The translations under genes were made by a program, and so were the position numbers. Below are positions 1-34,454 of a stretch of DNA of 34,454 bases, piece after piece; position 1 is the stretch's first letter, and the number at the start of each line of letters is the position of its first letter. Origin of the DNA: Acidobacteriota bacterium (GTDB lineage Bacteria > Acidobacteriota > Vicinamibacteria > Vicinamibacterales > CAVVIG01); assembly GCA_003222535.1 (NCBI GenBank), contig QHWJ01000355.1:1-34454 (forward strand). The letters are read 5' to 3'. The notes below the pieces were generated by a model, which was not told the DNA's origin, made no database searches, and saw only the letters and a list, made by a program, of their open reading frames with translations.

Positions 1-1137
1 GTGGAACAGGTGTCTCCACCCGAGCTCGAGCAACTCGGCGTTTGCTGCGACACCGGGCTCGGCCGAGGCGAGTGCCTGTTCGGCCGCCGCGAGATAACGG
101 CGATGTACCTGACAGTTTGGGTCGTCGTGCCAGCCTCGGTAGTCCTCGCCGGCGCCCCATGTGCGCGCCAGTTCAAAGAAGGTGCCCGGATCGATGGTCC
201 CGGTCTCGAACGGCTGGGACCGGCGCACCCACTCGCTCAGGAGCACCGGCTCGACCCAACGATTGAGCGAAAGCCACCGCAGGAAGCGCTCGTACTGCGG
301 CGCGTGCCGGGCATCCCAGCATCCAACTCCAGCCGCCCGCTCCAAGTCGTCGCCGTAAATCGCGATCGAACGATCCCCGCCCGCCGACCTGAGAGCCCTC
401 AGCATGTTGGACAGCGCATGCTCCTTAGCGGATGCAGCCGGCGGAATCAGGTAGCGCAGGCGAAGAGAGATGGGCAGGATCGTCAAGTCTGGTACGCCGG
501 CGATGTTCCAGGCGGACAGAGCCCGCGCGTCAAATGGCCGGTCTCGATCGAAGGCCTCTCGACTGCTGCCCGAGTAGTCTGCGCCGACGCGATAGACCAG
601 CCGATCGTCCAGGAGCACTTGCCGGTATCCGCCGTTCAGGAGGCGCGGGTTCGTCAGGATCGGCGCGAGTTTCTCCGTGTGCCAAACGCGCTCGGGGACC
701 CAGAAGGTCTTCACTCGACGCAGGTCGCAGCCCAAATGCCGGCGATACAGCCACAAAGCCTCGTTGATCTGGCGCCGGTTGTACTCGTCGGAGAAGAACG
801 GCATGACGTTCTGACTGAGCGTGCTTCCGATGATCTCGATGAGCCCGGAACGGAGAAGCTGGTTGATGAGCGATAGGCTTTCCGGATAGTGCCAGGCCAG
901 CGTTTCAATCAGGGTCCCGCTCAAGTGGAGGTTCAACGGCACGCCGTAGGCGACGTGCATCTGGAGCAGTGGCAAAAGGCCCCGCTTCCGCGCGCTGAAC
1001 TCAGACGGTCCTTTGACGCCGAGAATTTCGCCCAGGCCTTCGCGATCTGCGTACCCCTCCGTGATCAAGTATTGGTTCGCATGGTGGACCAGAGCGAACG
1101 TCACTCGTCCCGACTCGGCGCCGAAGCCTGTTCTCAC
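1..1137 (-). CDS. GH57 family glycoside hydrolase (C-terminus cut by window edge)
   Basis: The minus frame is open from the left edge to a GTG at 1137 and gives 379 residues without a stop. The N-terminus reads VTFALVHHANQYLITEGY, followed by LNLHLSGTLIETLAWHYP, GSTLSQNVMPFFSDEYN, TFWVPERVW and IYGDDLE. These match the ordered conserved blocks of GH57 enzymes (amylopullulanase, 4-alpha-glucanotransferase and branching-type enzymes), with the Glu of WVPERVW as likely nucleophile and the Asp pair of YGDDLE as likely acid/base region. No signal peptide is visible, so a cytoplasmic role in alpha-glucan turnover is likely; exact specificity cannot be told. The GTG overlaps the TGA of the small upstream ORF (GTGA), suggesting translational coupling. 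A second GTG at 1104, just before TFALVHH, is an equally good start. The family is clear from the motifs; the substrate is inference. Confidence 0.85.
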   Translation of the reverse strand, partial: MRTGFGAESGRVTFALVHHANQYLITEGYADREGLGEILGVKGPSEFSARKRGLLPLLQMHVAYGVPLNLHLSGTLIETLAWHYPESLSLINQLLRSGLIEIIGSTLSQNVMPFFSDEYNRRQINEALWLYRRHLGCDLRRVKTFWVPERVWHTEKLAPILTNPRLLNGGYRQVLLDDRLVYRVGADYSGSSREAFDRDRPFDARALSAWNIAGVPDLTILPISLRLRYLIPPAASAKEHALSNMLRALRSAGGDRSIAIYGDDLERAAGVGCWDARHAPQYERFLRWLSLNRWVEPVLLSEWVRRSQPFETGTIDPGTFFELARTWGAGEDYRGWHDDPNCQVHRRYLAAAEQALASAEPGVAANAELLELGWRHLFH

Positions 1138-1325
1138 AGCGCACCAGCCGCGAGCGACGGAGGCGTCGCGTGCAGCGCCTCGTCGCGACGGACGTACCCA
1201 CGACCAACGAGGTGATCGGTGATCACGTACTGGTTGGCGTGGTGCACCAGCGTGAAGCACACCTGACCAGCTCGCATGGAATCGTGCGGGCTACGAGGCG
1301 TGCTGGTGCGCCGCCGTTGTGTCAT
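1134..1325 (-). CDS. Small ORF with a truncated GH57-like N-terminal motif
   Basis: This 63-residue frame starts at ATG 1325; an internal ATG before RAGQVCFTLVHH is a plausible alternative. It contains VCFTLVHHANQYVITD, nearly the same as the opening VTFALVHHANQYLITE of the GH57 enzyme directly downstream, but then diverges to GRGYVRRDEALHATPPS and stops at 1134. Codons differ mostly at third positions between the two copies, so the similarity is old and was kept at protein level rather than being a recent DNA duplication. It overlaps the next gene by four bases (GTGA). Either it is the stump of a tandemly duplicated GH57 gene whose body was lost, or a small coupled leader ORF. No function can be assigned. 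Confidence 0.5.
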   Translation of the reverse strand: MTQRRRTSTPRSPHDSMRAGQVCFTLVHHANQYVITDHLVGRGYVRRDEALHATPPSLAAGAL

Positions 1326-1356
1326 GCGCTGCGCTTTCGTCAGAGTCTCAACTCCT

Positions 1357-1788
1357 CTAGAAAACCCGGTGCCTCGTGAACGCGACAGCCACGCCGTGCT
1401 CGCCGCCCGTTCTCGATTCAACCCGCAGCACCACGCCCCGCGTTGCGACGCGGGCCGCCGGTTTCTCCTCCCAGCGTTCGGACACCCGAATACCGACTGT
1501 GAGCTGTGCACCAGGCTCGACCAGCCGCGGGAGCCGCAGATACAGACCGCTCCTGGACACGTTGTCGAGCACCGTGTCGATGTCCAACCGCTCGCCGACC
1601 GCATCGACGCCCCTCACGGTCACCGGGAACCGCAGTTGGACACGAACTCCCGCCCGGCGTTCGCGAAAATCGGTCAAGCCCGGAACCTCACGTGTCGCAG
1701 GCGCGATGGGCGGCGAGTCGGGACAGTAAGTCGAGCGGCGGCGCCTGCACATCGGCGGCGGCGCCAATTTCGAGGCGGCTGTTGCCAC
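1357..1788 (-). CDS. PilZ domain protein
   Basis: The predicted protein has 143 residues from a GTG start. After a low-complexity N-terminal 40 residues rich in Pro and Arg comes a PilZ domain: the RxxxR motif (RRAGVR, residues 44-49) and DNVSRSGLYL (75-84), which carries the NxSxxG half of the cyclic-di-GMP binding signature, followed by the usual beta-barrel strands ending at VAVAFTRHRVF. PilZ domains bind c-di-GMP and alter motility, adhesion or enzyme partners. Both binding motifs are present, so ligand binding is plausible. It lies 56 bp downstream of the response regulator on the same strand and may be co-transcribed with the two-component pair. No strong ribosome binding site precedes the GTG, so the start is uncertain; a Met at residue 13 is an alternative. 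Confidence 0.8.
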   Translation of the reverse strand: MATAASKLAPPPMCRRRRSTYCPDSPPIAPATREVPGLTDFRERRAGVRVQLRFPVTVRGVDAVGERLDIDTVLDNVSRSGLYLRLPRLVEPGAQLTVGIRVSERWEEKPAARVATRGVVLRVESRTGGEHGVAVAFTRHRVF

Positions 1789-1807
1789 TAATTTCTGCAG
1801 GGGACGA

Positions 1808-1825
1808 ATAGGCGGGTACGCCTAT
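1808..1825. other. Short perfect hairpin between response regulator and PilZ gene
   Basis: ATAGGCG, four bases GGTA, then CGCCTAT form a perfect 7-bp stem in the 56-bp gap between the response regulator stop and the PilZ start. There is no U-rich tail, so it is not a canonical intrinsic terminator. It could attenuate or stabilise the transcript. Confidence 0.4.
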
Positions 1826-1844
1826 GGAGACCTGGATTGTCGTC

Positions 1845-2528
1845 CTATGCGGGTGGCTTCGCGAGGCGATGGCGATACGTGTAGAGGATCAACTCGAGAC
1901 GATCCGGGATGTCAAGCTTCGCGTAGATCGCGCCGATATGGTGGCGGACGGTGTGTTCGCTGATGAAGAGGCGCTCGCCAATCTCGTGGTTCTTGAGTCC
2001 CTGACTCACCAGGTCCAACACTTCGCGCTCCCGATGGGTGAGCGTCGCGATCTTCGCCTCCTCGGAATCCGCTTCCTGGGGCAGCTTCTTCGTCCGCATG
2101 TCCTCGAGCACACGACCCATGACCGCGCGATCGAGCCACGCCTCGCCGGCCTGGACCTTCTCGATGGCCTTGATGAGCACGTCGGCGGCCTGATCCTTGA
2201 GCAGCACGCCCAGCGCGCCGCGGCGCACGGCGTCCCTGTGGGCCGCGGGGTCACGAACCCCGGTGAGGACGAGTACGCGTGCCGGCCTGGCGACCGCCAG
2301 CAGATCGGGGAGAACATCAAGGCCGTTCTGGCCCGCCATATCCAGGTCCAGCAGGATGATATCGGGCTGCTCACGCGCGGCCAACCCGACCGCCGCATTC
2401 AGGTCGCCGGCCTCGCCGACGACGTGCAGGTGGGGCTCCTGCTCGATGAGCATGCGGAGCCCGGCCCGGACCATGGCGTGGTCGTCGACGATCATGATCC
2501 GGAGCGACGTGCCAACTGCATCAGTCAT
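1845..2528 (-). CDS. NarL/FixJ-family response regulator (REC-LuxR HTH)
   Basis: From ATG 2528 the product is 227 residues. The receiver domain opens with LRIMIVDDHAMVRAGL (acidic pair at 15-16), has the phosphoacceptor Asp in IILLDLDM (about residue 61) and the conserved Lys in LLKDQAAD. A LuxR-type helix-turn-helix follows a linker: LTHREREVLDLVSQGLKN and then ISEHTVRHHIGAIYAKL. It is the cognate partner of the histidine kinase that ends 67 bp upstream. Phosphorylation would drive dimerisation and DNA binding. An upstream in-frame GTG at 2567 would add 13 residues with no domain content, so the ATG was preferred. Targets are unknown; the adjacent PilZ and GH57 genes are candidates only by proximity. 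Confidence 0.92.
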   Translation of the reverse strand: MTDAVGTSLRIMIVDDHAMVRAGLRMLIEQEPHLHVVGEAGDLNAAVGLAAREQPDIILLDLDMAGQNGLDVLPDLLAVARPARVLVLTGVRDPAAHRDAVRRGALGVLLKDQAADVLIKAIEKVQAGEAWLDRAVMGRVLEDMRTKKLPQEADSEEAKIATLTHREREVLDLVSQGLKNHEIGERLFISEHTVRHHIGAIYAKLDIPDRLELILYTYRHRLAKPPA

Positions 2529-2595
2529 TCGACGAGTCGGTGCGGTGGCACTTCCATGCCGCAACACTCGCGGCGTGACGTTACTGGGCGCGGCC

Positions 2596-4377
2596 TCAGA
2601 GCGGGATCCTCACCTCCACGATAGTTCGGCCGTCGCGGCGCCGATCAACGCTAACATGGCCGCCGAGCGCCGAGGCACGCTCGTGGATGGACCGGGGCGT
2701 GAACGAGGTTGGCCTGCCTTCTGAGGGCTCCTGGTTCTCGACCCGCAGCGTGACGTGATCCTTGTCTGCCAGCAAGCGGATCGCTGCATGTGTGGCGGCC
2801 GTGTGCCGCCGCACGTTGCTGAGCGCCTCTACGGCGACCTGAAACAGTTCGGCGCCGAGTCGGTCGCCGAATCGAATGGCTTCTTCGCAGGAAACCTCGA
2901 CCGTGATGCCTGTGTCCTCCGCAAATCGGGCGGCATAGCGTCGTAAGTCGGGGAGCAGGCCGTCCCCGCCCAGGTCGGTCTCCGCTTTCATCTCGCCGAC
3001 GCCCGCACGCAGATCGTTGATCGCCACGCTGGTCAGGTTGAGCAGCCGGCTGACGTGGTCCTGCGCCGTGAACGAGTCGCACGACCTGAGCGCGCGCTGC
3101 ACGGCGACCAGCCCGAGCTGAATACCGATGTACGGCTGGATGACGCTGTCGTGAATGCCGCGCGCAAGGCGCAGCCGTTCACGATGGGCGGCGCTGGAGG
3201 CGAGCTGATCGAGCAGGCGAATGTTCTCGATGACCAGCATGCTGTTCCCGATCACTTGAGCCACGAACCGGGCGTCGGATGTGCGAAGCGCCTGTCCAGC
3301 GGTGAGGTGGAGCCGGCCATGCCAGTGCTGCCCAGAATAGACGGGCACGCTGAGCCACGACCGCCCTCCGAATCGCGTCAGCAACGATTCGATCGCAGCT
3401 CTATGGGACGACATCTGGTAGTCGGACGAACGACCATTCTTCCGCAACTCTTCGGACCACAAGCGTGCGGGCACCGGCCACCACCGAAACGGCGGCCGCA
3501 CATAGACGGCGACAGCGTTCTGAGGCACCGAGAGCAGCGCCTCCTCGAGCTCTGCGGGGAGGACCTCTTCGTGAAGTGCGCCGGTTGAACGGTCGCGGTC
3601 GCACCGACGCACCCGCCATCCACCTTCCTCGGTGCTCTTCGCCACCAACAGGCAGACATCCGCATCGTAGAATCCCCGCAGCCGCTCGAGAAGCGTACTG
3701 ATGGTGCGGTCGACGCCAAATCTAGGGTTCGACAGAGCCCCGGCGTCATGCAGCAAGGCTAGGCGGCGGTGAAGAGTGAAGTGGTGGCCACTCCATCGAG
3801 CGGCCACGACTCCGAGACCCAGAATATAGCTCAAGTGAAGAAAGGCGTGGGACCCTTCGAAGTCAGGCGTCCCCACGCGGCCCATCATGGCGACGGAGAA
3901 CAATCCAGCCGTGATCAGCGTCAGCCCCAGCCCGGCGCCCACACCCCAGCCCAACGATGCGGTTATCGCGGCGAAGAGAAAGAGGAGAATCGCAAGGTAC
4001 GCGATGGCGTCGTCTGTTCCGCCGGTGATTGCGATGAGCAGGACGAAAGTGGCGGCATCCACGCGATAGTTCAGGGCGTGCGTGGCCGCCATGCTGCTGC
4101 GGCGCAGAACCAAGGCGTACGCCACGCTCGCGTAGGCGACGTACGCCCCAATGATCGCCACGATGACCGGGTCGGGCTGAATGTCCTCCCGCGGTTCGAC
4201 CGCTGCCACCAGCAGCGTCATCAGGCCCAAAACGAGTCTGACGAGGGCCGTTAGATTGCCGTCGAGTGTGTCGGTCGAGGGTGGCGTCGTGTGCCGGTTG
4301 CGGATCGCGCGGGCGAGCCTTCGCCACGCCCCTCGACCCGCGTGAGGAGACTGCAGCCAGAACCGTACACTCTCCAA
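2596..4377 (-). CDS. Membrane sensor histidine kinase, HisKA_3 (NarX/DesK-like)
   Basis: The protein has 593 residues from a TTG start. Residues 41-195 hold about six hydrophobic segments (for example VRLVLGLMTLLVAAV, VIVAIIGAYVAYASVAYALV and YLAILLFLFAAITASLGW), so the sensor is membrane-embedded rather than periplasmic. A GAF-like region follows at about 215-390. The HisKA_3 box is ERLRLARGIHDSVIQPYIG with His409, the N box is QVAVEALSNVRRHT with Asn521, and the late glycine region reads FTPRSIHERASALGGHVSV. The first G box is unusual: where most kinases have DxGxG this one has VENQEPSEG. Similar replacements occur in some HisKA_3 kinases, so this need not mean loss of activity. It probably phosphorylates the response regulator encoded immediately downstream. 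The signal is unknown. Confidence 0.9.
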   Translation of the reverse strand: MESVRFWLQSPHAGRGAWRRLARAIRNRHTTPPSTDTLDGNLTALVRLVLGLMTLLVAAVEPREDIQPDPVIVAIIGAYVAYASVAYALVLRRSSMAATHALNYRVDAATFVLLIAITGGTDDAIAYLAILLFLFAAITASLGWGVGAGLGLTLITAGLFSVAMMGRVGTPDFEGSHAFLHLSYILGLGVVAARWSGHHFTLHRRLALLHDAGALSNPRFGVDRTISTLLERLRGFYDADVCLLVAKSTEEGGWRVRRCDRDRSTGALHEEVLPAELEEALLSVPQNAVAVYVRPPFRWWPVPARLWSEELRKNGRSSDYQMSSHRAAIESLLTRFGGRSWLSVPVYSGQHWHGRLHLTAGQALRTSDARFVAQVIGNSMLVIENIRLLDQLASSAAHRERLRLARGIHDSVIQPYIGIQLGLVAVQRALRSCDSFTAQDHVSRLLNLTSVAINDLRAGVGEMKAETDLGGDGLLPDLRRYAARFAEDTGITVEVSCEEAIRFGDRLGAELFQVAVEALSNVRRHTAATHAAIRLLADKDHVTLRVENQEPSEGRPTSFTPRSIHERASALGGHVSVDRRRDGRTIVEVRIPL

Positions 4378-4645
4378 TACAGCCCTCGTACTGAGCCCGC
4401 CGCGAAACCGAACAGAATCCGCCTCGGCAGCAGTGAACTGGTACGCCGGATGAACCGATTGATGTTTACCGGGCTAACGCATAATAGGATCCAAATGGTC
4501 GTAGGCCCCGAGCGAAGTCGTATTCTGTAGCTCAGCCGTTCGGGAATTACAAGGACAAAATTTACACGGCGGTCGTTCCGTTGACACGCGCCGTCAAGGC
4601 GCGGGCAGAACCTTGGACGCATGATCAGTCGTGTCGGGCTGACGC

Positions 4646-5461
4646 TCAGTTTCGCGTGCCCTGCCGTAACGCGAGCGCCGCCTCGACGGCCGGCGGCACG
4701 ATGGCCGTCACATCGCCGTGCAGACGCAGCGTCACACACGCGTGACCGTCGTGGTCGGTCGCGCCGTCGTTGATGATGATGTAGGGGGTGCCGCGCTCGG
4801 CGGCCATGAGCGGAAAGGAGGCCGCGGGCGACACCGACAGAGTCGATCCCAGCGCGAGAACGAGATCGGCGTGGGTCGCCGCGTCAGCGGCACGCTCCAG
4901 GTCCGTCGCGCACAGTGACTGGCCGAAGCTGATGGTGGCCGGCTTGAGAGGTCCCCCGCAGCTGCAGCGGGGCGGAGACATCGTCGCTTTGAACGCTTCG
5001 AAGTGCGGGCCCGGCTCGCTCGTGGCCGCGCACCGCACGCATTTGACAAGGCGATCCGTCCCGTGCAGCTCGACCAGCACACCGAGTGACGTGCCGGCGC
5101 GACGATGCAGTCCATCGACGTTCTGCGTCACGACCGAGTTGATCTTCCCGGCGCCTTCGAGCGCCACGATAGCGTGATGCACGGGGTTCGGAAGCGCGTG
5201 GGAATAGATCTCCCAGCTCTCCAGCTTGTAATTCCAGTAGTCGACCCGTGCCGCCTCCGATGTCAGGAACTCGTCGTAGTACACCGGCCGGCGGCGCGTC
5301 CATACGCCGTGTGGACCGCGAAAGTCGGGAATGCCGCTGGCGGTCGACACGCCGGCTCCCGTGAAGACCATGATCCGCCGGGCGGCCTTCAGCTCAGCGA
5401 CCAGACGCGAGTCATCTGTGTTGTTGCGCGTGGTGCCCATCGCTCTTCGACCAGCCGTCAT
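4646..5461 (-). CDS. cobB: NAD-dependent protein deacylase, Sir2 family
   Basis: This 271-residue sirtuin starts at ATG 5461. NAD-binding and catalytic motifs are intact: FTGAGVSTASGIPDFRG (33-49), TQNVDGLH (112-119) and catalytic His133 in ELHG. The structural zinc site is CVRC (141-144) plus CSC (166-168), and GSTLSVSPA closes the Rossmann fold. Sirtuins remove acetyl or longer acyl groups from protein lysines, using NAD+ and releasing nicotinamide and O-acyl-ADP-ribose. The YxxR pair that marks desuccinylase-type class III sirtuins is not evident; the region reads SEAARVDYWNYKLESW. Substrate range is therefore left open. It is a stand-alone gene with spacers of 268 bp on its 3-prime side and about 450 bp on its 5-prime side. 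The symbol is a family name, not proof of orthology. Confidence 0.9.
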   Translation of the reverse strand: MTAGRRAMGTTRNNTDDSRLVAELKAARRIMVFTGAGVSTASGIPDFRGPHGVWTRRRPVYYDEFLTSEAARVDYWNYKLESWEIYSHALPNPVHHAIVALEGAGKINSVVTQNVDGLHRRAGTSLGVLVELHGTDRLVKCVRCAATSEPGPHFEAFKATMSPPRCSCGGPLKPATISFGQSLCATDLERAADAATHADLVLALGSTLSVSPAASFPLMAAERGTPYIIINDGATDHDGHACVTLRLHGDVTAIVPPAVEAALALRQGTRN

Positions 5462-5908
5462 GCCTCAACCTGAAAAACTTGCTTCGTTTCGTCAGAAGGC
5501 GGCCTTAGAAAATGTCTGGTGCGTTCCGAAAATCAGGACGAGCGAGTGTACTAAACCGTCAGCGCCCTACCCATTGCTGAGACGACGGCCGATAAGCAGT
5601 AGGGAGCGCTCAGGACCAGAGGCGTTCGCTGAAAGCACCGGCAAACACGCGCGCTGTAGCGCGAACGCTTCGATCCAGGGTTCCAACCGCGCGTCTTCGC
5701 GCGACTTTCGCCTTTGCACTTCCGGCTAGGGCCCGACTCGATCCGTGTGCTAGAGTTCCGCGGTTCGGGCGCTGCGGCTGTTCGCGTCCATCTCCTTACG
5801 AGCAATCGGGTAGTGGTCAGGGCGGCCCTGAAGACCGTCCTAACGGGTTGAAACCGGCTGAGCCATTCGATGGCCGCTTCCACGCTGCGGCCGGTGTTCA
5901 GGGAGGCT
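5462..5908. other. Intergenic region without a credible gene
   Basis: This spacer separates the divergently transcribed sirtuin and M23 peptidase genes and must hold both promoters. No reading frame in it looks like a protein. It contains one half of a dispersed repeat at 5533-5562, a 6-bp GC hairpin with a TCTT loop at 5688-5703 (CGCGCG TCTT CGCGCG) and CGCGCT-GT-AGCGCG near 5648. I saw no tRNA-like cloverleaf and no confident -35/-10 pair. Confidence 0.6.
5533..5562 (+). repeat. 30-bp dispersed repeat, copy 1
   Basis: TCAGGACGAGCGAGTGT followed by ACTAAACCGTCAG matches 28 of 30 bases with 10032-10061 downstream of secA. Only the right half of the longer secA-linked element is present here, without its hairpin-forming left arm. 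Confidence 0.75.
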
Positions 5909-6829
5909 ATGAGCGCACGTCGTTACACAGTGGTGATAGCGGACCGTTCGAGCGGCGTGATGCGCCGCGCGACGGTGAGCCTGTCGGCGACGGCCGTCGC
6001 CGTGACCGCCGTCCTGGCGTTGCCGATCCTCATGGGGCTCGGCGCAAAATGGAGCGCGCGAACGGAGATCGATCAGCTGCGCGGCGCCAACTCGCTGCTC
6101 CAGGTCGAAAACGGCAGCTATCGCCTCGCGACCGGCGAGCTGACTTCGCAGATTCAATCGCTCGAAAGTGTCATCAACGATCTTGGCGCCCGCGCGTCGC
6201 TCGATCCGGCGCAGGCGCGCGCGATGCAGAAGCTGCCCGCCGTCGTGAAGACGCGGTCCGCCGGCGGCACCGCCAAACCGACGAACCAGGCGATTTCCGA
6301 GATCGCGACGGCCGCGCTCTCATCGCCGGAAGATACGTTCGGCGTGCTTCGCGATCTGCTGCATGGGCTCGAAAGCCGCCTGCGTTACGTGCGGCGCGAC
6401 GTCGAGCGCCGCGAAGCGCTCGCGAGCGCGACGCCGTCGATCTGGCCGGCCCACGGCTGGTTGACCGGCACGTTCGGCGGCCGCAGCGATCCGTTCACCG
6501 GCGAGCCGGGTTTCCACCAGGGAATCGACATCTCGACCGAGAAAGGTCAGCCGGTGTTTGCGACGGCCGACGGCGTCATCGAGTCGGCGTCGTATACCGG
6601 CGACTACGGCAATCTGATCGTCATCAAGCACGGGTTCGGCCTGGCGACGCGGTACGGACACCTGAGCGCGCTTGCGGTGAAGCCCGGCAGCTCGGTGAAG
6701 CGCGGCGACGTCGTCGGCTACGTGGGATCCACCGGCCGCTCCACCGGCGTGCACCTTCATTACGAGATTCTCGCCAACGGGCAGCTGATCAATCCGCTGC
6801 AACTCCTGACTCAACCCGCCAGGCGCTGA
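5909..6829 (+). CDS. M23 family metallopeptidase (LytM/DipM-like)
   Basis: ATG 5909 is preceded by a good ribosome binding site (GGGAGG, two bases before the codon). An upstream in-frame ATG at 5870 lacks one. The 306-residue product has a short cytoplasmic N-terminus, one membrane segment at about 26-44 (SATAVAVTAVLALPILMGL), a coiled-coil-like stretch at about 50-95, and a C-terminal M23 domain. Zinc ligands are visible as HQGID (His203, Asp207) and HLHYE (His284, with His282), with RYGHLS between. Such proteins cleave, or when degenerate regulate cleavage of, peptidoglycan cross-links in the periplasm. All ligands are present, so activity is likely. It stands just upstream of secA, separated by a repeat cluster. 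Confidence 0.9.
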   Translation: MSARRYTVVIADRSSGVMRRATVSLSATAVAVTAVLALPILMGLGAKWSARTEIDQLRGANSLLQVENGSYRLATGELTSQIQSLESVINDLGARASLDPAQARAMQKLPAVVKTRSAGGTAKPTNQAISEIATAALSSPEDTFGVLRDLLHGLESRLRYVRRDVERREALASATPSIWPAHGWLTGTFGGRSDPFTGEPGFHQGIDISTEKGQPVFATADGVIESASYTGDYGNLIVIKHGFGLATRYGHLSALAVKPGSSVKRGDVVGYVGSTGRSTGVHLHYEILANGQLINPLQLLTQPARR

Positions 6830-6933
6830 CGCTCGGCTGACGCCTTTCTCGCTCGGCTGAAACTTCGCCCTGCGACCGAGCGCGAACCCCTCTAACCGAG
6901 CGTAAACGTAGCGCGGAGGCTTTAGCCGAGCGT
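6830..6933. repeat. Cluster of CGCTCGGCTGA / CCGAGCG dispersed repeats
   Basis: The spacer between the M23 gene and secA holds CTCGGCTGA twice in direct orientation (about 6831 and 6854) and CCGAGCG three times in inverse orientation. It ends in a near full-length element at 6908-6933 (GTAGCGCGGAGGCTTTAGCC then GAGCGT). The same element recurs at 11927-11951, 17492-17515 and 33209-33233. The opposite orientations allow pairing within the transcript. Confidence 0.7.
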
Positions 6934-6941
6934 GGGTCTGC

Positions 6942-6947
6942 TACAAT
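6942..6947 (+). promoter_or_regulatory. Candidate -10 box for secA
   Basis: TACAAT matches five of six bases of the sigma-70 -10 consensus and lies 35 bp before the secA ATG. No good -35 is visible at 16-18 bp, where the dispersed repeat sits. Low confidence. Confidence 0.3.
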
Positions 6948-6982
6948 CGGAGGATACCCACTCCGGATCAACCAAGCCGTAG

Positions 6983-9952
<2,970 letters not shown>

Positions 9953-9983
9953 GCTGGTGCGTGCGAGGTATGTACATCCGCTG

Positions 9984-10061
9984 GTGGTGAGCTTGTCGAA
10001 CCACGAGCAGAGCGCTCGTCCTTCGACGGGCTCAGGACGAGCGAGTGTCCTCAACCGTCAG
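9984..10061 (+). repeat. Dispersed repeat with strong hairpin after secA
   Basis: Two nested inverted repeats follow secA: GTGGT..ACCAC (9984-10004) around GAGCTTGTCGA, and a perfect 10-bp stem CGCTCGTCCT / AGGACGAGCG (10013-10043) around an 11-base loop. The right part (10032-10061) is repeated at 5533-5562 with two mismatches. There is no U tract, but the hairpin could act as a 3-prime end or stabiliser for the secA transcript. The arrangement resembles REP-type elements. Confidence 0.7.
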
Positions 10062-10111
10062 AGACGTACTAGCTCCCGAGACACAGAGTCGAGGGTCCAG
10101 AGTCCAGCGTT

Positions 10112-11632
10112 ATGCTGAAAACTGAAGCGTCCTCCCTCGTTTCGACTGGAACCGATCTCGCCACCGCGTTGACGTTCGACGACGTCCTGCTGGTGCCGCG
10201 GCATTCCGACGTCGTGCCGACGCAGGTGGACGTCACGACGCGGTTGACGAGAAACATCCGGTTGAGCGTGCCGCTGCTCAGCGCGGCCATGGACACCGTC
10301 ACCGAGTCGCGGCTGGCGATCGCGATGGCGCAGCAGGGCGGCCTCGGCGTCATTCACAAGAACCTGTCGATCGAGGAGCAGGCGTCGGAGGTCGATCGCG
10401 TGAAGCGGTCCGAAAGCGGCATGATCGTCGACCCGATCACGCTGTCCCCCGCCAACCGAATCCACGAAGCGCTCGATCTGATGAAGAAGTACAGCATCTC
10501 CGGTGTGCCGATCACCGAAGATGGCAGCAAGGAAGGCCGGCTCGTCGGCATCCTGACCAATCGCGACCTGCGCTTCGAGACCAATACCAGCCGGGAAATC
10601 TCGGAAGTGATGACGCGCGATCCGCTGATCACCGTTCCGGTCGGCACCACCCTCGACGCGGCCCGCGAGATTCTGCATCACCACAAGGTCGAGAAGCTGC
10701 TCGTCGTCGATCGCGACTTCCGGCTGAAGGGGCTCATCACCGTCAAGGACATCCAGAAGGCCGTCAGGTATCCCGACGCGTCGAAGGACTCGCTCGGCCG
10801 GCTGCGGTGCGGCGCGGCGGTCGGCATCGCGCGGGACACCGTGGATCGCGCCGACGCGCTCATCGCCGCAAACGTCGACGTGCTGGTCGTGGATACCGCG
10901 CACGGGCACTCGCAGAACGTCCTGGACATGGTCCGTCTGCTCCGCCGCCGCTTCCCCGGCGTCGATCTGGTCGCCGGAAACGTCGCGACAGCCGGAGGGA
11001 CCCTGGCGCTCGTGGATCTGGGCGTCGACGCGGTCAAGGTCGGCATCGGCGCCGGTTCGATCTGCACGACGCGGATCATCGCCGGCATCGGCGTGCCGAT
11101 GATCACCGCCGTGATGGAATGCGCGCGTGCGGCGGCGGCCCGCGATGTCCCCATCATCGCGGACGGCGGCATCCGCTTCTCCGGCGACATCACCAAAGCG
11201 GTCGCCGTCGGCGCGAGCACGACGATGATCGGGAACCTGTTCGCGGGCACCGACGAGAGCCCGGGCGAAATCATTCTGTATCAGGGCCGGAGCTTCAAGG
11301 AGTACCGCGGCATGGGGTCGATCGGCGCCATGCGCCGCGGCAGCCGCGATCGGTACTTCCAGGACGAGTTCGATCTCGAGGCGTCGGGCGGCAGCGAAAA
11401 GCTCGTGCCGGAAGGGATTGAAGGACGCGTCGCGCACAAAGGCAGCGTTGCCGCCATGGTCCACCAGCTCGTCGGCGGCCTGCGCGCCGGCATGGGGTAT
11501 TGCGGGGCCAGGAACATCCCGGCGCTGCAGCGGGAAGCCGTGCTCATTCGGATCACCCCGGCCGGCGCGCGCGAAAGCCACGTCCACGACGTCGCGATCA
11601 CGAAGGAAGCGCCGAACTACCGGTCCGAATGA
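10112..11632 (+). CDS. guaB: Inosine-5'-monophosphate dehydrogenase
   Basis: This 506-residue enzyme oxidises IMP to XMP with NAD+, the first committed step of GMP synthesis. The N-terminus [16 protein letters not shown] is diagnostic. Two CBS domains occupy about residues 105-225, inserted in the TIM barrel as usual. The catalytic loop is [12 protein letters not shown] with Cys318; most orthologues have GIGPGSICTT, so Pro is replaced by Ala here. The flap and active-site residues are in [20 protein letters not shown], and the monovalent-cation site follows in [13 protein letters not shown]. Length and order are normal. The spacer before it carries a dispersed hairpin repeat, so it is probably transcribed independently of secA. 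Confidence 0.97.
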
Positions 11633-11639
11633 ATCGGGT

Positions 11640-11731
11640 AATCGGGTAATCTGGTAATCGGGTAATTGGATTGCTGGATTGCCAGTAATTGGAGTGCTGG
11701 ATTGCCGGTAATTGGAGTGCTGGATTGCCCC
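11640..11731 (+). repeat. Tandem word array: GGTAATCG x4, then 23-bp unit x3
   Basis: Directly after the guaB stop, GGTAATCG-type 8-mers repeat four times. They are followed by about three copies of a 23-bp unit, TAATTGGAGTGCTGGATTGC plus CGG, with small changes. The array fills most of the gap between the convergent guaB and tsaE genes. No arm complementary to it is present here. Confidence 0.8.
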
Positions 11732-11751
11732 AAAGCACGATCGTCCCGACG

Positions 11752-11823
11752 GTCCGGCTGAAGCCGGACACTACCGAAATTTCTCCGCGGGCTTTGCGGG
11801 CTCTGCGTTCATCGTCGTGATCG
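11752..11823 (+). repeat. Composite repeat, copy 1 (palindrome plus CTCTGCG words)
   Basis: The palindrome GTCCGGCTGAAGCCGGAC (11752-11769) is followed by ACTACCGAAATTT and then 9-bp words CTCCGCGGG, CTTTGCGGG and CTCTGCGTT, ending CATCGTCGTGATCG. The same order occurs at 12815-12877 and 12903-12977. On the minus strand the repeat encodes the last residues of TsaE and supplies its TAG stop. Confidence 0.75.
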
Positions 11824-12313
11824 TTCGCGTATCGCCGTCGCCGTGCTGGATCCGCACGGCGACCGTCTTGCCGGAGCGCGAAGGCGGTGCGTCGCGCAAA
11901 GGAGGTGTGTCGCCCGAAGGCGGGATGTAGCGCGAAGGCTTCAGCCGAGCGCCGTCTCTCAGCTTCTCCGCCCACTCGATCGCCATCACGCCGTCCTCGG
12001 CGATTTCATCCAGGCCCAGATCGTCGATCTCGCGCGGGTCGTCCAGGCGATACAAGTCCACGTGAAACAGCGCCAGGCGTCCGCCCCGGTACTCCTGCAC
12101 GAGCGTGAAGGTCGGGCTGCTCACCTCGTCGCGGTGCACGCCGAGTCCCTCCGCCAGCCCGCGCACGAACGCGGTCTTCCCTGCCCCGAGATCGCCGAAC
12201 AGCAGCACGACGTCGCCGGCGGCCAGCGTCGCCGCGAGCTCGCGCCCGACGGCCGCCGTCTCGGCTTCTGAAGTCGTCGTGAATGCGCGCGCCTGTCCGT
12301 GCGTGCCGGCCAT
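11771..12313 (-). CDS. tsaE: tRNA threonylcarbamoyladenosine biosynthesis ATPase TsaE
   Basis: TsaE is the P-loop ATPase that drives TsaB/TsaD in making t6A37 on ANN-decoding tRNAs. The ATG at 12313 gives 180 residues. Visible motifs are the P-loop FGDLGAGKT (39-47), SSPTFTLVQEY (65-75), HVDLYRL (84-90) and VMAIEWAEKL (109-118). The conserved domain should run directly into a final strand, but residues 123-148 are a Pro-rich insert of hexapeptide repeats (PSRYIP, PSGDTP, PLRDAP, PSRSGK) encoded by a dispersed repeat. The family-like strand TVAVRIQHGDGDTR follows it. The last dozen residues and the stop come from another repeat copy. It is divergent from the DinB gene with a 24-bp gap. The core motifs are intact, so the enzyme is probably functional. 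Confidence 0.92.
   Translation of the reverse strand: MAGTHGQARAFTTTSEAETAAVGRELAATLAAGDVVLLFGDLGAGKTAFVRGLAEGLGVHRDEVSSPTFTLVQEYRGGRLALFHVDLYRLDDPREIDDLGLDEIAEDGVMAIEWAEKLRDGARLKPSRYIPPSGDTPPLRDAPPSRSGKTVAVRIQHGDGDTRTITTMNAEPAKPAEKFR
11870..11951 (-). repeat. Dispersed repeat and 18-bp tandem copies inside tsaE
   Basis: The element GTAGCGCGAAGGCTTCAGCC then GAGCG (11927-11951) matches intergenic copies at 6908, 17492 and 33209. It is followed at about 18-bp spacing by degenerate partial copies (CGCCCGAAGG, CGCGCAAAGG, GCGCGAAGG). In the tsaE frame these read as hexapeptides beginning with Pro. The unit length is a multiple of three, so the frame is preserved. Confidence 0.7.
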
Positions 12314-12337
12314 GGCGTCATGGTATCGTGAACCGTC

Positions 12338-12826
12338 ATGAACCCATATGCCTCGCACCTGGCAACCCGCAATGCGCGCGACGTGATCGCGTCGACGCCG
12401 CTGGAGCTGAGACGCGTGACCGATCGCATCGGCGCCCCCCGCCTGACGACGCCTCCCGCACCCGGCAAATGGAGCGCGCGCGACATCCTCTGTCATCTGG
12501 CGGACTGCGAGATCGTCTTCGCGTTCCGCCTCCGGCAGGCGCTTGCCGAGGATCACCACGTCATTCAACCGTTCGATCAGGATCGCTGGGCGCGCACCTA
12601 CGGGACCGCCGACGCCGGGGATGCGCTTGCGACGTTCACGGCGATCCGCAGCTGGAACGTGGCGCTGTTGAAGACGCTGACGCCGGAGCAATGCGCCAGA
12701 CGCCTCACGCACCCCGAACGCGGCGAGATGTCGTTCGACGTCATCGTCGAGACGATGGGCGGGCACGATCTGAATCACCTGAAGCAGCTCGAGACAATCG
12801 CGGGCGGCGCTGAAAGGTCCGGCTGA
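12338..12826 (+). CDS. DinB superfamily protein
   Basis: This 162-residue four-helix-bundle protein belongs to the DinB/YfiT-like superfamily. The three expected metal-ligand histidines are present: His53 in ILCHLADCE, and His143 and His147 in GGHDLNHLKQL. GKWSARDILCHLAD is the usual N-terminal signature. Members include thiol S-transferases (bacillithiol or mycothiol related) and damage-induced proteins of unknown activity; nothing here fixes the substrate. It is divergent from tsaE with only 24 bp between start codons, too little for two separate promoters. Its TGA stop is the centre of a perfect palindromic repeat (12815-12836), so its last residues (ERSG) are repeat-encoded. Confidence 0.85.
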   Translation: MNPYASHLATRNARDVIASTPLELRRVTDRIGAPRLTTPPAPGKWSARDILCHLADCEIVFAFRLRQALAEDHHVIQPFDQDRWARTYGTADAGDALATFTAIRSWNVALLKTLTPEQCARRLTHPERGEMSFDVIVETMGGHDLNHLKQLETIAGGAERSG

Positions 12827-12877
12827 AGCCGGACCTACCGAGAATTCTCTGCCCCTTTGCGTTGATCGTCGTGGACC
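12815..12877 (+). repeat. Composite repeat, copy 2
   Basis: AGGTCCGGCT GA AGCCGGACCT is a perfect 10-bp-arm palindrome (12815-12836). It is followed by ACCGAGAATTCTCTGCCCC and TTTGCGTTGATCGTCGTGGA, a shorter version of copy 1. The centre of the palindrome carries the DinB-gene stop codon. Confidence 0.75.
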
Positions 12878-12902
12878 AGCCAGCGGCGGACACTACGCCA
12901 CG

Positions 12903-12977
12903 AGGTCGGCTGAAGCCGGACACCACCGCAAATCCTCTGCGGATTTTGCGCCGCTCTGCGTTCATGGTCGCGATCGA
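12903..12977 (+). repeat. Composite repeat, copy 3
   Basis: GGTCGGCTGAAGCCGGAC (12904-12921) leads into ACCACCGCAAATC and the words CTCTGCGGA, TTTTGCGCC and CTCTGCGTT, ending CATGGTCGCGATCG. It matches copy 1 in order and spacing. Confidence 0.75.
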
Positions 12978-13025
12978 AGAGGTTTTTCTGCGCGTTCTGC
13001 GAGCTCTGCGTTCAACGTCGTATTA
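12978..13025 (+). repeat. CTGCG 9-bp word array before nnr
   Basis: CTGCGCGTT, CTGCGAGCT and CTGCGTTCA repeat at 9-bp intervals, then AACGTCG. The same three words in the same order occur at 24120-24150. The array lies 15-50 bp from the 3-prime end of the nnr gene. Confidence 0.7.
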
Positions 13026-13039
13026 CTTCGCAAGCTCCT

Positions 13040-14617
13040 TCACCCGGACTCTCGATCGACGACCTTGCGCCGCCCGGTGAGCTCCAGCACGGCGTCGCCG
13101 AGGTGACTCGCGACGTCGGCCGAGGTCATCGCCACCTCGCTCTCGTCGGCCTCCGCGAGGTCGCCCGCGAGCCCGTGCAGGTACACCCCAAGCTTGCACG
13201 CCGCCTCCGGGTCGAGCAACTGCGCCAGCCACGCGGCGATCATCCCCGTGAGCACATCGCCGGTGCCGCCGGTGGCCATGCCGGGATTTCCGGTCGGGTT
13301 GATGAAGACTTTCTCGTCCGGAGTGGCGATGAGCGTTCGATGGCCCTTCAGCACCACGAACACATGGTGCGCCCTCGCGAAGTTGCGCGCGATCTCGAGG
13401 CGGCTCGCCTGCACTTCGTCGGTCGACATGCCCACCAGGCGCGCCATCTCTCCGGGGTGCGGCGTGATGATGACGTCGCGCCCTTCGCGCCCCGCGAGCT
13501 TCTCCGGGGCGCCTGCGAACGCGTTGAGGCCATCCGCGTCGATCACCAGCGGCATCGTCGCGCGATCGACGACCTGCCTGATGAATTCGCGCGTCGCCGC
13601 CGCCTGCCCGAGGCCGGGGCCGATGGCCAGCACGTCGCGCGCCATCTCGAGCACGCGCTCCACTCCCTCAGGATCGAGCCCGTCGGGGCTCTCGTCGAGC
13701 GCCTCGGTCATATACTCGGGCGCCATCGCCGATAGGACGGGCTGGCAGCTGGCCGGCGTGGCGACCGTCACCAGGCCCGCGCCTGAGCGCAACGCGCCGA
13801 CCGCCGAGAGATGTGCCGCCCCGGTCCGCCCGCGCGAGCCCGCGACGATGAGGATGCGGCCGTAATCGCCTTTGTGGCTGTCGGGCGAACGCGACGCGAC
13901 CAGCTCGCCCATCGAGGCGCGCGTGAGCAAATCCACGCGGGGGCCGTCCACCGCGTCGAGCACCTCGGTGGGGATCCCGATGTCGGCGACGACGATGTCG
14001 CCCGCGTGGATCTCCGCCGGCGGCAGCACGAGAGGCAGCTTGGGAGCCGCGAGCGTCACGGTGAGGCCGGCTTCGATGGCGGGACCGATCGGCTTGGGCG
14101 AGTCGGCCGACAGACCCGACGGCAGATCGATCGCCACGACGGTGATCCCGGACGCATTGACGTCGGCCACGATCGACTCGATGAAGCCGGACACCGGCGC
14201 GTTCAGGCCGGTGCCGAAGATGGCGTCGACGATGAGCGTGCAGTCGCTGACCTCCGAGAAGTGCAGCTCCCACGCCTGGCTGTCGGCGATCTCGACCACG
14301 GTCAGGCCGAGCCGTCCGAGAATCTCGAGGTTGGCACGGGCGTCGCCGCGCACGTCGGCGACACGGCCGATGAGGAACACCGACACGTCCACGCCGCGCT
14401 GTACGAGCGTGCGCGCGACGACGAAGCCGTCGCCCCCGTTGTTGCCGCGGCCGCAGAGGACGGCCACCTGGCGCTCGGAGAGATCGCTGTACATCGTCTC
14501 CATGGCCGCGACGGCCTGCCGGCCGGCGTTCTCCATGAGGACGAGCGACGAGATGCCGATGTCGTCGATCGTGCGGCGATCGGCCTCCCGCATCTGCGCC
14601 GAATTCAGTACGCGCAT
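13040..14617 (-). CDS. nnr: Bifunctional NAD(P)H-hydrate epimerase / ADP-dependent NAD(P)H-hydrate dehydratase
   Basis: This 525-residue fusion repairs hydrated NAD(P)H. The N-terminal YjeF_N epimerase domain (about 1-215) has LVLMENAGRQ, CGRGNNGGDGFVVAR (55-69) and VAIDLPSGLSADS. The C-terminal ribokinase-like dehydratase domain (about 230-510) has KGDYGRILIVAGS, IGPGLGQ, VIDADGLNAF, ITPHPGEMARL, VLKGHRTLI and NPTGNPGMATGGTGDVLTGM, which carries the catalytic Asp. Both halves are intact and of normal length for the fused bacterial form. In many bacteria nnr is directly followed by tsaE; here a DinB gene and repeat elements separate them, a relic of that pairing. ATG 14617 begins MRVLNSAQMREAD, the family's standard N-terminus. 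Confidence 0.96.
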   Translation of the reverse strand: MRVLNSAQMREADRRTIDDIGISSLVLMENAGRQAVAAMETMYSDLSERQVAVLCGRGNNGGDGFVVARTLVQRGVDVSVFLIGRVADVRGDARANLEILGRLGLTVVEIADSQAWELHFSEVSDCTLIVDAIFGTGLNAPVSGFIESIVADVNASGITVVAIDLPSGLSADSPKPIGPAIEAGLTVTLAAPKLPLVLPPAEIHAGDIVVADIGIPTEVLDAVDGPRVDLLTRASMGELVASRSPDSHKGDYGRILIVAGSRGRTGAAHLSAVGALRSGAGLVTVATPASCQPVLSAMAPEYMTEALDESPDGLDPEGVERVLEMARDVLAIGPGLGQAAATREFIRQVVDRATMPLVIDADGLNAFAGAPEKLAGREGRDVIITPHPGEMARLVGMSTDEVQASRLEIARNFARAHHVFVVLKGHRTLIATPDEKVFINPTGNPGMATGGTGDVLTGMIAAWLAQLLDPEAACKLGVYLHGLAGDLAEADESEVAMTSADVASHLGDAVLELTGRRKVVDRESG

Positions 14618-14623
14618 TTATGT

Positions 14624-14827
14624 CAAGGACACAAAGGAAACAGAGGACACAAAGGGTATATCACAGGCCGGCTCTGCGTCCGACCTCTCTGTCCGACCAC
14701 TAATGCCCCCACCTTCGCGTCCGACCTTGGTGTCCGACTTCCGCGTCCGACCTCTGTGTCCGAACTCCGTGTCCGACCTCTGTGTCCTTTGTTACCTCTG
14801 TGTCCTTCTTCTCACTGTGTCCTTGGT
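14624..14827. repeat. Long imperfect inverted repeat of GGACACAAA / TTTGTGTCC words
   Basis: The left arm AAGGACACA AAGGAAACA GAGGACACA AAG (14624-14653) and the right arm CTGTGTCCT TTGTTACCT CTGTGTCCT (14779-14827 region) are complementary. Each is built of 9-bp words. The loop of about 120 bases is filled by a separate 13-bp repeat. It sits between the divergent nnr and aminotransferase genes, so it occupies the space of both promoters. Confidence 0.8.
14678..14785 (+). repeat. 13-bp tandem repeat, GTCCGACC plus five bases
   Basis: GTCCGACC or a one-base variant begins at 14678, 14691, 14719, 14732, 14745, 14758 and 14771. The spacing is 13 bp except for one interval of 28. The variable five bases are mostly TCTGT, TTGGT or TCCGC. 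Confidence 0.85.
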
Positions 14828-14858
14828 CTCGTGTGTGCCCTTGAGGTACTCTCCCCCT

Positions 14859-15764
14859 ATGGGAGCTACCGTCAATGTCAACGGCCGCGTGTTCGATCAG
14901 GAGCACGCCGTCATCTCGGTGTTCGATCACGGGTTCCTCTATGGCGAAGGCGTATACGAGACGCTCCGCACGTACAACGGCCAGCCGTTTCTCTTCGAGC
15001 GGCACATGCGGCGGCTCCGCACCTCGGCCGGCATGCTGGAACTCTCTGTGCCGCTGACCAACGATCAGATCGACACGCGCTTTCGGGAGACGATGCGCAC
15101 GGCCGGGCTCCTGGAGAGCTCCGGCCGTGAGGCGTACATCCGGATACTCGTGACGCGCGGCATCGGCGAGCTCACCTACGATCCCGCCGCCACGCCGAAT
15201 CCTTCGATCGTCGTCATCGTCAAGCCGCACGTCGATCCGTCGCGCGAGGTGTTCGAGCGCGGCGTCACCGTCGCCCTCGTCCCCATCGTCAGGAATCACC
15301 CCGGCTCGGTGAACCCGCTGATCAAGTCGAACAATCTGCTGAACAACGCGCTCGCCATGCAGGAGGCGTTCCGGCGCGGCGGCTTCGAGGGCGTGATGCG
15401 GAACTACAAGGGTGAGCTGGCGGAGTGCACGCAGTCCAACCTGTTCGTCGTGAAGGATGGCGCCGCGCTCACGCCGCCGATCGACGCCGGTCTGCTGCCC
15501 GGCATCACGCGCGCGTTCCTGTTCGAGGTCGGTGCCGAGGCCGGCATCCCCGTCCGCGAAGCGGTGCTGCGAGACGCAGATCTGTTCGGCGCCGACGAGT
15601 CGTTTCTGACCAGCACGACGCGCGAGGTCGTGCCGATCGTGCAGGTGGACGATCGGAAGATCGGCGCGGGCATACCGGGACCGGTCACGCTCGCGCTGCT
15701 CGATGGCTATCGCCGGAAGGCGCAATCGCTCACGCACGCACGGAACGCCGCGCTGAAAACATAA
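14859..15764 (+). CDS. Class IV (fold-type IV) PLP aminotransferase, branched-chain type
   Basis: ATG 14859 gives 301 residues, normal for IlvE-like enzymes. A long upstream extension of the frame runs through repeats and is not coding. DHGFLYGEGVYETLR (23-37) is the family's N-terminal signature. The PLP Lys is Lys156 in VNPLIKSNNLLNNALA, and the phosphate-side motif is LAECTQSNLFVVKD with Glu189. GLLPGITRAFL and FLTSTTREVVPI complete the set. It probably transfers amino groups between branched-chain amino acids and 2-oxoglutarate; D-amino acid aminotransferase and aminodeoxychorismate lyase share the fold and cannot be excluded. Its TAA is immediately adjacent to the stop of the convergent nucleotidyltransferase gene, with no spacer. 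Confidence 0.88.
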   Translation: MGATVNVNGRVFDQEHAVISVFDHGFLYGEGVYETLRTYNGQPFLFERHMRRLRTSAGMLELSVPLTNDQIDTRFRETMRTAGLLESSGREAYIRILVTRGIGELTYDPAATPNPSIVVIVKPHVDPSREVFERGVTVALVPIVRNHPGSVNPLIKSNNLLNNALAMQEAFRRGGFEGVMRNYKGELAECTQSNLFVVKDGAALTPPIDAGLLPGITRAFLFEVGAEAGIPVREAVLRDADLFGADESFLTSTTREVVPIVQVDDRKIGAGIPGPVTLALLDGYRRKAQSLTHARNAALKT

Positions 15765-16379
15765 TCAGATCCCGGCTGAGCCGGGGCGAGCGGACCGTGG
15801 TCGCAGATCGGCTACGCCCGGGTGTTTCGTGAAGAGACCTCGTAGCGTAGCCTCGGCCTGGAGATCCTCCTTCAACTCGAGGAGCGGCCCGAGCTCGTCG
15901 ACGACAAGGGACCGATTCAGGTCCGCGCCCTGCCGGATGATGACACCTTCGATGTCGAGCCAGTCCTGCACACGGTTGGCGAAGGCCTTCAGCACGACCA
16001 GATCCTCAGCGGAGCACGTTACCAGCACGACTCCGGGCGCAACATCAAACGATGTCGATCGCGCAATCACACGAGCTTCGAATGGCAGCCCGCCAAGCGC
16101 GATGTCGATCGGCACGCCCTCCGGTGTTTCCACCAGCAGCACACGCCGTTCGATCGCGAAGGTGCGAGCCTCTGGAAAACGGACGGGGTAGCGGGACAGA
16201 ATCGGGTCGATGAAGCGTTCCTCGCCGCCAAGACCCGTGAGCAGCGTCAGGTCGACGTCACGCGTCTGCCGCGGGTCGCCCCAGCGCTGGACGGCGAGGC
16301 CCCCGATGACGCAGCACTGCCAGCCCCGGGCGGCGCAGAAGGCCTGCACGCCGGCCGCAGCCGCGAAGAGGGCGTTCAC
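15765..16379 (-). CDS. Nucleotidyltransferase-fold protein (AbiEii/MNT-like)
   Basis: This 204-residue protein starts at a GTG directly after the stop of its small partner. The minimal nucleotidyltransferase core is clear: CCVIGGLAVQRWGDPRQTRD (22-41) contains the GG motif, then TRDVDLTLL with Asp41 and Asp43, and a third acidic residue in VPIDIAL (Asp92). The C-terminal helix SAEDLVVLKAFANRVQDWLD matches the DLxxLKaxAxRxqDxxD pattern of AbiEii- and MNT-like toxins or regulators. Such proteins transfer NMP groups to tRNA or protein partners. The last 20 residues lie over repeat-like sequence. All catalytic acids are present. It pairs with the small protein upstream, a toxin-antitoxin-like arrangement; which is toxin is not shown by sequence. 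Confidence 0.8.
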   Translation of the reverse strand: MNALFAAAAGVQAFCAARGWQCCVIGGLAVQRWGDPRQTRDVDLTLLTGLGGEERFIDPILSRYPVRFPEARTFAIERRVLLVETPEGVPIDIALGGLPFEARVIARSTSFDVAPGVVLVTCSAEDLVVLKAFANRVQDWLDIEGVIIRQGADLNRSLVVDELGPLLELKEDLQAEATLRGLFTKHPGVADLRPRSARPGSAGI

Positions 16380-16604
16380 CTATGACCTGTGTGGGTGAAA
16401 CAGATCCTGCTGGTCGATGAGACCGGACCACTGCCTCCTCTGTTGCGGCAGCGGGACTTGCAGGGCTGCGTTGATCAGATCGGACGAGGCCTTCAACGCC
16501 CTGGCGTCGTCGAGCGCGCGCAACTCGCGCCATCGAATCTCCTCGAGCAACCGGCCTGTTTCGGCCCAGCCCTTGACGTAGGCGCGTTCTTCGTCTCGAG
16601 TCAT
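16380..16604 (-). CDS. Small conserved-looking partner of the nucleotidyltransferase
   Basis: ATG 16604 gives 74 residues beginning MTRDEERAYVKGWAETGRLL. An upstream in-frame Met at 16646 would lie beyond a perfect -10 box and is unlikely. The protein is helical, charged and rich in Arg, Glu and Leu (EEIRWRELRALDDARALKAS), with no transmembrane segment or known motif I can name. Its TAG stop is immediately followed by the nucleotidyltransferase GTG, so the two are translationally linked. The order small gene then enzyme fits an antitoxin-toxin operon, but this is inference from layout. From memory, similar small proteins with the ETGRLLEEIRWREL pattern accompany such enzymes elsewhere. Confidence 0.65.
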   Translation of the reverse strand: MTRDEERAYVKGWAETGRLLEEIRWRELRALDDARALKASSDLINAALQVPLPQQRRQWSGLIDQQDLFHPHRS

Positions 16605-16614
16605 CGCCAAGGCG

Positions 16615-16620
16615 ATTATA
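16615..16620 (-). promoter_or_regulatory. Perfect -10 box (TATAAT) for the nucleotidyltransferase module
   Basis: TATAAT reads on the minus strand and ends 11 bases before the ATG at 16604. With normal spacing, transcription would start about four bases before the ATG, giving a leaderless or nearly leaderless message. The best -35 is TTGAAT, 20 bp upstream, so it is weakly placed. No Shine-Dalgarno precedes the ATG, which agrees with a leaderless start. Confidence 0.5.
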
Positions 16621-16719
16621 GCCGCTGACCGGTTACGTGTATTCAAGGGGAGGCTGTGTCCCCCGCTTGCGCCTTCAGCTCGTCCTGCCTGGAGGCCTGT
16701 GGTTACCAGTCCCGGCGGG

Positions 16720-17454
16720 CTACGGTTTCGGCAGGGCCGGCCGCTGGGGCCAGGCGAGAGTGGGACCGTTCCCGTAGTGGCCGAGCGTCAGCGAGAAGCG
16801 CTGTCGCTCCAATGCGCCTCCATAGCTCACCCACCAGCCGAGCTCGCCGTCGTCACGGACGGCACTGTTCAGCACATCGAGGACCGTGCCATCAGCCACG
16901 TTCACGTTGAGCGGCCGGTTGCCGCTGTTCTGAAGCCGGATACCCGCGAAGTACTCGCGCGGGTCGGCGGGATACAACAGATGGCCGATACGATCGAAGG
17001 TCGACAACACGTCGAGGTCCCGCCAGTGAATGTCGCGCACGCGCTGGTTCAGCGCGTCGTTCGGATCGTCCCACGCGGTCAGCGTTCGCACGACGAACGC
17101 CCCGCCGACGTCTTTCCAGCGATAGCGTGGATCCATCGCGACAAATCCGTCCAGCGCCGCTCGCAGCGTTGAGGCCGTGACGCCACGCCTCTCGACGGCG
17201 GATGCGGTCGAGGGGCGCGGCGCCGCCTCATCAGACTCGAACCCGAACGGCACCGACGACACTCTTGCGAAGCGCGAGAGAAGGCCCATTTCGCTGGCAT
17301 CGCTCGGCGTGGCGCCGGGTCCAGCCGGCACATTCATGAAATGTTCGGTGGTTTGAAGAGGGCGGTCGAATGGGGACGGCTTGTCGGCCTGGCCTGAGCC
17401 CAGGCCGACGGTTGCGGCCGCGATCGCCACGATGGCCGTCGAGCCGCGGCCCAT
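16720..17454 (-). CDS. Secreted protein of unknown function
   Basis: The 244-residue product starts with a short signal-like segment (STAIVAIAAATVGLGSG). The mature part has no motif I recognise with certainty. The segment TLRAALDGFVAMDPRYRWKD followed by GGAFVVRTL resembles the STN/secretin-type short domain in which a peptide is tested for a periplasmic fold, and a second one may begin at VADGTVLDVLNSAVRDDGEL. No cysteines or catalytic signatures stand out. It lies 71 bp after a PQQ dehydrogenase gene, separated by a dispersed repeat, and may simply be the last gene of that transcript. I assign no function. Confidence 0.65.
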   Translation of the reverse strand: MGRGSTAIVAIAAATVGLGSGQADKPSPFDRPLQTTEHFMNVPAGPGATPSDASEMGLLSRFARVSSVPFGFESDEAAPRPSTASAVERRGVTASTLRAALDGFVAMDPRYRWKDVGGAFVVRTLTAWDDPNDALNQRVRDIHWRDLDVLSTFDRIGHLLYPADPREYFAGIRLQNSGNRPLNVNVADGTVLDVLNSAVRDDGELGWWVSYGGALERQRFSLTLGHYGNGPTLAWPQRPALPKP

Positions 17455-17491
17455 GCCTCTGGACGGAGTATATCCGTGACGGCGATCGAAT

Positions 17492-17515
17492 CGCTCGGCT
17501 GAAGCCTTCGCGCTA
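17492..17515 (-). repeat. Dispersed CGCTCGGCTGAAGCC element
   Basis: CGCTCGGCTGAAGCCTTCGC GCTAC, read on plus, is the reverse complement of the element inside tsaE (11927-11951) and near gcvP (33209-33233). It lies 11 bp beyond the PQQ-dehydrogenase stop. Confidence 0.75.
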
Positions 17516-17525
17516 CGAGAAGACG

Positions 17526-19142
17526 CTACGGCCTCTGCGGCAGCGCAAACGCGGTCAGCGCACTGCCGGACGGCACGAGCAGATATTGTCGCCCATCCAC
17601 CATGTAGGTGGTCCCAGCCGTCGAGCGCATCGAGAATCCCAACTGGTAGTGCCAGAGATTCTTCCCCGTGCGTGAATCGAACGCCATGATGTTGCCGTCG
17701 CCGTCACCGGCGAAGACCAGGCCCGACGCCGTGGTCAGCACGCCGGACGACGACAGCGACGTGTAGCGGAACTCCCATTTCCGCTCGGCCGTCACCGGAT
17801 CGATCGCGCGAAGGGCGCCGAAATTCTTCTGATCTCGTGGTCGCGTCGTCGCCCCGCCGGTGTACTGCTCGCCCGCCTTGAACTTCTGGTCGTAGGCGAA
17901 AAACGTGGCGCAGGTCTCGCGCGCCGTGACGAAGAACAGCCGCGTCGCCGGATCGTACGAGGGGGACATGTAGTTTGTGCCGCCCCCCAGATCGGGGCAG
18001 GTCTTCTCGCCGTCTTCGTCAGGCAGATGGCCCGGCAACAGAACGGGCCGGCCGTCGGGGCCGACTTCCCTGGCCCAGGTCGTCTGCACAAACGGCTTCG
18101 CGACGATCACCTTGCCCGTGAGGCGATCGAGCGTGTAGAAGAACCCGTTGCGGTTGGCGAACATCACGACCTTCCGCGGCTGGCCGTTGATCGTGAGATC
18201 TCCGAGCACCGGCACCTGTGTCGAATCCCAATCGTGCACGTCGTGCGGAGTGAATTGATAGTGCCAGCGCAGCTGGCCGGTGTCCGCATCCAGGGCGACC
18301 AGCGACGCGGTATAGAGGTTGTCCCCTTCACGCGCGCTGCTGTAGTAGTCGGGTCCCGGATTGCCCGTGCCGTAAAAGACGGTGTTCAGCTGGGGATCGT
18401 AGGTGCCGGTCACCCAGACCGATCCGCCGCCGCGCTTGTACGCGTCGCCCTCCGGCCAGGTGCGGCCGCCCGGCTCGCCCGGTCCCGCGACGGTGTAGAA
18501 ACGCCACGCGCGCTTGCCGGTCTGCACGTCGTACGCGTCGATGAACCCGCGAATACCGTACTCGGCGCCGGCAATGCCGACGATGACTTTGTCCTTCACG
18601 ACCAGCGGCGCGACGGTCGCCGAGTACCCGAGCTTGTGGTCCGCGAGCTCGACGTCATACAGGAGGGAGCCGGTCTTCATGTCGAGCGAGATCAGATGCG
18701 CATCGAGCGTCGCCATGAACAACCGATCGCCGAGCACGGCGAAGCCGCGGTTCACGGCGGCGCAACAGAGTTTCAGGTCGTCGGGCAGATCGCGGCGATA
18801 ACGCCAGATTTGCCGTCCGGACCGCGCGTCGATCGCCCACGCGTTGTTGTTGAAGCCGGTGACGTAGAGCACGCCGTCGGCGACGACCGGCGTCGTCTGG
18901 AAGCTGCCGAGCGTGCCCGTCTGGAACGTCCACTGCGCCACGAGCTGGCCGACGTTCTCGGGCGTGATTTGCGTGAGCGGGCTGTTCCGCTGGCCGCTGT
19001 AGTTCCCGCCGTAGGTCAGCCACCTGGTCGGATCCTTCAGACCGTCCAGCAAATCCTGCGACGTCACCTGCGGCGCCTGCGGCGCGCCCGTCTGTGCGGC
19101 CAGCGTGGCGGAGGCGATCACGATCATCAGCAAAGCGCGCAT
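17526..19142 (-). CDS. PQQ-dependent alcohol dehydrogenase, quinoprotein type I, copy A
   Basis: ATG 19142 follows a strong ribosome binding site (GAGGAGAGG) and begins with a signal peptide (RALLMIVIASATLAAQ). The 538-residue mature protein is an eight-bladed PQQ propeller with typical repeats (DARSGRQIWRYR, DVQTGKRAWRF). Cofactor residues align with methanol dehydrogenase: vicinal Cys126-Cys127 (LKLCCAAVNRG), Glu194 in AGAEYGIRG, Asn261 in YGTGNPGP, and Asp304 with Asp306 in DVHDWDS. The extra Asp two positions after the catalytic Asp is the hallmark of lanthanide-using enzymes. There is no heme domain; electrons would pass to the diheme cytochrome encoded just upstream. It acts in the periplasm on a primary alcohol or aldehyde of unknown identity. 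Confidence 0.9.
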   Translation of the reverse strand: MRALLMIVIASATLAAQTGAPQAPQVTSQDLLDGLKDPTRWLTYGGNYSGQRNSPLTQITPENVGQLVAQWTFQTGTLGSFQTTPVVADGVLYVTGFNNNAWAIDARSGRQIWRYRRDLPDDLKLCCAAVNRGFAVLGDRLFMATLDAHLISLDMKTGSLLYDVELADHKLGYSATVAPLVVKDKVIVGIAGAEYGIRGFIDAYDVQTGKRAWRFYTVAGPGEPGGRTWPEGDAYKRGGGSVWVTGTYDPQLNTVFYGTGNPGPDYYSSAREGDNLYTASLVALDADTGQLRWHYQFTPHDVHDWDSTQVPVLGDLTINGQPRKVVMFANRNGFFYTLDRLTGKVIVAKPFVQTTWAREVGPDGRPVLLPGHLPDEDGEKTCPDLGGGTNYMSPSYDPATRLFFVTARETCATFFAYDQKFKAGEQYTGGATTRPRDQKNFGALRAIDPVTAERKWEFRYTSLSSSGVLTTASGLVFAGDGDGNIMAFDSRTGKNLWHYQLGFSMRSTAGTTYMVDGRQYLLVPSGSALTAFALPQRP

Positions 19143-19167
19143 AGAACCTCTCCTCGGTGAATGCTGG

Positions 19168-19230
19168 CCACGAAAGACACGAAAACACGAAGCCAAATGA
19201 TCTTTTTCGTGCATTTCGTGCATTTCGTGG
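19168..19230. repeat. Hairpin of CACGAAA / TTTCGTG 9-bp words
   Basis: The left arm CCACGAAAGACACGAAAACA CGAA and the right arm TTCGTGCATTTCGTGCATTT CGTGG are nearly complementary over 24 bp with a loop of about 14 bases. The right arm is TTTCGTGCA repeated at 9 bp. It lies between the cytochrome and PQQ-dehydrogenase genes, just upstream of the latter's ribosome binding site. Confidence 0.9.
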
Positions 19231-19246
19231 TGTGGTTTCATGTTCG

Positions 19247-20059
19247 TCAACGAACCGACAAATCCGCTCCGCGCAGACTGCTCAGGTATCCCACCAGATC
19301 GTTGAGATCGCCATCGCTCAGGCGGGCCGGTCCGAAGGCCGGCATCAGCGAGTCCTTCTCGTAGATCACGTCCTGCAGGTTGGCCTTCACGAAGCCCTGG
19401 ATGCGCTCGCGCACGTCCATGACCTGAATGGAGAAGACATCCTCGTTCTTCTTCGCTCCGCGGATGCGCTGGCCATCCTTCGTCACCACCGTGACCGTCT
19501 CATAGGAGGGCGGGATGAATTCCGACGGCGTCCGGATCTCCCGGATGAGCGCGGCGCGCGATCGGGCGGCGCCGATCCGTGTCAGATCCGGACCGATCCG
19601 GCCGCCACGCCCGGCCACGCGATGGCAGCTCGCGCACTGCGCCGCGAACAACCGCCCGCCGTTGTCGACGTTGCCGACCGGCTTCTCCGTGGGCGCGACC
19701 GATCCGATCTTGCGCAGATACGCGACGATCATCAGCAGATCGTCGTCGGGTGCGTCGGTCTCGTTGGCGGCCGGCATGTCGGTGCCGGGCACGCCCTTCC
19801 GAATCGTCTGAAACAGCCGCTCATCGGTGGTGCCGGCGGCCATCACCGCGATCAGATCCGGTCCGCGATACCCGCCGGCATCCAGACCGTGACAGTCGGC
19901 GCACCGGATGCGGTACAACGCCATGCCGCTGCGGATCGACTGCGGGTTGCCCAGATGCGGATTGTTCGCGGCGGGATTCTTCTCCGGCGGACCCTGTGCC
20001 AGCAACAGGCTGCCGGTGATCATCAGCACGAGCGGCGACCACAGCATCGTCCGTGTCAT
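19247..20059 (-). CDS. Diheme cytochrome c with C-terminal heme-associated domain
   Basis: ATG 20059, preceded by GGAGG, gives 270 residues with a signal peptide (LWSPLVLMITGSLLLAQ). Two c-type heme sites are visible, CADCH (53-57) and CASCH (142-146), with Met95 in PGTDMPA as a likely sixth ligand of the first heme. The segment after the second heme (IREIRTPSEFIPPSYETV, TKDGQRIRGAKKNED) is the beta-rich module found in Planctomycete/Verrucomicrobia/Acidobacteria-type cytochromes (TIGR02603-like), and it returns to a helical end with MPAFGP. It sits between two PQQ dehydrogenase genes, both heme-free, so it is the natural electron acceptor for either. Confidence 0.9.
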   Translation of the reverse strand: MTRTMLWSPLVLMITGSLLLAQGPPEKNPAANNPHLGNPQSIRSGMALYRIRCADCHGLDAGGYRGPDLIAVMAAGTTDERLFQTIRKGVPGTDMPAANETDAPDDDLLMIVAYLRKIGSVAPTEKPVGNVDNGGRLFAAQCASCHRVAGRGGRIGPDLTRIGAARSRAALIREIRTPSEFIPPSYETVTVVTKDGQRIRGAKKNEDVFSIQVMDVRERIQGFVKANLQDVIYEKDSLMPAFGPARLSDGDLNDLVGYLSSLRGADLSVR

Positions 20060-20078
20060 CGAACCTCCATGCGTTTGT

Positions 20079-20127
20079 AAGGTGCTAGACACCTTGCCTG
20101 ACCTATCTGACCTACGTGACCTACCTG
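20079..20127. repeat. Small hairpin plus CTGACCTAC 9-bp array
   Basis: AAGGTG CTAGA CACCTT (20079-20095) is a 6-bp hairpin. It is followed by CTGACCTAT, CTGACCTAC, GTGACCTAC and CTGACGG at 9-bp steps (20098-20127). The array overlaps the last two codons and the stop of the upstream PQQ dehydrogenase gene. Confidence 0.75.
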
Positions 20128-21872
20128 ACGGCGAACACCCAGACGGCGCCGCCCTCGGGCACGTCCGGGAACTTGCCCGGAGACAACCTGTTCAAACGCG
20201 CCTGCATTCCTCGTGCGTCGATGCCCCAGCCCGACTGCACGGCGATATACTGCCGGCCGTCGACCATGAACGACGATGGCTGGCCGATGATGCCGGAATT
20301 GGTCGGGAACTCCCACAACACTGCGCCGCTCGATGCGTCGAACGCGCGGAACATCCGATCGTTGGTGCCGCCGCTGAAGACGAGCCCGCCGCCGGTGGCC
20401 AGCATCGGGCCCCAGTTCGCGGACGCCGCGAAGTTGTGCGTCCACACACGCCTGCCGGTGTCCACGTTCCACGCCTGCACTTCGCCGACATGGTCGGCGC
20501 CCGGGACCAGCAACACGGTGCTGATCGCGCCGGTGAAGCCCCGGCCTGCCGCGTACGTGATCGGCCGTCCGACGATGCGTCCGCAGAGATTCTCGTTGGC
20601 AGGAATGTAAATCATGCGGGTCTTCGGGCTGAACGCGATCGGCGGCCAGTTCTTTCCGCCCCAATGGGACGGACAGAAGTCGGCCTCCTTGCCGGTACCC
20701 GGCTGACGAGCGGGATCAACGTCCGGCCGTCCGGTCTTCGCGTCGAGGCTCCTGAAGACGTCCTGTTTCACGAACGGCTTGCCCTCGACGAAGTTGATCT
20801 TGCTGTCAGTCCGCTCGAGGAACCAGAGGTAGCCGTCGCGCGCGACGTCGATCAGACCTTTGACCGTCCTGCCGTTGCGCACGTAGTCGACGAGGATGGG
20901 CGGCGACACTTCGTCCCAGTCCCAGGAATCGTTCGGGTGGTACTGGAAGTGGCCCTTGATTCTGCCTGTCGCGACGTCGATCGCGATTGTTGACGAGGTG
21001 TAGAGATTGTCGCCGGGGCGCTGGTCGCCCATCCACGGACCGCCGTTGCCCGTGCCCCAGAACGCGAGGTTCGTCGCGGGATCATAGGAGCCGGTCACCC
21101 AGATGGAGCCGCCACCGGTCTGCCACTGATTGCCCTTCGGCCATGTCTCACTGCCCGGCTCTCCGGGCGCAGGCACCGTGTAGGTTTTCCAGAGCTGCTT
21201 GCCCGTGGCGGCGTCGTATGCCGCGACGAAGCCGCGGACGCCCAGCTCGCCTCCCGACGCGCCGACCATGACCTTGCCGTCGGCGACAAGCGGCGCCACC
21301 GACATGTAGTAACCCTGCTTGTTCTCTGCGACAGTGGCCGTCCATACTTCCTGGCCCGTCGTGGCGTCGAGCGCGACGAGCACCGCTTCGCCCGCCGCGA
21401 AAAAGACTTTGTCGCCGGACAAGGCGACGCCGCGGCTGGTCGCGTGAAGCAGGATGACGTCTTCGGCCAGCGGCCGCCTGTAGCGCCAGAGCAGGCCGCC
21501 GGTCTTTGCGTCGATCGCGATGACCTGGTTGCCCGGCGTGGCGACGAACATGACGCCGTTGTTGACCATCGGCGGCGCCTCGTGGCCGTTGATCACGCCG
21601 GTCGCGAACACCCACGCCGGCTGCAGCCGTGTGACGTTGGCGGGCGTGATCTGGTCGAGAGGGCTGTATCCCCACCCGTCGTACGTGCGCCTGACCAGGA
21701 GCCAGTCGCCGTCCGCCGGACTCTTGAGGCGTTCCGCGGTTACCGGTTTGTAGTTCCGCAAGATCACGGGAACCGGGTCCGGCGGCGCCGGCGGCGGTGG
21801 CTGTTGCGCCCCGACCGCCGTGACCAGAATCGCCAGTACGCCGGGCGCGCCGAGCGCGAGCAGGCTCTTCAT
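20121..21872 (-). CDS. PQQ-dependent alcohol dehydrogenase, quinoprotein type I, copy B
   Basis: ATG 21872 begins MKSLLALGAPGVLAILVTAV, a signal peptide, after GGTGAG; a farther upstream ATG has no such leader. The 583-residue protein is a PQQ propeller paralogous to copy A. Metal and catalytic residues are Glu209 (SGGELGVRG), Asn276 (WGTGNGGP), and Asp318 with Asp320 (SWDWDEV); again the second Asp fits lanthanide binding. The vicinal disulfide of copy A is absent: the equivalent stretch reads DVILLHATSRG. It contains a single Cys in DFCPSHWGG and another in NLCGR. It lies 40 bp after the alpha/beta hydrolase gene and is probably co-transcribed with it. An ester hydrolase followed by an alcohol dehydrogenase suggests sequential use of one substrate; this is inference. 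Confidence 0.9.
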   Translation of the reverse strand: MKSLLALGAPGVLAILVTAVGAQQPPPPAPPDPVPVILRNYKPVTAERLKSPADGDWLLVRRTYDGWGYSPLDQITPANVTRLQPAWVFATGVINGHEAPPMVNNGVMFVATPGNQVIAIDAKTGGLLWRYRRPLAEDVILLHATSRGVALSGDKVFFAAGEAVLVALDATTGQEVWTATVAENKQGYYMSVAPLVADGKVMVGASGGELGVRGFVAAYDAATGKQLWKTYTVPAPGEPGSETWPKGNQWQTGGGSIWVTGSYDPATNLAFWGTGNGGPWMGDQRPGDNLYTSSTIAIDVATGRIKGHFQYHPNDSWDWDEVSPPILVDYVRNGRTVKGLIDVARDGYLWFLERTDSKINFVEGKPFVKQDVFRSLDAKTGRPDVDPARQPGTGKEADFCPSHWGGKNWPPIAFSPKTRMIYIPANENLCGRIVGRPITYAAGRGFTGAISTVLLVPGADHVGEVQAWNVDTGRRVWTHNFAASANWGPMLATGGGLVFSGGTNDRMFRAFDASSGAVLWEFPTNSGIIGQPSSFMVDGRQYIAVQSGWGIDARGMQARLNRLSPGKFPDVPEGGAVWVFAVR

Positions 21873-21912
21873 CTCACCCTTTCTCGCGATCGTTGTCCGC
21901 TGCATGGTCATC

Positions 21913-23967
21913 TCAGCGCTGGACCGTCGAAGGCGTCGCCGCCGACGCGGCGTAGTCCCAGTGCCGGCCGGCGTTCTGCACGATGACCGCCAGATCCTCG
22001 GCAAGCAGGAAACGCTGGTCGATCAGCGCCTGCGCCGCCTTGGCGACCAGGCCGACGTAAGAATCCCTGTCGCGATAGCGCTCTTCGATCGAGGGGCGTG
22101 GATCGTTGGTCCGCTTCCGGTCCGTTGTGGTGCGCGCGAGCGGAATGTAGGAGCCCTGCATGCTCGAGAGCACGTCGGCCGGCCCGGAGCGGTCGTTGAA
22201 CAGGTTCCACCCTGTATAGGTGGCCAGCGGAACGGCCAGCTCGGGCATCCTCACGCCCGCGATGCCATTCCCGTCCGCGTCCACCTGCGGCACGAGAATG
22301 GGGAACGACGAGCCGATTCGGGGAGGCTCGATCGTGACGATCCCCTCCTTCGCAAACCGCGGCCCGTAGTCCGCGCGATACGCGCGGTGGACCGCGGTCG
22401 ACGTCGTGACGCCGGGGACCTTGGGGAATCGCAAACGATCCGGCGGCACGAGCGTGCCGTCGGCGAGGCGCGGGTAGCGGCTCGGCGGCGGCGCGGTGCC
22501 GTTCGCCGTCCACCGGTCCATGGCGAGCAGCAACGCTTTCATCGCCCAGCGGTAGTCGAGCGGATTGTTTCGCTGCTGCCCGATCGTCTGCGCGGGAGGG
22601 AACGCCCCGGGACCATGCTGCCCCGCGGCGAGGAGATAGATCCTCACGTTGTCCATCAGCGGCGCGTCGCTCGCTCCGTCGATTGTGGTGTGGATGAGCG
22701 AGGCGGCGCGACCCCAGTACTCGTATTCCGAGTTGGTGTAGAAGATCTTCGGCAGCAGCTCGGGCGATCCCGCGTGCGTGAGAAGCCCGTCGGTCACGCC
22801 CGACTCCGGATCACGCTCCGGCGCATCGGTGAAGGGAAAGATGTCCGTCGGATAGAAAAAATTGAGGTACGGGTGGCCGTCCCGCGACGGCTGCGCGAAC
22901 CGATGGTTGAAGCTGCCGCGGCCGGCGCCCGCCACGTGGGCGATGACGCCGTCGAATACTTTGCGATTGCCCTCGTCTCTATTGAACCCGTAATAGAGGT
23001 AGGTGCGAAGAAAGCGGCCGCTCTGCGAGACGCCGAACGCCAGCGCACGGTTGATGGCGGCTGCGGGGATCGACCACGGATCGGCCGACTTGTACTTGAG
23101 CATCGAAATCACGTCGCGGATGGCCGCCGGCCCGAGCCCCACGATCGGCGGATCCTGCGCGGTGTACACGACTTCGTAGATCTTGCCCGGCTCGAACTTC
23201 GTTGCCATGTACACGCGCGTCAGATCGGCGACGGTCGTCGCGCCGTCGGCGCGCGCGAACCTCCATTGATCGCGAGGCACGATTCGGCGCGGTCCCTCAA
23301 CCGAATCCCGCACGGTCAGCACGTTGTCCGGGGAGTCCGGATCGACCACGGCGTAGGCTGTGTGATCGCGATCCGCGAGCGAATGATCGGCCTCCCGCTC
23401 GGTGACGACGAAGTCGCTGCGCACCAGCCCGCGGATCGGCCGGCCGTTCTCGGACGCGTCCGGCGGATACACGCGCACCAGCCCCGCACGTTTCGGCGGG
23501 TCGAACTGCCAGCCGACCCACAGCAGTGTGAAGCCCTGTTTCATCAGGAAGCCATCGCCGAAGTCTCGGGCCGACGCCGGGTCCAGGCTTGCCGTCCCGT
23601 GATTGAAGAAACCGAGCATCCCTTTGCCGCCGCGATTGGAGACCTCGTAGAGGACGGCGCCGTTGCCCTGCTCGATCCGCTTCGGCTTGATGAGATAGAA
23701 GTCGGAGGAGAACTCGACCTTCCCGGCGGCGTTTCGCGGCGCCCTCTCGATGTCGGCCACGATCCGGTTCGCGGGGAGCGTGGGATCGACGGCGAAGAAG
23801 ATCTTCCCCGAGATCTTCTCGAAGGGGCCCGCGGCGCCGAACGGCTGGCCGCCGGCGAGGTCGCTTCTCGACTGCACTTCGATGCGAACGACTTCCGCGG
23901 AGAGCGGCGCAGCCACGAGGACAATCAACGACGTCGCTCTCAGGACATTCACCAGGGCGGCACGCAT
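21913..23967 (-). CDS. Secreted alpha/beta hydrolase domain protein
   Basis: This 684-residue protein starts with a signal peptide (VLRATSLIVLVAAPLSAE). GGAGGG (as GGAGGGAA) precedes the ATG. The central FGVSQSGRFLRTYLYYGFN (311-329) is the nucleophile elbow, with Ser314 in GVSQSG. The long, Pro-rich sequence around it (FGAAGPFEKISGKIFFAVDP, LYEVSNRGGKGM, FVRSVHIN-like turns absent) fits the uncharacterised alpha/beta-hydrolase domain family common in Acidobacteria and Proteobacteria (Abhydrolase_10-like). Members are predicted esterases or amidases; no substrate is established. It heads the dehydrogenase/cytochrome cluster in transcription order. Confidence 0.85.
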   Translation of the reverse strand: MRAALVNVLRATSLIVLVAAPLSAEVVRIEVQSRSDLAGGQPFGAAGPFEKISGKIFFAVDPTLPANRIVADIERAPRNAAGKVEFSSDFYLIKPKRIEQGNGAVLYEVSNRGGKGMLGFFNHGTASLDPASARDFGDGFLMKQGFTLLWVGWQFDPPKRAGLVRVYPPDASENGRPIRGLVRSDFVVTEREADHSLADRDHTAYAVVDPDSPDNVLTVRDSVEGPRRIVPRDQWRFARADGATTVADLTRVYMATKFEPGKIYEVVYTAQDPPIVGLGPAAIRDVISMLKYKSADPWSIPAAAINRALAFGVSQSGRFLRTYLYYGFNRDEGNRKVFDGVIAHVAGAGRGSFNHRFAQPSRDGHPYLNFFYPTDIFPFTDAPERDPESGVTDGLLTHAGSPELLPKIFYTNSEYEYWGRAASLIHTTIDGASDAPLMDNVRIYLLAAGQHGPGAFPPAQTIGQQRNNPLDYRWAMKALLLAMDRWTANGTAPPPSRYPRLADGTLVPPDRLRFPKVPGVTTSTAVHRAYRADYGPRFAKEGIVTIEPPRIGSSFPILVPQVDADGNGIAGVRMPELAVPLATYTGWNLFNDRSGPADVLSSMQGSYIPLARTTTDRKRTNDPRPSIEERYRDRDSYVGLVAKAAQALIDQRFLLAEDLAVIVQNAGRHWDYAASAATPSTVQR

Positions 23968-24292
23968 ATCAGCTTCCCTCCAGGCAGCGTTACCTTACAC
24001 CTTTTCCGACTACTCTAGCCGCCTCAAACATGGAGCGCGAGCCTTTTTAGAGCGTGTGGAGAAATCACGTACAACGCAGAAACCGCGCAACCCGCAGGCC
24101 AAAAATGCTCAAGGTTTGTCTGCGTGTTCTGCGAGTTCTGCGTTCAACGTCGCCTTTCTTGATCCGCAGACCGGGTGGCCTCGCGTAGTTCTTCGCGAGC
24201 CAGATGCGAACGCACGGGGGGACGTGCCCCACCTGCCTTACCCGCCCCACCCGACCCACGCGACCCACCCGACCTACCCGACCGACCCGACC
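23968..24292. other. Intergenic region rich in repeats
   Basis: This 325-bp gap between the hydrolase start and the RidA stop has no credible gene. It holds a long word-built hairpin at 24067-24150, a 6-bp hairpin CTCGCG TAGTTCTT CGCGAG at 24180-24199, and a 9-bp array at 24240-24293. The hydrolase promoter must lie in the first 90 bp (TTACCTTACACCTTTTCC region), but I see no convincing consensus. Confidence 0.6.
24067..24150. repeat. Hairpin of GCAGAA / TTCTGC 9-bp words
   Basis: The left arm ACGTACAACGCAGAAACCGC GCAACCCGCAG pairs with the right arm CTGCGTGTT CTGCGAGTT CTGCGTTCA ACGT. The loop is AT-richer. The right-arm words match those at 12978-13025. Confidence 0.8.
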
Positions 24293-24293
24293 T
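24240..24293 (+). repeat. ACCCGACCY 9-bp tandem array
   Basis: Six units at exact 9-bp spacing (ACCCGCCCC, ACCCGACCC, ACGCGACCC, ACCCGACCT, ACCCGACCG, ACCCGACCT) run up to the RidA-gene stop codon. The same words recur at 29469-29508. Confidence 0.85.
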
Positions 24294-24787
24294 TACTTGA
24301 CGGCGATCATCTGCAGCTCGATCCGGGCGCCGACGTTCAGCGCCGCAACCTGCACGGTGGCCCTCGCCGGCGGATCGGTCGGAAAGAACTCGCGGTAGAC
24401 GGCGTTGAATTTCGCGAAGTCGTCGAAGCTCGTGATGTAAGCGGTCACGGACGCGACGTCCCTGAAATCCATGCCGGCAGTCCTCAGGACCTCGCGCACG
24501 TTGGCGAGCGCCTGGCGCGTCTCGGCTTCGATCCCGCCGGGCACGAGCGCGTTGCTGACCGGATCGCGGCCAAGATGGCCGGACAGGTACAAGGTGCTGC
24601 CGGCCAGGATGCCGGGGCTGAAGGGAAGCCCCGTATTCGGGGCCTTCTCGGGACGAAGCACTCTGCGCCTGGCAGGCGGCTGCAGCGCGGCCTCGTCACC
24701 CTGCAACACGGCCGTCGCTGCGATTCCAAGCATCAGGCCGGCGAATCCAGCCAGCGCGGCGGCGACACGAGGACGATGACCCGTCAT
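24293..24787 (-). CDS. RidA (YjgF/YER057c/UK114) family protein with N-terminal export signal
   Basis: ATG 24787 follows AAAGGAGG at 9 bp. The 164-residue product has a hydrophobic leader (VAAALAGFAGLMLGIAATAV), then a complete RidA domain: AGSTLYLSGHLGRDP, QALANVREVLRTAGMDFRDV, VYREFFPTDPPARATVQVAA with the key Arg of RATV, and the closing ARIELQMIAVK with the conserved Glu. Cytoplasmic RidA hydrolyses reactive enamines and imines from PLP enzymes; exported members are known but poorly understood. Its position within an exported-protein island, upstream of a hydrolase and PQQ enzymes, suggests work on periplasmic reactive intermediates, which is inference. It is divergent from the Tat leader fragment. 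Confidence 0.88.
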   Translation of the reverse strand: MTGHRPRVAAALAGFAGLMLGIAATAVLQGDEAALQPPARRRVLRPEKAPNTGLPFSPGILAGSTLYLSGHLGRDPVSNALVPGGIEAETRQALANVREVLRTAGMDFRDVASVTAYITSFDDFAKFNAVYREFFPTDPPARATVQVAALNVGARIELQMIAVK

Positions 24788-24833
24788 GATGACGTGCCTC
24801 CTTTCATGTGGAGAACTCGGTGCACAGGTTGCA

Positions 24834-24853
24834 TCGCGATATATATACTCCGC
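24834..24853. promoter_or_regulatory. AT-rich TATATATA core in divergent promoter region
   Basis: TATATATA at 24840-24847, flanked by TCGCGA and CTCCGC, stands out in GC-rich DNA between the divergent RidA-like and Tat-leader genes. It could hold a -10 for either strand or a PadR-like operator half. No matching -35 is clear. Confidence 0.3.
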
Positions 24854-24947
24854 AAGTTGAAGCAGTCGCGACGATTGAGAGCGCGTCGAAAATCATAGCG
24901 TGATTTCGACCGGCGCGGTCCTCTAGGCTGTTTGGAAGGAGAAGCGA

Positions 24948-25091
24948 ATGGCGAAAGAATGTGAAGTTTCGCGTCGCGCGTTTCTCGCAGGGATCGCCGC
25001 ACTGGCGGCCACCCCCCGCACGCTGCCCGCGGCCGGAGCGACGGCCGACCTGCCGCTGATGAAGAAACGCGTCGAGAAGCTTTACAAATGA
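24948..25091 (+). CDS. Tat signal peptide fragment (N-terminal part of a broken gene)
   Basis: ATG 24948 follows GGAAGGAG at 6 bp, a strong start. The 47 residues contain a clear twin-arginine signal, SRRAFLAGIAALAAT, then GATADLPLMKKRVEKLYK and TGA. There is no mature domain. The next frame starts with ATG overlapping this TGA (ATGA) and encodes the propeller half of the expected exported protein. In complete relatives, as I recall them, the RVEKxYK sequence continues into the first propeller repeats. The most likely history is an internal deletion with frameshift that cut the signal from its cargo. A functional separate leader is possible but less likely. Confidence 0.55.
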   Translation: MAKECEVSRRAFLAGIAALAATPRTLPAAGATADLPLMKKRVEKLYK

Positions 25092-25546
25092 CCGATCCCG
25101 CGATGCCGCCGCGAACCCTGAAGGTCGACGCGGAGACGGGCAGGACACTGAAGTCGTGGGTGACGCCGGGATCGGGGCTGTACGGCAACATCACACCCAG
25201 GTCGACGCCATCGGGCGGTCATGGTCTGAAGTGGGTGGACGGCAAGTACTGGATGGCCGTGCCCGCCTCTGGAAAGCTCTTCCTGATGGAGCCCGAGACC
25301 GGCGACATCGTTCGATCGGTTCCGGCGCCCGGCGTGCGGACGCACGGGCTCGCGTGGGACAACGGGGATCTCTGGTGCGTGGAATCCGATGGGCGCGTCA
25401 TCTACAAGCTGGATCCCAGGGATGGCCGGCCGATCGCCAGGATCCAGTTGACGAAGGAAGATCCCGAGCCGCACGGCCTGGACATCAGCAGGGGCGTCCT
25501 CTGGTACTGCGATGCCGCGAGCGGCTGGATCTGCCAGCTGGTGTGA
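25088..25546 (+). CDS. SMP-30/Vgb-like beta-propeller fragment
   Basis: The 152-residue product has repeated propeller strands: GGHGLKWVDGKYWMAVP, SGKLFLMEPETGDIVRSV, THGLAWDNGDLWCVESDG, YKLDPRDGRPIARI and HGLDISRGVLWYCDA. These resemble streptogramin-lyase/glutamine-cyclotransferase-type or SMP-30-like propellers, but only about three blades remain, so the N-terminal part is missing. It lacks its own signal peptide; that signal is in the preceding overlapping ORF. It is convergent with the large heme/propeller gene, and the two stops are separated by a word-built hairpin. Treat as a probable pseudogene unless expression is shown. Confidence 0.6.
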   Translation: MTDPAMPPRTLKVDAETGRTLKSWVTPGSGLYGNITPRSTPSGGHGLKWVDGKYWMAVPASGKLFLMEPETGDIVRSVPAPGVRTHGLAWDNGDLWCVESDGRVIYKLDPRDGRPIARIQLTKEDPEPHGLDISRGVLWYCDAASGWICQLV

Positions 25547-25547
25547 C

Positions 25548-25635
25548 GGGTGAAATTGGTGAGTTGGCGAGTTAGTGAGTTGGCGAATCAATTCAAAACG
25601 AATTCACCAAGTCACCAATTCACCAACTCACCAAA
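25548..25635. repeat. Hairpin of TTGGTGAG / TTCACCAA 8-bp words
   Basis: The left arm repeats TTGGTGAG, TTGGCGAG, TTAGTGAG and TTGGCGAA. The right arm repeats TTCACCAA, GTCACCAA, TTCACCAA and CTCACCAA, all at 8-bp steps. The arms are complementary over about 35 bp around AATTCAAAAC. It fills the gap between two convergent stop codons and may act as a bidirectional terminator. Confidence 0.9.
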
Positions 25636-25638
25636 TGC

Positions 25639-27810
25639 TCATTTCGCCAATGGATCGGGACGCATCTGGAAGTGCATGACCTTGCTCGTCGTTCCCCTGC
25701 CCGTCTCCATGTGGAACGGCGTTCGGGTACTCACGGTCGCCCAGAGCCCTCTGCCCTTCCATCCGGCCTTCGGATCGTCGATGCGGCCGTCCATCCACTT
25801 CGTGTAGAACCCCGTCGGATACGGCACGCGGAGAACGACCCACTTGCCATCCTTCAGGACGAGCAGCCCTTCGGACGCGTTGCCGGTGTCGATCGGCACG
25901 TTCGCACCGAGCCCGAGCGTGTCGTGCCAATCCACCCAGGTGTAGTAGCTGGCCTCGGCGCTGCCTGATTCGGTCACGCCCTTGAGTTGCGGCAACGGCT
26001 CCGGATAGAGCGTCCATCCCTCGGGGCAATGCTGTCCTGTGGCCGTCGGCCCGTTGAGCGGGCCCTTGCATTTGCGACGGTCGAAGCTCGCGAGATGCCC
26101 GCTCGCAAGAGCCGTCCAGTAGACGCCGTTGCGATCGACATCCCCTCCACGCGGTGAGTACCCCTGCACGGGGGCCTTCGGGTTGTTGTACGGCGGCTCG
26201 TAGACTTCCACCAGCGTGGTCTCCGGCGGGTTCGATCCGGGATTCAGCCGCACGACGGCGCCCGGGAAGCCGAGCACCGATCCCCAGATCGAGCCGTCGG
26301 GAGCAGGCGCGACGGCATAGAAGGCGTTGCCGTATCGCTTGTCCTTCGTCGGATCGAGCGGCTGATTCGGCTCGACGTACGCGTCGCGCTTGCCGTTGCC
26401 GTTGGTGTCCATGATGAGCGCGGTCCATCCCTGCGACTTCACTTCGTCGTGCGTCTCGTCGAACATCTTCGTGTTCAGCCAGCCGACCACCTGGCCGCCG
26501 CCGCTCGTCCAGAGCGTCTTGTTGGCGTCCTCGGCAAACATCAGGTGGTGTGTGCCGAAGCACGTGCTGATGTGGGTGAGCTGCTTCGTTTTCGGATCGT
26601 AGACGGCGAGCTGTCGTCCGGAGACGGCGAGCGGATACTGTTTCGCCGACGGATGCGTCGATCCCTCTTTGCAGAAATCCGGATTCGCCGCCGGTCGCAC
26701 GGCGGACGTGATCCACACGCGCCCCTTTTCGTCGAACATCGGATTGTGGACATTGTTCTTGCTGGTCCAGATGGCCTCGTCGCCCCAGTACGGCGACGGC
26801 GCCGGCATCTTCGGCGACGTGGGCGGCGTGCTCGGATCGCGCACGGTCAACTTCACCTGGCTGATCGTGTTGCGGACCGGATCGAGAACGGGCAGGTAGT
26901 CGGCGCTGAGCTCCAGCGATCCGTAGATGAGGCCGTTGGCGTTGAGCGTGGGATTCCGTCTGTCGGTCGAGACCTCGTCGTGGAGATACGCCTTGGGGTC
27001 AGCCCAGTCCCACTGCGTGATGACGACGTTGCGCTCGAGTCCTTGCGGTCGCGGCGGCGCAGGCGGCAGCTCGCCTTTGGCGATGCGATCGGTCCAGTCG
27101 GCGAACATCGCCAATGCGCGATCTTTACCCATCGCGTTCAGACCACCGGTCATCTGCGCGCCGGCTTGTCCCGACTGAATGCGCCGCTCCCACGCTTCGG
27201 CGGACGTGTGGAACGTGCCGAGCTGTTTCGGGATCTCACGCGTCCCCTTGGTGCCAAGCTGGTGACACGCGGTGCAGCCGCCCGACTTCACGCTCCTGAT
27301 CCACTCGGACTGACTCTTGATGTTGGGCGAAATGCCGTTGCCGCCCGGCGCGTTGCCCGGGAAATCCCCTTTCTCGGGCACGCGTATCAGAGAAAACCAG
27401 TAGCCGGCCGGATAGTATTCCGCGGCCGCGCGCGGATTCGGCGCGACAACGGCCGTCAGGTTCATCGCCTTGCCGGGCGTCGCCTGCACTTTGGGAGAGT
27501 CCACCAGACCGTAGCCGCGGACCCAGACGTTGTAGCTCGCGCGCGGAAGATCGGGCAGCAGGTAGCGCCCGCGATCGTCGGTGACCACGATCTTGACGAA
27601 CTTCGTCGGAAGATCCTTCGTCTCCGCGATGACCCAGACGCCTGCCTCCGGCCCGTTTGCGCTGGAGACGAGGCCACCGATATCGTCGGCGTCGATGGCA
27701 ACCGTGCCGCCGGCCGGCTGACCGGCGTGGATCGAGGCCTGCGACGCGGACAGCAACAAAGCGATGCCGATCGCCACCGCGCCTGCGTACAACCAACTCA
27801 TCGTCTTCAT
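25639..27810 (-). CDS. Exported carboxypeptidase-regulatory / monoheme / beta-propeller protein
   Basis: ATG 27810 is preceded by GAGGGAG. The 723-residue protein has a signal peptide (WLYAGAVAIGIALLLSASQA), a carboxypeptidase-regulatory-like beta-sandwich (about 44-125, with GRYLLPDLPRASYNVWVRGYG), a single c-type heme motif CTACH (179-183), and a long C-terminal part with propeller-like strands (KGRVWITSAV, KTLWTSGGG, DGSIWGSVLG, DRNGVYWTALASGH). Similar proteins from Acidobacteria are annotated as carboxypeptidase-like regulatory domain or virginiamycin B lyase-like. It is probably a periplasmic electron-transfer or binding protein. It lies downstream of the DUF1501 gene on the same strand, 160 bp away. 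Confidence 0.82.
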   Translation of the reverse strand: MKTMSWLYAGAVAIGIALLLSASQASIHAGQPAGGTVAIDADDIGGLVSSANGPEAGVWVIAETKDLPTKFVKIVVTDDRGRYLLPDLPRASYNVWVRGYGLVDSPKVQATPGKAMNLTAVVAPNPRAAAEYYPAGYWFSLIRVPEKGDFPGNAPGGNGISPNIKSQSEWIRSVKSGGCTACHQLGTKGTREIPKQLGTFHTSAEAWERRIQSGQAGAQMTGGLNAMGKDRALAMFADWTDRIAKGELPPAPPRPQGLERNVVITQWDWADPKAYLHDEVSTDRRNPTLNANGLIYGSLELSADYLPVLDPVRNTISQVKLTVRDPSTPPTSPKMPAPSPYWGDEAIWTSKNNVHNPMFDEKGRVWITSAVRPAANPDFCKEGSTHPSAKQYPLAVSGRQLAVYDPKTKQLTHISTCFGTHHLMFAEDANKTLWTSGGGQVVGWLNTKMFDETHDEVKSQGWTALIMDTNGNGKRDAYVEPNQPLDPTKDKRYGNAFYAVAPAPDGSIWGSVLGFPGAVVRLNPGSNPPETTLVEVYEPPYNNPKAPVQGYSPRGGDVDRNGVYWTALASGHLASFDRRKCKGPLNGPTATGQHCPEGWTLYPEPLPQLKGVTESGSAEASYYTWVDWHDTLGLGANVPIDTGNASEGLLVLKDGKWVVLRVPYPTGFYTKWMDGRIDDPKAGWKGRGLWATVSTRTPFHMETGRGTTSKVMHFQMRPDPLAK

Positions 27811-27936
27811 ATCTGGCTCCCTCTCTAAGCTTCAAGTACCTGTTTGTCGCGGGGGACCCGGATCACCGGAAAAACACCAACCGCGCGTTTTTCGCACCCT
27901 ACCGATTTGCCACGGGTTGTTTTTCTTTTTCGGGCC

Positions 27937-27970
27937 TTTCGTGATTTCGTGGCTTTCGTGGCTTTCGTGG
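27937..27970 (+). repeat. TTTCGTGGC 9-bp array at DUF1501 stop
   Basis: TTTCGTGAT, TTCGTGGCT, TTCGTGGCT and TTCGTGG run at 9-bp steps and end at the DUF1501 stop codon. The words equal the arms at 19168-19230 and 31742-31828, but here no complementary arm is evident. Confidence 0.8.
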
Positions 27971-29440
27971 TTACCCGACAATCTGCGGAATCGGCACGCC
28001 GTACACATCGGTGAGCCGTGTGTCGCGGCCGTTGAACCTGTAAGTGAGCTTCTTATGATCGATCCCCAACAGCTGCAGAATCGTTGCGTGCAGATCGTGA
28101 TACGAAATCGGCTGTTGCTCCGCCTTGTAGCCGAACTCGTCACTGGCTCCAATGGCCTGCCCGCCCTTGATGCCGGCGCCGGCCATCCAGATCGTCATCG
28201 CGCCGGGATTGTGATCGCGCCCGACGCCTCTCTGGGAGATCGGCATACGGCCGAACTCGCCGTGCCACATCACGAGCGTCGTGTCGAGCAGTCCGCGCGC
28301 CTTCAAGTCGGTGAGCAATCCCGCGATCGGGCGGTCCGACTCGGCGGCGTGCTGCGAGTGATTCGATTTCACATCGCCGTGCGCATCCCAGGTGTCGACG
28401 TTCTGGTTCCCCATCCCGCCGTGAAAGAGCTGCACGAATCGCACGCCATGCTCGACGAGGCGGCGCGCCATCAGGCATTGCCTGCCGAACGGCTCCGTGA
28501 CCTTGTCGTCCAGTCCGTACAGCTTTCGCGTCGCGTCCGATTCGCGGCCGACGTCCAGCGCATCGGGGGCGCAGCTCTGCATCCGGAACGCCAACTCGTA
28601 CGACGAGATGCGCGCCGCCAGATCGGAGTTGCCAGGATACTGCTGCATGTCGATCTCGTTCAGCTTCGCCAGCAGATCGAGCCGGGCGCGCTGCTGCTCG
28701 GCGCTGACTCCGGAGGGCGGCTTCAGATCGACGATCGGATCGCCTGCCGACCGGAACAGCGTTCCCTGGTATGCGGCCGGGATGTAGCCGGACGTCCAGT
28801 CGTTCACGCCGCCGAGCGGGCCGCCGCGAGCGTCGTGAATCACCACGTACCCGGGCAGGCTCGTGTTCTCCGAACCCAGCCCGTACGTGACCCACGATCC
28901 GACGCTCGGGAACCCCATGCGGACCTGTCCGGTCTGCATTTCGTAGGTGGCCTGGACGTGGTCGTTGGACTGCCCGTAGACCGATCGCACGAAGGCAATC
29001 TCGTCGACGTGCCCGCCGATCTCCGGGAACACCTCCGACACTTCCAACCCGCTCTGCCCGTGCTTCCTGAACTGGAACGGGCTCGGCATCAGCGGACCCG
29101 GATGGCCCTGCCGCACGATGACGTCGCCGCCGACTTTGCCGTCCAGCGGTTGGCCCGCGTACTTGCTCAGAGCGGGCTTGGGGTCGAACGTGTCGACGTG
29201 GCTGACTCCGCCGCTCATGAACAGGGAGATCACGGCCGTCGCGCGCGGCTTGAAATGCGGCGGCTTTGGAGCGTAGGGATTGAACCCGATCGGCCTGGCC
29301 TCGCAGGCGTCTGCGCCGCCGGCTTCCCACGCCAGCAGCTTGTCCTGATTCAGCAGATACGCCAGCGCCACTCCGCTGACGCCGCCACCCGAGCGAAAGA
29401 GAAAATCGCGTCTCGACCAGCACGTCTTGCACGTCTTCAT
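27971..29440 (-). CDS. DUF1501 family protein, Tat-exported
   Basis: ATG 29440 gives 489 residues. The N-terminus has a twin-arginine signal (SRRDFLFRSGGGVSGVALAY). The body matches DUF1501, an alkaline-phosphatase/sulfatase-superfamily fold: ISLFMSGGVSHVDTFDPKP (metal-site region), RHGVRF-type segment as EHGVRFVQLFHGG, MVLWHGEFGRMP read as VMWHGEFGRMPIS, and GRDHNPGAMTIWMAGAGIKGG. DUF1501 genes almost always neighbour DUF1549/DUF1553 genes, as here (68 bp apart). The biochemical activity of the pair is not established; sulfatase-like roles in polymer degradation have been suggested. Export of a folded, probably metal-bound enzyme by Tat is consistent. Confidence 0.9.
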   Translation of the reverse strand: MKTCKTCWSRRDFLFRSGGGVSGVALAYLLNQDKLLAWEAGGADACEARPIGFNPYAPKPPHFKPRATAVISLFMSGGVSHVDTFDPKPALSKYAGQPLDGKVGGDVIVRQGHPGPLMPSPFQFRKHGQSGLEVSEVFPEIGGHVDEIAFVRSVYGQSNDHVQATYEMQTGQVRMGFPSVGSWVTYGLGSENTSLPGYVVIHDARGGPLGGVNDWTSGYIPAAYQGTLFRSAGDPIVDLKPPSGVSAEQQRARLDLLAKLNEIDMQQYPGNSDLAARISSYELAFRMQSCAPDALDVGRESDATRKLYGLDDKVTEPFGRQCLMARRLVEHGVRFVQLFHGGMGNQNVDTWDAHGDVKSNHSQHAAESDRPIAGLLTDLKARGLLDTTLVMWHGEFGRMPISQRGVGRDHNPGAMTIWMAGAGIKGGQAIGASDEFGYKAEQQPISYHDLHATILQLLGIDHKKLTYRFNGRDTRLTDVYGVPIPQIVG

Positions 29441-29468
29441 CGCTGCCTTACCTGTCCTTCCTACCCCA

Positions 29469-29508
29469 CCTGACCTACCCGACCCACCTGACCTACCCGA
29501 CCCACCTA
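29469..29508 (+). repeat. 18-bp tandem (CCTGACCTA CCCGACCCA) x2
   Basis: CCTGACCTACCCGACCCA occurs twice in tandem, then CCTATC. It consists of two 9-bp words and ends at the DUF1553 stop. It resembles the arrays at 20098 and 24240. Confidence 0.85.
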
Positions 29509-30822
29509 TCACCTGATGTAGACGAACTCGTTCACGTTCAACAGGACATGAGTCAGTGCAACGAGGGGTTGATTCTTCGTGACATCCAGCGCCACGGCCA
29601 ACTCCGCCGGACTCGGCGGCCGTCCCAGCGCGATCCGATACGCGAGATCGATCTGCCCGGCTGGATCGTCGCCGGCTTCCTTTTTCACTCGGTCCGCGAA
29701 CAGCTGCGCATGCCGCATCACGAACGGATCGTTGAGCAGCGTCAACGCCTGTGTTGGCGCCGTCGACACGTATCGCGCGGCGGAAGAGACGTTCTGATCC
29801 GGCAAGTCGAAGACCTGGAACATCGGAAAAGCCAGACCGCGCTTGCGATAGACGTAAACGCTGCGCCGCCAGACGTCTGGTCCGTCTTCCTCGCCCTTCC
29901 AGATGCCGTGGCTCGCTTCCGTGAGCAGCCCTTTCGGCAACGGCGGAAACACGGGCGGACCGCCGATCGTCAGGTTGATGGCGCCGCTCGCCGCCAGGAT
30001 GCTGTCGCGCACGGCCTCCGCGTCGAGCCGCTGCGCGCGGAAGCGCCACAGATACCGGTTTTCGGGATCCTTCTCGCGATCCGCCGCATCCTCGAACGCG
30101 GACGCCATCCGGTACGCCTCGGACGTCATGATCAGGCGGTGCATCTGCTTGATGCTCCAGCCGCGATTCATGAACTCGACGGCCAGCCAGTCGAGCAGCT
30201 GCGGATCGGTCGGCGACTCGCCCATCTTGCCGAAGTTGTCCAGCGTCGCGACGATGCCGCGCCCGAAATGATGGTGCCAGATGCGATTCACGATCACACG
30301 CGCGGTCAGCGGGTTTGAAGACGAGGCCAGCCACTCGGCGAGCGCCCGCCGGCGACCCGATGTGTGACCATCGGCGGGCGGAAGCTCGGTGGGCGGATTG
30401 CCGTAGGTCGCCGCCGTGACGAAGCCCGGCTTCATGATCGAGCCCTTGGCGTTGGGATCCCCGCGGATCAGCAGGTGCGAGGGCGGAGCCTCGTATCGGC
30501 CCGGACCGGTGTGCAGGAAGCTTCCCGTCCCGACGTCCCATACTCTGCATTTCGGGCAGCCGATGACCTCGTCACCCTCGCCGTCCGGCGCGAACCGGTA
30601 GTCGCCGTCGGTGACGATCTCGGCGACCGGGATCGGCTTCGGCTTCTCCTTGTCGAGGACCGCGATCCGGTCGGCGAGCTCTTTTTTTCTCGCCGCATCG
30701 CCGGGCATCATGATGCGATCGATGTCTCGCCTGGCGACGATCGAGGACTCAATCACCTGTTGCGCGAGCAGCCGTTCACCGGCCGTCCGTTCACCCTCGG
30801 GCTTCGCGATCGCCTGCTGCAC
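29509..30822 (-). CDS. DUF1553 domain protein, C-terminal fragment of a frameshifted gene
   Basis: The frame is open upstream to about 30966, but the first Met is at 30822 (437 residues). It contains EIVTDGDYRFAPDGEGDE, then the DUF1553 domain: RRRALAEWLASSSNPLTARV, NRIWHHHFGRGIV, GESPTDPQLLDWLAVEF, SIKQMHRLIMTSEAYRMAS, RRSVYVYRKR, TPTQALTLLNDPF (as STAPTQALTLLND) and LNVNEFVYIR. This is the second half of the usual DUF1549-DUF1553 protein. The first half is encoded in a different frame just upstream (30855-31679), and the joint falls at about 30960-30966, where the heme-binding segment should be. Likely a pseudogene half or an assembly error. Confidence 0.8.
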   Translation of the reverse strand: MQQAIAKPEGERTAGERLLAQQVIESSIVARRDIDRIMMPGDAARKKELADRIAVLDKEKPKPIPVAEIVTDGDYRFAPDGEGDEVIGCPKCRVWDVGTGSFLHTGPGRYEAPPSHLLIRGDPNAKGSIMKPGFVTAATYGNPPTELPPADGHTSGRRRALAEWLASSSNPLTARVIVNRIWHHHFGRGIVATLDNFGKMGESPTDPQLLDWLAVEFMNRGWSIKQMHRLIMTSEAYRMASAFEDAADREKDPENRYLWRFRAQRLDAEAVRDSILAASGAINLTIGGPPVFPPLPKGLLTEASHGIWKGEEDGPDVWRRSVYVYRKRGLAFPMFQVFDLPDQNVSSAARYVSTAPTQALTLLNDPFVMRHAQLFADRVKKEAGDDPAGQIDLAYRIALGRPPSPAELAVALDVTKNQPLVALTHVLLNVNEFVYIR

Positions 30823-30854
30823 CGGTTCGGGGAACTGTTTGTACGCGTCCTCCC

Positions 30855-31679
30855 TCAGCTTCTTTTCGTAAGGCGCCTCGATCTTCCTGATTTCCGCTCT
30901 GAGCGGCGCCTGGCGCGTCTCGATCTCGTGAATCTTCTTGTCGTACGCCTCCGCTTCCGCACTGTGAGCCCCAGCACGCCCCTTCCGGTCGTGGCAATCA
31001 GATCGTCGAGGTATTCGTACCGCCGTTCCGGGTTGTCTTTCTCGCGGAAGGCCACCCTCGGACCCGCGCGGAGGAACCCGGTGGCGATCAACGTGTCATC
31101 GGTCCTGGTATCGAGCTCGTCGCCGGCGAACTGTTCCTTCAGAAAGACGTCGTACGGCTTGTCCTGATTGAACGAGCGAATCACATAGTCCCGATAACGC
31201 CAGGCGTTGGGACGGTCGTAGTCCTGCTCGAAGCCGCTCGAGTCCGCGTAGCGCGCCACGTCCAGCCAATGCCGCCCCCACCGCTCGCCGTAATGCGGCG
31301 AGGCGAGCAGCCCATCGATCAACCGTTCCCAGGCATCCGGAGAGGCGTCGGCGAGAAACGCGGCGGATTCAGCCGGGCTGGGCGGTAATCCGATCAGATC
31401 CAGGTAGGCCCGGCGCAGCAACGTGAGGCGAGCCGCGCGCGGCGCCGGACGCAGGCTTTTTTCCTGGCGGGCAGCCTCGAGGAAACGATCGATCGGATGC
31501 TGGAAGCGAACCGAAGCCTCGGGAAGGGGCGCCTGGATCGGCAGCTTGAAGGCCCAGTAGTTTCGCGCGGCGGCTGGCAGCTCGCTGTTCTGCTGACCGG
31601 CGGACAGACCAGCGACCGAGCCGATCGCGGCAAGGCCCGACACGCAAACCAAAGATGCTACAAAGGTGTGCCTGATCAC
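30855..31679 (-). CDS. DUF1549 domain protein, N-terminal fragment of a frameshifted gene
   Basis: GTG 31679, behind GGGAGGG, begins a signal peptide (RHTFVASLVCVSGLAAIG). The DUF1549 domain follows: PIDRFLEAARQEKSLRPAP, LLRRAYLDLIGLPPSPAES, LLASPHYGERWGRHWLDVAR, RPNAWRYRDYVIRSFNQDKP, FLKEQFAGDEL and YEYLDDLIATTGRGVLGLTV. Intact relatives continue LGLTVGCARCHDHKFDP, a c-type heme motif. Here the sequence after GLTV becomes a basic nonsense tail (RKRRRTTRRFTRSRRARRR) and stops at 30855. The correct continuation is in the other frame without the CxxCH segment, so an out-of-frame deletion removed it. Confidence 0.8.
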   Translation of the reverse strand: MIRHTFVASLVCVSGLAAIGSVAGLSAGQQNSELPAAARNYWAFKLPIQAPLPEASVRFQHPIDRFLEAARQEKSLRPAPRAARLTLLRRAYLDLIGLPPSPAESAAFLADASPDAWERLIDGLLASPHYGERWGRHWLDVARYADSSGFEQDYDRPNAWRYRDYVIRSFNQDKPYDVFLKEQFAGDELDTRTDDTLIATGFLRAGPRVAFREKDNPERRYEYLDDLIATTGRGVLGLTVRKRRRTTRRFTRSRRARRRSERKSGRSRRLTKRS

Positions 31680-31741
31680 CCAGCCCTCCCTTTGTGGTCT
31701 CGACTCGCGCCAATGATAACGGTTTCCCAGTGAGCCGATCA

Positions 31742-31828
31742 GCCACGAAATACGCGAAAAACACGAAAACGAAACCAATCTTTTTCGGTGACTTTCGTGT
31801 CTTGCGAGCCTTTCGTGTCTTTCGTGGC
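31742..31828. repeat. Long hairpin of CACGAAA / TTTCGTG 9-bp words
   Basis: The left arm (GCCACGAAATACGCGAAAAA CACGAAAACGAAA) and the right arm (CTTTCGTGT CTTGCGAGC CTTTCGTGT CTTTCGTGGC) are complementary with few mismatches. Word spacing in the right arm is exactly 9 bp. It lies between the PQQ-like gene stop and the DUF1549 start. Confidence 0.9.
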
Positions 31829-31841
31829 AGGCATCTCCGCG

Positions 31842-33074
31842 TTAATTCAGCGTCCAGAGCGCGAGCGTGGACACATCTTTCACGAACACGCGGTTGCCCG
31901 AGATGACCGGGGGCGCCCACGTCGCGCTGTCGGCCACCGTGTAGGTCTTCAAAGGCTCGAACCCGCCGGGCGTGCTCCGCGCCACCATGAGCTGCCCATC
32001 GTCTTTCAGGACGAAGAGGTAGTCGGCCGCCCGGACGATCGCCGCGTTGACAGCCTGGCGCGGCGCCGATCGCCACAGCGTGTTCCCGGTCTTCGCGTCG
32101 GCCCAGAAGAACTGGCCGCTGTTCAACGGGGACAGGGAGAACACGGCGTCCCGCACGAGCACGGGATTGCTGAACGACATCTGCAGCTGATCGTTCTCCC
32201 AGGCGACCTCGGCCGCCCATTGATCGTTCCGCTTCGAAATCCGGTACGCGGTGAGCGGTTTCCCCTGGCCCGACACGATCACCGTCTGGCCGTAGACGAG
32301 CGGCGTGATCGAGTTGGTGGTGGCCCTGGCCATGAACGGCACCTGCCAGAGCAGCTGACCGTTGGCTGCATCCACGCCGACCAGGTTCTGCTGCGAAAAC
32401 ACGATCACCTGGCGCGCACCGCCAAGCTCGGCGAGGATCGCCGATCCATATCCGGGCCCGTCACCGTTCCAGGCCCACTTGACGGCCCCCGTGGCGGCAT
32501 CGAACGCCGTCAACGCTCCCTGGTTGTTCCCGCCGACGTGCAGGATCACCAACCCGCGGTCGACCAGCGCCGACTGCGCCGTGTGATAAATCGGTTGCAC
32601 CGCAGGCGCGGCTTTCTGCCAGAGCTGCTTGCCGGTCGCCGCATCGAATGCGGTGACGATGCCGCTCATGCCGAGCGTGAAGAGCCGTCCGTGGTCGAAG
32701 GTCGGCGTCGACTTCGGTCCCGGGCCATGGCGCGCGGCGGCGGAGTTCAACTCGAACGGCGCGGGATAGCTCGTCTCCCACACGACCTTTCCGCTGCCGG
32801 CATCGAGCGCTCGCATCACTTCGTTCACTCCCTGGCGCGTGAACGCGTACACGCGGTTCCCGACGATAATCGGCGTGGCATACCCGGTGCCGACTTCGAC
32901 TTTCCATTGCCGGATCAGGCTTTCGGGCCAGGCCCTGGGCTCCGTGAACGAGGCCAGCGTGCCGTCTCTGTTCGGCCCGCGCCATTGCGGCCAGTCAGGA
33001 GTGGCGTTCTGCGCCGACAGGACAGCGGTCAAGCCGGCGACAGCGATGATCGGTGCGGTGTATTTCATGCGCAT
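31842..33074 (-). CDS. Secreted PQQ-like beta-propeller repeat protein
   Basis: The 410-residue protein begins with a signal peptide (YTAPIIAVAGLTAVLSAQ). DWPQWRGPNRDGT directly after it is the hallmark of a large family of PQQ-like (BamB-type) propellers in Acidobacteria and Planctomycetes. Repeats of the form AFDAATGKQLWQ, AFDAATGAVKWAW, GVDAANGQLLWQV and WADAKTGNTLWR mark the blades. It lacks the Glu/Asn/Asp-x-Asp set of true quinoprotein dehydrogenases seen in the two paralogues of this window, so enzymatic PQQ binding is unlikely; a scaffold or binding role is more probable. Start is MRMKY (33074) or the inner Met at 33068. Confidence 0.85.
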   Translation of the reverse strand: MRMKYTAPIIAVAGLTAVLSAQNATPDWPQWRGPNRDGTLASFTEPRAWPESLIRQWKVEVGTGYATPIIVGNRVYAFTRQGVNEVMRALDAGSGKVVWETSYPAPFELNSAAARHGPGPKSTPTFDHGRLFTLGMSGIVTAFDAATGKQLWQKAAPAVQPIYHTAQSALVDRGLVILHVGGNNQGALTAFDAATGAVKWAWNGDGPGYGSAILAELGGARQVIVFSQQNLVGVDAANGQLLWQVPFMARATTNSITPLVYGQTVIVSGQGKPLTAYRISKRNDQWAAEVAWENDQLQMSFSNPVLVRDAVFSLSPLNSGQFFWADAKTGNTLWRSAPRQAVNAAIVRAADYLFVLKDDGQLMVARSTPGGFEPLKTYTVADSATWAPPVISGNRVFVKDVSTLALWTLN

Positions 33075-33208
33075 GATGTCCGAGCGGATTATCGCTCGCC
33101 TGCCGCCTTCGCGCCAGGGGCTTCGGCGAGCCTCGCCATAGCTCGCGGGAACGCCGGGCGAGCGGAGGCGGGGAAGGCCGGGTTCCGCGGTTTCTGCGTT
33201 GTGCGTCC
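33075..33208. repeat. Repeat-rich spacer with GGCGAGC inverted words
   Basis: The spacer holds GGCGAGCCTCGCC, GCTCGCGGG and GGGCGAGCGGAGGCGGGG, partly self-complementary, and TTTCTGCGTTGTGCGTC, which echoes the CTGCGTT words elsewhere. No gene is visible. Confidence 0.5.
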
Positions 33209-33233
33209 GTAGCGCGACGGCTTCAGCCGAGCG
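33209..33233 (+). repeat. Dispersed element abutting gcvP stop
   Basis: GTAGCGCGACGGCTTCAGCC then GAGCG differs by one base from the copy inside tsaE. It ends exactly at the gcvP stop codon. Confidence 0.8.
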
Positions 33234-34454
33234 TCACGCGTATTCAGCGACTGGCGGACACGAGCACATCAGGTTACGGTCGCCGTACGGATTGTCGATC
33301 CGCCCGACGCTCGGCCAGTGCTTGTTCGCGCGCACGAAGGGCAGCGGGAACGCCGCCTGCTCGCGCGTGTACGGATGGGGCCAGTCCGCGGACGCCACCG
33401 CGCCGGCGGTGTGCGGCGCGTTCTTCAGGACGTTGTCCCTCGGATCGGCTTTCCCGTCGATCACGGCCTGAATCTCGCCGCGAATCGCGATCATCGCCTC
33501 GCAGAAGCGATCGAGCTCGTCCTTCGCTTCGCTCTCCGTCGGCTCCACCATGATCGTGCCGGCGACCGGGAACGACACGGTCGGCGCGTGGAAGCCGTAG
33601 TCCATCAGACGCTTGGCGACATCGGTTTCGTCGATCCCGCTGGCGTGCTTCAGCGGACGCAGGTCGAAGATCATCTCGTGCGCGACACGTCCGTTCTTCC
33701 GCGTGTACAGCACCGTGAAATACGGCTCGAGCCGCGACTTCACATAGTTCGCGTTGAGAATCGCGTATCGCGTGGCGTTGGTCATGCCGTCGCCGCCGAG
33801 CATCTTCATGTACGCGTACGAGATCAGCAGGATGCTCGCGCTCCCCCACGGCGCGGCCGACACCGCGTGAATCGCGCGCTCGCCGCCGGTCTTCACGACC
33901 GGATGCCCGGGCAGATACGGCACCAGATGCGCCGCGACGCCGATCGGCCCCATCCCGGGCCCCCCTCCGCCGTGCGGGATGCTGAACGTCTTGTGCAGGT
34001 TGATATGGCACACGTCGGCGCCGATGACGGCCGGGCTCGTGAGCCCGACCTGCGCGTTCATGTTGGCGCCGTCCATGTAGACCTGGCCGCCATGCTGGTG
34101 GACGATCGCGCAGATGTCCTGAATGCTCTCCTCGAACACGCCGTGCGTCGACGGATACGTGACCATCAGCGCGGCGAGCCGATCCTTGTGCTCCTCGGTC
34201 TTCTTCGTCAGATCGTCGACGTCGATGTTCCCCTCGCCGGTGCTGGCCACGACCACGACGCGCATGCCGGCCATGACCGCGCTGGCGGGATTCGTGCCGT
34301 GCGCAGACGAAGGAATCAGCACGACGTCGCGGTGCGGGTCGCCCCGATCGAGGTGGTACCGGCGAATCACCATCAGCCCGGCGAACTCGCCCTGCGCGCC
34401 GGAGTTGGGCTGCAGGGAGACGCCGGCAAAGCCCGTGATCGCCGCCAGCATCGC
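33234..34454 (-). CDS. gcvP: Glycine dehydrogenase (decarboxylating), P-protein, C-terminal part
   Basis: The frame runs off the right edge and lacks its N-terminal half. The visible 406 residues match the C-terminal half of Gcv[70 protein letters not shown], the PLP-lysine motif [19 protein letters not shown] (Lys154 of this part), and [19 protein letters not shown]. The last residues [20 protein letters not shown] are the typical end of single-chain P-proteins (about 950 residues). It decarboxylates glycine and passes aminomethyl to the H-protein lipoyl arm. Whether the gene here is single-chain or split (gcvPB) cannot be told from the window. A dispersed repeat abuts the stop. Confidence 0.95.

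Follow-up and report, generated by a model that had tools for sequence, protein, structure and literature searches.

REPs with a GTAG head 5' of an imperfect palindrome are described for the REPtron/RAYT (TnpA-REP) systems in the parts of two studies used here (PMC2817692, PMC8266576). According to the relevant sections of one of these studies, their movement is attributed to Y1 (RAYT) transposases, which would cut the single-stranded REP at a CT dinucleotide on its 5' or 3' side (PMC8266576). In the sections of a 2013 survey drawn on here, GTAG REPs are mostly intergenic, some lie wholly within ORFs whose products are known (dnaE2 and tRNA pseudouridine synthase genes among them), and intragenic copies occur in several species, most of them in O. 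terrae (PMC3733652). The same sections report that REP dimers or groups code for 20 to 30 residues, that the GTAG termini often form the TAG stop of flanking ORFs and that the recB genes of two Xanthomonas species carry REPs at about the same site (PMC3733652). Rickettsia palindromic elements are described there as lying in frame within ORFs that likely code for functional proteins (via PMC3733652). A 2025 REP survey included Acidobacteriota genomes; no mention of an "intragenic" or "in-frame" occurrence was noticed in the portions of its text drawn on. No report of REPs in TsaE or within genes of Vicinamibacteria was found in a search of the open-licence literature.

The locus compared with these systems lies in a window of 34,454 nucleotides (the whole stretch of DNA analysed) from an Acidobacteriota genome, G000 (8.06 Mb in 450 contigs). 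A 26-bp dispersed repeat, REP-A, lies in frame within its tsaE gene, which codes for a core tRNA-modifying protein. REP-A shares three traits with the GTAG REP superfamily: the GTAG head (in the tsaE copy), a dispersed high copy number and a position mostly outside genes. Like the intragenic GTAG REPs, as described in those parts of the 2013 survey, the G000 elements are short, GTAG-tagged and mostly intergenic, lie in frame in some genes with a dnaE2-like gene among the hosts, and supply a TAG stop (PMC3733652). However, the host here is Acidobacteria-like, tsaE and trmD are targets, half of the REP has grown in 18-bp tandem steps, the same loops are filled in several genera, the heads are mostly GGAG and the hairpin is no better than that of shuffled sequences. 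In-frame insertion in ORFs is shared with the Rickettsia elements (13 genes here, presumably functional judging from their conserved families), which differ in their host and in the longer palindromic insertions of RPE-1, a separation drawn from the available descriptions rather than from sequence. In-frame REPs within genes are already published, and what is added here is that they are found repeatedly at the same loops across several genera, often, though not always, as the commoner REP type of the host.

The features of the tsaE region and the REP-A copies of the window are as follows.

10112 to 11632, plus strand: ORF convergent with tsaE, which we take to be guaB (IMP dehydrogenase); used in the tree of relatives; tblastn finds it in 23 of the 24 tsaE loci, counting its own
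11751 to 11774, minus strand: REP-B (GTAGTGTCCGGCTTCAGCCGGACC), whose GTAG gives the TAG stop of tsaE; hairpin z -4.62
11774 to 12313, minus strand: coding sequence of tsaE (180 codons), ended by TAG at 11771-11773 (Pfam TsaE, 1.4e-38; TIGR00150, 9.4e-33)
11774 to 11825, minus strand: dispersed repeat D4, from the repeat search, over the C-terminal tail of TsaE (residues 168-180, MNAEPAKPAEKFR)
11867 to 11950, minus strand: whole repeat-derived insert of TsaE, residues 122-149, delimited by alignment and by low AlphaFold2 confidence between helix 115-118 and strand 150-157
11876 to 11939, minus strand: 18-bp tandem array (TRF, 3.6 copies, 78% matches), overlapping the REP head half
11926 to 11951, plus strand: REP-A copy inside tsaE, GTAG head at 11927-11930 (plus); the minus strand codes for residues 122-129, ARLKPSRY
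6907 to 6932, plus strand: REP-A copy, weight-matrix score 33.0
17492 to 17517, minus strand: REP-A copy, score 45.3
33208 to 33233, plus strand: REP-A copy, score 39.6
5655 to 5680 and 33093 to 33118: weak REP-A copies, score 9.0

The best PDB match of the predicted TsaE fold is 6n9a_E, the TsaE of the T. maritima TsaB2D2E2 complex, and 5np9 is also matched. G40, D41, L42, G43, G45, K46 and T47 of the P-loop are invariant in the 23-sequence alignment, as are E113 and W114. The AlphaFold2 model computed from this alignment has a mean pLDDT of 83.7. In blocks of ten residues, the core is mostly at 90 or above (82 to 97), and residues 121-150, which hold the insert, are at 52, 49 and 66. The insert follows helix 115-118 and precedes strand 150-157 of the model, and the repeat-coded segment is predicted to be a floppy loop outside the conserved ATPase core. 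The distance from the EW pair to the stop is 68 residues in G000, compared with 33-61 in the 77 measurable of 80 other loci.

The REP-A copy in tsaE has a position-weight score of 45.5, while 1000 codon-shuffled versions of the gene stay at or below 12.1, and its mismatches to the consensus are confined to the two most variable positions. As read from the sequence, the whole REP forms the first unit of the array only, and the further units comprise the head half plus five bases. A preliminary description had read a dispersed element and degenerate 18-bp copies in frame in tsaE as the hexapeptides PSRYIP, PSGDTP, PLRDAP and PSRSGK. The TRF array, the REP-A match and the translation confirm this, the same hexapeptides being obtained at 11876-11939. 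Its surface position for the insert agrees with the loop of the AlphaFold2 model, and its noncoding repeat turned protein without a frame break is matched by the in-frame copy at residues 122-129. Three refinements apply: the element belongs to the REPs with a GTAG/GGAG head, 12 genes besides tsaE were found to carry it, and the C-terminal tail and the stop codon are repeat-derived too.

D4 has copies at 11777-11825, 12980-13028 and 24112-24160 of the window. REP-B matches G000 at 151 places, and 22 of the 27 family genomes contain it. The stop codon of tsaE and its last 13 residues are repeat-derived, like the insert. The gap between guaB and tsaE (11632-11729) is partly filled by 8-bp (AATCGGGT) and 23-bp tandem repeats. 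A structured-RNA reading is not supported, as the window gave no Rfam match at the gathering score.

REP-A is an imperfect palindrome with the consensus CGCTCGGCTGAAGCCTTCGCGCTCCG, derived from 122 of the 125 copies examined after exclusion of those in tsaE, trmD and the deacetylase gene. The opposite strand starts with GTAG or GGAG. GGAG is the commoner head (77 copies, compared with 35 GTAG and 13 others), and the tsaE copy has GTAG. The DNA fold of REP-A (-3.8 kcal/mol, z -0.25) is no better than that of shuffles, whereas REP-B reaches z -4.62. At two mismatches or fewer, there are 191 matches in G000, 117 in G005, 23 in G018, 22 in G009, 3 in G006 and 2 each in G021, G022 and G023. The remaining 19 of the 27 family genomes have none at this threshold, and the reversed pattern, used as a control, has no match in any family genome. 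Over the order, REP-A occurs in 8 of 162 genomes, none of them outside the family of G000. Matches to a sister type, A' (GTAGCGCGAGCCTTTCAGGCGAGC), number 393 in G009, 203 in G023, 63 each in G022 and G000 and 16 in G021, and four more genomes have 1 to 5.

Comparisons of the family TsaE sequences (24 matches, one of which, from G015 (L054), failed the motif and was excluded) showed REP-A in 3 of the 23 readable genes, those of G000 (45.5), G005 (33.0) and G018 (20.3), where loop, strand and frame agree. In the remaining 20, no score exceeds -11.6. The G005 insert is a single REP without the extra 18-bp copies, and that of G018 is decayed and longer; the insert is thus missing from most close relatives and varies in length among the carriers, as the preliminary description had proposed to check. 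Of the four family genomes in which REP-A exceeds 20 copies, three are the tsaE carriers; the fourth, G009, has 22 copies, yet its tsaE lacks the insert. REP-A scores are -5.4 or less in 16 more distant TsaE loci (the readable ones among 18: 14 labelled Acidobacteria or Vicinamibacter-, 1 Candidatus Sulfopaludibacter and 1 "uncultured bacterium") and -12.5 or less in 11 loci from other families of the order, the two sets overlapping in that at least two loci share TsaE tails. The preliminary description also held that an insert conserved in distant lineages lacking the element would speak against it; the distant loci have no insert, and REP-A is confined to the window's family. The eight best TsaE loci in the named collection, at 63-68% identity, belong to Acidobacteria or to Candidatus Sulfopaludibacter, which is presumably an Acidobacterium. 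Two TsaE loci of the window's order have tails equal by eye to those of two named Acidobacteria. These two observations are the grounds on which the host is placed near the Acidobacteria.

In a tree of the TsaE core and GuaB, with the insert excluded, the carriers are not one clade and three changes are needed (p-AU 0.0002). The carrier G005 is sister to the non-carrier G006 (99/98), and G006 and G019, which lack the insert, are of the same genera as G005 and G018, respectively. Several branches of this tree are weak, that of G018 included, G003 has no GuaB and GuaB of G019 is partial. The three inserts as one clade are rejected by the tree, with a weak placement of G018, and one gain followed by losses is possible for the inserts of G000 and G005. 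The nearest relatives of G000 in the comparison are of other genera, and the insertion event is not seen between near-identical strains.

The census of G000 covered 98 of the best 100 of 183 REP-A matches, all but the final pair (on C375 and C378), together with their flanks. With the further copies lying in these flanks, it gave 125 distinct ones that have no more than three mismatches. Among these, 17 copies in 13 genes are in frame; they remain from 19 candidates after removal of L113, with scores near zero, and of L096 +0, which reads the same gene in antisense. The genes are as follows.

tsaE
trmD, an NCBIfam equivalog above cut-off
gamma-glutamyltransferase, above the NCBIfam cut-off
dnaE2-like, best match error-prone DNA polymerase below cut-off, with an ORF partial in the stretch examined
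fused E1 alpha/beta dehydrogenase
histone-deacetylase-family protein
FadJ-like enzyme
MFS transporter
Fe-S/CCG protein
ASPIC/UnbV protein
amidohydrolase
M14 peptidase
TPR protein

All 12 genes other than tsaE match a Pfam or NCBIfam family, several under the NCBIfam cut-off (L009, L106 and L110). L106 and L110 have NCBIfam matches only, L097 and L104 Pfam matches only, and L006 is recognised by its TPR repeats and a weak PMT_2 match only. The 13 genes read REP-A in four different frames. The tandem spacings are 30 bp in the MFS and M14 genes, 33 bp in the E1 gene and 18 bp in tsaE, and degenerate units in the UnbV and Fe-S genes are 24 bp apart by eye; all are multiples of three. The GTAG/GGAG head is 5' on the coding strand in 12 of the 13 genes, with tsaE the sole opposite case, a bias to be read with the TGA stop in one opposite frame and the coding-score filter used to pick the genes. 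In comparison with solved structures, TrmD has 43 residues instead of 3 at the insert site, and the FadJ-like enzyme and the deacetylase have 8 and 6 extra residues, respectively. The REP-coded inserts of these three proteins fall between conserved blocks.

A stricter classifier, which misses tsaE, dnaE2 and trmD, placed 14 of 124 REP-A copies in open coding frames, whereas 44% of 4000 positions drawn at random from these loci fall in such frames. Therefore, either selection acts against REP-A insertion into genes or genes are avoided as targets. Among 13 same-strand candidate copies, judged by eye rather than by homology, none was recognised as breaking a gene. Most of these look like gaps between different genes; L075 and L085 are ambiguous, and in L099 the REP is near the ORF start.

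Three further loops carry REPs in more than one genome, in comparisons that left many distant paralogues aside. In the TrmD linker, compared across 26 genomes, elements nearest type A are present in G000 (42.6), in G009 (24.5) and weakly in G018, where the score of 12.0 is about that of the best tsaE codon shuffle (12.1). The G023 linker (20.3) has 3 mismatches to A and 2 to A'. The G022 linker has 3 mismatches to A' when read by eye and no match to the type-A weight matrix, and a score of 2.0 in G006 is suggestive only. All REPs in the linker share one frame, and the G005 linker has no REP. The type agrees with the expectation from the host in G000 and G018 (A or near A) and in G022 (near A'). 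However, the G009 copy has 4 mismatches to A and 8 to A', though its genome has 393 A' matches and 22 of A.

In the deacetylase loop, compared across 8 orthologues, G000 has type A (45.5), and the G005 copy is decayed (21.3; 4 mismatches). The G018 gene (L257) has an in-frame inverted REP pair, GTAG...CTAC, of about 54 bp at the same loop as the G000 REP-A. This pair is REPIN-like, is read in another frame and is a separate event. The other 5 orthologues lack a REP. Among 12 genes for the E1 dehydrogenase, that of G000 has three REP units and that of G005 has one perfect copy, although the two proteins are 84% identical; 8 genes have no REP. Mismatches to A are 1 in G000 and 0 in G005, those in G023 are 2 to A' and 7 to A, and those in G021 are 5 to A' and 9 to A. 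Thus, the REP type in the E1 gene tracks the commoner type of each carrier genome, A' being commoner in G023 and G021. The four E1 carriers (L284-L287) form one clade (100/100). The E1 tree groups G000 and G005 with G023, unlike the TsaE and GuaB tree.

The transposase context differs between the genomes. In G009 (L126), a Y1 transposase gene lies amid 17 REP-A-like matches that are inverted on its two sides save one, an arrangement that is REPtron-like and resembles REPtron/RAYT systems, as do the GTAG head and the imperfect palindrome. A Y1 gene of G023 (L143) is accompanied by three A-like REPs. In contrast to the REPtrons, the single Y1 gene found in G000 adjoins REP-B-like repeats by eye, and no REP-A at five mismatches or fewer is present within 1.5 kb of it. 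None was found at this threshold around the Y1 genes of G000 (1), G005 (3) and G018 (1), where the L120 and L121 stretches are shortened by contig ends. The REP-A mover of G000 may be lost, may be on missing sequence or may be the G000 Y1 enzyme acting on both REP-A and REP-B.

The tsaE insert very probably arose from a REP inserted in frame, which grew by tandem copying and is tolerated in a flexible loop, with the same history in 12 other G000 genes and at the same loops in some relatives. A GTAG/GGAG REP, a short mobile repeat that is mostly intergenic and would be moved by a RAYT-type enzyme, probably landed in the 3' part of tsaE, in the loop that precedes the final two beta strands. The REP is open in the frame used (ARLKPSRY), and the net length would preserve the tsaE frame. 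Slippage could then have multiplied the head half of the REP as an 18-bp, six-codon unit. The peptide would be tolerated and the gene would still function because the flexible loop lies outside the conserved ATPase core. The same process probably acted in the 12 other G000 genes found and at the same loops of some related genomes. The element, its copy number and frame, its absence from most relatives and the recurrence are shown, whereas the mover, the slippage, the tolerance and the continued function are inferred. In favour of this account are the copy number with its empty reversed control, the in-frame copies in 13 genes, the relatives that lack the insert, the presence of the tsaE carriers among the REP-A-rich genomes, the rarity of copies in open coding frames, the tandem spacings in multiples of three, the lack of recognised broken genes, the low-confidence loop next to a confident core and the fold match to TsaE structures. 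The weak hairpin (z -0.25), the lack of REP-A by the Y1 genes of G000, G005 and G018, the majority of GGAG heads, the empty tsaE of G009 and the absence of a near-identical strain pair that shows the event are points against this account.

The recurrence at the same loops can be read either as separate insertions into the same loop and frame or as conversion of an old copy. A single old tsaE insertion inherited by G000, G005 and G018, lost elsewhere and kept REP-like by gene conversion, instead of two or three insertions, is possible, if doubtful. The same strand, frame and loop in all three tsaE carriers would fit such a history, as would the E1 carriers, which are one clade and yet have type A in G000 and G005 and a type nearer A' in G023 and G021. 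However, a single clade of tsaE carriers is rejected, same-genus G006 and G019 lack the insert, and the different REP pair in another frame of the G018 deacetylase loop is a separate event. More speculatively, REPs could be long-lived residents of a fixed set of loops (TsaE, TrmD, E1 and the deacetylase), in which re-seeding or conversion keeps bringing the copy to the current REP type of the host, so that mobile DNA rewrites the linkers of core enzymes without breakage. The E1 clade with its two REP types points in this direction, as do the TrmD copies of G000, G018 and G022, whereas the TrmD copy of G009 is nearer A despite the commoner A' and that of G023 is indecisive. We consider such re-seeding or conversion rather improbable, slightly more so in view of these last two TrmD copies.

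Retention of the REP for use, either by tuning tsaE mRNA or DNA or through a Pro/Arg-rich loop that alters TsaE contacts, is quite unlikely. REPs elsewhere have been proposed to bind gyrase or to act on transcripts. A use would be consistent with the repeated occupation of one loop each in tsaE, in trmD and in the genes for the E1 dehydrogenase and the deacetylase, with the action of both TsaE and TrmD on tRNA position 37, as judged from the family names, and with the REPs in tRNA pseudouridine synthase genes and dnaE2 noted in the 2013 survey, as far as its consulted parts go (PMC3733652). However, the 13 genes are unrelated and use four frames, copies are missing or decayed in near relatives, and the loop has low confidence in the AlphaFold2 model, as disordered loops do. 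An artefact of assembly or binning is very improbable: G000 is in 450 contigs and repeats can mislead assemblers, but inserts of the same class occur in seven genomes (G000, G005, G009, G018, G021, G022 and G023), tsaE keeps its guaB neighbour in 23 of 24 loci, and sequencing reads should exceed the 26 bp of the repeat. A chance resemblance of native TsaE sequence to the repeat, conceivable in a high-GC genome with biased codons, is ruled out for practical purposes by the codon shuffles, the copy number and the relatives, 20 of 23 in the family and the distant loci scored being without it, and these relatives likewise rule out a native conserved TsaE extension.

The in-frame insertion of REP-A, as preferred here, implies that noncoding mobile repeats have become protein in core genes of an Acidobacteria-like lineage. 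The G005/G006 and G018/G019 genomes provide natural filled and empty tsaE pairs within genera that are useful for studying the origin of linkers and the neutrality of inserts, and the recurrence at the same loops makes insertion versus gene conversion directly testable. Re-seeding, if true, would mean that a mobile DNA population keeps rewriting the linkers of core enzymes without breaking them.

Other tandem repeats are also present in the window. Arrays of 9/18 bp of the type CCCACCCGACCTACCCGA are located at 24228-24293 and 29465-29507, and similar arrays are seen by eye beside several G000 REP copies (L001, L014 and L018). A 13-bp tandem repeat, CTCTGTGTCCGAC, extends over 8.8 copies at 14672-14787.
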